A stretch of 53,105 bases of DNA from Chloroflexota bacterium (lineage in GTDB: Bacteria; Chloroflexota; Anaerolineae; Anaerolineales; Villigracilaceae), in contig QMIW01000066.1 of NCBI GenBank assembly GCA_024434165.1, positions 1 through 53,105 of the forward strand, in the 5' to 3' direction. Every line of letters starts with the position of its first letter. Position 1 is the stretch's first letter. Shown here piece by piece: positions 1 through 53,105 of this stretch. The notes below the pieces were generated by a model that was not told the origin of the DNA, searched no databases, and saw only the letters and a list, made by a program, of their open reading frames with translations. A program made the translations under genes and the position numbers.

Positions 1-208
1 CGCGTATCTCATTATTAATCGCCTGCGCGGAGAGATGCCCGCCGAACTCAAAGCCTTTGCCGAAAAAATGGACGTGCCTCTGCTTGGCTCCATCCCCGCT
101 GATGATGCCCTGGCGGAATTCGAGTTTTCTGGCAAGCCACTGGTGGATTTGGGGGACGAGTCACCGGTTTATCAAGCGGTTGCAGGGATAATGAAGAAAA
201 TTCAGTAG
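1..208 (+). CDS. C-terminal end of a MinD/CooC-like P-loop ATPase (partial)
   Basis: The reading frame that begins at base 2 is open from the window edge to a TAG at 206-208 and gives 68 residues. The stretch reading VPLLGSIPADDALAEFEFSGKPL is typical of the last part of the MinD/CooC/NifH-type deviant-Walker ATPases, where the partner strand 'GxIPxD' is followed by an acidic helix and a 'GkPL' turn. CooC-type members load nickel into CO dehydrogenase; others act in cell division or electron transfer. The Walker motif lies outside the window, so the exact subfamily cannot be fixed. The gene is followed by a hairpin repeat and then by a convergent ABC permease gene. Confidence 0.7.
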   Translation, partial: AYLIINRLRGEMPAELKAFAEKMDVPLLGSIPADDALAEFEFSGKPLVDLGDESPVYQAVAGIMKKIQ

Positions 209-222
209 TGGATCTGCGTAAA

Positions 223-260
223 TGTAGAGCGAGATACTATCCTGCTCTACATCATTTACT
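223..260. repeat. Hairpin repeat, GTAGAGCGAGAT type, copy 1
   Basis: An imperfect inverted repeat (GTAGAGCGAGATA ... CTGCTCTAC) followed by ATCATTTAC. A second copy with a perfect hairpin lies at 35776-35813, also followed by ATCATTTAC. It lies between two convergent genes and could also stop transcription, but it has no T-run. Confidence 0.7.
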
Positions 261-290
261 TTGACCCATTACCGAAAATCCTTTCTCTCG

Positions 291-1490
291 TTACTCGTAC
301 CTGAACCTGGCAACTCCCACCGCAAAAAAGACCGCCGCAAAACCGAGCAGAACACCGGCTTCAGGAAGAATATCCACCAAACCGCCGCCGCGCAGGACGA
401 GATCGAGCAGTCCCTGCATTGCCCAGGTGGTAGGGAGGATTTTTACGATGGTTTGCGCCGCCGCCGGGAACAACTCCAGCGGATACCAGCACCCGCCCAA
501 CAGCGCCATAACCATGCCCGCCATGATGCTCAGTCCGCTGGCTTGACCTTCGGTCTTGATGAATGCGCCCATCGCCGTCCCGACTGCGCCCGCCGCCAGC
601 GCCGCACAAGTGAGCAGGGTAAAGAGCGCAAGCGGCTCGCGCCCCCAATTGAGCCCGAGGACGAACATGCCGAACAGAACCAGTAGGGTCATTTGGACGA
701 GCGCCATCGCCACCTGACCGGTGATCGTCCCCAGCAGGAAGACGGCTTTGCTGGTGGGCGTGGTGAGGATGCGGCGCAGGGTCCCCTGTTGGCGTTCGTA
801 TGCAAACAGGGCGGAGATTCCAAACAGTGGGATGAACACCCATGTAATCAACTGCCCCGCCGATGAGTTCGCGCGCGGATCGTACGCGATGTCATCAGGT
901 GTGGAGCCTTCGATGACGGTCACACGCTCGGGCGCATCCTCTTGAAGGGATTGCGCCAGTTCCAGGGCTTCGTTGAAATATGCCTTTTCATCTTCAGAGG
1001 ATTCGAACGTGCCGCGCGCTCTGGCTTCCTCCAATGCCATGTTCGCCGCGCTGATGGAACTGCTGACGCGGCGAATCGCCGTCTGAACGGCGCGCCTGGC
1101 GATGGCGGCATCCATGTCGTTGGGCTGCTGGCGGAACTCCACCTGCGCCGAGCCAGCCCGAATGGACTCCACATCCAACCCCTTCGGGAGAATCAACACC
1201 GCCGCTGCACGGCGCGCGTCGAACTGCCCTTCGGCTTCCTCCAGCGAAAGGAGGTTGGGATACACCGCCGTGGATTTTTCCAATTCAGCGATGATGGCTT
1301 GTGAGGTCGCGGTATTTGCCATATCCACAACCACGAGGCGGACGCGGTTGTTGACGGGGTTGCCGGAGGGCGTCCCGCCCGTGAGCAGGAAGGTGAAGAT
1401 GATTGGCAGGATGATGAAGAATAACAGTTCCGACGAACTGGCAAAACGAGTAATCGTATCCTTCCAGATAATGGCGAGTAGTTTTTTCAT
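291..1490 (-). CDS. ABC-2 type transporter permease (drug-exporter type)
   Basis: This 399-residue protein has the ABC-2 permease layout: one membrane helix near the N-terminus (about 16-38), a large external loop (about 45-210), then five hydrophobic segments (about 213-232, 249-280, 287-310, 320-340, 375-395). It should pair with the permease at 1697-2965 and the ATPase at 3201-4145 as an exporter. I chose the ATG at 1490 because GGAG precedes it at the right distance and the protein then opens with MKKLLAIIWKD, matching the sister permease; the longer frame upstream runs through repeat DNA. It is the last gene of the cluster. The substrate is unknown. Confidence 0.88.
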   Translation of the reverse strand: MKKLLAIIWKDTITRFASSSELLFFIILPIIFTFLLTGGTPSGNPVNNRVRLVVVDMANTATSQAIIAELEKSTAVYPNLLSLEEAEGQFDARRAAAVLILPKGLDVESIRAGSAQVEFRQQPNDMDAAIARRAVQTAIRRVSSSISAANMALEEARARGTFESSEDEKAYFNEALELAQSLQEDAPERVTVIEGSTPDDIAYDPRANSSAGQLITWVFIPLFGISALFAYERQQGTLRRILTTPTSKAVFLLGTITGQVAMALVQMTLLVLFGMFVLGLNWGREPLALFTLLTCAALAAGAVGTAMGAFIKTEGQASGLSIMAGMVMALLGGCWYPLELFPAAAQTIVKILPTTWAMQGLLDLVLRGGGLVDILPEAGVLLGFAAVFFAVGVARFRYE

Positions 1491-1506
1491 GGTAACTCCA
1501 TCAATA

Positions 1507-1691
1507 TCATTGCGAGCCGCGAAGTGGCGAAGCAATCTTTTACCTTGCTCAAAGCGGCGTCCCCGCCGCCGAGGACTGCGGCGGGAGCACTTATACAAGA
1601 GGTCTAATGTTATTGCGAGCCGCGAAGCAATCTCACAGGTAATTGGGGATTGCTTCATCGCGGCGCTAAGGCGTCACTCCTCGCAATGACA
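1507..1691. repeat. Intergenic repeat cluster of the ATTGCGAG...CTCGCAAT type
   Basis: The gap between the two permease genes holds two direct copies of ATTGCGAGCCGCGAAG (near 1510 and 1612). The second pairs with an inverted CTCGCAAT at 1680-1687 to form a long imperfect hairpin. A GC-rich inverted segment (near 1555-1590) lies between them. This is the common 'TCATTGCGAG' palindromic repeat type found dispersed in many bacterial genomes. It splits what would otherwise be a tight permease-permease gene pair. Confidence 0.75.
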
Positions 1692-1696
1692 TTGAA

Positions 1697-2965
1697 TCAT
1701 TTCTGCACCAAATTCTTCCTTCCAAACAGCGCGACCGAACTCACAAACAGGATCAGCCCCATCGTCAGCAGGGCAGTGACCGACGCGGAAAGATGCGTCA
1801 GAGTCCCGCCGAGGGCGAGGGTGGTGAATCCATCCAGCGCCCACGAATTCGGCGTGATGCGGCTCAACGTCTGCACGATGGGCGGCATCTGTTCGAGGTT
1901 GATGAAACTCCCGCCCAGAATCCCAAAGATCAACATCACCGCCGAGCCGATGCTGCCCACCTGTGAAGGAGTGCGCGCCAGGGCGGTGATCAACATGCCC
2001 CAGCCTGTCGCGCCGAAGACGGCGGCAAGCACGAGCGCGACCACCGCCAGCGGGTCGCCCCATTTCAATTGAAAGAGCAGGGACGTGCTGCCGATGAGGA
2101 TGAACATCTGCGCCGCGCCGGTGAGAAAAATGCCGAACACTTTGCCGCCCAAAATTTGCGCCGAAGTTGTGGGCGAGACCAGCAGCCGCGGCAGCGTGCC
2201 TTGCGACTTTTCCGCGAGGATCGAACGCCCACCGTGACTGACGGTGTACATCAGAAAAAGCAAAGCCATGCCCGGCGCGATGTAGGCAAGAATATCGAAT
2301 TCCACTTCCTCGCCTGCGGCTGTGGATGTAATGAGCGCAATTGCCAATGCGTCGTCGGTTGGGCTGTCTTGCAGGCGCTGCCCCATCTCTTCGCCTGCGG
2401 CTTCCGCCATATCCGGCGTGATGCGCCCGCTCGCCAGCATTTGGATGATGGCGGTTTCGCCGCCAATGCGCCCTTCTTCGATGCGGCTGAGGTATTCATC
2501 CACAATGGATTTGACGATGCCCGCGCTGGTGGGGCGGGTGGGGTTGACATGGATTTCGATTTTTACGGCATCATCGCTGTTTGCGCCGCCCGTTGCAAAA
2601 TCCTCGCGCTGTGGGATGACGCTGTCTGTGAACCCTGCCGGGATAATGATCACCGCAGCAACCTCGTCTTCCTCCACAAGCCGGCGCGCCGCCTCCGGCT
2701 CGGACCCGGAGACTGGTTCGACCAATTCAGCCAATTCCTCCGAGTTGAAGACATCCACCAATGCCTTGCCGAGTTCGCCTTCATCCTGGTTGACGATGAC
2801 GACGGGGATATCCGATATGCCGGATGAACTTCCGCTGAAGCGCCCGGTGACCAGCCCCATGCCGAACGTGAGCAGGAACGGCGCGAGGAGCATCATGATC
2901 AATGCCGCGCGGTCGCGGAAGACGATTTTTAGGTCTTTGATGCCGATCAGGAGGAGTTTCAACAT
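1697..2965 (-). CDS. ABC-2 type transporter permease (first of two)
   Basis: The 422-residue product has a membrane helix at about 20-41, a long extracytoplasmic region (about 45-225) and five C-terminal hydrophobic segments (about 227-245, 270-300, 306-330, 338-355, 392-414). This is the standard ABC-2 (DrrB/YhgE-like) arrangement. It resembles the permease at 291-1490 in its opening residues and layout, so the two probably form a heterodimeric channel driven by the ATPase at 3201-4145. The ATG at 2965 gives the expected MLKLLLIGIKDL start. A MITE-like element separates it from the ATPase gene, so shared transcription must read through that element. Confidence 0.88.
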   Translation of the reverse strand: MLKLLLIGIKDLKIVFRDRAALIMMLLAPFLLTFGMGLVTGRFSGSSSGISDIPVVIVNQDEGELGKALVDVFNSEELAELVEPVSGSEPEAARRLVEEDEVAAVIIIPAGFTDSVIPQREDFATGGANSDDAVKIEIHVNPTRPTSAGIVKSIVDEYLSRIEEGRIGGETAIIQMLASGRITPDMAEAAGEEMGQRLQDSPTDDALAIALITSTAAGEEVEFDILAYIAPGMALLFLMYTVSHGGRSILAEKSQGTLPRLLVSPTTSAQILGGKVFGIFLTGAAQMFILIGSTSLLFQLKWGDPLAVVALVLAAVFGATGWGMLITALARTPSQVGSIGSAVMLIFGILGGSFINLEQMPPIVQTLSRITPNSWALDGFTTLALGGTLTHLSASVTALLTMGLILFVSSVALFGRKNLVQK

Positions 2966-3032
2966 GTTGACTCCGATGTGAAAATGAGAAGTGAGATCGG
3001 GAAGTGGAGAATTGGTTTGCGGTAATTGAGCA

Positions 3033-3166
3033 ACTCACCTTACGCGGCAAGGGCGGACCATCCATGTTTTTGCCAAATGTCTGGGGCAGGGCAACCCTTT
3101 CTTGCAGATTGGCTGTCTGTTTTGCTCAAACGGGTCGCCCCTGCGACAAAATCGCGTAAGGTGAGT
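3033..3166. mobile_element. 134-bp MITE-like element with 14-bp perfect terminal inverted repeats
   Basis: ACTCACCTTACGCG at 3033-3046 is exactly repeated in inverted orientation at 3153-3166. Between them lies an imperfect inner palindrome built on GCAGGGCAACCC and GGGTCGCCCCTGC. There is no coding capacity. Related right-hand ends occur at 41882-41902 and near 43249-43262, and TTACGCAG-ended relatives at 32221-32310 and 35871-35980. I see no clear target-site duplication. The element sits inside the ABC exporter cluster. Confidence 0.75.
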
Positions 3167-3200
3167 GAGTAACCTATAATTCTCCAATCATTCAATGCTC

Positions 3201-4145
3201 TTAATCCCTGAGCGCTCTGCCCGTCAGGTGCAAAAACACCGCCTCGAGGTTCGGCTCGTGGATGTCAATCGAATGGATTTTGATTCCGCGTTCGTTGGCT
3301 TTGCCGATGACCGATGCCAGCACGTCCTTGGCGGAGTGGGTGATGACCGAAACCTCATGGTTGATGACGTTGGCTTCCAGCACGTCTGTGATGCCTTTGA
3401 ACGCCGCCGCCAGCGCCTCAGGGTCGTCGTGCTCGCCGATATGCAGGAGGAGCGTCTCGGTCTCGCCGACCTGCCTGGTCAGTTCCTTTTGCGTGCCGAT
3501 GGCGATCAACCTGCCGTGGTCAATGATGCCGACCCGGTCGGAGAGTTCCTCGGCTTCTTCCATGTAGTGCGTGGTGTAGAGGACGGTCATGCCCTGCCTG
3601 TTCAGGTCTTTGACCGTGTCCAAAATTGCGCGGCGGGATTGCGGGTCAATGCCGACGGTGGGTTCGTCCATGAAGAGCAGTTTCGGTTTGTGGAGCAACC
3701 CCACGCCAATGTTGACGCGGCGCTTCATCCCGCCGGAGTAGGTCTTGACGCGGTCCTTTGCCTTGTCGGTCAAGCCGATCTGCTCCAGCACTTCATCCAC
3801 GCGGGCGGCGAGGGATTTGCCGCTCAAGCCGTACATCTGCCCCCAGAAGAGGAGGTTCTCGCGCGCGGTCAGGTCTTCGTATAGGGCGATCTCCTGGGGC
3901 ACAACGCCGATCATCCGCCTGACATTCATCGGCTCTTTGGCGATGGAATGACCTGCAATGGCGGCGTCGCCGGTGGTGGGCGCATAGAGCGTGGAGAGCA
4001 TCGAAATGGTGGTGGTTTTGCCTGCGCCGTTGGGTCCCAGCAGGCTGAAAATTTCGCCTTCCTTGATGTCGAACGAAATCCCTTTGACGGCGGTGAAGTC
4101 CCCGTATTTCTTGACCAGGTTTTGTACTTCGAGAATATTGGACAT
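3201..4145 (-). CDS. ABC transporter ATP-binding protein, DrrA-type
   Basis: The 314-residue ATPase carries Walker A GPNGAGKTT (38-46), the Q-loop (VPQE, about 83), the ABC signature YSGGMKRR (136-143), Walker B ending MDEPT (about 159-163) and the H-loop TTH (about 192). The C-terminal extension of about 90 residues is typical of the daunorubicin-resistance (DrrA) group. It should power the two ABC-2 permeases downstream. The start is set by GGAGG five bases before the ATG at 4145; an upstream in-frame ATG at 4157 would contain that Shine-Dalgarno inside the gene. A PadR regulator and a DUF2269 gene lie upstream, which fits a ligand-induced efflux cluster. Confidence 0.93.
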   Translation of the reverse strand: MSNILEVQNLVKKYGDFTAVKGISFDIKEGEIFSLLGPNGAGKTTTISMLSTLYAPTTGDAAIAGHSIAKEPMNVRRMIGVVPQEIALYEDLTARENLLFWGQMYGLSGKSLAARVDEVLEQIGLTDKAKDRVKTYSGGMKRRVNIGVGLLHKPKLLFMDEPTVGIDPQSRRAILDTVKDLNRQGMTVLYTTHYMEEAEELSDRVGIIDHGRLIAIGTQKELTRQVGETETLLLHIGEHDDPEALAAAFKGITDVLEANVINHEVSVITHSAKDVLASVIGKANERGIKIHSIDIHEPNLEAVFLHLTGRALRD

Positions 4146-4584
4146 GCGTTCCTCCAATGACTAACTCACCATGCGAACATAATTCACCCGAGTTGCTGCC
4201 TTGGTTTCAAGAGGCTTCCCTCATCCCAAACAAGGTTATATATTCTGGGATGACTTCCCCCTCTCCCGATGGGAGAGGGCAGGGGGGGGGCTTTGGGCGG
4301 GGAACCTAGAAAATCTATTGGAAGGCGGCAACTTGAGTTAATTCTTATCAGGCATAGCAGGGGCGGACCCGTCAGGGTTGAGCAAGGCATTTTATTTCGC
4401 CGGGCGGGTCGCCTCTGCTGCGTAAAGCGAGGGACAAACTCTGTTTGATGTACGGAGGGTTTGGGCAAAAGTATCAATGGTAGTACTCACGACCTGCTTG
4501 GAGAATCTGCCCTGCTTGCTCTGGACGGCGTACCTCTCCGCGGCACTTTTCTCGGCGGCGAAGATGGCGGCTTGAGCGAACCTT
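4146..4584. other. Gene-free stretch with repeats
   Basis: This 439-bp gap holds no convincing gene. It contains a CCCTCTCCC-GATG-GGGAGAGGG hairpin repeat near 4259-4278 (relatives near 8461-8500 and 52469-52498), a block near 4360-4420 related to the GCAGGGGCGACCC core of the 3033-3166 element, and a weak CTTGGTTTC/GAGGC segment. A 97-codon minus-strand frame here has no recognisable features and runs through the repeats. Confidence 0.6.
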
Positions 4585-5067
4585 TTACAAACCCGGCAGG
4601 GCGGGCTTGAGCACCATCAACGCGACTGCCGCTATTGGGGTGACGGTTGCCGCCAGTCCCCAAAACTCCCACGAGCGGGAAAGCCTGTGATAAAGATACC
4701 AGTCCATTTCTTCTTTTTCCGCGCCCTTGAGAGCCAGGTCCCGAATGCGAACCTGCAAGGGCGCAACCCTGGCTGAAAAGATAATCCCTGAGATCGAGAA
4801 CAGCACAATGGACCAGAAAATCCAGCCTGTGCCAAGAATTGGAAACCGAGCCTGAATTGCCGCGCCAATTCCCGCCGCGACGATGATCATGATGCTGGGA
4901 ACTGTAAACCAACGGTCGGCGCGGATGATCCCTGCGAAGGTGTGGGCAATCACTTTTGGGTCGCGGGTCCCATCCGCATGGAACTTCCAGAATAAGCCGG
5001 TGATGATGTTCCCCAAAAACAGGACGACAGCGATCACGTGAATCAACTTAAAGATAAGATATGTCAT
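4585..5067 (-). CDS. DUF2269-type integral membrane protein
   Basis: The 160-residue product has four hydrophobic helices (about 1-22, 50-72, 80-100, 130-155). It opens with MTYLIFKLIHVIAVVLFLGN, the pattern of the DUF2269 / CopD-like membrane family, in which a conserved His lies in the first helix. AAGGA lies ahead of the ATG at 5067; the longer frame up to 5223 overlaps the PadR gene and has no signal. The function of the family is not established. Its position between a PadR regulator and an ABC exporter suggests co-regulation. Confidence 0.78.
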   Translation of the reverse strand: MTYLIFKLIHVIAVVLFLGNIITGLFWKFHADGTRDPKVIAHTFAGIIRADRWFTVPSIMIIVAAGIGAAIQARFPILGTGWIFWSIVLFSISGIIFSARVAPLQVRIRDLALKGAEKEEMDWYLYHRLSRSWEFWGLAATVTPIAAVALMVLKPALPGL

Positions 5068-5188
5068 TCTCGTTTCCTTCGATACTTGTAATTCACTTGC
5101 GCAATTTGTTATTCTTTGTACGGGCGACCCGCCCAGCGCGTGGGAAATCCCCTGCCCAACCTTGACGGATCGCTCCTGCCAAATGCGT

Positions 5189-5740
5189 TTACAACTTTTC
5201 TTCCAATGATTTGATGGTCTCATCCAGCCAGTTCACATACATCTCCTCATACAATTCTCCAAAGCGCCGGGTGGCTTCCCAGAAGATTACTTCCTTTTCG
5301 AGCGCCGGGCTTCGCTGCACGATGCTTTGAATCAGGTCGCGGGATTTTGTGCGGTAAAAGTCAGCCTGGCGTTGATGCAGGTTCTTCTGCAAATGCAGCA
5401 GCGCGAGCGTTGTCTCGCGGTCTGTTTGCGCGGCGAAGAAGAGTTTGAGGAGCAGGGTATTTTTGTGGTGCGCGAGTTCGGTCAACGGTTCAGCCAGCCA
5501 TTTCTGCAGACTGCTTCTGCCTTCCGCGGTGATGGTGTACACCCGTTTGTCCGGGCGCTCCTTCTGCGCCTGGATACTGGAGCGTACCCAGCCCTTCTTC
5601 TCCATCGCCTTCAGGGTGGTGTAAATCTGGCTGAGTTTGGCAGTCCAAAAGTGGGACGTTGAACCCTCCATATTCTGTTTGAGTTCATAGCCAGTCATGG
5701 AGCCGTAATTGAGGAATCCGAGCAGGGCATAGTCAAGCAT
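5189..5740 (-). CDS. PadR family transcriptional regulator
   Basis: The 183-residue protein starts with MLDYALLGFLNYGSMTGYEL, the classic N-terminal winged-helix start of PadR regulators. The recognition part runs to about residue 80 (SQIYTTLKAMEKKGWV ... RVYTITAEG). The C-terminal half (about 90-180) is helical and rich in charged residues, matching the PadR dimerisation domain. These proteins usually repress neighbouring efflux or detoxification genes and release DNA when they bind a small molecule. An AT-rich dyad region lies directly upstream (5750-5790) and is a likely autoregulatory operator. Confidence 0.92.
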   Translation of the reverse strand: MLDYALLGFLNYGSMTGYELKQNMEGSTSHFWTAKLSQIYTTLKAMEKKGWVRSSIQAQKERPDKRVYTITAEGRSSLQKWLAEPLTELAHHKNTLLLKLFFAAQTDRETTLALLHLQKNLHQRQADFYRTKSRDLIQSIVQRSPALEKEVIFWEATRRFGELYEEMYVNWLDETIKSLEEKL

Positions 5741-5749
5741 ATCGCAACC

Positions 5750-5790
5750 TAATATATAATTATTGATATATAATAATTTATATATTGATT
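5750..5790 (-). promoter_or_regulatory. Promoter and candidate PadR operator
   Basis: A 40-bp block of almost pure A/T in GC-rich surroundings. It contains repeated ATATATAAT units in both orientations (TATATAATTAT and ATAATTTATATA form an imperfect dyad). On the minus strand TATATT ends 10-11 nt before the PadR start codon, so the transcript leader would be only a few bases. Operator role is inferred. Confidence 0.5.
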
Positions 5791-5887
5791 CCTGTCAAGG
5801 GGAATCCAAAATTCACCCCCAAGGGTTGATAGCATTCCCCCATCCTCATGAGAAACGCAAACGGAACCCCCTGCCGTGTAACATGAG

Positions 5888-6967
5888 TTACTTCAGGCGA
5901 TTATGTTGTTTCAATAACTCTCGCAACTCCTCATGCGGCAGCGCCTTCACGCTGAAGCCGTTATGACCGGTCATATCCTCCGCCGCGACCAGCGAATTGA
6001 TGATGGCTTCTTCCGTGGCGTAGACCGCCGCAAACAGAATCGGGTCGAGATGGTCGTTGGAGAGAGCCTGGAGCGAGGTCATTCCCTTTTCGTTGGCGCG
6101 CATTGCCTGCGGATTCGCAGTGGAGAATGCCAGGAAAATATCCCCGCTGCCGTTGCCGCCCAGCGAACCCGTCCGCGCCATGCCGAGGGTGACACGCCGC
6201 GCCACCCGTTTGAGTTGATGCGGCATGAGCGGCGCATCGGTGGCGACGATCACGATCAGCGAGCCGTCTCCAACGCGAAACGGATGCTCGCCGCTGGTGA
6301 GCGGCGCATCGGCTTTCAGGGAATGACCCACCGGCACGCCCGCAACGGTCAATTGATAACGCCTGCCGAAGTTGGTCTGCGCCAGCACGCCCACCGTCCA
6401 GCCGCCGAATTTCTCCGGCAGTTTGCGCGAAGATGTGCCCGTGCCGCCCTTGAATTCGTAACATAACATCCCCGTCCCGCCGCCCACATTGCCCTCTTCG
6501 ATTGCGCCGCCTTTGGCAGTATCAAGCGCATGGGAGACATGCCTTTCTTCCACGTAGAAAGCGTTCATATCGTTCAGCCAGGCGTCTGCCGTTTCCGCCA
6601 CCACCGGGCAGGACCATTTGTGATCGAGCGCGTCATTCCGCGCCTGCCAGCGGATGATGCCATCATGTACCGCGCCGACGCTGTGCGTGTTCGTAATTCC
6701 AATCGGACCCTCCAGCACTCCGCCTTCCTCCACCCACGCCGCGCCGGTCATTTCGCCGTTGCCGTTGAACGAGTGGAATCCCGCAAAAGCCGGGGTGTGG
6801 TCCTTCGCCCCGCGCGGGTGGATGACCGTCACCCCGGTCCGGGCGGATGCGCCCTCGATGATGGTCGAATATCCGACCGTGACCCCTTCCACATCCGTGA
6901 TCGCGTTGTATTTTCCGGGGGTCCCTTCAAAGGGGATTCCCAGCTCTCGTGCTCTTGGTCGTTTCAT
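5888..6967 (-). CDS. P1 family peptidase (DmpA/BapA-like aminopeptidase, Ntn-type)
   Basis: The 359-residue protein matches the P1 (DmpA) family over its whole length, from ARELGIPFEGTPG to the C-terminus. Family members are made as one chain and cut themselves before a Ser that becomes the N-terminal nucleophile. Here the site is Asn272-Gly273-Ser274-Gly275-Asp276 in a GGNGSGDIFLAFST context. Other hallmarks are GGVLEGPIGITNTHSVG (about 82-98) and GNVGGGTGM (about 159-167). They release N-terminal residues or D/beta-amino acids from small peptides and amides. The start overlaps the stop of the ATP-grasp gene upstream by 4 bp (ATGA), which implies translational coupling. Confidence 0.93.
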   Translation of the reverse strand: MKRPRARELGIPFEGTPGKYNAITDVEGVTVGYSTIIEGASARTGVTVIHPRGAKDHTPAFAGFHSFNGNGEMTGAAWVEEGGVLEGPIGITNTHSVGAVHDGIIRWQARNDALDHKWSCPVVAETADAWLNDMNAFYVEERHVSHALDTAKGGAIEEGNVGGGTGMLCYEFKGGTGTSSRKLPEKFGGWTVGVLAQTNFGRRYQLTVAGVPVGHSLKADAPLTSGEHPFRVGDGSLIVIVATDAPLMPHQLKRVARRVTLGMARTGSLGGNGSGDIFLAFSTANPQAMRANEKGMTSLQALSNDHLDPILFAAVYATEEAIINSLVAAEDMTGHNGFSVKALPHEELRELLKQHNRLK

Positions 6968-7848
6968 AGTGACTCCTTGGCGAGTTTGACAAGATTTGCC
7001 GCCACATATCTGATCACATCATCGGGGACGCCGTCCACGGCTTTGGATTGGATGCGCGTATCAATCTGGTCGTTGACGTAATCCACAACCACGAACTGTT
7101 CGTGGGTGAGGGCGATCTCGGTGGTGAACCAGTCCAATTTGCAGATCGAGGCGATGCGCTTCACGATGTCGCGCAGCGGCGAAAGTTCGTATCGGTTCTC
7201 TTCGGAAGGCGTCACCATGGCAAAGACGTGGGTCAGGGGATGCCACCAACAGGGAAAGGTCTCACCGACCGAATAGAAAACGCGGAACCAGGCGGGGCGT
7301 TCCTGAATCGTGCGCGGCGTGACGGTGGCTTGCAGGAGATATTTTTGCTCAGGAAATTCCATGCGGGCGCGCAGGATCTGGTCAAAGGAGAATGCGCCGA
7401 GGATGACGCCTTCGCCTCCGCCTTCGTTCGACGGCTTGATGACAAAATGCTGCCCGAGCGGGGTCAGATCGAGGTGCGGCAGGGCGGGCTGCTCGAGAAA
7501 TGGCGGGAGCAAAATCGTGTAGGGCGTGTGAATCCCTGCGCTGATCAATTCAAGGTGCATCGTGGCTTTGTCTTCCGACCATGCCGAAAGTTCGGGTGGA
7601 TTGATGCGCCGTTTGCCGTATTCCCTTGCCCAATTGTTGATTGGCAGAAAGCGATTATCGCCCTGCGAACGGTCAAGCAAAACGTTGAACGCGCGCTCCC
7701 CCTTGTACAGGGCTGTGACCGACTCGAGCAGATTGTCGGGCGTAATTTGCCAAAGGGTCAATCCCTGTTCGAGGCAGGCATTTTCGACAAAACGGACGAA
7801 GTCAATATCGTATTCCCAATACCAGGGCAGGCACAAATCATGGCGCAT
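6964..7848 (-). CDS. ATP-grasp-like protein, function unknown
   Basis: This 294-residue protein has features of the ATP-grasp fold: a nucleotide-binding strand and glycine-rich loop VIKPSNEGGGEGV (137-149), a second strand QKYLLQATV (about 168-176), and a metal-binding end FVVVDYVNDQID (252-263). ATP-grasp enzymes join carboxylates to amines or thiols through acyl-phosphates. The substrate cannot be named. The ATG at 7848 is favoured over an in-frame TTG at 7854 because TATAAT lies exactly six bases upstream of the ATG and there is no Shine-Dalgarno, so translation is probably leaderless. It is coupled to the P1 peptidase, hinting at a ligase-hydrolase pair on peptides or amides. Confidence 0.75.
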   Translation of the reverse strand: MRHDLCLPWYWEYDIDFVRFVENACLEQGLTLWQITPDNLLESVTALYKGERAFNVLLDRSQGDNRFLPINNWAREYGKRRINPPELSAWSEDKATMHLELISAGIHTPYTILLPPFLEQPALPHLDLTPLGQHFVIKPSNEGGGEGVILGAFSFDQILRARMEFPEQKYLLQATVTPRTIQERPAWFRVFYSVGETFPCWWHPLTHVFAMVTPSEENRYELSPLRDIVKRIASICKLDWFTTEIALTHEQFVVVDYVNDQIDTRIQSKAVDGVPDDVIRYVAANLVKLAKESL

Positions 7849-7854
7849 AGGCAA

Positions 7855-7860
7855 ATTATA
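7855..7860 (-). promoter_or_regulatory. -10 box for a leaderless ATP-grasp mRNA
   Basis: TATAAT on the minus strand, followed by six bases and then ATG. The normal -10 to +1 distance puts transcription start at the A of the start codon. No Shine-Dalgarno is present. Confidence 0.7.
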
Positions 7861-7898
7861 GCCGAAGGGTATTCATGCCCGGTAAAGACGACGATTTT

Positions 7899-7929
7899 TT
7901 GAAACCCGTCAGGTCTTTACTGGTACAAT
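7899..7929 (+). promoter_or_regulatory. Promoter of the FKBP gene
   Basis: TTGAAA (7899-7904), a 19-base spacer, and an extended -10 TGGTACAAT (TACAAT at 7924-7929). The leader is about 24 nt and carries AAAGGAAAA ahead of the ATG at 7960. Confidence 0.5.
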
Positions 7930-7959
7930 CACCGCATTCAATTTCGAAAGGAAAATCAA

Positions 7960-8448
7960 ATGACAAAAGATACAGTGCAGGATGGCGTGGTGGTTTCAAT
8001 GGATTACAAATTGACGGTGGACGGGCAATTGCTCGATTCCTCCGATGAAGCGGGTCCCTTGCAATTCCTGGCGGGTTACGGAAACATCATCCCCGGTCTG
8101 GAAAGGGAAATGATGGGCATGAAGATCGGCGACAGCAAGGAAGTCACCGTCCAGCCGGAGGACGGCTACGGCGAGTTCGATGAAGAAGCCTTCATGGAAG
8201 TGCCGCGCAGCGAATTTCCCAAGGATATGCAGCTGGAGGAAGGTTTGGAATTGCACGTCACCGACCAGGACGGGAACCATCAAGCCGCCTTTGTTGCCGA
8301 GTTCGACGATAAGAGCGTAAAACTCGATTTCAACCACCCGCTTGCGGGCGCGGTCTTGAACTTTTATGTGAAAGTGGTTGCCCTGCGCGAGCCCACCCCC
8401 GAAGAGTTGGATCACGGGCACGTCCACGAAGGCGGACATCACCATTAA
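7960..8448 (+). CDS. FKBP-type peptidyl-prolyl isomerase, SlyD-like
   Basis: The 162-residue protein is a SlyD-type FKBP: a split FKBP domain (LDSSDEAGPLQFLAGYGNII then PGLEREMMGMKIGD, about 28-70) with an inserted chaperone flap (about 75-125), closing with LDFNHPLAGAVLNFYVKVV. The tail DHGHVHEGGHHH (about 151-162) is His-rich, as in SlyD proteins that bind nickel. It speeds proline isomerisation and assists folding or metallocentre assembly in the cytoplasm. AAAGGAAAA precedes the ATG. A partial CooC/MinD-type ATPase lies about 7.7 kb away, but a nickel link is only a guess. Confidence 0.93.
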   Translation: MTKDTVQDGVVVSMDYKLTVDGQLLDSSDEAGPLQFLAGYGNIIPGLEREMMGMKIGDSKEVTVQPEDGYGEFDEEAFMEVPRSEFPKDMQLEEGLELHVTDQDGNHQAAFVAEFDDKSVKLDFNHPLAGAVLNFYVKVVALREPTPEELDHGHVHEGGHHH

Positions 8449-8460
8449 TGTGCAATTCTT

Positions 8461-8500
8461 TCCCTCTCACCTCTTTCCCATTGGGAGAAGGGTGAGGGGC
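8461..8500. repeat. CCCTCTC...GGGAGAAGGG hairpin repeat
   Basis: Imperfect inverted repeat between the FKBP and NnrS-like genes (CCCTCTCACCTCTTTCCC and GGGAGAAGGGTGAGGGG). It belongs to the same type as copies near 4259 and 52469. It may act as a weak transcription stop after the FKBP gene. Confidence 0.55.
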
Positions 8501-8547
8501 GTAAGGCGAGTTTCCAGCCTCACACTTTGACGCCTCCCACCATTTCA

Positions 8548-9630
8548 ATGAATCGCTTGAACAAAGCCGTTGTCCCGTTTCTCGGAATCGCAATTCTGGC
8601 GTTTTTGTTTGCGTTGTGGGGCGGGCTGATGAGAATGGGATGGCGCCTGCCCGCCATTACACCGTCGCTTGCCATGGCGCACGGTCCGCTGATGATTTCG
8701 GGATTTTTGGGGACGCTCATCACCGTGGAACGCGCCGTGGCTTTGAAGCAGCGCTGGATGTTCATCCCAGCCATCCTTGCCGGGCTGGGAAGCCTTTTCA
8801 CCCTGCTGATCAAAAATTTCTGGCTGGGTCCGGTCTTGCTGACGCTGGCAAGTTTGGGCGGCGCCGCCATTTTGGTCGAGATCACCCGCCGTGAGACGGC
8901 TCTGTATACCGTCACCATGCTGTTCGGGGCGGCTGCCTGGTTTGCCGGCAGCGTTTTCTGGCTGGGCGGCTGGCAGATCTTTCAAATCGTCATGTTCTGG
9001 CAGGCGTTCCTCGTGCTGACCATTCTCGGGGAGCGGCTGGAATTGAGCCGGGTGCTGCGTCCTTCCGCGGCGGCGGGACGAATCTTCATCGGCATCCTGG
9101 TCGTTTATCTTGCCAGCCTGCTGGTGTTTTTATCGGACATGCAGTGGGGCGCGCGGTTGAACGGAGCCAGCCTGCTGGCATTCTCGCTCTGGTCGCTTCG
9201 CAACGACATTGCCTGGCGGAATTTACGCCATCCCCTGGCGTTGACGCGCTACATCGCCTGGTGCCTCGCGCTCGGATTCGCATGGATGGGGCTCGGAGGG
9301 TTGATCAGCCTGGGGTTGGGCGCGCAGGCTGCGGGTCCGGGATATGATGCGGCGCTTCATGCCGTCTTTGTGGGCTTTGTCATTTCCATGATCTTCGGTC
9401 ACGCGCCGATCATCTTCCCCGCTGTTTTGGGCGTGCAAATCTCATTCAATCCCTTGTTTTATATCCAATTGATTCTTCTGCACGTTTCGCTGGCGGTGCG
9501 GATGCTGGGTTCTCTCGCCAATCTGCATGAGGTTCGGTTGTGGGGCGGGTTGTTGAACGAAGTTGCGATTCTCGTGTTTTTGGGGATGACGGTCCATTCC
9601 ATCAGGCGTTCTTTGAAGGCGTCTGTTTGA
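8548..9630 (+). CDS. NnrS-like polytopic membrane protein
   Basis: This protein of about 360 residues is nearly all hydrophobic, with about 11-12 predicted membrane helices. Histidines sit in helices at AMAHGPLMISGF, ALHAVFVGFVISMIFGHAPII and LLHVSLAVRML, a layout like the haem/copper-containing NnrS family that helps cells withstand nitric oxide. The match is by pattern only. The start is uncertain: ATG at 8548 or an in-frame TTG at 8527, neither with a good Shine-Dalgarno. Its last 29 bp overlap the 3' end of the convergent DedA gene. Confidence 0.6.
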   Translation: MNRLNKAVVPFLGIAILAFLFALWGGLMRMGWRLPAITPSLAMAHGPLMISGFLGTLITVERAVALKQRWMFIPAILAGLGSLFTLLIKNFWLGPVLLTLASLGGAAILVEITRRETALYTVTMLFGAAAWFAGSVFWLGGWQIFQIVMFWQAFLVLTILGERLELSRVLRPSAAAGRIFIGILVVYLASLLVFLSDMQWGARLNGASLLAFSLWSLRNDIAWRNLRHPLALTRYIAWCLALGFAWMGLGGLISLGLGAQAAGPGYDAALHAVFVGFVISMIFGHAPIIFPAVLGVQISFNPLFYIQLILLHVSLAVRMLGSLANLHEVRLWGGLLNEVAILVFLGMTVHSIRRSLKASV

Positions 9631-10222
9631 CGGGGGCGGCGGTGTGCTGTTTCTTCCACCACCGCATGGTTTGCCGCACGCCGATGGCGAACAGGAGAAC
9701 ACCCAACACCAGCCAGCCGAAGCTGCTCAGAAATTCGTTGACCGCCTCCCATTGACTGCCGAATAAATATCCCAGCCCGCCGTAGCCGAAGATCCACACC
9801 GCTTCGCCCAGAACGTCGTACAGAAAGAATTTGTGGAACGGAAAGCGCGTTGTGCCGGAAAGCAGATTGACAGGCAGGGCAATGGCGGTGACGAGGAAGC
9901 GGGAGAAGAAGATCGAAAGCGCGCCCCATTTTTTAAACGACCGCTCGGCTTCGAGCCAGCGCGGGGTTCCGCCGAAGCGCTTCAACACGTACCCGCTGGC
10001 GTAGTAGCCGAACGAATAACTGATGCTGTCGCCGACGACCACGCTGACGATGCTGATGAGCGCGGTGGTATGCCATGCCAGAATTCCCTGACGGGCAAAC
10101 GCGCCCGCCGCAATGACCAGCAGTGTGCAGGGCAGCGGGATGCCCAGCCCGCCGATGAAGACCACGATGCCAAGCAGGGGCGCGCCGTAGTTGATGACCT
10201 GCGTCAATAAAAAATCGGACAT
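9602..10222 (-). CDS. DedA family membrane protein
   Basis: The 206-residue protein has the DedA (SNARE-associated / VTT) signature: LGIPLPCTLLVIAAGAFA near the N-terminus, an FSRFLVTAIALPVNLLSGTT segment with the conserved Arg, and GEAVWIFGYGGLGYLFG after it. DedA proteins are inner-membrane transporters or scramblases; some recycle undecaprenyl phosphate or move phospholipids, and they affect proton-motive force. Translation starts one base after the stop of the small membrane protein upstream (TGACATG), so obg, the small gene and this gene form one operon. The C-terminus (KKQHTAAPVKQTPSKNA) is basic and probably cytoplasmic. Confidence 0.9.
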   Translation of the reverse strand: MSDFLLTQVINYGAPLLGIVVFIGGLGIPLPCTLLVIAAGAFARQGILAWHTTALISIVSVVVGDSISYSFGYYASGYVLKRFGGTPRWLEAERSFKKWGALSIFFSRFLVTAIALPVNLLSGTTRFPFHKFFLYDVLGEAVWIFGYGGLGYLFGSQWEAVNEFLSSFGWLVLGVLLFAIGVRQTMRWWKKQHTAAPVKQTPSKNA

Positions 10223-10223
10223 G

Positions 10224-10628
10224 TCACGGCTGGGGCGCGGTGGGCGGGGCGGGCGCGGACGGAGGCTGGTGCGCGAGGATGGCTGCCTTGACCGCCGCCA
10301 GCACGTATCCATCCTCGTTGGGATAATATTCCTCGTTCAATTCCTTCAAACTTTTCTTTTCGTTCCCGTGCGGGGGAATCTGCAGCGCCTCGAAGAGGAC
10401 TTCGGGCGGTACGCGATAGGCGCGCGAAATGAACGGGATGGTCATCCAGTCTTCGATGGTTTCCACATCGGTGGAAACCTCCGCCGCGAACGGCGGGGGC
10501 GGGGGAGCGCTGCGCAGCCGTTTGAGGGCGTGCAGTGTCCGCAGACCGAAGACGAGCATCAACACGCAGCCGAGGACGGTTAATCCGATGACCAGAGCGC
10601 GCTGATTGAGTCTGGCTTTTTCCGGCAT
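10224..10628 (-). CDS. Small membrane-anchored protein between obg and dedA
   Basis: I do not recognise this 134-residue protein. It has one N-terminal membrane helix (about 10-28, ALVIGLTVLGCVLMLVFGL), a Pro-rich stretch (about 41-46) and a soluble part with ETIEDWMTIPFISRAYRVPPEVLF and EALQIPP. The wording 'WMTIPFISRAYRVPPEVLFEAL' resembles short helix-turn segments seen in LysM-like or AmpE-like anchors, but this is only a resemblance. It ends in a Pro/Ala-rich tail. Its ATG lies five bases after the obg stop codon, and dedA follows one base after its own stop, so it is certainly translated as part of that operon. Confidence 0.8.
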   Translation of the reverse strand: MPEKARLNQRALVIGLTVLGCVLMLVFGLRTLHALKRLRSAPPPPPFAAEVSTDVETIEDWMTIPFISRAYRVPPEVLFEALQIPPHGNEKKSLKELNEEYYPNEDGYVLAAVKAAILAHQPPSAPAPPTAPQP

Positions 10629-10633
10629 TTGAT

Positions 10634-11899
10634 TTAATCCTGCCACTCCAGTTCGAAATCGCCCACGAAGACGGTGTCGCCTTCCTGAACGCCCGCTTCG
10701 CGCAGGGCATCGTCCACGCCGAGTTTTTGCATCAGGCGCTGGAAGCGGCGCACCGAACCGTGATGCTCCCAATAGGTCATCTTTGCGGCGCGTTCGATGG
10801 CAGCGCCGGTGACGCGCCACTTGTCGCCGTCTTCGCGGTGGATGCTGAACTGGTTCGGGTCCACCTCCGGTTTGTAAACGGGCAGGGCTTCCTCTTCCAG
10901 CGCTTCGGGCGGGAGTTCCTGGAGTTTTCTGTAGGCGGCGATCAGAACCTCGCGCGTGTTGGCGCGCGCCATTGCAGATGCCGTGAGCAGTTCCACTTTT
11001 TTCTTTTTGAAACTGGCTTTGATCTCCGGCAGGCGCTCCTTCACGTCGGGCTGGTCAATTTTGTTGACGACGACGACCTGCGGCTTTTTGCCGAGTTTCG
11101 GGTCGAACAACGAAAGTTCCGTGTTGACCTGGCTGAAATCGGCAAGCGGGTCTTCAGACAAGCCATCAATCATGTGGATGAGCACGCGCGTGCGCTGGAT
11201 GTGCCGCAAAAAGTCGTGACCCAAGCCTGCGCCCTTGTGCGCGCCTTCGATCAGACCGGGGATGTCCGCCAGCACGACGGTGGTTTCATCGTCCAGTTTG
11301 GCGACGCCGAGGTTGGGTTCGAGCGTGGTGAACGGATAATCGCCGATCTTCGGCTTGGCGTTGGTCAACGCCGAAAGCAGGGTGGATTTCCCGGCGTTGG
11401 GCAAGCCGATGATGCCGATATCCGCGATCAGTTTGAGCTCGAGGCGCAGCATCTTTTCCTCGTGTGGCTCGCCGCGCTCCGCCGTGCGCGGAGCCTGGTT
11501 GCGCGAGGTGGCGAAATGCTGGTTGCCGCGCCCGCCGCGCCCGCCCTTGCACACGATCAATTGCTGGCCCGCTTCGGTCAGATCGCCGAGCAAAGCGCCG
11601 GTCTCCGCGTCGTAGATCACCGTTCCCGGCGGGACGTGAATGACAAGGTCCCTGCCGTTGCGTCCGGTCATCTGTGAAGCACCGCCATTGACGCCGTTCT
11701 CCGCCGCGAAAGACTGTTTGGGGCGAAAATGCGAAAGCGAATTGAGCGTGGGCTTGACCTCAAAGACGACGTCGCCGCCCTTGCCGCCGTCGCCGCCGTC
11801 GGGACCGCCGCGCGGCTCGTATTTTTCACGGCGAAAATGCACCATGCCATCGCCGCCTTTTCCCGATTTCACGTGAATATTTACCTGGTCTATGAACAT
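10634..11899 (-). CDS. obg: Obg/CgtA family GTPase
   Basis: The 421-residue GTPase has the glycine-rich Obg fold (about 1-158, FIDQVNIHVKSGKGGDG onward), a G domain with G1 GLPNAGKST, G3 DIPGLIEGAHKGAGLG and G4 NKID (about 160-330), and a C-terminal OCT domain (about 345-420). Obg binds the 50S subunit and takes part in ribosome assembly and stress response. The ATG at 11899 gives the universal MFIDQV start. TATAAT ends six bases upstream and there is no Shine-Dalgarno, so the mRNA is predicted to be leaderless. It leads a three-gene operon with a small membrane protein and dedA. Confidence 0.97.
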   Translation of the reverse strand: MFIDQVNIHVKSGKGGDGMVHFRREKYEPRGGPDGGDGGKGGDVVFEVKPTLNSLSHFRPKQSFAAENGVNGGASQMTGRNGRDLVIHVPPGTVIYDAETGALLGDLTEAGQQLIVCKGGRGGRGNQHFATSRNQAPRTAERGEPHEEKMLRLELKLIADIGIIGLPNAGKSTLLSALTNAKPKIGDYPFTTLEPNLGVAKLDDETTVVLADIPGLIEGAHKGAGLGHDFLRHIQRTRVLIHMIDGLSEDPLADFSQVNTELSLFDPKLGKKPQVVVVNKIDQPDVKERLPEIKASFKKKKVELLTASAMARANTREVLIAAYRKLQELPPEALEEEALPVYKPEVDPNQFSIHREDGDKWRVTGAAIERAAKMTYWEHHGSVRRFQRLMQKLGVDDALREAGVQEGDTVFVGDFELEWQD

Positions 11900-11905
11900 G
11901 GGGGT

Positions 11906-11911
11906 ATTATA
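11906..11911 (-). promoter_or_regulatory. -10 box for leaderless obg mRNA
   Basis: Minus-strand TATAAT followed by ACCCCC and then ATG. The six-base gap places +1 on the A of the start codon. The matching -35 is weak. Confidence 0.72.
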
Positions 11912-11950
11912 AACGCTTGCGAATCTGAAAAGGAAACATGGATTTTCCAC

Positions 11951-11979
11951 TTGACTCGCCGTTATCTCGAACGTATGAT
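11951..11979 (+). promoter_or_regulatory. Sigma-70-type promoter of the diguanylate cyclase gene
   Basis: TTGACT at 11951-11956, a 17-base spacer and TATGAT at 11974-11979. Predicted start is near 11986, giving a leader of about 57 nt before the cyclase start. Confidence 0.6.
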
Positions 11980-12042
11980 TGAGTCATGGGGGGTGGTTGT
12001 TTTGGCTTTTGAAGGCTATGGTGGGCGTCCACAACGGAAAGG

Positions 12043-13731
12043 ATGGCTGTGAGTTATCGTATTGTGTTTGATCGAAATCCCGTGCCAATGTGGATTCATG
12101 ACCGGGAAACATTGACCATGATTGACGTGAACATCGGTTTCTTGAAAGGGTTTGGTTATGACCGCGCCGAGTTCCTACAGATGAAGATTGGGGATATTTT
12201 TCTGCCGAATGAAATACCGCCTCTCTTTTTGGACTTGAAACCGCTTCAACAACCCAGACCTTTTGCCTCCCGCTGGCGAATTCGCCGCCGCGACGGGCGT
12301 TCGATTCCCGTTGACCTCTCCGCGAATCCCATCCGTTATAAACGGCGTCCCTGCCTGGTGGTGGCGGCCATTCCCCTTTCAGGGTCGGAGACGGCGGAAC
12401 CGAAACCGCCCGGCTCTGCTCTTCCGTTGAGCGCGGATGGTTTTCTCTCCATCATGGACCAGGCTTCCGACGGCATCTTCATCTCGGACTCGCAGGGCAA
12501 CTACATTGAAGTCAACCCCGCCGGGTGCGGACTCCTCGGTTACACCCGCGAAGAAATTCTGCAACGCTCCATCCGCGACCTGGTGGTGGCAGACCCTGCT
12601 GATCCTTTGCGCTTCGACGAACTGCGCAGCGGCAAGACCCTGCTGACCGAACGCCGCCTGCGGCGCAAGGACGGCGGAACCGTGCTGGTGGAGATCAGCG
12701 GAAAAATGCTGGAGGACGGGCGGCTGTTGGGAATCGTGCGCGACATCACCGCGCGCAAGCAGGAGGAGGAGAAACTGCGCTACATCTCGCTGATAATGGC
12801 GAAACTTTCGAGCGCGGTCATCGTCACCGATGCGCAGCTGCAAATCACCCAATGGAACAAGGCGGCGGAGGACCTGTACGGCTGGCAGGAAGGCGAAGCG
12901 CTGGGCCGTCCCATTGACGAAGTCTGTCGGACGGAATTTATGGGAGAAGGCGGCCGGGAGGAAGCCCAAAAGAAACTGCTTGCCGAAAAGAAATGGCGCG
13001 GCGAACTCAAACAGCGCCGCCGCGACGGAAGCGAGTTGTGGGTGGACGCCTCGGTGGCGCTGATCGAGGACGAACAGGGGATTTTTATCGGCGGCGTGAC
13101 CATCAACCACGACATCACCGAAAGAAAAATGGCGGAAGAGGAACTGCGCCGCGCGAAGGAGGCAATCGAAGAAATCAATGAGACTCTCCAGAGCGCCTTC
13201 GAGCGCGAACAGATCGCCTCGCGTACCGACAGCCTCACCGGCGTTTTCAACCGTCGTTATTTCTTTGAATTGATCGAATACGAATTTGCTGCGTCCCGGC
13301 GCTATCGGCGCCCTTTATCCATTGTCATGTTCGATATTGACCTGTTCAAGCGGATCAACGATACGTATGGGCACCAGGTCGGCGATGAAGTGCTGAGACA
13401 CGTCGCCAGGGTGGTCCGCAACCAATTGCGCGAGTCCGACGTCCTCTCGCGCTACGGAGGCGATGAATTCGTCCTCCTGCTCCCCAACAGCGACGAGCGT
13501 GAGGCGGCGGCTGTCCTTCGGCGCATCCACCGCAAGATCAGGTCGTCCAAATATCTGGTCGAAGGGAAATCGCCGATTGATGTGACCATCAGCGCGGGCA
13601 TTGCAAGCTGGCAGCCCGGCATGGAATCCCCCACCCAGTTAATTCGTTCGGCGGATGAAGCGTTATATTCCGCCAAAGGCGCAGGGCGAAACCGCATGGC
13701 AATTTCCGCTGCCGATGAGCCAGCCGCGTAA
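12043..13731 (+). CDS. PAS-PAS-PAS-GGDEF diguanylate cyclase
   Basis: The 562-residue protein carries three PAS sensor modules (about 5-110, 135-242 and 250-362; the last two end in DITARK/DITERK motifs), a short coiled linker (about 362-390) and a GGDEF domain (about 392-555). The active site reads GGDEF (472-476). An intact RxxD inhibition site, RESD (463-466), lies five residues upstream, so product feedback is expected. It makes cyclic di-GMP from two GTP. No signal peptide or membrane helix is seen, so it should sense a cytoplasmic cue. The start may be the GTG at 12049, which is better spaced from GGAAAGGA. Confidence 0.94.
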   Translation: MAVSYRIVFDRNPVPMWIHDRETLTMIDVNIGFLKGFGYDRAEFLQMKIGDIFLPNEIPPLFLDLKPLQQPRPFASRWRIRRRDGRSIPVDLSANPIRYKRRPCLVVAAIPLSGSETAEPKPPGSALPLSADGFLSIMDQASDGIFISDSQGNYIEVNPAGCGLLGYTREEILQRSIRDLVVADPADPLRFDELRSGKTLLTERRLRRKDGGTVLVEISGKMLEDGRLLGIVRDITARKQEEEKLRYISLIMAKLSSAVIVTDAQLQITQWNKAAEDLYGWQEGEALGRPIDEVCRTEFMGEGGREEAQKKLLAEKKWRGELKQRRRDGSELWVDASVALIEDEQGIFIGGVTINHDITERKMAEEELRRAKEAIEEINETLQSAFEREQIASRTDSLTGVFNRRYFFELIEYEFAASRRYRRPLSIVMFDIDLFKRINDTYGHQVGDEVLRHVARVVRNQLRESDVLSRYGGDEFVLLLPNSDEREAAAVLRRIHRKIRSSKYLVEGKSPIDVTISAGIASWQPGMESPTQLIRSADEALYSAKGAGRNRMAISAADEPAA

Positions 13732-13764
13732 CGCGGGGCTCATCCTGCATTCCGCGGCTGGCTC
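13717..13764 (+). terminator. Hairpin across the stop codon of the cyclase gene
   Basis: GAGCCAGCCGCG (13717-13728) is perfectly complementary to CGCGGCTGGCTC (13753-13764). The left arm encodes the last residues of the protein. There is no T-run, so it may protect the mRNA 3' end rather than stop transcription directly. Confidence 0.5.
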
Positions 13765-13777
13765 AAGGGTCGAAACG

Positions 13778-14344
13778 TTACTTCACAAATTTCCATGCCG
13801 TTGGCAGAACCAGCGCCGCCAGCGCCATTTTGATAAAGTCCCCAACCAGGAACGGCAGCAGCCCCAATTGAAGCGCCTGGTCGAAACTCCCCAGCACCAC
13901 GGCAAGCCACGCGACGCCGAACGCGTAGATGATGACCGTCCCAATGAGAAACGGCAGCATGGACGTGCGCGCGCTTCGTTCCAACCCGCGTTCTGCCAGC
14001 CAGCCCACAGCGTACGCCGCCCCGACGAACCCAGCCAGATAGCCAGCCGTCGCGCCGGTGAGGACGCCCATGCCCGAAGCGCCGCCCGCGAAGAAAGGCA
14101 GTCCTGCCGCGCCCTGGGCAATGTACGCGATCATCGCCGCCGCGCCGCGCCTTGACCCAAGCAGTGCGCCCACAAGCAGCACCGCGAACGTCTGCCCGGT
14201 GATCGGCACAGGCTGGATTGGAATTTCAATTTGAGCGAACAAAGCCGTCAGCCACGACCCGGCAAGCACGAGGAACAAGTCCCTCAGCCAGGCGGAGGTG
14301 TTTGGAAAATAACGAGTGGAAAGGGTGGGTGCCAAAGCAGTCAT
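13778..14344 (-). CDS. bioY: Biotin transporter substrate-binding component BioY
   Basis: The 188-residue membrane protein has the BioY pattern: six hydrophobic helices and the motif IPIQPVPITGQTFAVLLVGALLG (about 41-63), followed by GLPFFAGGASGMGVLTGATAGYLAGF. BioY is the S-component that binds biotin, alone or with an ECF ATPase module not present here. AAAGGA precedes the ATG. The gene stands alone, after the terminator of the cDPG-synthetase-like gene, and has a candidate BirA operator in its promoter region, so it is probably controlled by biotin. Confidence 0.95.
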   Translation of the reverse strand: MTALAPTLSTRYFPNTSAWLRDLFLVLAGSWLTALFAQIEIPIQPVPITGQTFAVLLVGALLGSRRGAAAMIAYIAQGAAGLPFFAGGASGMGVLTGATAGYLAGFVGAAYAVGWLAERGLERSARTSMLPFLIGTVIIYAFGVAWLAVVLGSFDQALQLGLLPFLVGDFIKMALAALVLPTAWKFVK

Positions 14345-14374
14345 GGTAAGAATATCCTTTTGGTGAATTTTTTT

Positions 14375-14406
14375 GTAAAACCCTGAGATGGGGTAAAAGT
14401 TTTACC
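14375..14406 (-). promoter_or_regulatory. Candidate BirA operator upstream of bioY
   Basis: GTAAAAC (14375-14381), 17 bases, then GTTTTAC (14399-14405), a dyad close to the BirA pattern TTGTAAAC-N14-16-GTTTACAA. An overlapping 15-bp palindrome GGTAAAAGTTTTACC lies at 14392-14406. Its position 30-60 bp ahead of bioY fits repression by biotin-loaded BirA. Inferred from pattern only. Confidence 0.5.
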
Positions 14407-14408
14407 AC

Positions 14409-14439
14409 AAAAAAAGTCGGGCAAACCCGCCGCCCGACT
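14409..14439 (-). terminator. Intrinsic terminator after the cDPG-synthetase-like gene
   Basis: Stem AGTCGGGC (14415-14422) / GCCCGACT (14432-14439), followed on the minus strand by a run of T (14409-14415). It separates the gene ending at 14490 from the bioY promoter. Confidence 0.75.
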
Positions 14440-14455
14440 CACATTCTGCCAACGA

Positions 14456-14485
14456 ACTGAAACTGATCACTGACAACTGATCGCT
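14456..14485. repeat. Short iterated repeat, CTGATCA type, copy 1
   Basis: Tandem, slightly varied units of CTGA(T)CACTGACAACTGATCG. A second stretch of the same kind is at 50139-50168. Both lie just beyond gene ends. Confidence 0.5.
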
Positions 14486-14489
14486 GTAT

Positions 14490-15772
14490 CTACTTCTTCC
14501 TCCCAAACTTCTTCATCAACACATCCGTCAACGTAGGCTGACCGATCTCCTGTAATTCGTAGCGAACTCGCTGTGAAGGCTTATTGATCTTGATCACGCG
14601 TGAGAGGTCAATCGGCGTGCCGATGACGACCAAATCCACATCCGCCTTGTTGATGGTCTCTTCGAGTTCCTTGGTTTGCTTGTCGCCGTAGCCCATGGCA
14701 GGGAGGATGGCGCCCGTGGTCGGGTACTTCTCGAAGGTCTTGGCAATCGAACCGACAGCGAACGGGCGCGGATCAACGATCTCTTTGGCGCCAAAGCGGC
14801 GGGCGGCGACGTAACCAGCGCCATAAGCCATTTCACCGTGCGTGAGCGTGGGACCATCTTCCACCACCAGCACGCGTTTGCCGAAGATGGCATCGGGGTC
14901 ATCCACGAAGAGGGGAGAGGCGCCTTCGATCTGCACCGCGGTCGGGTTCAACTTGCGAAGCGACTCGCGCACTTTGATCACGGCTTCTGCATCGGCGGTA
15001 TCCACCTTGTTGATGACGAAACAATCCGCCATGCGCACGTTGGTCTCGCCGGGGTAGTAGGTGAACTCATGCCCGGGTCGGTGCGGGTCTCGTTGTTGCC
15101 GCCGTCCCACAGAATGATGTCCGCTTCGGCTTCGGCTTGGCGGATGATCTTCTCGTAGTCCACACCGGCATAAATGATCACGCCGTTATCAATGTGCGGC
15201 TCGTATTCCTCGCGCTCCTCGATGGTGCAATCAAATTCATCGAGGTCGTCATATGAAGCATAGCGTTGCACTTCCTGCGCGATGAGATTCCCATATGGCA
15301 TCGGGTGACGGATCGCCGCGACCTTGTAACCCATCTCTTGCAGGATCAAAGACACGCGCCTCGTGGTCTGACTTTTGCCGGATCCCGTCCGAACGGCGCT
15401 GATCGACACGACCGGCTTGTTCGACTTGATCTGCGTGTTCTTCGTGCCCATAATGCGGAAGTCGGCGCCCGCGGCGTTGACCATGCTGGCTTTGTGCATC
15501 ACATACTCGTGCGGCACGTCGCTGTACGAGAAGACGACCTGCTCCACGCCATACTTCTTGATGAGGTCGAGCAGCTCTTCCTCGGCGCGGATGGGGATTC
15601 CGCTTGGGTACAGCGACCCAGCCAACTCCTTCGGATAGACGCGCCCTTCAATGTCAGGAATCTGCGTTGCGGTAAAGGCGACCACTTCGTAGTCCTTGTT
15701 CCCGCGGAAGAAGGTGTTGAAGTTGTGAAAATCGCGCCCTGCGGCGCCCATGATGAGGGTCTTGATCGGCAT
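14490..15772 (-). pseudogene. Cyclic 2,3-diphosphoglycerate synthetase-like gene, frameshifted
   Basis: Two frames together make one protein of the cDPG-synthetase / COG2403 GTPase family. The first (15772 to about 15080) gives MPIKTLIMGAAGRDFHNFN, the P-loop-like RTGSGKSQTTR and IILWDGGNN. The second (from about 15090 to 14490) resumes with DPHRPGHEFTYYPGETN and VINKVD and runs to a normal end. Family members carry about 14 residues between 'WDGGNN' and 'DPHRPGHE'; here only two bases remain, so a short stretch is missing and the frame is lost. AGGAG precedes the ATG at 15772. Either the gene is recently inactivated or the assembly has a deletion. The enzyme would make the compatible solute cDPG. 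Confidence 0.8.
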
Positions 15773-16142
15773 AGGAAACTCCTGTGCATGTCACTCTGAG
15801 GACGAAGTCCGAAGGGTCTCGGCTTGGATTTGAGACCTCCGTTTTTACCCACAGTGACATTTTCGATAGTTAATGTCTAATCTAAAAGAAATTTCCCCTC
15901 CGGTGAAGTAACGTTTAGCCTAAATTTGATATGACAGAAATTTGGTAACTGCTCAGCCAACCTGGGTTCGCGGGGATAAATAGCCCGAAGGGTTTCCATG
16001 TACTGAGGCAGGACTTCAGTCCGCCGATTCAGGCATAAAACACAATGCCTGAGTGGTTACGAAATTTGTCCCGTTTTGCGTTTTGGTGCGTTTTCTCCAT
16101 ATGAATTCATTACAAGGCACCCTCGCGAGAGAAAGGAACTGC
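15773..16142. other. Gene-free stretch with repeats
   Basis: A 370-bp gap between divergent genes. It holds an inverted-repeat element bounded by TGTCACT (about 15787) and AGTGACA (about 15859) with an inner GGTCTC/GAGACC hairpin, a GGCAGGACTTCAGTCCGCC hairpin (about 16003-16022) and a TCAGGCAT/ATGCCTGA hairpin (about 16028-16051). The last 90 bases should contain the sigma-factor promoter, but I cannot name a clear one. Confidence 0.5.
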
Positions 16143-16700
16143 ATGTTAGGATTTGAAGCGGTAAAGACAAAACAAATGATACACGACGAACTTCCCGACC
16201 TGATCGCCGCCGCCAAAAGCGACCCCGCCGCGTTCGGCAGGCTGTACGACCGCTATTTGCAGCCTGTCTACCGCTACCTGTACAGCCGCCTCGGTGATGC
16301 CCATTCCGCCGAAGATGTCACCTCGCAGACGTTCATCGCGGCGTATGAGGCGCTGCCCAAATACCGCGAGCAGGGTCAGTTCACGGCGTGGTTGTTCCGA
16401 ATCGCCCGCAGCAAGATGAACGACCACTTTCGCAGGAACAGGTATGAGGTCGAGTTGGAGGCGGCGGAGAGAATGACGGCGGGGGAAGACGCGCTCGGCG
16501 CGCTCATCCACGATGAAGAACTGGGCAGGCTCCGCTCCGTCATCAGGAATTTGAATCCCGAAGAGCAGGATCTCATCCGTTTGCGCTATGTGGCGGATTT
16601 GTCCTTTGTGGAGATCGCCGACCTGCTCGGCAAGCGCGAAGACGCCGTGAAGAAAACCATGTACCGATTGCTGGCGCGTTTGAAGAGCCAGATGGAGTGA
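16143..16700 (+). CDS. ECF-type RNA polymerase sigma factor (first)
   Basis: The 185-residue protein has sigma region 2 (DPAAFGRLYDRYLQPVYRYLY ... SAEDVTSQTFIAAYEAL ... FTAWLFRIARSKMNDHFRR, about 25-100) and region 4 with its helix-turn-helix (LNPEEQDLIRLRYVADLSFVEIADLL, about 138-165). It lacks region 3, as ECF sigmas do. AAAGGAA precedes the ATG at 16143; the longer frame from 16053 is not supported. Its stop overlaps the start region of a membrane protein that is probably its regulator, so the pair are made together. It should direct RNA polymerase to a stress or envelope regulon. Confidence 0.93.
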   Translation: MLGFEAVKTKQMIHDELPDLIAAAKSDPAAFGRLYDRYLQPVYRYLYSRLGDAHSAEDVTSQTFIAAYEALPKYREQGQFTAWLFRIARSKMNDHFRRNRYEVELEAAERMTAGEDALGALIHDEELGRLRSVIRNLNPEEQDLIRLRYVADLSFVEIADLLGKREDAVKKTMYRLLARLKSQME

Positions 16701-16702
16701 GC

Positions 16703-18214
16703 ATGAACGATTTGAATCCCTCCCCCGATTTTGAAGAGAAGGTGCGCAAGGCGATGCAAACGCCCAATGCGAACCCCGAATTTGCAAAACGATTACGCAG
16801 CGAACTGGTGAGGAGACCAGTGAAAATGAAACCTCGATTTACTTTTAAACCCGCATGGGTGATGGCGGTCTTGACGGCGCTTTCAGTATTTACCGTTGGC
16901 GCGCCGCGCCTCGCCGCCGCTTTTGGAAGAATCTTTGGCTACGTGCCAGATGTGGGCTTGGTGGACAGCACGAACGATCTGCGCATGCTGGCGCAGCCCG
17001 TATCTGAATCACGCGATGGTGTGACGCTGACCATCTCGCATGTATTTGTTTATCCCGACCGAGTGGAATTGAAATATGAAGTCAGCGGCATTGCCCCTGA
17101 AAATGACGGCTGGCAATCGGAAGAATCCGCATCCAACCCGACGGCATTTTGCGGCGGCGTAAACCCTGGCGAAACACATAACAAAGCAGGCGACGCCCGC
17201 TTGCGCCTGCCCGACGGCAGCATCATCGAACGCGATTACACGGGCAAGTATCCGCAGAATGCGTTTGTGATGCAGCCCGTGTATGACGCCGCGATCCCAA
17301 CGGACGTGACCGCACTGACCTTCATACTGGACTGCATCCCGCAAGCCCGCCTTGGCGCTGTGCCTGAACATTGGGAGATTTCGTTTGATTTGATCACCGT
17401 CCCTGCTGGAACTGTGGTGGGTGAGCCTGTCATCGAAGTGACCCAGCCTGCAACGGAGGAAGCGCCCGCCTCGCCCTCGCCCGAAGTTGTCTCTGCTCCC
17501 AATGCGGCGATGACCCTTGAGCGCATCGTCCCCACCGACTCCAACACCGTGCTGTATCTGCGCTTCGACATGGACAATGCCGACCCGTCTCTGATCTCTC
17601 TCATGCCGCGCGGCGCCTACATCATTGACTCGCTCGGGCAGAAAATTCCATTACGCGGATCGTTCGTCTGGCAGCCGTTCGAGCATAAAGTGGGCAGCGC
17701 CTTCGAGTTTGTGACCGAGTCCAAGCCCGCCGATGGACGCTTGACCATCGTAGTGGAGCAGGTCATCGCCTACTACATGCCGCTCTACACCGACCCGCCG
17801 CAGGCAGCCCCCGAAGAGATGACCTTCTCCTTCGATGCAGGCGAAAATCCCCAGCACGGTCAGAAATGGGATCTGAACAAGACCTTTACCATCGCTGGCT
17901 TTGACTTCGAGATCGTCTCTGCCCAGGCTGTGACCTTTTCGGATATCGAGACGCCCAACTTCATAGACGGCTCGCAAGGCTACGACCATGGTTATCAATT
18001 TGCCGTCGCAGCAGATCCATCCCTGGGCTTGAGCGTGGAGATGGATATTAAGAGAGATGACTGCTGGCTGTATGACGTGAAAAAGATAGAGCCTTCGCCC
18101 CTGCTTTACACTCAATTGTGCCGAAATGGATACCCGACAGGAGAGGTGGCTGTCACCATCCGCGAGATGTCCATCACCCTGGAAGAAGATTTGCAGGTGG
18201 AGTGGATCCCGTAA
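16703..18214 (+). CDS. Membrane-anchored putative anti-sigma factor with large outer domain
   Basis: This protein of 503 residues has a short cytoplasmic N-terminus (about 1-45, with PDFEEKVRKAMQ and NPEFAKRLRSEL helices), one membrane helix (about 50-72) and a 430-residue outer region that includes a Pro/Ser/Ala-rich hinge (about 265-275). Immediate downstream overlap with the ECF sigma gene argues that the cytoplasmic part holds the sigma factor and the outer part senses a signal. No zinc-binding HxxxCxxC motif is present, so it is not a ZAS-type anti-sigma. The ATG at 16703 is preferred over the GTG at 16697 because GGAG lies five bases ahead of it. Confidence 0.72.
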   Translation: MNDLNPSPDFEEKVRKAMQTPNANPEFAKRLRSELVRRPVKMKPRFTFKPAWVMAVLTALSVFTVGAPRLAAAFGRIFGYVPDVGLVDSTNDLRMLAQPVSESRDGVTLTISHVFVYPDRVELKYEVSGIAPENDGWQSEESASNPTAFCGGVNPGETHNKAGDARLRLPDGSIIERDYTGKYPQNAFVMQPVYDAAIPTDVTALTFILDCIPQARLGAVPEHWEISFDLITVPAGTVVGEPVIEVTQPATEEAPASPSPEVVSAPNAAMTLERIVPTDSNTVLYLRFDMDNADPSLISLMPRGAYIIDSLGQKIPLRGSFVWQPFEHKVGSAFEFVTESKPADGRLTIVVEQVIAYYMPLYTDPPQAAPEEMTFSFDAGENPQHGQKWDLNKTFTIAGFDFEIVSAQAVTFSDIETPNFIDGSQGYDHGYQFAVAADPSLGLSVEMDIKRDDCWLYDVKKIEPSPLLYTQLCRNGYPTGEVAVTIREMSITLEEDLQVEWIP

Positions 18215-18227
18215 GAGAACGAGCAGG

Positions 18228-19493
18228 TCACGCTTCAAGCGTGACCTGCTTATTTGTCCTTCTCACAGGCGCGGTCAAACAATGCACCGCCCCATACCCG
18301 TTGACCAGTTTGTTCAACTCCGCGCTTATCACGCGGAAGCCGCGCCGTTCCAACTCCTTGATGACGCGGGTGTTCGTGGAGAGCGCCACGATGACGGTTT
18401 TGTTTCCCAAATTGAGCAGGTTGGTGGCGAAGTTCTTCTGTTCGTCTTCATCCACTTCCAGAATTTCGATCCCCTTTGAAGTTAGAAACTCACGGAAACC
18501 GCCCAGTTCCTCGATCACAAAACTGTCCGAGTTGCGCGAAATGCGGATGACCTCGCGCTGGTCGAGTTCATGCCCATACGCCATGACCAGATTCGGCGCA
18601 AGCGGAATCCAGAACATGTCCAGGTGCATGATGCGCATGTGCTCCTCGGTCGGCGCACCGTACAACGCCGCTTCCTCCGCATGGCGTTTGTTGACTGCCG
18701 CCACGATTTGAATCCCCTGCCGCTCCATCTCCGTGCCAATCTTCTTGCAGAGATTTTTCACCGCGCTGAAGGTCGTCCGCGCACCGACGCCGATGTAACA
18801 GGTGTCGCCGAGCAGGGCAACATCGCCGCCTTCGAGGGTTCCGTGATCTATCTCGACAAAGCCGTTGGCGTAGCCCAGTTCCAGCAATGCTTTTTTGAAA
18901 ATCTCCACTTCGGGTTTGCGAATTCCCCACTTCAATACCGAAAGCACAATCCTGTCCGCCAATGCCTGCGACTGATCCCTGCCGTAAAAGATGTTTGCCA
19001 GCGGCAGGTCGTGGCTGAGGCTGAGTAAATGATTCAGTCGAAGCGCGCCAGCCTCCCCGTAGGCTTGAACATCTTCGTCCAGAATGATTTTGATGTCCTG
19101 CTTGATCTGCTCGTAAACTTCGTCAATGTCCCCGTGAATCCCTTCGTGCGAAAAATCGCGGATTTTATGTTCGCGGAACGTCTCGTAGTATTCGCCCGCG
19201 CGCTGCAACAGGGCGCGCTCCAACTCGTGAATGTCCTTCGGCTCGTCGGGCAGTTCCGTTTTGACCAGCGATTTTGCCAGCACATCCCTGGCGCGCGTGA
19301 ATCTTGTTCCCTCCGCCTCGATCAAATCCTGCATGTGGCGGAACTCCCTGCGCGCTTCCAGCACTTCGTAATAACTGAAAAACAGGCTTTTGGACTTGGG
19401 CAGCAATTGCCCGAGCAATGCCTCGATGCCTGGCTCGCCCCAAACCAAAACCTCCTCCAGCGGATGTGTCTCGTCGAATAAATGCGGCTTCAT
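18228..19493 (-). CDS. Arginine deiminase / amidinotransferase family protein
   Basis: The 421-residue protein has family landmarks: DHGTLEGGDVALLGD (Asp/Glu of the active site), MRIMHLDMFWIPL (catalytic His) and, near the end, NGYGAVHCLTAPVRR with the nucleophile Cys at about residue 405. Arginine deiminases turn arginine into citrulline and ammonia. No carbamate kinase or ornithine transcarbamylase gene lies nearby, so the catabolic ADI pathway is not shown here; related guanidine substrates are possible. The start at 19493 follows the argS terminator by only about ten bases and has no Shine-Dalgarno; an in-frame ATG at 19532 lies inside the terminator. Confidence 0.75.
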   Translation of the reverse strand: MKPHLFDETHPLEEVLVWGEPGIEALLGQLLPKSKSLFFSYYEVLEARREFRHMQDLIEAEGTRFTRARDVLAKSLVKTELPDEPKDIHELERALLQRAGEYYETFREHKIRDFSHEGIHGDIDEVYEQIKQDIKIILDEDVQAYGEAGALRLNHLLSLSHDLPLANIFYGRDQSQALADRIVLSVLKWGIRKPEVEIFKKALLELGYANGFVEIDHGTLEGGDVALLGDTCYIGVGARTTFSAVKNLCKKIGTEMERQGIQIVAAVNKRHAEEAALYGAPTEEHMRIMHLDMFWIPLAPNLVMAYGHELDQREVIRISRNSDSFVIEELGGFREFLTSKGIEILEVDEDEQKNFATNLLNLGNKTVIVALSTNTRVIKELERRGFRVISAELNKLVNGYGAVHCLTAPVRRTNKQVTLEA

Positions 19494-19503
19494 ATTTACG
19501 GAT

Positions 19504-19544
19504 AAAAAAAACAGACCAAACACCAAAAGCATTCGGTCTGTTTT
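19504..19544 (-). terminator. Intrinsic terminator of argS
   Basis: Stem AAAACAGACC (19508-19517) / GGTCTGTTTT (19535-19544), ending on the minus strand in a run of eight T. It sits about 30 bases after the argS stop and just ahead of the deiminase gene. Confidence 0.85.
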
Positions 19545-19545
19545 C

Positions 19546-19571
19546 CTGTCTACTTGTCTACCTGCCTGCCT
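19546..19571. repeat. Short CTGTCTAC-type repeat next to the argS stop
   Basis: Units CCTGTCTACTTGTCTACCTGCC directly after the argS stop codon, alike in sequence to the right arm of the 23337-23447 repeat. Confidence 0.5.
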
Positions 19572-21416
19572 CTACATCATGTCGGGCGCTTGAATACCGA
19601 GCAAACGCAGCGCATTGGCAATGACCTGCTTTGCCGCCGCCACCAACCGCAGACGGGCGTTCTTCACAGTTTCATCCTCCGCCTGCAAAACGGGAACGGC
19701 ATGATAGAACGAATGGAAGGCATTCGCCAGGTCGTAGGCGTAGGTCGCCATCACCAGCGGACGATACTCTTCTGCCGCCTGCTGCACCTTCTGCGGAAAT
19801 TGCGAGATCAGGTCAATTAACTCAACCTCGTGTTTGGTCAATTCATAGTCAAAGGTCGCAGGTCGAAGGTCAGACCTTTGACCCTTCGATGAACCCAGGG
19901 CAGGCTCTTCGACTTTCGACTTTTTCAGAATCGAGTTCGCCCGCACATGCGCGTTTTGGATATACGGTCCCGTGCGCCCGTCGAAGGAGAGCGCTTCATC
20001 AATGTTGAACACAATGTCCTTGTTGTTATCCACCGAGAGCATGGAATAGACCAGCGCGCCCAAGCCGATCTGCGCCGCGATTTTCTCGCGTTCCTCGGCG
20101 GGGATGTCCACGCTCTTTTCGGCTTCCACGGAAAGCACGCGCTTCACGGCTTCATCCGCCACTTCCTTGAACAGCGCCACCCGTCCCTTGCGCGAAGACA
20201 TTGCGCCTTCGGGCAGGCTCACGAAGCCGTAGCCGAGGTGGTAACACTTTTCCGCTTGCGGAAAACCCCACAACTTCAAAATCGCAAACGCCTGCTGCAA
20301 ATGCAGGGACTGGCGCACATCCACTACATAGATCGAGCGGTCCACGTGATATTTCTCGAATTTTACCTTTGCCAGCGCCAGGTCCTTGGTCAGGTACAGG
20401 GTTGTGCCGTCCGAGCGCAGGATGACATTCGTGCGGTACTTTTCCTTGGTCAAGCCGAGTTTCTCGTCAATCTTCACGATCACCGCGCCGCCCTGCGGGC
20501 GTTCATCGTCGGCGATGCCTTTGGCGATCAACTCTTCCACAATCGCCTTCGAGGGCTCATCCACTTCGCTTTCGTAGAACCACACGTCAATTTTGACATC
20601 AAGCATCCGCAGGATCTCGCGTAATTCCTCCAAACTCCATTCGCGGGTCGTACGCCACAACTCCCGCACGTACGGATCGCCCGCATCCCACTTGCGGTAC
20701 ATCTCGCGCCGTTCGGTTTCATACGCCTCGCGCTGCGCGGTCTCTTCGGGCGTTTCGTTTTCCTTTTTTTCCAGCAGTTGATTGGCTTCGACGTATAACT
20801 TCAACAGCCATTGCCCGCGCTCGTGCACGTCCGCAGGTTCCTGACCTTTGTAAAACTTGTCGTACATCCACATCACGGTGACGACGCCCAAGCCCAGGTC
20901 GCCTGGGTACGAGGCGCGGATGGTTTTGTAGCCCGCGAACTCCACCAGTCTCGCCAGCGCTTCGCCCAAGATCGTGTTGCGCGCATGTCCAATATGGAAG
21001 GAGTGATGCGTATTCGGTTGGGCATACTCCACCATCACCGTTTCGGATTTTGGTTCGCCCCTCCCGAAATCCGCGCCAGCCGCCAGCGTTTCTTCCACTA
21101 CGCGCTGGGCATATTCGGATGTTTTGAAATAGATGTTGAGATAGCCCTTGACCGCCTCGATGTGACTGATCCCCTCCACGCTTCCCAACTGACCCTTGAC
21201 CTGCTCGGCGATTTCCTGAGCCTTTTGCGGCACTGGAAGTTTTTCCCCTTTGCCGCGCTTCACCTCGTTGGCGGCGGTCTGGAAAAACGACGTGGCAAAA
21301 CCCCACTCGCCCGAGAAGGGGATGGACTGCCATTTCAACTCCGCCAGCGCGATGTCGTTGGCTTGGCAGTATTCTTTTATCTTTTCTTCGATAAGTCGCT
21401 GTTCTTTATGAAACAT
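19572..21416 (-). CDS. argS: Arginyl-tRNA synthetase with an in-frame repeat insertion
   Basis: The 614-residue class Ia synthetase charges tRNA-Arg. It has the N-terminal additional domain, the HIGH motif in NTHHSFHIGHARN (about 137-149), the KMSKS-equivalent GAMSSRKGR (about 410) and the anticodon-binding end. Between SILKKSK and YELTKHEVELIDL lies a non-conserved stretch of about 24 residues that is encoded by repeat DNA (19848-19921); family members usually have only a short linker there, so the repeat is tolerated in frame. TATAAT lies nine bases upstream of the ATG at 21416, with no Shine-Dalgarno, so the leader is about 2-3 nt. Confidence 0.97.
   Translation of the reverse strand: MFHKEQRLIEEKIKEYCQANDIALAELKWQSIPFSGEWGFATSFFQTAANEVKRGKGEKLPVPQKAQEIAEQVKGQLGSVEGISHIEAVKGYLNIYFKTSEYAQRVVEETLAAGADFGRGEPKSETVMVEYAQPNTHHSFHIGHARNTILGEALARLVEFAGYKTIRASYPGDLGLGVVTVMWMYDKFYKGQEPADVHERGQWLLKLYVEANQLLEKKENETPEETAQREAYETERREMYRKWDAGDPYVRELWRTTREWSLEELREILRMLDVKIDVWFYESEVDEPSKAIVEELIAKGIADDERPQGGAVIVKIDEKLGLTKEKYRTNVILRSDGTTLYLTKDLALAKVKFEKYHVDRSIYVVDVRQSLHLQQAFAILKLWGFPQAEKCYHLGYGFVSLPEGAMSSRKGRVALFKEVADEAVKRVLSVEAEKSVDIPAEEREKIAAQIGLGALVYSMLSVDNNKDIVFNIDEALSFDGRTGPYIQNAHVRANSILKKSKVEEPALGSSKGQRSDLRPATFDYELTKHEVELIDLISQFPQKVQQAAEEYRPLVMATYAYDLANAFHSFYHAVPVLQAEDETVKNARLRLVAAAKQVIANALRLLGIQAPDMM
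19848..19921. repeat. Repeat inserted in the argS coding sequence
   Basis: Inverted arms GTCAAAGGTCGCAGGTCGAAGG and CTTCGACTTTCGAC flank a core CCTTCGATGAACCCAGGGCAGGCTC, itself a relative of the widespread CTTCGA...CAGGGCAGGCTC repeat. The iterated unit is GTCGAAA/GTCAAAG, as in the uvrA insertion. It stays in frame and adds about 24 residues. Confidence 0.8.
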
Positions 21417-21425
21417 TTTCTTTGG

Positions 21426-21431
21426 ATTATA
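21426..21431 (-). promoter_or_regulatory. -10 box of argS
   Basis: Minus-strand TATAAT, nine bases before the argS ATG and immediately beside the stop codon of the upstream CPT-like gene. Predicts a 2-3 nt leader. Confidence 0.6.
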
Positions 21432-21986
21432 TCAGCGTAATTGTTTGAAAGCGGTTGGAGGGGTTTTGATCCGTTGGATGATTCTATCGGCGCATTCTTC
21501 GATGCTCAATACGGATGTATCCAACTCAAGATCGTATTTTGTGTATTTGTGGATCACATCATACTGCAACCTTGCCTGACCCAGCGTACGGTCTTTGCGG
21601 TCTTTCTCGCGCTGTTCCAGCACTTCGAGCGGACATTGCAGACCGATGAGAAAGGCGTTCATGCCGCCGAACAATTCGGCGCATTCGTCCACCCAGGATT
21701 TTTCCACGAACACGTGGTCGGCGAGGATGTTATTTCCGCGCGAAGCGGCGGCGGCAATGGCGTGGTGCATGCCCGAGAACAGCGACCAGCCCACCGGTCC
21801 GGCTTGAAGCGCTTTTCCCAAAACCTCATCCCAAAGCGGACGGTCAAGATAGCGGCTGGGCAGCATCCAGATGAACTTGTCAACGCTCATATCCAGATAA
21901 GGTTCGGGCAGGTTCTTCTGCAAGAGTTTGAGCAGAGAGGTCTTGCCGGACGACAATGTGCCGTTGATGAAAATGATCGTGGGCAT
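21432..21986 (-). CDS. Chloramphenicol phosphotransferase-like P-loop kinase
   Basis: The 184-residue protein has a P-loop (FINGTLSSGKTSLL, about 6-19), then SVDKFIWMLPSRYLDRPLWDEV and a HHAIAAAASRGNNILADHVF strand, matching the CPT-like kinase family (COG3896). CPT phosphorylates the 3'-OH of chloramphenicol; most family members act on unknown hydroxyl substrates, so antibiotic resistance should not be assumed. The start lies just after the rpsT terminator. The argS -10 box touches its stop codon. Confidence 0.78.
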   Translation of the reverse strand: MPTIIFINGTLSSGKTSLLKLLQKNLPEPYLDMSVDKFIWMLPSRYLDRPLWDEVLGKALQAGPVGWSLFSGMHHAIAAAASRGNNILADHVFVEKSWVDECAELFGGMNAFLIGLQCPLEVLEQREKDRKDRTLGQARLQYDVIHKYTKYDLELDTSVLSIEECADRIIQRIKTPPTAFKQLR

Positions 21987-21991
21987 GCAAC

Positions 21992-22016
21992 AAAAACGGG
22001 AGTCTTGCGACTCCCG
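21992..22016 (-). terminator. Intrinsic terminator of rpsT
   Basis: Stem CGGGAGTC (21997-22004), loop, GACTCCCG (22009-22016), followed on the minus strand by TTTTT. Confidence 0.85.
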
Positions 22017-22035
22017 CTCTGCTTGAAAGAGAAGG

Positions 22036-22308
22036 TTAACTGCTCTTTGCGGTCAAGGCTGCCAGGCGCTTCATCAGGCGGCTCTTGCGGCGCGCAACGT
22101 TATTCTTGTGAATAACGCCCTTTTCAGCCGCCTTGTCCAGCGCGCTGATGGCGTTCATGATCGCCTCTTTGGTTTCAGGCGTGCCGGCGGCAAGGGCTTT
22201 GCGCGCGTTGTTATCGGCAGTGCGGGCGGCGCCGCGAATGTTGCGGTTGCGCAGGCGGCGCTTCTCGTTCTGCCGATTGCGTTTGATCTGGGATTGAATG
22301 TTAGCCAA
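22036..22308 (-). CDS. rpsT: 30S ribosomal protein S20
   Basis: The 90-residue basic protein reads NIQSQIKRNRQNEKRRLRN at the start and KNNVARRKSRLMKRL near the end, the hallmarks of S20, which binds 16S rRNA early in 30S assembly. The start codon is TTG at 22308, preceded by a strong GGAGGA; no ATG or GTG fits. E. coli rpsT also uses UUG, where it is linked to autoregulation, so the weak start is probably kept for control. The gene has its own terminator. Confidence 0.97.
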   Translation of the reverse strand: MANIQSQIKRNRQNEKRRLRNRNIRGAARTADNNARKALAAGTPETKEAIMNAISALDKAAEKGVIHKNNVARRKSRLMKRLAALTAKSS

Positions 22309-22393
22309 GGTCGTCCTCCAAAATTTCTACTTTCTGATAACGGCTGGTTATTTTACATGATGGGTGGGCATTTGTCCAGCAAAATGAAAAAGA

Positions 22394-22421
22394 AATCCGC
22401 GGGTAATTTTGCCCGCGGATT
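22394..22421 (-). terminator. Intrinsic terminator of the LysM gene
   Basis: Stem AATCCGCGGG (22394-22403) / CCCGCGGATT (22412-22421), followed on the minus strand by TCTTTTTC. It starts a few bases after the LysM stop codon. Confidence 0.82.
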
Positions 22422-22426
22422 CGGCG

Positions 22427-23227
22427 TTACGGGGTGCCGGTTGCCGTGGGCGCGGCATTGATGGGCGTAAGTGTGGCGGTGGGCAGGAAGGTTCCCGGAC
22501 CCGGCGTGATGGGCGTACTGGTGGGCGGACGGGTCGGTGTGGGTGTGACCATGTTCACCGGGATGCGCAGCAACTGCCCGACGAACAGTTCGTTCGGGTT
22601 GTCAAGTTCATTTTCTTCCATGATGTCTTCGATGGTGCTGTTGAATCTATCGGCGATGACCGCCAGCGAGTCGCCAGCCTGGACAATGTAATCCACCAGC
22701 GTGCCCCTGGGCAGGTTGGGCGGAATGGGCGTGGCGGTGGGCAGCGGCATGCCGGGGTAGGGCAGGAGGATGACCTGACCGGGGATGATGACTCGCGTGG
22801 TTGGGTCAATGCCGACGCCGGTTTCCGGGTTGTATGGGTTCAACAAAAGAATCAAAGCCACTCCATCGTCGCCGAGGTTGAAGCGCTCGACCAGAAGGGC
22901 AAGGTAGTCGCCATCCTGCACGGTGTAGGTGAACGGCGCAGAGAAGGTTGGCGTAAAGGTGATGGTGGCTGTGGGCGTTTCAGTAGGGGTGAGCGTGGGT
23001 GTGTTGGTGCTGGTCGGCGTGAACGTGATCGTGGGGGTGGGGGTTTCGGTGGCGATCAGGGAGTTCAACGGCCTGCCGGGTTGGAAGAGCCAATAGATCA
23101 GCACGCCAAGCCCTGCCACCACGAAAACGCCTGCGAGAATCACAAAAACGTTGGGCGCGTTTCGCCTGCGTCTGCGGAATGAGCCCAGCGAACCGGAAGG
23201 CGATGACAAAGGAGGTAAGTTAGACAT
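22427..23227 (-). CDS. Membrane-anchored protein with two LysM domains
   Basis: The 266-residue protein has a basic cytoplasmic start (RRRRRN, about 18-23), one membrane helix (about 26-48), a Thr/Pro-rich stalk (about 58-96), LysM1 (about 100-157, YTVQDGDYLALLVERFN) and LysM2 (about 178-224, YIVQAGDSLAVIADRFN), and a second Thr/Pro tail. LysM domains bind N-acetylglucosamine-containing glycans. Such PT-rich anchored LysM proteins are common in Chloroflexota and probably sit in the cell envelope. GGAAAGGA precedes the ATG at 23227. Confidence 0.9.
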   Translation of the reverse strand: MSNLPPLSSPSGSLGSFRRRRRNAPNVFVILAGVFVVAGLGVLIYWLFQPGRPLNSLIATETPTPTITFTPTSTNTPTLTPTETPTATITFTPTFSAPFTYTVQDGDYLALLVERFNLGDDGVALILLLNPYNPETGVGIDPTTRVIIPGQVILLPYPGMPLPTATPIPPNLPRGTLVDYIVQAGDSLAVIADRFNSTIEDIMEENELDNPNELFVGQLLRIPVNMVTPTPTRPPTSTPITPGPGTFLPTATLTPINAAPTATGTP

Positions 23228-23336
23228 TGAATCCTTTCCTTTTGCACTGCGCTTTTCTTTTCGATTTCCAGCCAAAGGCAATGCAAAATAATTCTACCTG
23301 AAAAAAAGGAAATGCGTGGGGGTGAGGAAGTGCGCA

Positions 23337-23447
23337 AGTATACGTATACAAGTACACAGGTATACAGGTATACAGGTACACAAGGTGTTCCAGATCTGTC
23401 TACCTGTTTACTTGTTTACCTGTCTACCTGTCCCTACCTGTCTACCG
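23337..23447. repeat. Large imperfect inverted repeat of 8-bp units (GTATACAG type)
   Basis: Left arm: repeated GTATACAAG/GTATACAG/GTACACAG units (23337-23382). Right arm: repeated CTGTCTAC/CTGTTTAC/TTGTTTAC units (23396-23447), the rough reverse complement. It lies after uvrA and could fold into a long hairpin. Like short tandemly repeated repetitive (STRR) sequences, it varies unit by unit. Confidence 0.75.
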
Positions 23448-23464
23448 CCTTCGTATCCCCCTCT

Positions 23465-26371
23465 TTACTTCCCCACGTGTTCTTTCAAGTATCTCCCCGT
23501 GTACGAGCCTTTGACCTTCATCACCTGTTCGGGCGTGCCTTCGGCGATCAGTTCGCCGCCTCGGTCGCCGCCTTCAGGACCGAGGTCAATCAACCAGTCT
23601 GCCACCTTGATGATGTCGAGGTTGTGTTCGATGATGAGGACGGAGTTCCCCGAGTCCACCAGCCGCTGTAAAACTTCGATCAGCTTGTGCACGTCCGCCG
23701 CGTGCAGACCGACGGAGGGTTCATCCAGCACGTAAAGGGTGCGCCCGGTGGCGCGGCGCGAAAGTTCCTTCGAGAGTTTCACGCGCTGCGCTTCGCCGCC
23801 GGAGAGCGTCGTGGCAGGCTGACCAACGCGGATGTAACCAAGCCCGACCTCCTGCAAGAGTTTCAACTTGTTCAGCATCGGCGGATAATTCTTGAATTCC
23901 TCCAACGCATGGTCAACGGTCATATCCAGCACGTCGGCAATCGAATATTTGTCGCGGAACATCACCTGCAGGGTCTCGCGGTTGAAGCGCTTGCCATGAC
24001 ATACGTCGCACGGCACGTACACATCGGGCAGGAACTGCATTTCGATGCGCAGTTCGCCCTGTCCCTGGCAGGCTTCGCAGCGCCCGCCATGCACGTTGAA
24101 CGAGAACCGCCCCGGCTTGTAACCGCGCACTTTGCTTTCGGGCAGTTCGGCAAACAGTTTGCGGATCTCGTCGAACAGTCCCGTGTAGGTACCGGGATTC
24201 GAACGCGGCGTACGCCCGATGGGCGACTGGTCAATGTTGATGATCTTGTCGAGATGCTCCACGCCTTCGATATGTTCGTGCGCCCCCGCCTGCGTGCGTG
24301 CGCCCATCAGTTCCGCTGCGAGCGCGTTGTACAAAATATCGCTCATCAGCGTAGACTTGCCCGAACCGGAGACGCCCGTGATGCAGACCAGTTTCCCAAG
24401 CGGGATTTGGACGTCAATTTTCTTGAGGTTGTTCGCGGATGCGCCGACGATCCTGAGACTCTTCCCGTTGCCCTCGCGCCTCTTTTTCGGGACCGGGACC
24501 TGCCTGCGCCCCGAGAGGTAGAGTCCTGTCAGCGACTTTGGGTGCGCCAAAATCTGCTTCGGCGTGCCTTCTGCGATGACCTGGCCGCCGTGTTCGCCCG
24601 CCGCAGGACCAAGGTCAATCACCCAGTCTGATTCGCGGATGGTCTCGTCATCATGTTCCACCACCAGCACCGTGTTGCCGAGGTCACGCAAGCCTTTGAG
24701 CGTTTCCAGCAGGCGCGAGTTATCACGCGGATGCAAACCGATGGAAGGCTCATCCAACACGTAGAGAACGCCCACCAAACGCGAACCAACCTGGGTGGCA
24801 AGCCGGATGCGCTGCGCCTCCCCGCCGGAGAGCGTCACGGCGGAGCGATTCAAGGTAAGGTAATCCAAACCGACATTGACAAGAAACGTCAGCCGCTCGT
24901 GGATTTCTTTTAGCACGCGTTCGGCAATCGCCTTCTGCTTGGAGGTAAGCGGCGAATTCCTGCCCATCAGTTTCTTCACCCAATCCAGCGTTTGCAGCAC
25001 GGGCCAGGAGTTGGCTTCCACGATGTTCACGCCGTCCACGGTCACTGCCAGCGCGGCGGGATTCAGCCGCTTGCCCTGGCAGGATGGGCAGGGACGGTCG
25101 GACATGAACTCCGAAATTTTTTCGCGGATGTATTCGGAGTTGGTCTCGCGGTAACGGCGTTCGAGGTTGGTGATGACGCCCTCGAACGCGCGCGAAAACT
25201 TGAATTCATTTCCACTTGCGCTCTGGTACGTCATCTGGATCTGTTTGTCGCCGGTTCCGTACAAAATGATTCTCACCTGTTCCTTCGATAATTCGCGCAC
25301 AGGTTTATCGAGGTCAATTTTGTACGCCCGCGCCGCATTGACCAGGCTTTGCCAGTAGTACCCGCCTTCCTCTTTAGGTCCGCTCCACTCCATGCTGTCA
25401 ATCGCTCCCTCGTTCAGGGACAGGTCCGGGTCCGGGATGATGCGCTCGGGATCAATTTCCAGTTTCGAGCCGAGTCCCTGACAATCCGGGCAGGCGCCCT
25501 GCGGCGTGTTGAAGGAAAACGTGCGCGGCTCCACTTCGGGGACGGTCGAGCCGTGTTCGGGGCAGGCGAGGTGCTCGGAGAATTGAAGATCGAAAGTCGA
25601 AGGTCGAAGGTCGCTTGACTTTTGACTTTCGACCTTCGACACAGTCACATACCCTTCCCCAAACTTGAGCGCCGTTTCAACGGAGTCTGTGAGGCGGGAG
25701 CGTGCGGCTTTTCGGTCCTCCTTGTCGCCCTCGTGCGAAATGACCAGGCGGTCCACCACGGCTTCGATGGTGTGCTGTTTGTAGCGGTCGAGTTCGATCT
25801 CGTCATCGAGTGAGTGGACGGTTCCGTCCACGCGGGCGCGGGTGAAGCCCGCCTTGCGGATTTCCTCGAAGACGGCTTGATACGTGCCTTTGCGTCCGCG
25901 CACGAGCGGAGAGAGGATGAGGATGCGCGTACCTTCGGGCAGTTTTTCGATATGATCCACGATCTCCTGCGCCGACTGCCGCGCCACTTCGCGTCCGCAC
26001 ACGGGACAGTGAGGAATGCCCGCGCGCGCAAACAGCAAACGCATGTAGTCGTAGATTTCGGTCACGGTGCCGACGGTGGAGCGCGGATTGTGGCTGGTGG
26101 ATTTCTGGTCAATCGAAACGGCGGGGGAAAGTCCCTCGATGTAATCCACATCGGGCTTGTCCATCTGCCCGATGAACTGACGCGCATACGCCGAGAGCGA
26201 CTCGACATACCGCCTCTGACCTTCGGCGAAGATGGTGTCGAACGCCAGCGACGACTTGCCCGACCCCGACAAGCCGGTGATGACCACAAACTTATCGCGC
26301 GGAATTTCCACGGTGATGTTTTTCAAATTGTGGACGCGCGCGCCCACAACGCGGATTTGATTGGATGACAT
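23465..26371 (-). CDS. uvrA: Excinuclease ABC subunit A with an in-frame repeat insertion
   Basis: The 968-residue ABC-class ATPase finds DNA damage for nucleotide excision repair. It has two nucleotide-binding domains: Walker [13 protein letters not shown] (about 32-43) and [11 protein letters not shown] (about 660), two LSGGEAQR signatures and Zn-binding pairs CPVCG, CPDC, CPSC, CEAC and CDVC. Between YVTV and FSEHLACP a stretch of about 17 residues ([17 protein letters not shown]) is encoded by repeat DNA at 25589-25640, where family members have a short variable linker. TATAAT lies 30 bases upstream of the start codon. It is divergent from the LuxR gene. Confidence 0.97.
25589..25640. repeat. 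Repeat inserted in the uvrA coding sequence
   Basis: A 52-bp palindrome of GTCGAAA-type heptamers: GATCGAAAGTCGAAGGTCGAAGGTC, a short centre, then GACTTTTGACTTTCGACCTTCGAC. TTCGACCTTCGA and its complement form a perfect 12-bp core. It is in frame and encodes a peptide nearly the same as the argS insertion (SKVE and SDLRPSTFD versus SDLRPATFD). Confidence 0.82.
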
Positions 26372-26488
26372 GAGTTAACCTTTTCTAGGAAAAGCAAAAC
26401 AATTATAGCACAAGTGTTCTGATTATCCAACTTGGCTGCAAGCCAACTTATAATTATACCCAAGCGGGAAGCGCGATTTTGCCGATGT

Positions 26489-26494
26489 TATAAT
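26489..26494 (+). promoter_or_regulatory. -10 box for a near-leaderless LuxR-type mRNA
   Basis: TATAAT followed by seven bases and then ATG at 26502. No Shine-Dalgarno is present. Confidence 0.68.
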
Positions 26495-26501
26495 TTTTCC
26501 A

Positions 26502-28994
26502 ATGAGTTCTTCGTTTCGAGAGAGAACGCCTGCCTCTTCCAAATCATCCATTCCCACCAATCTGCCGCGTTCCCTGACTCGTTTGATCGGCCGCGACCGC
26601 GAGTTCAAAAGCGTGCGCGCCCTTCTTTTGCGCGACGATGTTTCCCTGGTGACGATCACCGGCTGGGGCGGCGTGGGGAAGACCGCGCTTGCCTTGCAGG
26701 CAGCCTCGTCCCTGCTCGAAGAATTTCCGCACGGCGTTTTCTTTATCAACCTCGCGCCCCTTACAAAAAGCGAGTTAATCCCAATCGAGATCGCGCATAC
26801 GCTGAAGATCAAACGTTCCACCGGCAGCGACGTCGTCGGAAACCTGCGTGAATTCCTTGCAGGTCAGCGCATGCTGCTGGTCCTGGATAACTTCGAACAC
26901 CTGATGCAGGCGGCGTCGTTCGTGAGCGACCTGCTCTCCGCCTGTGCATCGCTCAAGTTACTCGTCACCAGCCGCGAACCCCTGCGCCTGCGCGCCGAAC
27001 AATCCTTTCTAGTGCGCCCCTTGGAAACGGAGCACGCCATCGAATTATTTACGCGCCGGGCGCAGTCGGTGAACCCCCAGTACAACCCTTCGGAAAACAA
27101 CCACGAGACGGTGGCGGAATTATGCCGCCGGCTCGATGGGCTGCCGTTGACGATTGAACTTGCGGCATTGCGGACCCGCCTCTTCACGCCGGATGCCCTG
27201 CTTGCCCGCCTCAAACCGGACCTGCAGCCTGTTTCTCGAATCCTGAACCTGCTCTCCGTTGGGGCAAGAGACCTGCCCGAGCGCCAGCAGTCCCTGCGGA
27301 AAACCATCGAGTGGAGTTACAGCCTGCTCGACGCCGAAGAGCAGAAAACGCTCCGCGCGGCGTCGGTCTTTCCGGCGGGGTTCACGATTCGGACGCTTGC
27401 CGCGATCATGGAAAGCGATGAGGAAATCGTTCTTCAGGGCGTGTCTTCGCTGGTGGATAAGAACCTGGTCAAACCGGCAACGGAGAGGCTGGACGAGGAG
27501 CGGTTCATCCTGCTCGAAGCGATTCGGGAATATGCGTGGGATGAAATCACCCGCCTGGGCGAAGTGGAACGTTTGAGGACATCCTACATTGCAGTCTATC
27601 TTTCGTTGTCGGAAAGGGCGGGGAGGGAATTACAAAGTGACAGCCAGGAACATTGGCTCACCGCCTTCGATGAAGAATTCATCAATATCAATCTCGCCTT
27701 GGAAATGTGCCTGACCTCGCTGCAGGGTTCCGAGCGATGGAAAAACGGCTTTCGCATCCTGAACAATTTCCATAATTATTTCATGCTGCATGGTCAATTC
27801 CACTATGCGGCGGAACACATTGCAAAAGCCAGGACCTCCATTGAAGAATACGAAAAGAAGGAACACGCAGGCGGCGGGGAAATTTTGCGATTAAAGGCGA
27901 ACATCTACAGCCTGACCGGCAGCCTGGCGTGGGCGATGGGCAATTACCGCGACGGCGCGGACTGGCACCAGGGCGCGTATCAGATTTATGAATCCCTAGG
28001 AGATGAGCGCGGCATGGCGGACGCATTAAACAATTGGGCGGTTAACCTGGCTTTGATGGGTGAATATCAGGCAGCGCTGGAAAGGCACGATAAAGGCTTG
28101 ACCCTCAATCGGAAAATCGGGGATCGGTGGGGGGAGGCGAGGCAGTTGAACAACCTCGGTGATGTGCTGCGCATCCAGGGCAGGGATGAAGAGGCGCTGT
28201 CAAAATTCGAGGAAGGTCTGGCAATCGCCAAAGAAATCAAGGACGGTTATTTCATCTCCTCGTTTTTATGCAACATTGCGCATCTGAAGATCCATATCGG
28301 GGATTACAAGGCGGCGATCTCTTTGCTGGAATCCGACCTGGTTTCCTCCCAGCGTACCGAAACCCCCTATTTGCGCGCCTGGTCGCTGGTGATTCTGGCA
28401 AGGGCATATCTCAAACTGGGCGGCATTGAATCCGCGACCCGGGCGATTCTTGAGGGAATTGGCGCGTTGAACAGCGTGACGGAAGTTGCATTGAAAATCG
28501 AATACCTAGACGCCGCCGTTCTCGCGCTGGCGCAAGCGGGAAAAACAAACGCGGCGGTTCGATTGACCGCCTGTGTTGCGAAGGTTCGCGCCGAACTGAA
28601 TATTCCAGAATATTTGCCGGACGCGGCGGATCTCCGGGAACTGGTTCAACACCTGCGTGAAACCCTGCCCGCCGATGAATACACCGCAGCAGAGCGAAAA
28701 GGAAGGGAGTTGACCATCGAATCTGCGTTTGCGTTTTTCGTCGAGGAGTTGAACCAGCCGGTCCCCGCTATCCTCGAATCCGAAGCGGAGCAATTGCTGA
28801 CCGCCCGCGAACGCGAAGTGTTGGCCCTGCTTTCGCGCGGCATGACGAACGAAGAGATTTCAAAGGAACTCGTGGTCGTGGTCAAGACCGTGGAAAAACA
28901 CGTCGCCAACATCCTCATGAAACTCGGTTTAAAGAACCGCACCGAAGCGGCGGCGTGGTTTATTGAAAACGCAAACCCGCATCAGAATCCCTGA
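26502..28994 (+). CDS. NB-ARC/TPR LuxR-family transcriptional regulator
   Basis: This 830-residue regulator has an STAND-type ATPase with Walker A GWGGVGKTA (54-62), Walker B MLLVLDNFEHL (about 125-135) and a SREPLRLRAEQSF sensor, followed by CRRLDGLPLTIELAA. The middle and C-terminal part (about 480-700) is helical with TPR-like repeats (NNWAVNLALMGEYQAALERHD, NNLGDVLRIQGRDEEALSKFE). The end is a LuxR helix-turn-helix (LLTAREREVLALLSRG to NILMKLGLKNRTEAAAW, about 765-822). Such MalT/AfsR-like proteins oligomerise on ligand and ATP binding. The target genes are unknown; uvrA is divergent. Confidence 0.93.
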   Translation: MSSSFRERTPASSKSSIPTNLPRSLTRLIGRDREFKSVRALLLRDDVSLVTITGWGGVGKTALALQAASSLLEEFPHGVFFINLAPLTKSELIPIEIAHTLKIKRSTGSDVVGNLREFLAGQRMLLVLDNFEHLMQAASFVSDLLSACASLKLLVTSREPLRLRAEQSFLVRPLETEHAIELFTRRAQSVNPQYNPSENNHETVAELCRRLDGLPLTIELAALRTRLFTPDALLARLKPDLQPVSRILNLLSVGARDLPERQQSLRKTIEWSYSLLDAEEQKTLRAASVFPAGFTIRTLAAIMESDEEIVLQGVSSLVDKNLVKPATERLDEERFILLEAIREYAWDEITRLGEVERLRTSYIAVYLSLSERAGRELQSDSQEHWLTAFDEEFININLALEMCLTSLQGSERWKNGFRILNNFHNYFMLHGQFHYAAEHIAKARTSIEEYEKKEHAGGGEILRLKANIYSLTGSLAWAMGNYRDGADWHQGAYQIYESLGDERGMADALNNWAVNLALMGEYQAALERHDKGLTLNRKIGDRWGEARQLNNLGDVLRIQGRDEEALSKFEEGLAIAKEIKDGYFISSFLCNIAHLKIHIGDYKAAISLLESDLVSSQRTETPYLRAWSLVILARAYLKLGGIESATRAILEGIGALNSVTEVALKIEYLDAAVLALAQAGKTNAAVRLTACVAKVRAELNIPEYLPDAADLRELVQHLRETLPADEYTAAERKGRELTIESAFAFFVEELNQPVPAILESEAEQLLTAREREVLALLSRGMTNEEISKELVVVVKTVEKHVANILMKLGLKNRTEAAAWFIENANPHQNP

Positions 28995-29083
28995 CGCGGG
29001 TTGACCTACCTTGCCTGTGACGAGAACCTGATCAAGCGCTTAAATCCCCAGACTGCACAATTGACCCTTTCGGCGTTTGGAGG

Positions 29084-30604
29084 TTACTCGTCGCCTACGC
29101 CTCCTCGATTGGGCGGAAGCTGACTTCCGCCCGGATATTTGTCATCGGAACTTTCTGATTTGGGCAGGTCTGGATCATTGTTATTTGACATTTGCGCGGA
29201 TTTACTGTTTTCTTCCTTGTTCAGGAGGATGTGTTCCTTGGTCTGCCGCATGACGCTGCTCTGCCGCGCCGCCGCGTCGCGCACTTTTTGTATCGCGGGT
29301 AAAAGCACGATGCCGATCACAATGCCCAAACCAAGCCCAGGCAGCCACGCGGAAGGCGGCGCGGTGGTTGAGGCGGGGTCTGGAACATTGCAGTGATAGA
29401 TATGCGCGCCGGAGGCGTGATCCAGTTCATAGCCGGAGCCTCCGTCCATCAAACAGGATAAGGCGGAGATCCAGCAAGTCCAATATCCGCATTCTTCATC
29501 CCAGGAACCTTCGGTGCTTCCATCGTCCGCGGGGGCGGCGGCAATGTCGGGAGATTCGGTCGGCGCTGCACGCTCGGGCAATTCACAGGTTGCAACGGTC
29601 CAGTCTTTGCCCGAGTCAACTTCATCATAGAGACCGCCGTCCGCATCGCATTGTGCGAAAAAGTCCGATATACATTTCTCGTACCCATCGCCGAAATGAC
29701 AGACGCCCGCGTACTTGTATTCTGTGGGGTTGTCGCCCGAATCGGCGGGGCTGGCAAGCGGCAATCCGATATCGGGGAGTTCCTCATGCGGGATGCAGTA
29801 GAAATCGTATTGGGTTCCGCCTCCGGCATACAAGTCAACTTTTATGACCAATAGTCCGTCTTCGCATTGGAATTGTTCGCGGCACTCGGCAAGGTTCTCG
29901 CTGGTACAGCTGCCCAGGTAATCATCTTCCGGGAAGGCGAAAGGAAGGGGTGTTGGCTCGACCTCCAGGAAGACATCCTTTGTGCAGGAAACCTGTGCGG
30001 AGTTTTCGCCGGTGACGGTGGTGGTTGCCTTACCTCCGGCTTTTATACACATCAACACATATTTTCCGACACAACTTGCCACACCTTCGGCGCTGCCGCC
30101 GCAGCCGATTTCCTTTGCTTCCGATGAATGGTTGTCTCCGGATGATACAGGAAGGGGTGTAGGTTCAAGAACGAGCCCGTATGTGCAGGAAACCGTGGTT
30201 CCTCCATCCGGTTCAGTGTTGCCTATGGATACGGTTCCTCCGGTACCGTTACAAGCGTTTTCAAGCGCCGCGATGCAATTTGCAAACGAAAAGGGTTTAT
30301 CCGGGGGTGAGGGATAACACTTTCCGCTCCAATCCTGCTTTTCTTCTTTGGAAGTCGAAGGCGTGGCGTTGTTCACAATAACCGGCGGGTTTCCGCCGCC
30401 GGCGCTGGAGTCTTCTTCATCCTCGCCGCCGTTATTGCCTGAGCCGCCGCTGTCTTGCGTGGGCGGACAAGGGATGACCGCCCCGGTCGCGTCATAGCAT
30501 ACATTGGGGTCCTGCGCAGAAACGTCCGCATTCATGGACGCTGGCGTGGCAATTGCGAACAGCAGCGCCAGCAAAAGGGAAACAATAAAAAATGGTTTTT
30601 TCAT
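29084..30604 (-). CDS. Secreted protein with five four-cysteine modules and a C-terminal membrane anchor
   Basis: I do not recognise this 506-residue protein. It has a signal peptide (KKPFFIVSLLLALLFAIATPAS), a Gly/Ser/Pro-rich start, then five diverged modules of about 50-60 residues, each with the pattern C-x(4-13)-C-x(5-7)-C-x(about 20)-C, joined by Pro-rich linkers (LEPTPLPV, VEPTPLPF). A membrane helix near residue 425-445 (PGLGLGIVIGIVLLPAI) and a charged cytoplasmic tail follow. Four cysteines per module suggest two disulfides outside the cell. AAGGAGAG precedes the ATG at 30604. The adjacent divergent ECF sigma gene may regulate it. Confidence 0.78.
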   Translation of the reverse strand: MKKPFFIVSLLLALLFAIATPASMNADVSAQDPNVCYDATGAVIPCPPTQDSGGSGNNGGEDEEDSSAGGGNPPVIVNNATPSTSKEEKQDWSGKCYPSPPDKPFSFANCIAALENACNGTGGTVSIGNTEPDGGTTVSCTYGLVLEPTPLPVSSGDNHSSEAKEIGCGGSAEGVASCVGKYVLMCIKAGGKATTTVTGENSAQVSCTKDVFLEVEPTPLPFAFPEDDYLGSCTSENLAECREQFQCEDGLLVIKVDLYAGGGTQYDFYCIPHEELPDIGLPLASPADSGDNPTEYKYAGVCHFGDGYEKCISDFFAQCDADGGLYDEVDSGKDWTVATCELPERAAPTESPDIAAAPADDGSTEGSWDEECGYWTCWISALSCLMDGGSGYELDHASGAHIYHCNVPDPASTTAPPSAWLPGLGLGIVIGIVLLPAIQKVRDAAARQSSVMRQTKEHILLNKEENSKSAQMSNNNDPDLPKSESSDDKYPGGSQLPPNRGGVGDE

Positions 30605-30722
30605 GACTCTCTCCTTTGCGTTGGTTGAAATCTTTGTGTCGTTATTTTCGCGGAAGAGGTCTGATTTGTCGGTAGGGTTAACCCTACTTTTGCCCCCGCC
30701 GGGCATGGGATATTGGTCATGT

Positions 30723-30728
30723 TATACT
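30723..30728 (+). promoter_or_regulatory. Possible -10 box of the second ECF sigma gene
   Basis: TATACT preceded by TGT (weak extended -10), about 24 bases ahead of the GTG start at 30753. No clear -35. Confidence 0.35.
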
Positions 30729-30752
30729 CCAAGCAACTTCTAAAACCCGGCG

Positions 30753-31364
30753 GTGTTATTTACAGCAAATCCTGCCGGTAAGGTTTGTCACTTGTCGGAA
30801 CTGGAATACAACGAAGAGGAAATTCTTGCGCGTGCTTCCCAGGGCGACCGGGATGCCTTTGGGCGTCTCTACGAGCATTACGTGGAACGCATCTTCAACT
30901 ATGTATACTATCGCACCGGGAATTCGCACGACGCCGAAGACCTGACGGCGCGCGTCTTCCAGCGGGCGATGAACCACATCGTAAACTATACCGACCGCGG
31001 CGTACCGTTTTCCGCCTGGCTCTACCGCATCGCCCACAACCTGGTGGCGAACTGGCACCGCGACCGCAGCCGCAAACAGGAAATCCCGCTCGACGACCTG
31101 CCCATCCTGCCCGCCAAAGGCGACCACCCCGAAAGGAACCTGGTCCGCTCGCAGGAGCAGGAGGCGTTATTGAAGATGATTCGCAAACTTCCGCCCGAAA
31201 GGCAGAACCTGCTTATCCTCAAGTTCGTGGAGAACATGTCCAACGCCGAGATCGGCAAAATCATGGGACGAAGCGAAGGAGCCGTAAAGAGCCTCTATCA
31301 CCGCACCCTGCTGGCTCTGCGCGACCAACTGGAAGACCAAAACCTTATGATCGAAGGAGAGTAA
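30753..31364 (+). CDS. ECF-type RNA polymerase sigma factor (second)
   Basis: The 203-residue protein has region 2 (GDRDAFGRLYEHYVERIFNYVYYRT ... DAEDLTARVFQRAMNHI ... PFSAWLYRIAHNLVANWHRD) and region 4 with HTH (LPPERQNLLILKFVENMSNAEIGKIMG). It is clearly different from the first ECF sigma at 16143. The start is uncertain: GTG at 30753 or a TTG at 30792 that begins at SELEYNEEE and lies after GTAAGG. DegV follows three bases after its stop. A small membrane protein further on (32326) looks like its anti-sigma partner. Confidence 0.92.
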   Translation: MLFTANPAGKVCHLSELEYNEEEILARASQGDRDAFGRLYEHYVERIFNYVYYRTGNSHDAEDLTARVFQRAMNHIVNYTDRGVPFSAWLYRIAHNLVANWHRDRSRKQEIPLDDLPILPAKGDHPERNLVRSQEQEALLKMIRKLPPERQNLLILKFVENMSNAEIGKIMGRSEGAVKSLYHRTLLALRDQLEDQNLMIEGE

Positions 31365-31367
31365 ACC

Positions 31368-32210
31368 ATGTTGCGTATTGTGACCGACGGCGCCGCCGAC
31401 ATCCTCCCCGAATGGGCAAGGGAATACGGCATTGATATGATCCCCGTGAACATCCTCTTCGGGGAAAAGTCCTACCTGCAGGGCGTGGAACTGGATAACG
31501 AAGGCTTTTACAAACTGGTGGATGAAAGCAAACGCATCCCCAAGACCTCCCAGCCGTCGCCGCACCAGTTTGTGGAGTTCTACCGCAAGGTCGCGCAGAA
31601 AGGCGATACCATCCTCTCCATTCACATCACCGCCAAACTCTCCGGCACCTACGCCTCGGCGGTCTCCGCCGCGGAAGAGTTGAAGGGTGAATTCAACGTC
31701 GTTCCCGTTGACTCTGCCGTCGGCTCGCTTGGCATCGGGTTGATGTGCCGCGAAGCCCGCAAAATGGAACGCGCCGGAAAAAGCGTGGATGAGATCGTGA
31801 AATACATCGAGGAAATAAAATCCAAGGTCCTCGTCATCCTCACGCTCGATACGCTGGAATACGCCAAGATGTCCGGGCGGGTGGGAGCCATGCAGGCAGC
31901 GCTCGCCTCGCTCCTGAACGTCAAGCCCATCGCCGTCCTGCGGGACGGTGTGCTGAACATGGCGGAGAAAGTCCGCACCCGCAAAGCCGCGCTGGAGCGC
32001 GTCATTGCCATGGCGAAGGAGGAATACAGCGACAAGCCCGTCTATCTTGCCGTGGTCCATGCGCGCGACTTGAAATCGGGTCAGGCATTGCTCGAAGACG
32101 CCAAAAAACACTTCAACCACAAGGAAACCCTGATCAGCGAACTTTCCATCTCCATTGCGGCAAACCTGGGACCCGGCACGGTTGGACTGATCTTATATCC
32201 AGCCTCGTAA
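31368..32210 (+). CDS. DegV family fatty-acid-binding protein
   Basis: The 280-residue protein is a complete DegV protein: TDGAADILPEWAREYGIDMIPVNILFG at the start, HITAKLSGTYASA (about 85-97), SAVGSLGIGL and RVGAMQAALASLLNVKPI (about 168-186). DegV proteins (FakB) hold a fatty acid in a deep pocket and give it to a kinase such as FakA for phosphorylation, feeding lipid synthesis. No fakA gene is near. The ATG lies three bases after the sigma-factor stop, so the two are cotranscribed. Confidence 0.95.
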   Translation: MLRIVTDGAADILPEWAREYGIDMIPVNILFGEKSYLQGVELDNEGFYKLVDESKRIPKTSQPSPHQFVEFYRKVAQKGDTILSIHITAKLSGTYASAVSAAEELKGEFNVVPVDSAVGSLGIGLMCREARKMERAGKSVDEIVKYIEEIKSKVLVILTLDTLEYAKMSGRVGAMQAALASLLNVKPIAVLRDGVLNMAEKVRTRKAALERVIAMAKEEYSDKPVYLAVVHARDLKSGQALLEDAKKHFNHKETLISELSISIAANLGPGTVGLILYPAS

Positions 32211-32220
32211 GAATTTTATT

Positions 32221-32310
32221 CACTCACCTTACGCAGCACCGCGAGATTCATCTCGCCTTTGCAGAGCAATATGAATGTTGCAGTACGAGCAAACTGCGTA
32301 CCATGAGTTA
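32221..32310. repeat. Intergenic element, TTACGCAG type, copy A
   Basis: CACTCACCTTACGCAG ... CTGCGTACCATGAGTTA around a perfect GCGAGAT/ATCTCGC hairpin. Copy B (35871-35980) is closely similar. Both share the CTCACCTTACGC end with the 134-bp element at 3033-3166. It separates DegV from the small membrane-protein gene. Confidence 0.72.
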
Positions 32311-32325
32311 TTCAAAGGGAAAAGA

Positions 32326-32601
32326 ATGACCAAACGCAAGACAAACCAGACTCAAGAAGAAGATTTGGATGTCCTTGAAGCGCATCTTGCCGGGACCTTG
32401 AAGCGGGTGACTCCTTCGAGCGACCTGGTGCAGCGCCTGCGCGGACGACTCCAAATGCCCACCCGCCGGGAGATTTCCCTGCGCCTCACCGACTGGCGCA
32501 GATTGTTCCTGATCTTTGGCGGTGTCATATCCGGGATGATTGCGTTGGTAACGATTGCGCGGGTGTTCTATTATCTGGCGGGGCGCAGGAACGCGGCTTG
32601 A
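32326..32601 (+). CDS. Small membrane protein, likely anti-sigma partner
   Basis: The 91-residue protein has a charged cytoplasmic start with LDVLEAHLAGTLKRVTP and SSDLVQRLRGRLQ, a shape like the PEFAKRLRSEL part of the protein that follows the first ECF sigma, and one membrane helix (about 62-84, LFLIFGGVISGMIALVTIARVF). GGGAAAAG precedes the ATG at 32326. It is the last gene of the second sigma-DegV group, though copy A of the repeat lies between. An anti-sigma role is inferred from position and pattern; there is no outer domain. Confidence 0.55.
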   Translation: MTKRKTNQTQEEDLDVLEAHLAGTLKRVTPSSDLVQRLRGRLQMPTRREISLRLTDWRRLFLIFGGVISGMIALVTIARVFYYLAGRRNAA

Positions 32602-32606
32602 TCATC

Positions 32607-32632
32607 AAGAAAGACCCGAAGGGTTTCTTTGT
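32607..32632 (+). terminator. Weak intrinsic terminator after the small membrane protein
   Basis: AAGAAA(GA)CCC, loop GAA, GGGTTTCTT, followed by TTTG. The stem contains a small bulge. Confidence 0.45.
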
Positions 32633-32777
32633 ACATTTCCAAATTATTCTGACAATGGAGTACTGTACCGCAGGATTTATCTTGCGCCGCCCAGCGCAAG
32701 ACGAATCTTGCGGTACTGAAACAGCGGCTTTCGTATTGTCGGATTAATTTGTTGATCTGCAATAAAACCTTTCGGGT

Positions 32778-33107
32778 CTAATTCTTTAATAACCACTCAC
32801 ACAAGGACCTGGCTTCGGCAATCAGGTCGGCTTCGACGGGGAGTTTGAACTCTTCGGTGACGCGCAAAGTCAAATGGCTGGCGGCCCGCTTCAAGTCCGG
32901 GGGAAGAAGCGTATCCTCCTTGAGCAGGGTCAGCAAATCGTAGGCGCTCGCGCTGGGGGAGTCCATCCCATGCCGGTCGAGATAATCCCGTATGGCAATG
33001 CCTGCCGCGCGCCGGGCGCACACCCGCGCCTGACCTTCGCTGCCTTTCTCCCTTGCCTGCTGCGCCTTTTCGAATTCTCGTTCGATTTCAACACGGGGAT
33101 TGTTCAT
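32778..33107 (-). CDS. Small helical protein, HEPN-like
   Basis: The 109-residue product is mainly helical. RVCARRAAGIAIRDYLDRHGM (about 28-48) and SASAYDLLTLLKEDTLLPPDLKRAASHLT (about 51-79) resemble the two longest helices of HEPN or four-helix folds, but I see no clear RxxxxH active-site motif. TATAAT lies exactly seven bases before the ATG and no Shine-Dalgarno is present, so its mRNA is near-leaderless. It is divergent from the S41 protease gene, and their -10 boxes overlap. Function unknown. Confidence 0.6.
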   Translation of the reverse strand: MNNPRVEIEREFEKAQQAREKGSEGQARVCARRAAGIAIRDYLDRHGMDSPSASAYDLLTLLKEDTLLPPDLKRAASHLTLRVTEEFKLPVEADLIAEARSLCEWLLKN

Positions 33108-33114
33108 GGCAGGG

Positions 33115-33122
33115 ATTATAAT
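33115..33122. promoter_or_regulatory. Overlapping divergent -10 boxes
   Basis: The palindromic octamer ATTATAAT is read as TATAAT on both strands: minus (33115-33120) for the small gene starting at 33107, plus (33117-33122) for the S41 protease gene. Both cannot be occupied at once. Confidence 0.65.
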
Positions 33123-33146
33123 TCGCAAAAATTTCAGGAGGCTGTG

Positions 33147-35642
33147 ATGAAGTCCGGGTTGTTTCGCTTGTTGGCGTTGATCGTTGTTTTGAGTCTGGCG
33201 CTCTCCGCCTGCGGCGGGGTGGAGCCGGTCGGCTCGGAAACCGAAGAACCTGCATCCACCGGGGCTCCCGCCGCGGCGGAGGACGAGCCCGTTCAGGTGA
33301 AGGGGACCTACACCATAACGAACGATTTTGTTTTTACCTACTATGTCGAGAACGCAGTGGCATTGCTGGATATGCACGGCTTTGTCATCCGCGATGAAGA
33401 ATGGGAACTGCCGGTTGATTCGCAGGTGCTGGGCTATATGACCTACGATGCGGAAAAACTTGGCGGCGAATTCGACTTGAATCTTCCCGCCCTGCCGGAG
33501 GGCGAATTCAACGATGTGGATAACGACGGGCAGGAGGAGCAGGGCGTGCAAATCTTCGCCGTGGGGTATTCGCCCAATTTGTACGGCGGACCGTTCTCGG
33601 CGGGCGATGACCGCTCCAGGGGCTGGCCCTCGTATCTTGCCAGCGTAAAGACCGATACCGAAAACAACGATGAAGTGATCGGCGGAAAACTCATCATCTG
33701 GTCGCCGGATGCGGGGCAGGAATTCCCCACCGGGTTTGGGAGCGACGGGCTTCTCTTCACCTCCGACGACCCAGTGGGACCGATCGCCGCAGGATACACC
33801 ATCGTGGACCTGGACACCGACCCCTTCACGTTCACCAAAACGCCGACCGCCGAGATGACTTTATACGAGCCGGCCGATGTGGCGGTGAAGGATTATTCCG
33901 AACTTTCCTACACGGAAGCGTTCGACAAGATGTTCGAGGTCGTCCGAAAGGAGTATGCCTTCAACGGCATCGAAGGCAAACAACCAGACTGGGACGCGCT
34001 CTATGACGAATTGAAACCGCGCGTGGAACAGGCTGAAAAGGACAGGGACCCGAACGCTTATTATCTTGCCCTGCGCGATTTCACATGGGCGTTCAAGGAT
34101 GGTCACGTCGGCATGGATGGCGGCGATTACGCCAACCAGGACTTCGCCCAAGCCACCGAGGGTGGATACGGTTTTGCCATCCGTGAATTGGATGATGGGC
34201 GTGTGGTGGTGATCTATGTGCTGGAGGGCGGACCCGCCGCGCAGGCGGGCATGCAGGTCGGCGCGGAGGTTACAAAGTTCAACGGCGAGCCGGTCGCGGA
34301 TGCCATCGGCAAGGCGCGCACGTACGTGATCCAGTCGTCCGATTTTGCGATTCGTTACCAGCAGGCGCGTTATCTCTTGAGGACTACGCCGGGAGATACC
34401 GCCGAGGTAACGTTCATCAACCCTGGCGGCTCCGAACAGACAGCCACCCTGACGGCGGTTGCAGAACGCGAGTCCTTCGGACGCACCTCGATCTATTTCG
34501 GCGTGGACCTCGATTCGCTCCTGCCAGTGGATTCCGAGATCATCACGCAGGGAAACTCGCAGGTGGGGTACATCCGCATCAACAGCAATTTCGACGATTT
34601 GAACCTTCTCATCCGCCTTTTCGAACGCGCCCTCCAGCAGTTCGAAGCGCGCGGAGTGGCGGGCATCATCATTGATATGCGTTACAACAGCGGCGGCGCG
34701 AACCTGGGTCTGGCAGGCTTCCTCACCGACCAGGAAATTCCGCTTGGTCAGCTTGAATATTACAGCGAGGAGACCGGTCAGTTCGAGCCTGAGGGTCTGC
34801 CGGAGAAGGTGCTTCCCAACGAGAATCAATACCGCTTCGATAAGATGGTCCTGCTGGTGGGGCAGGCTTGTTACAGCGCCTGCGAGATCGAAGCCTACGG
34901 GTTCAGCCAGGTGCCGGGCATGATCACGGTGGGGCAGTACCCGACCGGCGGCGTGGAGGCGGAAGTCGCACGCGGACAGTTTATCCTGCCTGAGGGCTTC
35001 TCCCTGCAAGTGCCGACCGGACGCTTCACCCTGCCTGATGGCAGTATCTTCCTTGAGGGACAGGGAGTCCAGCCCACACTGCGCGTCCCCATTGACGAAG
35101 AGACTGTTTACTCCACCGAAGACGTTGTCTTGCAGGCGGGCATCAAAGCCGTGTTGGAGCCTCTCGGCGCAGGCATCAGCCCCTCGGCATCGCCCAGGAT
35201 CGCGTCCAAGAGCGAGGCGGAATCGGCGTTATCTGCCGGGGCGGGTTTCATCGAAGAGAAGGCGCGCGAGCAATACAGCGCAGAGGAAGTATCCGCCCCC
35301 GGCGTGTTTACTTACACGGTCCCGCTCGCCAAATCCGAGACGCTGATCTGGGCATATTACTGGTGCACGACCACCACCGAAATTCTGGAGCAGAACTTCA
35401 AACAGATTGATGTGACGTTTACTTTGAACGGCGAAGAAATCCCGCTGGACCAATTCGCCGTGACAGACCTTCCCTCCGGCGGGAACCAGTGCCGCATCAT
35501 CTACACGGCGCTCTCCGACTGGAAGCCGGGCGAGCATCACCTGACCACGGCGGTGACGTTCAAAACGCCCATCAACGACGGCATGGGCGATTACCCTGCC
35601 GGTGACTATATTTCGGAGTTTTCGGTTTTCGTCGCCCCGTAA
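33147..35642 (+). CDS. S41 family peptidase lipoprotein with PDZ domain
   Basis: The 831-residue protein has a lipoprotein signal (LSAC, lipidated Cys22), an N-terminal outer domain (about 40-230), a helical S41 N-terminal part and PDZ domain (GFAIRELDDGRVVVIYVLEGGPAAQAGMQ, about 345-380), then the S41 catalytic core. GIIIDMRYNSGGA precedes the nucleophile Ser577 in QACYSACE, matching the tail-specific (Ctp) protease fold. A C-terminal extension of about 150 residues is not part of the usual Ctp core. AGGAGG lies ahead of the ATG at 33147. It should act on the outer face of the membrane; the target is unknown. Confidence 0.9.
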   Translation: MKSGLFRLLALIVVLSLALSACGGVEPVGSETEEPASTGAPAAAEDEPVQVKGTYTITNDFVFTYYVENAVALLDMHGFVIRDEEWELPVDSQVLGYMTYDAEKLGGEFDLNLPALPEGEFNDVDNDGQEEQGVQIFAVGYSPNLYGGPFSAGDDRSRGWPSYLASVKTDTENNDEVIGGKLIIWSPDAGQEFPTGFGSDGLLFTSDDPVGPIAAGYTIVDLDTDPFTFTKTPTAEMTLYEPADVAVKDYSELSYTEAFDKMFEVVRKEYAFNGIEGKQPDWDALYDELKPRVEQAEKDRDPNAYYLALRDFTWAFKDGHVGMDGGDYANQDFAQATEGGYGFAIRELDDGRVVVIYVLEGGPAAQAGMQVGAEVTKFNGEPVADAIGKARTYVIQSSDFAIRYQQARYLLRTTPGDTAEVTFINPGGSEQTATLTAVAERESFGRTSIYFGVDLDSLLPVDSEIITQGNSQVGYIRINSNFDDLNLLIRLFERALQQFEARGVAGIIIDMRYNSGGANLGLAGFLTDQEIPLGQLEYYSEETGQFEPEGLPEKVLPNENQYRFDKMVLLVGQACYSACEIEAYGFSQVPGMITVGQYPTGGVEAEVARGQFILPEGFSLQVPTGRFTLPDGSIFLEGQGVQPTLRVPIDEETVYSTEDVVLQAGIKAVLEPLGAGISPSASPRIASKSEAESALSAGAGFIEEKAREQYSAEEVSAPGVFTYTVPLAKSETLIWAYYWCTTTTEILEQNFKQIDVTFTLNGEEIPLDQFAVTDLPSGGNQCRIIYTALSDWKPGEHHLTTAVTFKTPINDGMGDYPAGDYISEFSVFVAP

Positions 35643-35775
35643 CGGGCTTGATTGGAGTTGATCTTTTCTCCGCGAAGTTCAGGAAGAAACACGAATTCCT
35701 TTGCTTTTCAGGCTCTACCGTCAGCGTAAGGGATGCGATATAAAAACGATGATGGGTCGAAATCAATAATTATGC

Positions 35776-35813
35776 CCGTAGAGCGAGATACCATCTCGCT
35801 CTACATCATTTAC
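35776..35813. repeat. Hairpin repeat, GTAGAGCGAGAT type, copy 2
   Basis: Perfect hairpin GTAGAGCGAGAT-ACC-ATCTCGCTCTAC followed by ATCATTTAC. It matches the imperfect copy at 223-260. Confidence 0.72.
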
Positions 35814-35830
35814 ACAAACCCACTGCCCAA

Positions 35831-35868
35831 AAAAACATCCCGCAAGGCAAACCCTGCGGGATGTTTTT
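35831..35868. terminator. Bidirectional intrinsic terminator
   Basis: Perfect 14-bp stem AAAAACATCCCGCA / TGCGGGATGTTTTT with a 10-base loop. It serves both the S41 protease gene (plus) and the GT2 gene (minus). Confidence 0.9.
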
Positions 35869-35870
35869 AA

Positions 35871-35980
35871 TCACTCGCCTTACGCAGTACCGCGAGATTC
35901 ATCTCGCCTTTGCGGCGCAGTATGAATCCTCTGCGAGGGCAAGTTATTGCGGTACGAGTAAACTGCGTAACATCAGTTAA
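35871..35980. repeat. Intergenic element, TTACGCAG type, copy B
   Basis: TCACTCGCCTTACGCAGTACCGC ... GCGGTACGAGTAAACTGCGTAA with a GCGAGAT/ATCTCGC hairpin inside. The right end includes the stop codon of the GT2 gene (35977-35979). Closely similar to copy A. Confidence 0.72.
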
Positions 35981-36660
35981 TCCACGAACCGATACTTGAG
36001 CAGCGCCCAGACCGCCTCGAAGGCGTCGTGCAGTTTGATCTTCTTGCCCTGTGAATAATCGCGCGGGTTGAAGGTGATCGGCACTTCAAAAATGCGGTAC
36101 TTGCGTTTGAGAATCTTGGCAGTGAATTCCGGCTCGAAGTTGAAACTGTTCGCGCGGATGACCATCCCTTCGATCACTTCACGGCGAAAGACTTTGTAAC
36201 CGGTTTCCATGTCGGTCAGGATGGTGTCGTACAGGATGTTGGTCAGGAAGGTCAGCGCCTTGTTCGCCACCATGTGCCAGAACATGGTCACGCGGTGAGC
36301 CTTGCCGAGAAACCGCGAGCCGTAGACCACATCCGCGAGCCCTTCTTCGATGGGTTTCAGCAGTTCCGGGTAGTCGCGCGGGTCGTATTCGAGGTCGGCA
36401 TCCTGAATTAGCAGAACGTCGCCCTTTGCCGCCGCCATCCCGGTGCGGACCGCGGCTCCCTTGCCCTGGTTCTTCTCATGCAGGATCACGCGCACCCCTT
36501 TTTTGCCGTCCAGTTTCCTGAGAACGTCGCGCGTCCCGTCTTTCGAGCCGTCGTCCACGACGACGATTTCATGCACCCGCTTGGTATCGTGGACGCGCTT
36601 CAGAATGGTCTCGATGCTTTCAACTTCATTGTAAACGGGAATTATGACGGATAGTTTCAT
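35977..36660 (-). CDS. Family 2 glycosyltransferase (dolichol-phosphate mannosyltransferase-like)
   Basis: The 227-residue protein has the GT2 fold: KLSVIIPVYNEVESIETIL at the start, VVVDDGSKDGTRDVL (about 34-48), ILHEKNQGKGAAVRTGM and the DAD acceptor motif in IQDADLEYDP (about 86-95), followed by EVPITFNPR in the second half. No membrane helix is present, so it is the soluble type that makes polyprenyl-phosphate sugars or moves sugars to glycolipids. TATAAT lies nine bases before the ATG and there is no Shine-Dalgarno. Confidence 0.92.
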   Translation of the reverse strand: MKLSVIIPVYNEVESIETILKRVHDTKRVHEIVVVDDGSKDGTRDVLRKLDGKKGVRVILHEKNQGKGAAVRTGMAAAKGDVLLIQDADLEYDPRDYPELLKPIEEGLADVVYGSRFLGKAHRVTMFWHMVANKALTFLTNILYDTILTDMETGYKVFRREVIEGMVIRANSFNFEPEFTAKILKRKYRIFEVPITFNPRDYSQGKKIKLHDAFEAVWALLKYRFVD

Positions 36661-36669
36661 GGCGGCTGG

Positions 36670-36675
36670 ATTATA
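36670..36675 (-). promoter_or_regulatory. -10 box of the GT2 gene
   Basis: Minus-strand TATAAT nine bases before the ATG at 36660. Predicts a leader of 2-3 nt. Confidence 0.6.
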
Positions 36676-36687
36676 AACGAAAAGAAG

Positions 36688-36693
36688 TATAAT
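36688..36693 (+). promoter_or_regulatory. -10 box of the split ATPase gene
   Basis: TATAAT on the plus strand, about 43 bases ahead of the ATG at 36737. It is divergent from the GT2 -10 box with only about 12 bases between them. Confidence 0.5.
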
Positions 36694-36736
36694 CGGCGCA
36701 TCGCACGAAAATTTTTTCTCTGGAAGCGGTCTCATT

Positions 36737-38034
36737 ATGATGAAACAAACCGGACAAATCCCTGGAGCGGTAGGCGGGTTCACCCCTCCGCAGATCAACA
36801 GCCTGGAAGATACGGGGCTTTCCCCCCTCTGGCTGCAAGACCTGATTCTCAAAGTCCTTTATTTCCGCGGTTATCTGACCGGTTTCAAGATTTCCGAAGA
36901 GATCACCCTGCCCTTTGCCGGCGTGACCGACCAACTGCTCACCACGCTCAAGCAGGAGAAACTGATCGAGGTGAAGTCCTCACAGGGCGGCTTGGGCGAG
37001 GGCGCCTACACCTACGGCATTACAGGCGCAGGCATCATCCGCGCGCGCGAGGCGCTGGAACGCAGTCAATATGCCGGACCCGCGCCGGTCCCCGCCAGAA
37101 GAGCGGGCGGCTGACCGTCACCACACGCACCATGCGCCAGATTCTCTCGCAGCTGGTCATCTCCGAGTCCACCTTTCAGCGGCTCGGACCCGCGCTCAAC
37201 TCCGGCACATCCATTTTCATGTACGGACCTCCCGGCAACGGCAAGACCAGCATTGCGCGCTCGTTCGGCAACCTTGTTCTCAGCCAGAACATGTACATTC
37301 CCTACGCCCTGTACCTGGATGGACAGGTCATCAAGGTCTACGATGCGGTCAGCCACAGCCTCGCGCCGGATACCGATGCCAATGCAGGACCCACCGGCAA
37401 CCTGCGCGCCAATACCCGCCGCGACCCGCGCTGGCTGAAGATTCGCCGTCCGTTCATTGTCGTCGGCGGCGAGTTGACTCTCGAAGGGCTCGACCTCGTC
37501 TTCGACGACACCACCAAGTTCTACGAAGCGCCGTTCCAGGTAAAAGCCAACGGCGGCATCCTGCTGATAGACGACTTCGGACGCCAGCAGGTGCGTCCGC
37601 GCGATCTGCTCAACCGCTGGATCGTGCCGCTCGAAAACCGCGTGGATTACCTGCGCCTGCACACGGGGCGCAAGGTGGAAGTTCCCTTCGACGTGCTCAT
37701 CATCTTCTCCACCAACCTGCCGCCGAAGGATTTGGTGGATGAAGCCTTCCTGCGCCGCCTGCGCCACAAGGTGGAGATCGGCGACCCATCCTTTGAAGAA
37801 TACCGCGAGATTTTCAAGCGCGTCTCACAGGACAAACGCATCGAATACAACGACCAGGGGCTGGCGTACCTCCTGCAGGAGTGGTACATCAAGCGCAACC
37901 GCAAATTGCGCGCCTCGCACCCGCGCGATCTATGCGACCAGATCATTGACATCGCGTCCTACCTGGCTGTTCCGCCTTCGATGTCGCGCGAGATGCTGGA
38001 CCGCGCCGCGAAAGCCTATTTTGTGGATATTTAG
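36737..38034 (+). pseudogene. AAA+ ATPase gene, split by a frameshift near 37080-37115
   Basis: Upstream part (36737-37114, 125 residues): a winged-helix-like domain (LSPLWLQDLILKVLYFRGYLTGFKISEEITLPF ... KLIEVKSS) ending in YAGPAPVP. Downstream part (37132-38034, 300 residues): Walker A GPPGNGKTS (about 30-38), Walker B ILLIDDFG and FSTNLPP sensor region. Related proteins I recall join these two parts in one chain of about 430 residues through 'YVGPAPVP' and a linker; here the frame shifts by one base and part of the linker is gone. The downstream frame remains open back through the junction. Two separate proteins (the second starting at ATG 37132) remain possible. Function unknown. Confidence 0.65.
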
Positions 38035-38104
38035 TGCCGCAAAATTCATTTTGCGCCACGCCAACCGCGCCCGCTTCACCCCCGGACCTCGAACCTGATT
38101 CGCC

Positions 38105-38857
38105 ATGCTTGAACAATTTCCACGCCCCATCCTCCTTGCCCACCGCGGCGACCTGGCGCACGCGCCGGAGAATACGCTCCCATCCTTCTTGCAAGCCATC
38201 CAAAAAGGCGCCGACGGCGTCGAACTCGACGCGAAATTGACCGCCGATGGTCACGTCATCGTCATCCACGACGCCAGTGTGGACCGCACGACGAATGGCA
38301 GGGGGAAGGTCGCTTCGTTCACGCTCGAAGCGATCCGCAAACTGGACGCCGGTTCCTGGTTCGACGCGAAATTCGCCGGGACGAAAGTGCCTCTGCTCGA
38401 AGAAGTCTTCGAAACGGTGGGCAGGGAGAAACTGATCAACATCGAGTTGACCAATTACTCCACCCCCAAAGACGGCTTGACGCAAAAGGTCTGCGAACTC
38501 ATCAAACGCCGCGGCAACCAGAAGCAGATCATTTTCTCGTCCTTTTTCGCCTCCAATCTGAAGATCGCGGCGCAGATTCTGCCCGAGGTGCCGCGCGGGC
38601 TGCTCGCCATGCCCGGCTTGCTTGGGTTGTGGGCGCGTTCGTTCGGGTTCATGTTCGGCGATTACCAGGCGCTGCATCCGCATATTTCCAATGCCAGCCG
38701 GGAACAGGCGGCGCGCGCGCACCGCATCAAACGCCGTGTGCATGTGTGGACGGCGAACACGCCGGAGGAGATCACCCGCCTCAGGGATTGGGGCGTGGAC
38801 GGCATCTTCACCGACGATCCCGCCGCCGCCGTGCGGGCGCTTGGGAGGGGTGGGTGA
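38105..38857 (+). CDS. Glycerophosphodiester phosphodiesterase
   Basis: The 250-residue protein is a GDPD (UgpQ-type) enzyme that cuts glycerophosphodiesters to glycerol 3-phosphate and an alcohol. It shows LLAHRGDLAHAPENTLPSF (metal and catalytic His, Arg and Glu, about 10-28), GVELDAKLTADGHVIVIHD (about 38-56) and VHVWTANTPEEITRLRDWGVDGIFTDDP near the end. There is no signal peptide, so it is cytoplasmic. No good Shine-Dalgarno is seen ahead of the ATG. Confidence 0.93.
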   Translation: MLEQFPRPILLAHRGDLAHAPENTLPSFLQAIQKGADGVELDAKLTADGHVIVIHDASVDRTTNGRGKVASFTLEAIRKLDAGSWFDAKFAGTKVPLLEEVFETVGREKLINIELTNYSTPKDGLTQKVCELIKRRGNQKQIIFSSFFASNLKIAAQILPEVPRGLLAMPGLLGLWARSFGFMFGDYQALHPHISNASREQAARAHRIKRRVHVWTANTPEEITRLRDWGVDGIFTDDPAAAVRALGRGG

Positions 38858-39030
38858 AGCTCTCCGAATGCCGGAACCAGGTACGGGTCAGGCGGGAAGC
38901 GGACGGGGCGTCGTTCATGGAACGGCGTCCGTTTCATCTTAATCGCCGGCGTCCGGGCAGCCCAAACGCGGAGACGCCTGCCCTGCGTCTTCATGTTGTT
39001 TGGGTGCGAGTTGTGTTATAAGAGGGGGCG

Positions 39031-41769
39031 ATGCGTTTCATTCGAATAAGTCTTCTTTTTGTTTTTTTATTTTCGTTATTCCCCGCTTCGGCTCAGGCGC
39101 AGACCGCCACCCCGCCGCCCGCCGTCCGGCTCGTTTTGGAATCCATGTCGCCCGAGGAACGGGTAGGACAGTTGTTTCTGGTCACGTTCACCGGCACAGA
39201 TATGGGCGCCGATTCGCAGATCTATAAACTGATCGCCGACTATCACGTGGGGGGCGTGGTGTTGATGTCGGAGAACGATAATTTTTCGGCGGTCAATATC
39301 CCCGCCCAGGCGCGCACGCTGATTGATAACCTGCAAAAAGTGGAATGGAACGCCACTGTCAATTTCACGCGCGACTCGACTGCCCCGCAGACGAGCCGGC
39401 CCGCATACGTCCCTTTATTCATTGGCATCACGCAGGAAGGCGACGGCTACCCGACCGACCAAATTTTGAACGGCTTGACCCCCCTGCCGAGTCAGATGGC
39501 AATCGGCGCAACGTGGAATACTGAGAACGCTAAAATGGTGGGCGAGGTGCGCGGGCGCGAACTTTCCCTGTTGGGTTTCAATTTGTTCATGGGACCATCG
39601 CTGGATGTGTTGGAGATTCCCTCTCCATCCGGCGGGGATCTGGGGACGCGCGTGTTTGGCGGCGACCCGTTTTGGGTGGGCGAAATGGGTCGCGCCTACG
39701 TGGAGGGATTGCACACCGGCAGCGAGGGACAGCTGCTGGTGATTGCCGGGCACTTCCCCGGTGTGGGCAGCGCAGACCGCCTGCCGGAGGAGGAGGTTTC
39801 CACCGTCCGAAAGTCGCTGGAACAGCTCAAGCAGATCGAACTCGCGCCGTTCTTCGCCGTGACCGGCAATTCGACCTCCCCGCTTGCCACAGTGGACGGC
39901 TTGCTGGTTTCGCACATTCGTTATCAGGGCTTTCAGGGAAACATCCGCGCCACTACGCGCCCCATCAGTTTCGACCCGCAGGCGTTGAACCAGATTTTGA
40001 CCCTGCCGCAGCTCTCCTCCTGGTATGCCGAAGGCGGCTTGCTGGTGAGCGATAACCTCGGCACGAACGCGGTTCGGGAATTTTACGCCACCGGCGGCGG
40101 GCAGTTCTCCGCACGCATTGCCGCGCGCGACGCCTTCCTCGCGGGTAACGACCTCATTTACCTCGGCAACATCAAGTCTGATGATGCGCCCGATAATTTC
40201 ACCACCGTCGTGCGCATTCTGGAGTTCTTCACCCAGAAATACCGCGAAGACCCGGCTTTTGCCCAGCGGGTGGATGCCTCGGCGGCGCGCATTCTCAGCG
40301 CAAAACTCGGCGTATACGGGAACTTTTCGCTTTCCAATGTCACCCTGCCGCTGCCCGACCTGACGGTCATCGGCGGAGCGTCCGATGCCGCCTTTGCCGT
40401 TGCGCGAAGTTCCGCCACGCTGATCAGCCCCAGCCTGCCCGACCTGACTTCCGTCCTGCCGCTGCCGCCCCAGCCGAACGACCGGCTGGTGTTCATCACC
40501 GACTCTATCAACGTTCGCCAATGCTCGGAATGTTTGCCCCAGCCCACGCTGGCGGTGGATGCGTTTGAGTCTACCGTGCTGCGGTTGTACGGTCCGCAAA
40601 GCGGCAACCAGGTGGAGGATTTCCGCCTCTCTTCCTATTCGCTCGATCAACTTCAGGCTCTGCTCGATACGCCCGAAGATAATCAGTTTGTGGCGGACGA
40701 CCTCGATTTCGCCGATTGGATCGTCTTTTCCGTCACCGACGCCTCACGCGGACAGCCCGCACTCATCAGCCGTTTCCTGCGCGAACGCCCCGACCTGGCG
40801 CTGGATAAAAACATCATCCTGTTCTCCTTCGGCGCGCCATATTATTTCGATACCACCACGCTCTCGAAGTTCACCGCGTATTACGCGCTCTACAGCAAAC
40901 AACCCCAGTTTGTGGATGTCGCCGTCCGATTGCTGTTCCAGGAAATGACCCCGATCGGGGCTTCGCCTGTTTCCGTCCCGGCGGTGGGATATGACCTGAT
41001 CTCCGTCATGGCGCCCGACCCCGCCCAGATCATTCCGCTCTTTCTGGACATCCCGCCTGCGCCCGTCACCCCGGGCGTGGACCTGACCCCTGAGCCGACC
41101 CCGATTCCGCTCTTCCAAATCGGGGATACAATTGCCATCCGCACGGGCGTCATCAAGGACCGCAACGGGCATCCCGTGCCGGACGACACCGTGGTACAGT
41201 TCTCGATGGTGCTGACGGGCGAAGGAGGAGGGATTCTTCAACAGGTGGAATCGGTCACAACGCAGGGCGTGGCGCGCGCCTCCTTCGGGTTGGATAAACC
41301 CGGCTTGCTGGAAATCCGCGTTTCGAGCGAACCGGCTGTGATTTCCGAGGTCCTGCAATTGGACGTTTCTCAAACCGGTCCCGTCGCCGTGACGGTGGTT
41401 GTGCCGGAACTGACCCAATCCACCGCGCCGCCCCCCGAACCGACGCCTGTTGCCGCGGAGGATGCCTATGTCACCCCGCAGGGTTATCCGCGTTTTTCGG
41501 CGTGGTTCATTGCCATGCTGGTCATTCTTTTCGCCGCAGGCGGAATCTATGGAATTGCCTCCCGATTGGTCCGGCGTCCTTCCGCACTGCGCTGGTCTCT
41601 GGGCGTTTTGTTGGGCGGTTTGCTCGCCTACAATATGCTGGTCTTTGGCGTTTTCGGCGCCGAAACCTGGCTGACGGAGGCGGGGCTTTCCGGCGTGATC
41701 CTCTTTACCATAACCGGGCAGGCGCTCGGTTTCGTGGGCGGCTGGTTGTGGTCGCGGATGGAAAAATGA
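39031..41769 (+). CDS. GH3-like protein with missing acid/base motif, Ig-like domain and membrane helices
   Basis: This 912-residue protein has a signal peptide (about 1-23), then a GH3 N-terminal (NagZ-like) barrel from VRLVLESMSPEERVGQLF to about residue 440. The nucleophile-type Asp is kept in LLVSDNLGTNAV (about 337-348), but the NagZ loop KHFPGHGDT..DSH is altered to GHFPGVGSADRLPEEE, with the catalytic His absent. A second outer domain follows, then an Ig-like (invasin-type) domain (IAIRTGVIKDRNGHPVPDDT ... ASFGLDKPGLLEIRVSSEP, about 705-785) and three C-terminal membrane helices (about 825-905). GAGGGGGCG precedes the ATG. It may bind rather than cut peptidoglycan. Confidence 0.82.
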   Translation: MRFIRISLLFVFLFSLFPASAQAQTATPPPAVRLVLESMSPEERVGQLFLVTFTGTDMGADSQIYKLIADYHVGGVVLMSENDNFSAVNIPAQARTLIDNLQKVEWNATVNFTRDSTAPQTSRPAYVPLFIGITQEGDGYPTDQILNGLTPLPSQMAIGATWNTENAKMVGEVRGRELSLLGFNLFMGPSLDVLEIPSPSGGDLGTRVFGGDPFWVGEMGRAYVEGLHTGSEGQLLVIAGHFPGVGSADRLPEEEVSTVRKSLEQLKQIELAPFFAVTGNSTSPLATVDGLLVSHIRYQGFQGNIRATTRPISFDPQALNQILTLPQLSSWYAEGGLLVSDNLGTNAVREFYATGGGQFSARIAARDAFLAGNDLIYLGNIKSDDAPDNFTTVVRILEFFTQKYREDPAFAQRVDASAARILSAKLGVYGNFSLSNVTLPLPDLTVIGGASDAAFAVARSSATLISPSLPDLTSVLPLPPQPNDRLVFITDSINVRQCSECLPQPTLAVDAFESTVLRLYGPQSGNQVEDFRLSSYSLDQLQALLDTPEDNQFVADDLDFADWIVFSVTDASRGQPALISRFLRERPDLALDKNIILFSFGAPYYFDTTTLSKFTAYYALYSKQPQFVDVAVRLLFQEMTPIGASPVSVPAVGYDLISVMAPDPAQIIPLFLDIPPAPVTPGVDLTPEPTPIPLFQIGDTIAIRTGVIKDRNGHPVPDDTVVQFSMVLTGEGGGILQQVESVTTQGVARASFGLDKPGLLEIRVSSEPAVISEVLQLDVSQTGPVAVTVVVPELTQSTAPPPEPTPVAAEDAYVTPQGYPRFSAWFIAMLVILFAAGGIYGIASRLVRRPSALRWSLGVLLGGLLAYNMLVFGVFGAETWLTEAGLSGVILFTITGQALGFVGGWLWSRMEK

Positions 41770-42088
41770 CCCTTTTGATTTGTGGCTCTACCGTTTTTAA
41801 CGCGAATGCCATTATTAGGGCGACTCCTTCTTGCAGATTGACTGCCTGTTCCGCCCAAACGGGTTGCCCCTGCCATGAATTCGCGTAAGGCGAGTGATTA
41901 ACACGAAGGACACGACGATCACGAAGGAGAAATCCCGAAAAGATCAGCCCTCTTACCCCTTTGTGTACTTGGCGCCCTTTGCGGTGAGACGTTTTCCCGC
42001 TCGTTACGGGAGAGCCTGATTTTTGTACGAAACGGGAATTGGTGATACCATCCCCGCTCCCGACCCTGTTGTGTGAGGAGAAACCTCG
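41770..42088. other. Gene-free stretch with repeats
   Basis: A 319-bp gap. It contains a partial relative of the 3033-3166 element (TTGCAGATTGACTGCCTGTT, AAACGGGTTGCCCCTGCC, CGCGTAAGGCGAGTGATTAAC at about 41830-41902) and a run of ACACGAAGGACACGACGATCACGAAG-like units with inverted TTTGTGTACTTGGCGCC units (41903-41985). A leader with GAGGAGAAACCTCG precedes the next gene. Confidence 0.55.
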
Positions 42089-43096
42089 ATGGAAGCCCAT
42101 AAAACGAACAAGGCAAAACAACCTCCCATTCTTTTTGACAAGTCGCAAGCCATCATCAAGGAGTTGAACAAAAAACTGGGCGGCACGCTCGTCACCTATT
42201 TCAACAACCCGCGCGGCAGCGTCTGTCACGACGATGTGCTGGCTCTCTTCGAACTGCTTGAAAAAATCGGCCACCAGGAAAAGATTTACCTGTTCATCAA
42301 GTCCAGCGGCGGCAACGGACAAGCCTCCCTGCGCATCGTCAACCTTCTGCGCCAGTATTGCAACGAAGTGGTTGCCGTCATTCCGCTTGAATGCGCCTCT
42401 GCCGCCACCATGATCGCGCTTGGCGCAAACGAGATCCACATGGGACCGATGGCATACCTTACGCCGGTGGACACGTCCCTGACCCATGCGCTCTCTCCCA
42501 TTGACCGCGACAACGACCGCGTCAGCGTCTCGCTCGACGAGTTGACCCGCGTCGTCCGGCTGTGGCAGTCCCAGAGGTCCGACCAGAACGAAAACCCCTA
42601 CCAACAGTTGTTCCAATACGTGCATCCGCTCGTGATCGGGGCGGTGGACCGCGCCGAGTCGCTGTCCATCATGCTCTGCAAGGAACTGCTCGCGTACCAC
42701 ATCCGCGCGGAGGAAACCCAGAACAGCATTGCCAACGCCTTGAACGCGAAATACCCCTCGCATGGGTATCCCATCCTGTTCGAGGAGGCGAAACGCATCG
42801 GTCTCAAAGTGGCTCACCTCCCGTCGGAGATCAACACCCTCCTGCTTGAGTTGAACGAGTTGTACAGCGAGATGGGTCAGCGCGCCACCACCGACTTCGA
42901 CGACACCCACGCGCACGGTAACGAAATTCTCAACATCTGGGAATCAACCGGCGTGCTGGTGTATTACCAGCAGGATAAAGACTGGTTCTATCGCACCGAG
43001 GAGCGCCGCTGGATTTCGCTCAACGACAACAGCAGTTGGCGGCGGGTGCAAAAGATCGGCAGCAAGGTCGAAAAATCCATCATCCACATTTCGTAA
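42089..43096 (+). CDS. Serine dehydrogenase-type (SDH/SppA-like) protease
   Basis: The 335-residue protein belongs to the ClpP/crotonase-fold SDH proteinase family. It shows YLFIKSSGGNGQASLRIVNLL (oxyanion side, about 68-88) and the nucleophile Ser104 in LECASAATMIALGANEIHMG, then AYLTPVDTSL. The family includes membrane-linked SppA-like proteases that degrade signal peptides or other peptides. There is no signal peptide or membrane helix here. A C-terminal extension (about 285-335) with WESTGVLVYYQQDKDWFYRT is not part of the usual core. GAGGAGAAACCTCG precedes the ATG. Confidence 0.85.
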   Translation: MEAHKTNKAKQPPILFDKSQAIIKELNKKLGGTLVTYFNNPRGSVCHDDVLALFELLEKIGHQEKIYLFIKSSGGNGQASLRIVNLLRQYCNEVVAVIPLECASAATMIALGANEIHMGPMAYLTPVDTSLTHALSPIDRDNDRVSVSLDELTRVVRLWQSQRSDQNENPYQQLFQYVHPLVIGAVDRAESLSIMLCKELLAYHIRAEETQNSIANALNAKYPSHGYPILFEEAKRIGLKVAHLPSEINTLLLELNELYSEMGQRATTDFDDTHAHGNEILNIWESTGVLVYYQQDKDWFYRTEERRWISLNDNSSWRRVQKIGSKVEKSIIHIS

Positions 43097-43103
43097 TGGA
43101 TGG

Positions 43104-43265
43104 TTCGCAGCAGGGGCGGCCCGCCTGCATTCACGAAAACCTCGTTTTGCGAGAAAGGGTCGCCCTTTGAACAGACAGCCTTCCTCATCGCAGCAGCCCT
43201 GCATTGGGGATAAAACGCGATATACCCGGATAGGCTGCCCTGCATAAAATCGCATAAGGCGGGTT
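43104..43265. repeat. Diverged relatives of the 134-bp element
   Basis: GCAGCAGGGGCGGCCCGCCTGC, AAAGGGTCGCCCTTTGAACAGACAGCC and a right end AAAATCGCATAAGGCGGGTTCAT share the order and wording of the element at 3033-3166, but with extra DNA inserted. Confidence 0.5.
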
Positions 43266-43296
43266 CATAATTCAAGGAAAGGGGGAGAAGCTGTAT

Positions 43297-43337
43297 CTTT
43301 GCAAAATATTGACAAAATCTTTGCAATATGATATATT
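43297..43337 (+). promoter_or_regulatory. Promoter and candidate operator of the PRXL2-ABC operon
   Basis: TTGACA (43309-43314), a 17-base spacer and TATATT (43332-43337). The perfect inverted repeat TTGCAAA/TTTGCAA (about 43300-43306 and 43321-43327) straddles the -35 box, and the wider motif TCTTTGCAA occurs twice as direct copies. Operator role is inferred. Confidence 0.6.
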
Positions 43338-43364
43338 TTTGCCACTGAACTGAACAAGGAACTC

Positions 43365-43964
43365 ATGTCCAATACCATTCACCTCAAATTCAACGACCCC
43401 GCCCCCGACTTGACCCTGCTCGACGGCAACGGCAAGCCCCTCCAACTTTCCAGCCTTTGGAAAAAACACGTCCTCGTGCTTGCCTTCACCCGTCACTTTG
43501 GCTGCCCCCAATGCAAAGAGATGGTGGATCAACTGATTGACGCGCATCACAGCCTGACCGGGAGGGGGCTCCGCCTCGCAATCATTTCCCACGCCTCAGC
43601 CGAATCTGCCAAAGCCTTCTGCGACCAGCGCGCGCCAGACGCCATCTGCCTTGCCGACCCAGACCGCTCCGCCTACCGCGCCTACGGACTCTACCGCGGC
43701 TCCTTCTGGCAGACGATCCTCTCGCCTCACATCTGGACCTCGAACCGCAGGCTCGCCCGTGAAAAAGGATTCAAGCCCGAAGTCCCGCCGCCCGGGCAGG
43801 ACGCCTACCAAATGTCCGGCACGTTCGTCATCGGCACGGACGGACGCATCCGCCTGCCTTATTACTATGAAGACATCGCCGACCATCCACCCGTGGATCT
43901 GCTCCTGCATGGCGTAATGGGCGCAGACTGGAAGCGTCCCTTCGACGCAAAGCCGCTGGTGTAG
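43365..43964 (+). CDS. PRXL2/SelL-like thioredoxin-fold protein
   Basis: The 199-residue protein has an AhpC/TSA-like thioredoxin fold with the redox motif FTRHFGCPQCKEM (Cys47 and Cys50). The long region after it (SPHIWTSNRRLAREKGFKPEV ... AYQMSGTFVIGTDGRIRLPYYYEDIADHPPVDLLL) matches the PRXL2/SelL subgroup, where the CxxC may be UxxU. It should reduce peroxides or disulfides in the cytoplasm. AAGGAACTC precedes the ATG. It starts an operon with an FtsX-type permease 13 bases on and then an ATPase. Confidence 0.82.
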   Translation: MSNTIHLKFNDPAPDLTLLDGNGKPLQLSSLWKKHVLVLAFTRHFGCPQCKEMVDQLIDAHHSLTGRGLRLAIISHASAESAKAFCDQRAPDAICLADPDRSAYRAYGLYRGSFWQTILSPHIWTSNRRLAREKGFKPEVPPPGQDAYQMSGTFVIGTDGRIRLPYYYEDIADHPPVDLLLHGVMGADWKRPFDAKPLV

Positions 43965-43977
43965 GGAGAATCGAACC

Positions 43978-45138
43978 ATGCAATCTCTTTATCTTGCAGC
44001 CTACCTTGCGCTCAAAGAGGTCGTCCGTAATCGCGGACGGTTCCTGCTCGTTGCGCTGGTCATCGCGTTGATCACGTTGTTGGTGCTGTTCATCGCCGCC
44101 CTGGGAGAGGGACTGGGCAACGGCAACCGCCAGTACGTTGCCAACCTCGACGCGCAGTTGATCGTCTTCCTCGAAAAGTCCGATTACATCATTTCATCGA
44201 GCCGCCTCGAAACCAACACCGCCCGCTCCGTGCGCCGTGTGGAAGGCGTGGCGGACGCCGGTGCGATCTACACCTCCAGCGCGGAAATCGTTTCGCTGGA
44301 TGAACCCTTGAAAGTTTCCATGCTTGGCGTCGAACCGGGCAGACCCGGCATGCCTCCCATTCTGGAAGGGCGCGAATTCCGCGCAGGGGAAGCCCGCGAA
44401 ACCGTCATTGACCGCAACGTGGCGCTGCGCTCGGATATCAGGGTCGGCGATACGATCCAAATCCGCTCCACGCAGGGCACGGAGGATGAATTCTATGAAT
44501 TGAAAGTGGTCGGCTTGGTGGACGGTCAATCGTATTTCTTCCAGCCGACGATCTTCGTCCCGCCCGCCGCATGGGAAAAGATCCGCCCGCAATCCGATAC
44601 GGACATGACCAGTGACACGCCGTATCCGAACATCATTGCCGTCAAATTGCAGGACCCGGCTCGAGCGGATGAAATGACCGCCCGCCTGCTTGAACGCATC
44701 CCAAACATCGAAGTGGCTGATATTCAGACCACCATCAACAACATCCCCGGTTATTCCGCCCAGCAGGGAACGGTGCAAACCCAGGGCGTTTTCACCCTGT
44801 TGATCGGCGTCCTCGTCATCGGCGGCTTCTTTCAGATTCAAATCCTGCAAAAGGTGCCGCAGATCGGCGTGCTGAAAGCCATCGGTTCCACCAACGGCAT
44901 GGTCGGTCTATCGGCTGTCATTCAGATCGTCATCGTCACAGCCATGGGGGTGGGGATCGGCGGCGGTTTGACCTGGCTCTTCTCGCTCGGTTTTCCGCCC
45001 ACCATCCCGCTGGTTTTCAATGGCGTCAACTCTCTCTTTGCTGTCGTCCTCCTCCTCCTGATCGGACCGATCGGCGGGTTGGTCTCCATCATCTATGCAG
45101 TTCGCATCGAGCCGCTCAAGGCTCTAAGGTTAGGGTAG
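43978..45138 (+). CDS. ABC transporter permease, FtsX/MacB-like
   Basis: The 386-residue permease has a first membrane helix (about 20-42), a large outer domain (about 45-265), then three membrane helices (about 272-292, 318-340, 355-375) of the FtsX/MacB_PCD type. AGGGAG precedes the ATG 13 bases after the PRXL2 gene. The ATPase gene follows within three bases. Without an outer-membrane or adaptor partner, it is more like DevC/LolC-type permeases than a full tripartite exporter. The substrate is unknown. Confidence 0.88.
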   Translation: MQSLYLAAYLALKEVVRNRGRFLLVALVIALITLLVLFIAALGEGLGNGNRQYVANLDAQLIVFLEKSDYIISSSRLETNTARSVRRVEGVADAGAIYTSSAEIVSLDEPLKVSMLGVEPGRPGMPPILEGREFRAGEARETVIDRNVALRSDIRVGDTIQIRSTQGTEDEFYELKVVGLVDGQSYFFQPTIFVPPAAWEKIRPQSDTDMTSDTPYPNIIAVKLQDPARADEMTARLLERIPNIEVADIQTTINNIPGYSAQQGTVQTQGVFTLLIGVLVIGGFFQIQILQKVPQIGVLKAIGSTNGMVGLSAVIQIVIVTAMGVGIGGGLTWLFSLGFPPTIPLVFNGVNSLFAVVLLLLIGPIGGLVSIIYAVRIEPLKALRLG

Positions 45139-45141
45139 AAC

Positions 45142-45870
45142 ATGTCCAATATTGCTTTGGAAGTCCGCGACCTGGTCAAATCGTTCCCGCTCGACGGCGC
45201 GATCATCAATGCGGTGAATCAAGTCTCTTTTCAAGTCAAATTCGGCGAGTTTGTAGCGCTGGTCGGTCCCAGCGGTTCCGGCAAGACCACCATGCTCTCC
45301 ATCCTTGCCGCCCTGCTCACGCCCACCAGCGGACAAGTCATCATTGACGGGCAGGACCTCGCCAGAATGTCCGAGAAGGAACGCGTCAAATTGCGCCGCG
45401 AAAAGATCGGCTTTACCTTTCAGGCGAACAACCTGATTCCGTATCTCTCAGCCCGCGAAAACGTGGAGTTCATGCTGCGCCTCAACGGCAGGCTGGATCA
45501 TGGCTCCCGCATCCGCTCGGATGAGTTGCTGGCGCGGCTGGGTCTTGCTGAGCGTTTGCACAACCTTCCCGCCCAAATGTCCGGCGGTCAGCAGCAGAGG
45601 GTCGCCATTGCCCGTGCCCTGATTCACAATCCCGCCCTCGTCCTTGCGGACGAGCCCACCGCCTCGCTCGATACTGAACGCGCCTTCCAGGTGGTGCAAA
45701 CCTTCGCCAACCTCATCCACGAAAACGGGCGCGCCGGGATCATCGTCACTCACGACCTGCGCATGTGCCAATTTGTAGATAAAGTCCTGCAAATGCAGGA
45801 CGGCAAACTTGTCCGCGTGTACGAAACCCGGAAAGAGATCAGGGATTTGGCGGCTGCTGCGGTCCATTGA
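45142..45870 (+). CDS. ABC transporter ATP-binding protein, LolD/MacB-type
   Basis: The 242-residue ATPase has Walker A GPSGSGKTT (about 43-51), the signature MSGGQQQR (about 145-152), Walker B LVLADEPTAS and the H-loop IVTHD. This is the LolD/MacB/FtsE class, matching the FtsX-type permease directly upstream. Translation starts three bases after the permease stop, so PRXL2, permease and ATPase are made together. A hairpin at 45909-45958 may end the operon. Confidence 0.92.
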   Translation: MSNIALEVRDLVKSFPLDGAIINAVNQVSFQVKFGEFVALVGPSGSGKTTMLSILAALLTPTSGQVIIDGQDLARMSEKERVKLRREKIGFTFQANNLIPYLSARENVEFMLRLNGRLDHGSRIRSDELLARLGLAERLHNLPAQMSGGQQQRVAIARALIHNPALVLADEPTASLDTERAFQVVQTFANLIHENGRAGIIVTHDLRMCQFVDKVLQMQDGKLVRVYETRKEIRDLAAAAVH

Positions 45871-45908
45871 TCGCAGAGACGATCCGCGCTCGTCATTTCG
45901 TATCCGAG

Positions 45909-45958
45909 GAATCAAAGGGAGGGTGGTCCTGTTGATCAGGGCAACCTTCCTTTTTGAT
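45909..45958 (+). terminator. Possible terminator after the PRXL2-ABC operon
   Basis: AATCAAAGGGAGGGTGGTCCTG / CAGGGCAACCTTCCTTTTTGATT form a long imperfect stem with T-rich right arm. Confidence 0.5.
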
Positions 45959-46091
45959 TTACTCATTCATGCTACGCGAGAATCCGTCACGCCAGATAGC
46001 CGCTCTGACCCTTTTGACGCGACGGACTGCGTAACAGTTTTGCGCTGCACCCGTGGTTGGGGTGTGGTCGGTCTTCCAAAAGAATTTGAGG

Positions 46092-46138
46092 TAGAATTTG
46101 ATGCCCGGCGCGAGTGCGGAAGCCTAAAAATCCGCGCC
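46092..46138 (+). promoter_or_regulatory. Promoter and 5' leader hairpin of the AlgI gene
   Basis: TAGAAT (46092-46097) could be the -10 box. The leader holds a perfect stem CCGGCGCG / CGCGCCGG (about 46104-46138), ahead of the ATG at 46156. No Shine-Dalgarno is obvious, so the hairpin may control access to the start. Confidence 0.4.
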
Positions 46139-46155
46139 GGACGGATTGCCATTGC

Positions 46156-47541
46156 ATGGATTTCAATTCACCGATTTTTTTTCTCCTTTTTCTGCCGGTA
46201 TTTTTCATCCTTTATTATCCCGCTCCCAAGCCTTTAAGAATTTACGTGGGGATCATCGGCGGTCTGCTTTTTTATTCCTGGGGCTACGCGGCTTACCTCC
46301 CCCTGATTTTGGGGATAACCCTGCTCGCCTTCCTGCTGGGATTGGGCATCGAACGCTGGCGGGGACACGGCGCCGCCTCCCTGCTGTTGTGGGGGGGAGT
46401 TCTGGTCAACATCGCCCTGATTGTCGTCTTCAAACTGAGCGAAGACCTTTCCTACCCGCTGGGGCTTTCGTTTTTGACCTTTCAGGTGATCGCCTACCTG
46501 GTGGAAGTAAACAACAAGGCTGGCGAAGCCGAGCGGAATCTGCTGGATTTCTCCTTTTACCTGCTCTTGTTTCCGAAACTTCCGGCGGGACCGATCACCC
46601 GTTACCGCGACCTGCGCCGCCAGATCAAGGACATCCGCATCGAGCCGCACGACGCCGCGGACGGACTCCGGCGCTTCATCACCGGCTTTGCGAAAAAAGC
46701 CTTGATCGCCGATACGCTGGGAAAAGTCGCATCCCCTGTTTTTGATCTGTCGTCTCCCGGCATCTCCCCCGCTCTGGCGTGGCTTGCGCTCGTCAGTTTT
46801 GCGCTTCAGTTGTATTTCGATTTTTCGGGTTACAGCGACATGGCAATCGGTTTGGGGCGCATGATGGGCTTCCGCTTTGTGGAGAATTTCAACTTCCCCT
46901 ACATCTCGAAGAACATCGGGGATTTCTGGCGGCGCTGGCATATTTCACTCTCCACCTGGTTCCGCGACATGGTCTTCTACCCGCTCGAAAGACGGCGTCT
47001 GGCGTTCCTCGGGCAACAGGTCAATATTTTGACCGTCTTTCTCCTGACCGGGCTGTGGCATGGGCTGACGCTCAATTTTGTCATTTGGGGCTTGATCCAC
47101 GGTGCGGCGCTCGTATTCGAGGCAACCGCGCCTGGTCGGAGGCTTCGCGGCGCATGGGCTCCGATTCAACACCTGTATGCGCTCGGCGTGATTCTCCTCG
47201 GCTGGGTCTTTTTCGCCTCCCCGACCCCCGCGTTTGCGATTGACTTCCTGCAGCGCCTGCTCGGCGATACGCGCGGTTTGGAACCGCTGCCGTTTGAATT
47301 GACCAATCCCCTGCCTTTCATCGAGCCCACCTTCCTGCTGGCACTGTTCCTTTCCATGCTTTTGTCCATGCCGGTCAGCGGGTGGATGGGAAATTTTTTC
47401 AGGGATTTGACAGGCGGCAAACTTGCCCTAAACGCCGCCCTCCGCATCGCCGCGGACCTCGGGCTTGTGTTCCTGTTCTTTGCCTCGGTCGCCGCCGTAG
47501 CCAGCGCGGAGTTTATCCCCGCCATTTATGGGAACTTTTGA
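46156..47541 (+). CDS. MBOAT family O-acyltransferase (AlgI-like)
   Basis: The 461-residue protein has about ten membrane helices and the AlgI family sequence: LLLFPKLPAGPITRYRDL, DFSGYSDMAIGLGRMMGF, NIGDFWRRWHISLSTWFRDMVFYP and LLTGLWHGLTLNFVIWGL with the conserved catalytic His. It moves an acyl group (usually acetyl) across the membrane to a polysaccharide. An AlgJ-like partner starts one base after its stop. The start is ATG at 46156; the longer frame from 46114 has a poorly fitting hydrophilic lead. Confidence 0.92.
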   Translation: MDFNSPIFFLLFLPVFFILYYPAPKPLRIYVGIIGGLLFYSWGYAAYLPLILGITLLAFLLGLGIERWRGHGAASLLLWGGVLVNIALIVVFKLSEDLSYPLGLSFLTFQVIAYLVEVNNKAGEAERNLLDFSFYLLLFPKLPAGPITRYRDLRRQIKDIRIEPHDAADGLRRFITGFAKKALIADTLGKVASPVFDLSSPGISPALAWLALVSFALQLYFDFSGYSDMAIGLGRMMGFRFVENFNFPYISKNIGDFWRRWHISLSTWFRDMVFYPLERRRLAFLGQQVNILTVFLLTGLWHGLTLNFVIWGLIHGAALVFEATAPGRRLRGAWAPIQHLYALGVILLGWVFFASPTPAFAIDFLQRLLGDTRGLEPLPFELTNPLPFIEPTFLLALFLSMLLSMPVSGWMGNFFRDLTGGKLALNAALRIAADLGLVFLFFASVAAVASAEFIPAIYGNF

Positions 47542-47542
47542 T

Positions 47543-48577
47543 ATGCAGACGAAATTTTCCAGAATTTATCCGTTCCTTTTCGTATCGGTATTCTTTCTCA
47601 CCCTGTTGATTCAACTCGGTGTCCCCAACCTGACGCTTGAAACCGTTTCCGAAGAATTTTTGTGGAAAGACAGCCTGATTCGAAACCTGAACAACGTCCG
47701 CCGTCAACTGGGCGACAGGGTCTTTTCCGAGGCGATCATCGGAAAGGAGGGTTGGATGTTTTACACCGGCGATAAGAGCCTGGAAGATTATCAAAGGACG
47801 CTGAAGATAGACCCGCGTGGAACGCGCAATGCCCTGCGGGATCTTGCCCTGCTGGATGAAATCGTCAATGGTTATGGCGGCAAACTGCTCCTGGTGGTGG
47901 TTCCAGATAAACAGACAGTTTATCCCCAATACATGCCCGATGAAACCCCCGTGCTGGGGGAACTCTCCCGCTTGGACCGGGTGTTGAACCAGGCGCGGGA
48001 TTTGGGACTCGACGTCGAAATCGTGGATTTGCGCGGAGTTCTGATCGAAGCCAGCGCCTCTCGCCAGGTATATCAGAAGGCGGATACCCATTGGAACTGC
48101 CTCGGCGCGTATTACGGATACCGCGAAGTCATGGAACGGGTGGCGGCGGCATACCCCGAAGCGGCGCCGCATCCGTTGAGCGATTTCGAAATTGTGCCCA
48201 CCGATCCCATCGTGAGGGATATTCCGAGGATGCTCGGATTCGATCATCTGGAAGGCGGCTGGGATTTAATTCCCAGGTTCATCCCAAACCACCTCACGAT
48301 CACAGAAGAGAAGCTGGAAAAGAAGCAATATTTCCGGCGTATCGTCGAAAACGAGCGCAGCGACCTGCCAACAGCCCTGGTATTTCACGATTCATTTTAC
48401 GACTTTTGTTTCAACCAGTTTATCGAACAGCATTTCAGCCGCACCTATGCCATCCATTATGGAATGGTGGAAGATTACAGCGATCTGATTGAAAAGGAGC
48501 GGGCAGATGTGATCATCATTCAGACGGCGGAACGATTTTTGACCCGTGTTCTGGCTTTGATCAAAAGGCGGGGATGA
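47543..48577 (+). CDS. AlgJ/AlgX-like SGNH-type O-acetyltransferase partner
   Basis: The 344-residue protein has an N-terminal anchor (about 9-26) and an outer SGNH-type domain with IIGKEGWMFYTGD (about 65-77), the Asp-x-His catalytic pair D181/H183 in QKADTHWNCLG, and the nucleophile Ser284 in VFHDSFYD. These are the AlgJ/AlgX (DHHW) hallmarks. It should take the acyl group passed through the AlgI-like protein and put it on an outer polysaccharide. The chosen ATG at 47543 lies one base after the AlgI stop; an in-frame ATG at 47528 overlaps AlgI. A terminator follows. Confidence 0.9.
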   Translation: MQTKFSRIYPFLFVSVFFLTLLIQLGVPNLTLETVSEEFLWKDSLIRNLNNVRRQLGDRVFSEAIIGKEGWMFYTGDKSLEDYQRTLKIDPRGTRNALRDLALLDEIVNGYGGKLLLVVVPDKQTVYPQYMPDETPVLGELSRLDRVLNQARDLGLDVEIVDLRGVLIEASASRQVYQKADTHWNCLGAYYGYREVMERVAAAYPEAAPHPLSDFEIVPTDPIVRDIPRMLGFDHLEGGWDLIPRFIPNHLTITEEKLEKKQYFRRIVENERSDLPTALVFHDSFYDFCFNQFIEQHFSRTYAIHYGMVEDYSDLIEKERADVIIIQTAERFLTRVLALIKRRG

Positions 48578-48626
48578 TTCAGCCTGCAAAACCGCACTCT
48601 TCGGCATAAAGAGGGTTACGAATCAA

Positions 48627-48662
48627 AAAGGCATCCAAAGACCCAAATCTCTGGATGCCTTT
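48627..48662. terminator. Bidirectional terminator between the AlgJ-like gene and glnA
   Basis: Stem AAAGGCATCC (48627-48636) / GGATGCCTTT (48653-48662), with a T-run on the minus strand. It can end glnA transcripts and, more weakly, the plus-strand operon. Confidence 0.78.
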
Positions 48663-48742
48663 CCTATTCACTACTTACCATTTACCATTCACTACTTACC
48701 ATTTACTATTCACTATTCACTATTCACTATTTACTATTCACT
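48661..48742. repeat. Short iterated repeat, TTTACCA/TTCACTA type
   Basis: About ten tandem, slightly varied units of seven to eight bases (CATTCACTACTTAC, CATTTACCATTCAC, TATTCACTATTCAC) just after the glnA stop codon. Confidence 0.75.
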
Positions 48743-48746
48743 TCCC

Positions 48747-50090
48747 TTACGCCGTTTCCAAATATCGTTCGATCTCATAATCCGTCACGCGCAGGCGGAA
48801 TTCATCCCACTCTTCCCATTTGGCGCGCATGTACGCTTCGAAAAGGTAATCACCCAGCGCAGACTTCAACACGTCGTCCCTTTCCAACTCGCGCAGGGAT
48901 TCCGCCAGCGAGCCGGGCAGTTCGGTCACGCCCAGTTTTTCGCGTTCTTCACGGTCGAGGTGGTAGAGGTTGATGTTGTTCAATGGTTTGGGCGCCTTCA
49001 TATTCCTGTCAATGCCGTCGAGTGCGGCGGCGAGCATCACCGTGAATGCCAGGTACGGGTTCGAGGACGGGTCGGGGAAGCGCAGTTCCGCGCGCACGGC
49101 TTTGTCGCGTCCTTCGGTGTAGCGCGGAATGCGGATCAATGCCGAACGGTTCTGTTGAGCCCAGCCGATGTACACCGGCGCTTCGTAACCCGGAACCAGG
49201 CGTTTGTAGGAGTTGACAGTCGGCGCGACCACGCCGGCGAGCGCGCGCGCGTGGTCCAACTGACCGGCGATGAACGAATATGCCAGCGGCGAGAGACGGG
49301 CTTCATCCTTTGCCTCGAAGAACAGGTTCTTGCCGCTCTTCGTATCGAACAGGGATTGGTGGCAGTGCATACCGGAGCCGTTGATGCCGTACACAGGCTT
49401 GGGCATGAACGAAGCGACCAGACCGTGCTGGGCGGCAATCGCCTTCACGGTGTACTTAAGCGTCAGGACGTTGTCCGCAGCCTTGAGCGCGTCCGCGAAG
49501 CGGAAGTCAATCTCATGCTGACCGAGCGCCACCTCATGATGACCCACTTCCACGTCCAGTCCCATCTGGTCGAGTGCATCCATCAACGCCGTGCGGACGA
49601 CGACCGCCTCATCGAAGGACGAAAAATCGAAGTAGCCGCCCAGGTCGTGGGGGACAGGGTGAACGCCGTTGCTGCCATTCGCCGCCTTGAACAGGAAGAA
49701 CTCCGGTTCGGGACCGATGTTGTAACGCCAGCCGCGCTCCTCGATCTTCTTGAGGATACGCTTCAATGCGCCGCGCGGATCGCCTTCGAACGGCTCGCCT
49801 GCGGGAGTGTAAATATCGCAGAACACGCGCGCGCGGCGGGATTCCGGCGAAGACCACGGCAGGACCGCGTACGTGTCCACGTCAATCTTCAGACGCATGT
49901 CGCTTTCCTGAATGCGCGCAAAGCCCTCCACCGAGGAACCGTCGAACCAGACACCGTCGTTCAGCGCGTCCTCCAGATGACGGATGGGCATATCCACGCT
50001 CTTGACCGCGCCGACCACATCCGTAAACTGGAGCGACAGGAACTTGACATCGTCTTCCTTCACACGCTTAAGTAAATCCTTTGAATCCAT
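48747..50090 (-). CDS. glnA: Type I glutamine synthetase
   Basis: The 447-residue enzyme makes glutamine from glutamate, ammonia and ATP. It has the N-terminal FLSLQFTDVVGAVKSVDMPI, the DGSSVEGFARIQESDM loop, the NGSGMHCHQSLF and PGYEAPVYIGWA ATP/metal sites and a normal end. The protein length of about 447 and absence of the longer insert fit the GSI-alpha type common in Firmicutes and Chloroflexota. No adenylylation Tyr loop can be confirmed. AAGGAGATA precedes the ATG. A DMT transporter lies just upstream. Confidence 0.96.
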   Translation of the reverse strand: MDSKDLLKRVKEDDVKFLSLQFTDVVGAVKSVDMPIRHLEDALNDGVWFDGSSVEGFARIQESDMRLKIDVDTYAVLPWSSPESRRARVFCDIYTPAGEPFEGDPRGALKRILKKIEERGWRYNIGPEPEFFLFKAANGSNGVHPVPHDLGGYFDFSSFDEAVVVRTALMDALDQMGLDVEVGHHEVALGQHEIDFRFADALKAADNVLTLKYTVKAIAAQHGLVASFMPKPVYGINGSGMHCHQSLFDTKSGKNLFFEAKDEARLSPLAYSFIAGQLDHARALAGVVAPTVNSYKRLVPGYEAPVYIGWAQQNRSALIRIPRYTEGRDKAVRAELRFPDPSSNPYLAFTVMLAAALDGIDRNMKAPKPLNNINLYHLDREEREKLGVTELPGSLAESLRELERDDVLKSALGDYLFEAYMRAKWEEWDEFRLRVTDYEIERYLETA

Positions 50091-50138
50091 TGTTATCTCC
50101 TTTTGATTTTATCTTCCTTGAAACTGCCTACCGCCTAA

Positions 50139-50168
50139 TGATGACTGATCACCGATGACTGAAAACCG
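50139..50168. repeat. Short iterated repeat, CTGATCA type, copy 2
   Basis: ATGATGACTGATCACCGATGACTGAAAACC, of the same type as 14456-14485, in the gap between glnA and the DMT transporter. Confidence 0.45.
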
Positions 50169-51101
50169 CTACTGTCTGCTCTCCATTACAACCTCCTTCG
50201 CCTCTTTCCTGGACTGAGGCTTGCTCCTGCTATTGATGAACATCACCGCCCCGATGATGATCGCCGTCGCCAGCCAGATGCGCGGTTCGAGCGCTTCGTT
50301 TCCCAAAAAGTATCCGAGGATGACCGCTACAATCGGGTTGACGTAGGCATACGTGGCAACCAGCGAAATGGGCGCGTTTTGCAGCAGCCAGCCATACGCG
50401 ACAAACCCGATCAACGAACCGATGAAGATCAAGTACAACAACCCATAGATCGAGCGGGGGGAAACTGCGGCCGCGTCCCAGCCGCTCAATTCGCCCGTGA
50501 GCCCGGAGACGGCGAGCAGACCCACGCTGCCCATCAACATCTGCGCGCCGGTGGACATCAGCGATGATTTGGGCAGGTCGGCGGATTTGCTGTAGATCGA
50601 GCCGCCCGCCCACAATAGACAAGCCGCGAGCAGGGCAATCACGCCGAGAGGGTTGAGCTCCAATTCACCGCCCGAAATTTCCGCCGGACCGACAAGGATG
50701 AATATGCCGATAAAACCGACGACCAGCCCGACAATTGCCTGCCAGGTCGGTTTTTTGCCGCCCGGGCGGATCGCATCCAGAACGACCAGGAACATCGGCA
50801 CCGACCCGACGATGAGCGCGGCAATGCCAGAGGGGATGAACTGCTCCGCCCATGAGACCAGGCCGTTGCCGCCAAGCAGGAGCAGGTTGCCGATGATGGC
50901 GGCTGCGATCCACTGCTTGCGCGTAGGCATTTCATTGCCCGCCCCGCGCTGCCAGGCAACGAGAATCAAACCCGAAGCGAAGAAGCGGATTGCCGCATGG
51001 AAGAACGGCGGAATGGTCTCGATGGCGACCTTGATGCCGAAATACGTCGAACCCCAAACGATGTAAAGTGCGATTAGTGCGATCCAGATTTTTGTTTTCA
51101 T
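50169..51101 (-). CDS. EamA/DMT-family transporter
   Basis: The 310-residue protein has ten membrane helices in two EamA repeats, starting KIWIALIALYIVWGSTYFGIKVAIETIPPFF, which is the YedA/RhaT-like pattern. It probably exports an amino acid or a metabolite. AAGGAAACA precedes the ATG at 51101; the longer frame up to 51167 has no signal. It sits between glnA and an alkylation-repair gene. Confidence 0.9.
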   Translation of the reverse strand: MKTKIWIALIALYIVWGSTYFGIKVAIETIPPFFHAAIRFFASGLILVAWQRGAGNEMPTRKQWIAAAIIGNLLLLGGNGLVSWAEQFIPSGIAALIVGSVPMFLVVLDAIRPGGKKPTWQAIVGLVVGFIGIFILVGPAEISGGELELNPLGVIALLAACLLWAGGSIYSKSADLPKSSLMSTGAQMLMGSVGLLAVSGLTGELSGWDAAAVSPRSIYGLLYLIFIGSLIGFVAYGWLLQNAPISLVATYAYVNPIVAVILGYFLGNEALEPRIWLATAIIIGAVMFINSRSKPQSRKEAKEVVMESRQ

Positions 51102-51177
51102 TTGTTTCCTTTTCTGGAATCGGGCGGCTTGCTCCCGTAAATTCGGCGGCAAGCCGCCCGACTCCATGATCTAAAAC

Positions 51178-52038
51178 TTACAAGCCAATTTCCTTTACCA
51201 AAATCGCCTTCTTGCGCGCCGAGCCATACAGGTAATTTCCAAACTCGCCGCTCTTGCGAATCACCCGGTGACAGGGGATGAGATAAGCGATGGGGTTGTC
51301 TCCCACCGCGCTCCCCACCGCGCGGACGGCGTGCGGATTGCCGATCTGCGCGGCGATGCGCTCATAGGTGGTCACTGCGCCGAGCGGGATGTTGAGCAGC
51401 GCCTCCCAGACCTTGATCTGGAAGTTTGTCCCGCGCAGGTGAAGATTCAGCGCCGGGTTGGGTTTGTTCGAACCGGGCGAACCAGCCTGCGGGTCCAGAA
51501 AGATGCGGTTGACCAGCGGGGCGGTGGCTTTGTAATCCTCCGTCATCTTCGCTTCCTTCCAGTGTGCGACCAGGTTATCCACCGCATTGCCTTCACTGCC
51601 GTCCACAAATGCGAGGTGGCAGATGCCGCGCTCGGTTGTGCCAATCAGACATTTGCCGAACGGCGTGGGGTGGATGCCGTAGCGGATGGTCAGACCCGTT
51701 CCCTGCGATTTGTACTCGCCGGGCGTGACCGCTTCGGTCGTGACGAAGAGATCATGCAGGCGGCCAAGGCTTGAGAGCCCCACCTGGTGCGTGGTCTCCA
51801 GCAGATTCTCAGACCTGCCGAGCAGTTCCTTTGCATGCTCGCGCGTCAGAAATTGCATGAAGCGTTTGGGGCTGATGCCCGCCCAGCGCGTGAACAGCCG
51901 CTGGAAGTGATATTCGCTCAACCCCACCGCAGAGGCGATCTCCTCCAGGTCGGGCTGGCGTTTGACGTTGGCTTCGATGTATTGGATGGCTTGTTCGATC
52001 AGCCGGTAATGTTGTAAAGGTTCCAGTTGGTTTTCCAT
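51178..52038 (-). CDS. AraC-type regulator fused to O6-alkylguanine-DNA alkyltransferase
   Basis: The 286-residue protein has an AraC helix-turn-helix (QAIQYIEANVKRQPDLEEIASAVGLSEYHFQRLFTRWAGISPKRF, about 17-60), a linker, and a MGMT/Ogt domain with the acceptor Cys256 in IPCHRV and GNYLYGSARKKAIL. It repairs alkylated guanine in DNA and may switch on its own gene when alkylated. The N-terminal zinc domain of E. coli Ada that repairs phosphotriesters is absent. AAGGAGATT precedes the ATG at 52038. Confidence 0.92.
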   Translation of the reverse strand: MENQLEPLQHYRLIEQAIQYIEANVKRQPDLEEIASAVGLSEYHFQRLFTRWAGISPKRFMQFLTREHAKELLGRSENLLETTHQVGLSSLGRLHDLFVTTEAVTPGEYKSQGTGLTIRYGIHPTPFGKCLIGTTERGICHLAFVDGSEGNAVDNLVAHWKEAKMTEDYKATAPLVNRIFLDPQAGSPGSNKPNPALNLHLRGTNFQIKVWEALLNIPLGAVTTYERIAAQIGNPHAVRAVGSAVGDNPIAYLIPCHRVIRKSGEFGNYLYGSARKKAILVKEIGL

Positions 52039-52679
52039 ATCAATCTCCTTTTCTCGCGGAAGATTGTATTGGACGCCGCCGGCATTGACGACCCGTTTCT
52101 TGCTCATTTCTTTCCGGTTTTCCTCTCTCCCGTTGGTCGAATGATATCAAGACCGGCAAAGGGGGCTGAGGTGAGGGCAAAATAAAAACAGGTATGCCCG
52201 GGCACACCTGTTTTAATACAAAGACGGTATTAAAAAGCAATGCCCTTCCAATCCTCACAGGCGCCGGGTATAAAAAAATACCAGGGCTTGCCTGTTCACT
52301 GCGCCCACCTTGTCCCGCGCGTTGCCGCACGGTTTTCGGTGGCAGGCAACAGAGTTTTTTTAAACTCCTTTTGCCCGAAACGCTTGCTTTGGAAGGGAGA
52401 AAGGAAGCCAGTGACCTGACTTCAGAGGCATCCGCTGATCTATCCGATTTTCTCCGCTCACACGCCCTCTCCCGTCTGGGAGAGGGCTGGGGTGAGGGAT
52501 TAGCGTCCCGTTCGCACGGGAGAACCTCCACCTCGTGATCCCGCGCAGGCGGGATCCAGCCGCTGTATCTCCGTTATTTACCTGTCAACCCGCCTATACA
52601 ATGGCGGCGATTTTACACGCAGGCATAGAGTTCGTCAAGTACCAAATGGGTGATGCGTTTACGCATCCATTTGGGAGAT
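52039..52679. other. Gene-free stretch with hairpins and repeats
   Basis: No convincing gene. It holds a bidirectional stem AAAACAGGTATGCCC/GGGCACACCTGTTTT (52185-52214), TTTTAATAC/GTATTAAAA (about 52211-52234), a possible small RNA (52281-52361), a GAGAGGG repeat (52469-52498), GTTCGCACGGG and GATCCCGCGCAGGCGGGATC palindromes (to about 52558) and a near-perfect stem CCAAATGG...CCATTTGG (52642-52675). Confidence 0.55.
52281..52361 (+). ncRNA. Possible small structured RNA
   Basis: TATAAA at 52269-52274 could start a transcript near 52281. Its end holds TTGCCTG (52288-52294) and CCACC (52305-52309), which pair with the joined GGTGG and CAGGCAA (52338-52349), and is followed by AGAG and seven T (52355-52361), the form of a transcription end. 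Identity unknown; orientation is a guess. Confidence 0.3.
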
Positions 52680-52891
52680 AAAAAAAACGGAACGCCCGCC
52701 GGGCGTTCCGTTATAATGCGTACCCCGCACGTGCCGTGTACTGCTAGGTTTTGAACCTGCTTTCGCAGGTGGGTCCTGACCGGGAAACGCCGCCTTGGCT
52801 CAGGCCTATCGCGTTATTTCCTTTGAGATAAGGACCCTTAAAAGGGGTGTTGGCTCAAAACGTAGGTGCAATATCACGAACACCGCAGGGC
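52680..52891 (-). ncRNA. Structured RNA, probably a 6S-type RNA
   Basis: A minus-strand RNA of about 210 nt is set by an extended -10 box (TGGTATAAG, 52898-52903) and a strong terminator (52681-52710). The 5' end GCCCUGC pairs with GCGGGGU near the 3' end through five Watson-Crick and two G-U pairs. Inside are GGUGUU/AACACC, AGGACCC/GGGUCCU and a CCUGC-GAAA-GCAGG hairpin with a GNRA tetraloop shortly before the closing stem. A closing stem, a central bulge with a 3' hairpin and the phrase GUGUUCGUGAUAUUGCACC recall 6S RNA, which binds housekeeping RNA polymerase. Identity rests on pattern only. Confidence 0.6.
52681..52710 (-). terminator. Terminator of the 6S-like RNA
   Basis: Ten-bp stem CGGAACGCCC / GGGCGTTCCG with a 3-base loop, followed on the minus strand by seven to eight T. 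Confidence 0.88.
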
Positions 52892-52897
52892 GCAGTC

Positions 52898-52903
52898 CTT
52901 ATA
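52898..52903 (-). promoter_or_regulatory. Extended -10 box of the 6S-like RNA
   Basis: Minus-strand TGGTATAAG; TATAAG is at 52898-52903. Start is predicted at about 52891, exactly where the closing stem begins. The -35 is weak. Confidence 0.5.
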
Positions 52904-53004
52904 CCATAATCCAAAGTGCAAGGGTAGATAAACATTAAACATTGTAACTTTCAAAACTGTTGATTTTTCATTTGTTTTGTGCTAGGCTTGGGCAGCTCTG
53001 GATA

Positions 53005-53037
53005 AAAAAATGGCGGACGATCAATCCGCCATTTTTT
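53005..53037. terminator. Bidirectional intrinsic terminator
   Basis: Perfect 13-bp stem AAAAAATGGCGGA (53005-53017) / TCCGCCATTTTTT (53025-53037). It separates the 6S-like RNA from whatever lies beyond the window. A minus-strand frame RTIKRVYP followed by a stop at 53078-53080 could be the last residues of a gene that this terminator ends. Confidence 0.88.
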
Positions 53038-53105
53038 GCCGCTTCTTTCCGAACTGGTAGTTGATTCTGTTTTCTGATTACGGATACACCCGTTTGATCG
53101 TCCTC

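What the first reader, a model, noticed from the sequence alone, without database searches (positions are those of the whole stretch)
19848..19921. The same repeat type in frame inside argS, with a second repeat nested in it
argS carries about 24 extra residues encoded by GTCGAAA-like arms around a CTTCGATGAACCCAGGGCAGGCTC core that resembles another widespread repeat. The peptide shares SKVE and SDLRPATFD with the uvrA insertion, so two unrelated essential proteins have acquired nearly the same peptide. The nesting suggests one repeat invaded another, and the reading frame was kept.
Basis: partly seen in the sequence, partly recalled or inferred. Interest (0 to 1): 0.82.

Follow-up and report, generated by a model that had tools for sequence, protein, structure and literature searches.

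The report
Heptamer DNA repeats inside essential enzymes
In an uncultured Anaerolineales bacterium, a loop of the essential arginyl-tRNA synthetase is encoded by a folded-back array of 7-base DNA repeats with a second repeat lodged inside it, and many related species carry differing 7-base arrays at the same place; the peptide looks tolerated rather than selected, and how the DNA keeps renewing itself is an open question.

Summary
argS (window 19572-21416, minus) encodes residues 500-523 from a two-armed GTCRAAR heptamer array with a 24-bp second repeat inside. Relatives with the array but without that unit show that the nesting came later. Two corrections. The array replaced an older linker (11 codons in the shortest relatives, 25 here), so the net gain is about 14 residues, not 24. 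The peptide shared with uvrA is no sign of selection: 7 is coprime with 3, so a heptamer array gives one heptapeptide cycle in all three frames. The wider finding is larger. Of 88 distinct ArgS genes, 50 have a period-7 linker at the 1% level, with differing but related units, even between near sisters. uvrA and a biotin carboxylase gene behave alike. In 453 kb of this genome, three-unit arrays number 59 for period 7 and 10 for period 8 (shuffles 0.3 each), and 1 for periods 9-13. Best reading: heptanucleotide repeats of the kind known in cyanobacteria, here often inside genes, tolerated in disordered loops and turned over quickly. How arrays arise is inferred. New variant of a known kind.

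The parts
19572..21416 (-). argS, arginyl-tRNA synthetase, 614 aa, single match in this genome
19848..19919 (-). repeat-encoded residues 500-523 (SKVEEPALGSSKGQRSDLRPATFD) in the linker before the anticodon-binding helices
19848..19871 (.). one arm of the outer heptamer array: GTCAAAG GTCGCAG GTCGAAG GTC
19873..19882 (.). start of the other arm (GACCTTTGAC) before the nested repeat
19884..19907 (.). nested 24-bp repeat (CTTCGATGAACCCAGGGCAGGCTC), read as part of EPALGSSKG on the minus strand; among the ArgS loci compared seen at this position only here and in L016
19908..19920 (.). rest of the second arm (TTCGACTTTCGAC)
23465..26371 (-). uvrA, 968 aa
25585..25640 (.). two-armed GTCRAAR array in frame in uvrA ([17 protein letters not shown])
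23344..23446 (.). intergenic hairpin of octamer units GTAxACAR / YTGTxTAC downstream of uvrA (similar array, other unit)
48660..48742 (.). intergenic one-armed heptamer array, about 12 units of consensus TTTACTA

Best explanation
Short arrays of 7-bp (less often 8-bp) DNA units, often two arms of the same unit facing each other, are dispersed through this Anaerolineales genome, between genes and inside them. At the argS linker an array replaced the loop-coding DNA; the result survived because its net length kept the frame, the strand read holds no stop, and the encoded stretch is a disordered linker between the catalytic part and the anticodon-binding domain. Afterwards the unit sequence drifted or was replaced quickly, so that related species now have differing units at the same site. 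In this species and separately in another, a dispersed 24-bp repeat then entered the array, bounded by GTCGAAG-like heptamers, and again kept the frame. Shown: sequence, frame, distribution, sites without the inner unit, unit differences, predicted disorder. Inferred: that the residues are translated and neutral, and that arrays spread and turn over by slippage plus copying or template switching between similar units.
For: Repeat family far above chance (149 matches against 0). Three-unit arrays in 453 kb: period 7, 59; period 8, 10; codon-block shuffles 0.3 each; periods 9-13 together 1. ArgS linker: 50 of 88 distinct genes period-7 at the 1% level of same-gene windows; best period is 7 in 55 of 88 against 148 of 1760 control windows. 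The EPAL..SKG unit is at that position only in the window and L016; L033 and L076 have a CTTCGACAGGCTCAG unit at another position, and L034, close to L076, lacks it. 26 distinct ArgS-site heptamers: 24 join one single-substitution network with 35 edges, against means of 4.2 and 7.4 for order-shuffled units. Array presence follows the ArgS tree (15 changes against 26.5 shuffled, 0 of 500; automatic against 27.6, 1 of 300) while unit class among carriers follows it only weakly (25 against 27.8, 25 of 500; hand labels) or hardly (exact units 38 against 40.0, 27 of 300). Same pattern in UvrA (of 19 same-genus loci covering the site, 5 have heptamer arrays and 11 are short) and in a biotin carboxylase gene (5 of 30 loci heptamer-coded, 2 of 30 with an inner-type repeat). 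AlphaFold model: residues 500-527 without secondary structure, pLDDT below 50 at 505-515. Frame-independence of the peptide.
Against: Adjacent units within GTCRAAR arrays are no more alike than random (0.22 against 0.26 in G000; 0.27 against 0.28 elsewhere), where recent single-unit slippage would make neighbours alike. Two-armed arrays always had the GTCRAAR arm first (15 of 15 in G000, 21 of 21 in other genomes), an order slippage alone does not explain. With the rows without an array included, the hand labels do follow the tree (36 changes against 46.8, 0 of 500), which I put down to presence. Automatic unit classes at Hamming 1 merge 45 of 52 units and give no test. Translation and neutrality were not tested.
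Confidence: 0.78

Rival explanations
1. The arrays are a mobile hairpin family (REP- or MITE-like) moved by a transposase such as a RAYT, and the argS copy is a transposed element.
For: GTCRAAR copies are dispersed on both strands; all 36 distinct two-armed sites in hand have one polarity; 35 of 37 genomes of the genus have the family against 1 of 24 from other families of the order; three Y1_Tnp genes exist in the genome.
Against: No fixed unit number or spacer (spacers 1-36 bp); none of the three Y1_Tnp loci (1.5 kb on each side) holds a three-unit heptamer or octamer array or a GTCRAAR dimer, and the one searched for repeats has a different palindrome of its own; 52 different units among 69 arrays do not look like copies of one element.
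Confidence: 0.18
2. The array is kept for a DNA or RNA role (mRNA hairpin, protein-binding site, terminator when intergenic), and the peptide is a by-product.
For: RNA from the argS and uvrA copies folds better than shuffles (z -2.6 and -3.1); uniform polarity of arms.
Against: The L010 argS array folds only weakly better (z -1.7, 10 of 200 shuffles as good); arms do not match each other at the variable positions better than random partners (47 of 118 agree, 0.40 against 0.50, 981 of 1000 random pairings as good); several species have one-armed arrays or none at the argS site; the 48660-48742 array does not fold.
Confidence: 0.12
3. The linker peptide has been selected for a function in ArgS.
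For: Array presence is inherited more faithfully than random (15 changes against 26.5).
Against: The peptide differs widely between relatives, is absent in many, and is predicted disordered; similar peptides occur in unrelated proteins.
Confidence: 0.04
4. The arrays are made by a telomerase-like reverse transcriptase that copies a short RNA template into tandem repeats.
For: A bacterial reverse transcriptase, DRT10, makes tandem-repeat DNA from a short RNA template (PMC12632851, abstract and passages seen); here the period is fixed while the unit varies.
Against: Only one RVT_1 match in this genome; its stretch reads to me like a group II intron type (recalled, no family search succeeded). 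One DRT10 system gave 9-nt periodicity, others other lengths. No template RNA was sought.
Confidence: 0.03
5. Assembly or binning artefact.
For: Nearly all source records with titles are metagenome-assembled or uncultured genomes, and repeats can mislead assembly.
Against: 50 of 88 distinct ArgS genes from many assemblies show period-7 linkers in an intact frame.
Confidence: 0.01

Closest known systems
Heptanucleotide repeats of cyanobacteria and others (Xanthomonas and Nostoc G-rich heptamers and cited Calothrix repeats, PMC4692102; TAACTGA repeats of Beggiatoaceae, PMC4679880)
   Same: 7-bp tandem units, dispersed, genome-specific units, degenerate positions, enriched between genes; some inside ORFs
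   Different: In what I read (passages of the first, abstract and sections 10 and 15 of the second) arrays are mostly intergenic, and intragenic ones lie mainly in small hypothetical proteins or near protein ends, with a beta-prime-like ORF as exception; here many lie inside conserved enzymes at recurrent internal loops
Nostoc trnL intron P6b repeats, Class I and Class II (PMC4476775, abstract and passages seen)
   Same: One site, differing heptamer classes in related strains, repeated shifts that do not follow the phylogeny precisely
   Different: That site is an intron stem-loop in RNA with pairing constraint; here a protein-coding linker without detected pairing constraint
Rickettsia palindromic elements (reviewed in PMC2229807, passages seen)
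   Same: Palindromic repeats in frame inside conserved protein genes; neutral or slightly detrimental effect described for guanylate kinase
   Different: RPEs are 105-146 bp elements of named sequence families; here arrays of 7-bp units, variable in unit and length
GTAG- and CGTC-tagged REPs (PMC3733652, passages seen)
   Same: Short palindromes, some inside ORFs including tRNA synthetase and photolyase genes; GTAG type reported in Chloroflexi
   Different: Tetranucleotide tag and single palindrome of 20-40 bp; not tandem heptamers

Membership tests
Heptanucleotide tandem repeats (STRR-like; the name is recalled) | Tandem units of 7 bp above chance | tested here: met
   59 three-unit period-7 arrays in 453 kb against 0.3 in shuffles
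Heptanucleotide tandem repeats (STRR-like; the name is recalled) | Several unit families dispersed in one genome | tested here: met
   52 different units in 69 arrays of period 7 or 8
Heptanucleotide tandem repeats (STRR-like; the name is recalled) | Mainly intergenic | tested here: inconclusive
   30 of 69 intergenic, 9 straddling a gene end, 30 in genes (26 more than 10 aa from both ends), by own gene calls with 89% coding DNA: enriched between genes, yet many inside
Rickettsia palindromic elements | In-frame insertion in conserved protein genes | tested here: met
   ArgS, UvrA and biotin carboxylase by comparison with relatives; MoeA, QueG, homoserine dehydrogenase and photolyase by Pfam with an array inside the ORF, not compared with relatives
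Rickettsia palindromic elements | 105-146 bp element of one sequence family | tested here: not met
   Arrays of variable length built of 7-bp units
REP/RAYT system | Palindrome with GTAG or CGTC tag | tested here: not met
   GTAG or CGTC on either strand within 10 nt outside the arms in 2 of 36 two-armed sites
REP/RAYT system | Copies beside a RAYT (Y1 transposase) gene | tested here: not met
   0 of 3 Y1_Tnp loci hold a heptamer or octamer array within 1.5 kb
Miniature transposable elements (MITE) | Terminal inverted repeats and target-site duplication | tested here: inconclusive
   The nested unit is bounded by GTCGAAG-like heptamers on both sides, which may be a duplication or homology; outer arrays replaced host codons and show no clear duplication by eye

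The most novel reading that the evidence does not exclude
These bacteria have an active, unidentified process that writes 7-8-bp tandem arrays of almost any unit into their genomes, and protein loops of essential enzymes act as recurrent landing places whose sequence is rewritten on a species time scale: a DNA-driven engine of loop evolution that works because a heptamer array is read alike in all three frames.
Probability: 0.15. Interest if true: 0.85.

Novelty: new variant of a known kind. Interest (0 to 1): 0.6.

Why it matters
It extends heptanucleotide repeats from mostly intergenic DNA of a few phyla to in-frame loops of conserved, essential enzymes in Chloroflexota, with dozens of natural alleles at one site. 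That makes two open questions directly testable: what sets a 7-bp period whatever the unit, and how far repeat DNA, rather than selection on protein, writes the sequence of protein loops. It also warns that shared peptides in unrelated proteins can be mere frame arithmetic of a repeat.

Tried and rejected
Discrete unit classes by automatic clustering: at Hamming distance 1 nearly all units merge (45 of 52), so the automatic labels gave no test; hand labels among carriers and exact-unit labels are both near random on the tree (25 of 500 and 27 of 300 shuffles reach the observed count).

Pairing constraint between arms: not supported, arms agree less than random partners. Slippage signature (adjacent units alike): not found. 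Stop-free units enriched inside genes: no clear difference (both strands open in 12 of 30 in-gene and 12 of 39 other arrays). Shared GT in units: weak at the ArgS site (23 of 26 against 18.3, 14 of 500), absent in the genome sample (29 of 43 against 28.7). Transition bias between neighbouring units: 124 of 197 differences in period-7/8 arrays against 51 of 129 in period-6/9/12 arrays, noted but not used. Y1 transposase link: none of 3 loci. Telomerase-like reverse transcriptase: one RVT_1 match only. Nested repeat entering only by homology to CTTCGAC: weakened, since one of the six genome copies (L278) lies, by eye, among AATTACC-like heptamers instead. Dose relation between an array in ArgS and arrays in its flanks: none (13 in 260 kb against 8 in 149 kb). 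Period-7 density in G000 (59 in 453 kb) is higher than in five same-genus samples (0, 1, 2, 1, 2 in 80 kb each) but not than in a 90-kb set of other-family loci (9), so I do not claim that arrays as such are restricted to the genus. In one search the 'other genomes' set still held loci of the window's own genome; one search is the clean recount and replaces its counts.

Full report
What is there. The window lies in a 4.4-Mb draft genome of 173 contigs (G000) whose nearest named ArgS relatives are titled Anaerolineales or Chloroflexi bacteria, one Villigracilaceae. argS is on the minus strand at 19572-21416 (614 aa), with Pfam tRNA-synt_1d and DALR_1 domains, and is the only match in the genome. 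Residues 500-523, SKVEEPALGSSKGQRSDLRPATFD, are encoded by 19919-19848. On the plus strand the DNA is GTCAAAG GTCGCAG GTCGAAG GTC, then A, then GACCTTTGAC, a 24-bp unit CTTCGATGAACCCAGGGCAGGCTC, and TTCGACTTTCGAC: two arms of a GTCRAAR heptamer with another repeat inside one arm.

Chance. GTCRAARGTCRAARGTC with at most one mismatch matches 78 times forward and 71 times reverse in the genome, against none for the reversed control pattern (the first 100 places are listed). Without mismatch it is present in 35 of 37 genomes of the genus and in 1 of 24 genomes of other families in the order, and that one (G054) has 14 matches to the reversed control. Of 301 genomes drawn across the phylum 20 have it: 11 of 18 of the own family, 6 of one genus of a distant family, and 3 others.

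The ArgS site in relatives. 111 of the 118 loci then in hand gave an ArgS, 88 of them distinct over the compared core. The site is a linker between the conserved NAHVRANSILKK and the YELTKHEVELI block. The shortest relatives have 11 codons (for example KAGKVTDATFD, L013); the window has 25. Of the 33 tree rows that I labelled as without a recognised array, 18 have 11 to 13 codons and the rest 14 to 27. The array therefore replaced about 10 residues and the net gain is about 14. In 50 of 88 genes the linker DNA is period-7 at a level reached by at most 1% of same-length windows of the same gene; 7 is the best period in 55 of 88 and 8 in 10 of 88, against 148 and 119 of 1760 control windows. The unit varies: GTCRAAR, GTTACGA, GTTYCAR, GTGGAAA, RACGTTY, CCTKCAA and an octamer GTAxACA (my labels). 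L024 and L053 are 91% identical in the argS DNA upstream of the linker and 89% downstream, but 58% in the linker.

Tree. On an ArgS tree without the linker (86 of the 88), presence of an array needs 15 changes against 26.5 for shuffled labels (0 of 500 reach it), so it is inherited; with automatic calls it is 19 against 27.6 (1 of 300). Among 53 carriers, unit class needs 25 changes against 27.8 (25 of 500 reach it), so class is close to random. With the 33 other rows as one more class the count is 36 against 46.8 (0 of 500), which mostly repeats the presence signal. These classes were assigned by hand. Exact automatic units (50 carriers, 29 units) give 38 against 40.0 (27 of 300). Automatic clusters at one mismatch merge 45 of 52 units and give no test. 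That merging is itself informative: 26 distinct heptamers at the site form a network with 24 in one component and 35 single-substitution links, against means of 4.2 and 7.4 for order-shuffled units. The units are thus related, by drift or by a shared pool; mean mismatch is 1.75 for the closest pairs (8 pairs) and 2.0-2.3 beyond, against 3.2 for random heptamers. I cannot tell stepwise drift with homogenisation from replacement.

The nested repeat. Among these ArgS genes only the window and L016 have the EPAL..SKG unit at this position, and the two are not sisters on the tree. In both it follows a GTCGAAG-like heptamer and ends in one. L033 and L076 have a related CTTCGACAGGCTCAG unit in the other arm; L034, close to L076, has the array without it. 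L056 has GTCGAAGGGTC, which would fit a deletion between two flanking heptamers; this is a guess. In the genome the consensus unit has 6 places with at most 3 mismatches, the diverged argS copy not among them. Two of the 6 lie in or beside GTCRAAR arrays, and a third, by eye, among AATTACC-like heptamers. Meeting of the two repeat kinds is thus recurrent.

Two proteins with the same peptide. A heptamer array runs through all three frames within three units, so each frame gives the same seven-residue cycle: GTCGAAA gives VESRKSK, and GACCTTC gives DLRPSTF. SKVE and DLRPATFD in both ArgS and UvrA follow from the shared DNA unit and need no selection.

Other genes. UvrA: 30 loci were fetched. Of the 19 from the genus that cover the site, 5 have heptamer arrays, 2 have a TPPTQPSPKLGEG peptide coded by a CCCTCCCCCAAATTGGG-type palindrome, 1 has another insert and 11 the short NLVDKKED-like form. 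A biotin carboxylase gene, one of two matches in the genome, has [11 protein letters not shown] at a turn where most relatives are shorter; 5 of 30 loci are heptamer-coded by eye and 2 of 30 carry an inner-type repeat, one of them with an ATCCTTC array as well. Ten proteins, nine of them chosen for in-gene arrays, were scanned with Pfam: photolyase, QueG, homoserine dehydrogenase, MoeA and a double ABC transporter ORF are among them. These were not compared with relatives.

Genome scale. In 453 kb (20 stretches and the window), arrays of three units number 59 for period 7 and 10 for period 8 (0.3 each in codon-block shuffles), 1 for period 9 and none for 10-13; periods 5 and 6 give 79 and 55 against 70.7 and 37.0; the 69 arrays of period 7 or 8 have 52 different units. 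With my own unvalidated gene calls, 30 of 69 are intergenic, 9 straddle a gene end and 30 are inside genes, where 89% of the DNA is called coding. Other samples of the genus have fewer (0-2 in 80 kb each), while 90 kb of other-family loci have 9.

Architecture. All distinct sites in hand with both GTCRAAR arms have the GTCRAAR arm first: 15 of 15 in G000 and 21 of 21 in other genomes; spacers are 1-36 bp (one search counted 28 in the second set because own-genome loci were still in it). Arms do not match each other better than random partners, so a conserved pairing is not supported although the argS and uvrA copies fold better than shuffles (z -2.6 and -3.1; the L010 copy -1.7). Neighbouring units are not more alike than random (0.22 against 0.26 and 0.27 against 0.28). 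None of the three Y1 transposase loci has an array nearby.

Structure. The AlphaFold model (37 sequences, mean pLDDT 86) has residues 500-527 without secondary structure between helices 483-499 and 528-538, with pLDDT below 50 at 505-515. Against E. coli ArgS the sequence alignment opens gaps at the same place, and the model matches known ArgRS structures. This fits a tolerant linker; solvent exposure was not computed.

Literature. From passages: heptameric repeats were noted as over-represented in bacteria, with polymerase contact length and slippage as a suggested cause, and described in Xanthomonas, Nostoc and Calothrix (PMC4692102). TAACTGA repeats occur in Beggiatoaceae, Cyanobacteria and Bacteroidetes, with intragenic copies mostly near protein ends or in hypothetical proteins (PMC4679880, abstract and sections 10 and 15). 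Nostoc trnL introns show repeated shifts between heptamer classes at one site (PMC4476775, abstract and passages). In-frame palindromes are known from Rickettsia (PMC2229807, passages) and REPs in tRNA synthetase genes (PMC3733652, passages). Passages of a survey of simple repeats (PMC4060949) said nothing on heptamers in Chloroflexi. I saw no description of heptamer arrays in Anaerolineales in the listings of searches of this open-licence library; that is not proof of absence.

Verdict. The shared peptide is frame arithmetic. The surprising part is the recurrent, fast-changing heptamer coding of loops in conserved enzymes. The generating mechanism remains inferred.

Noticed in passing
window 52718-52894 (-): 6S RNA gene (RF00013, 77 bits).
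   Followed up: no
window 23340-23450: Octamer hairpin GTAxACAR / YTGTxTAC with the x position mostly unpaired in the predicted fold; -40 kcal/mol, z -4.7.
   Followed up: partly
window 48660-48742: One-armed heptamer array of about 12 units, with a few positions varying mainly between C and T.
   Followed up: no
window 3088-3173 and 41817-41902; 32214-32276 and 35865-35927: Dispersed repeats of 86 nt (83%) and 63 nt (90%).
   Followed up: no
L168:14944-18552: One called ORF with two ABC transporter halves holds five strict heptamer arrays of differing units.
   Followed up: partly
L214 and L216 (uvrA), L235 (uvrA): Other repeat-like inserts (TPPTQPSPKLGEG, TTPHPSPSGRGVGGEG) at the same UvrA loop as the heptamer array.
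   Followed up: partly
L243: Y1_Tnp gene with its own inverted repeat (CCACCTTCGTGG core) nearby, unlike the heptamer arrays.
   Followed up: no
L105 linker of argS: A much longer insert (192-nt linker) combining heptamer-like ends, a GC-rich palindrome-like stretch and the inner-type repeat, by eye.
   Followed up: no
G030:C7 and G030:C97: Two ArgS copies in one relative's assembly, which has 6% contamination.
   Followed up: no
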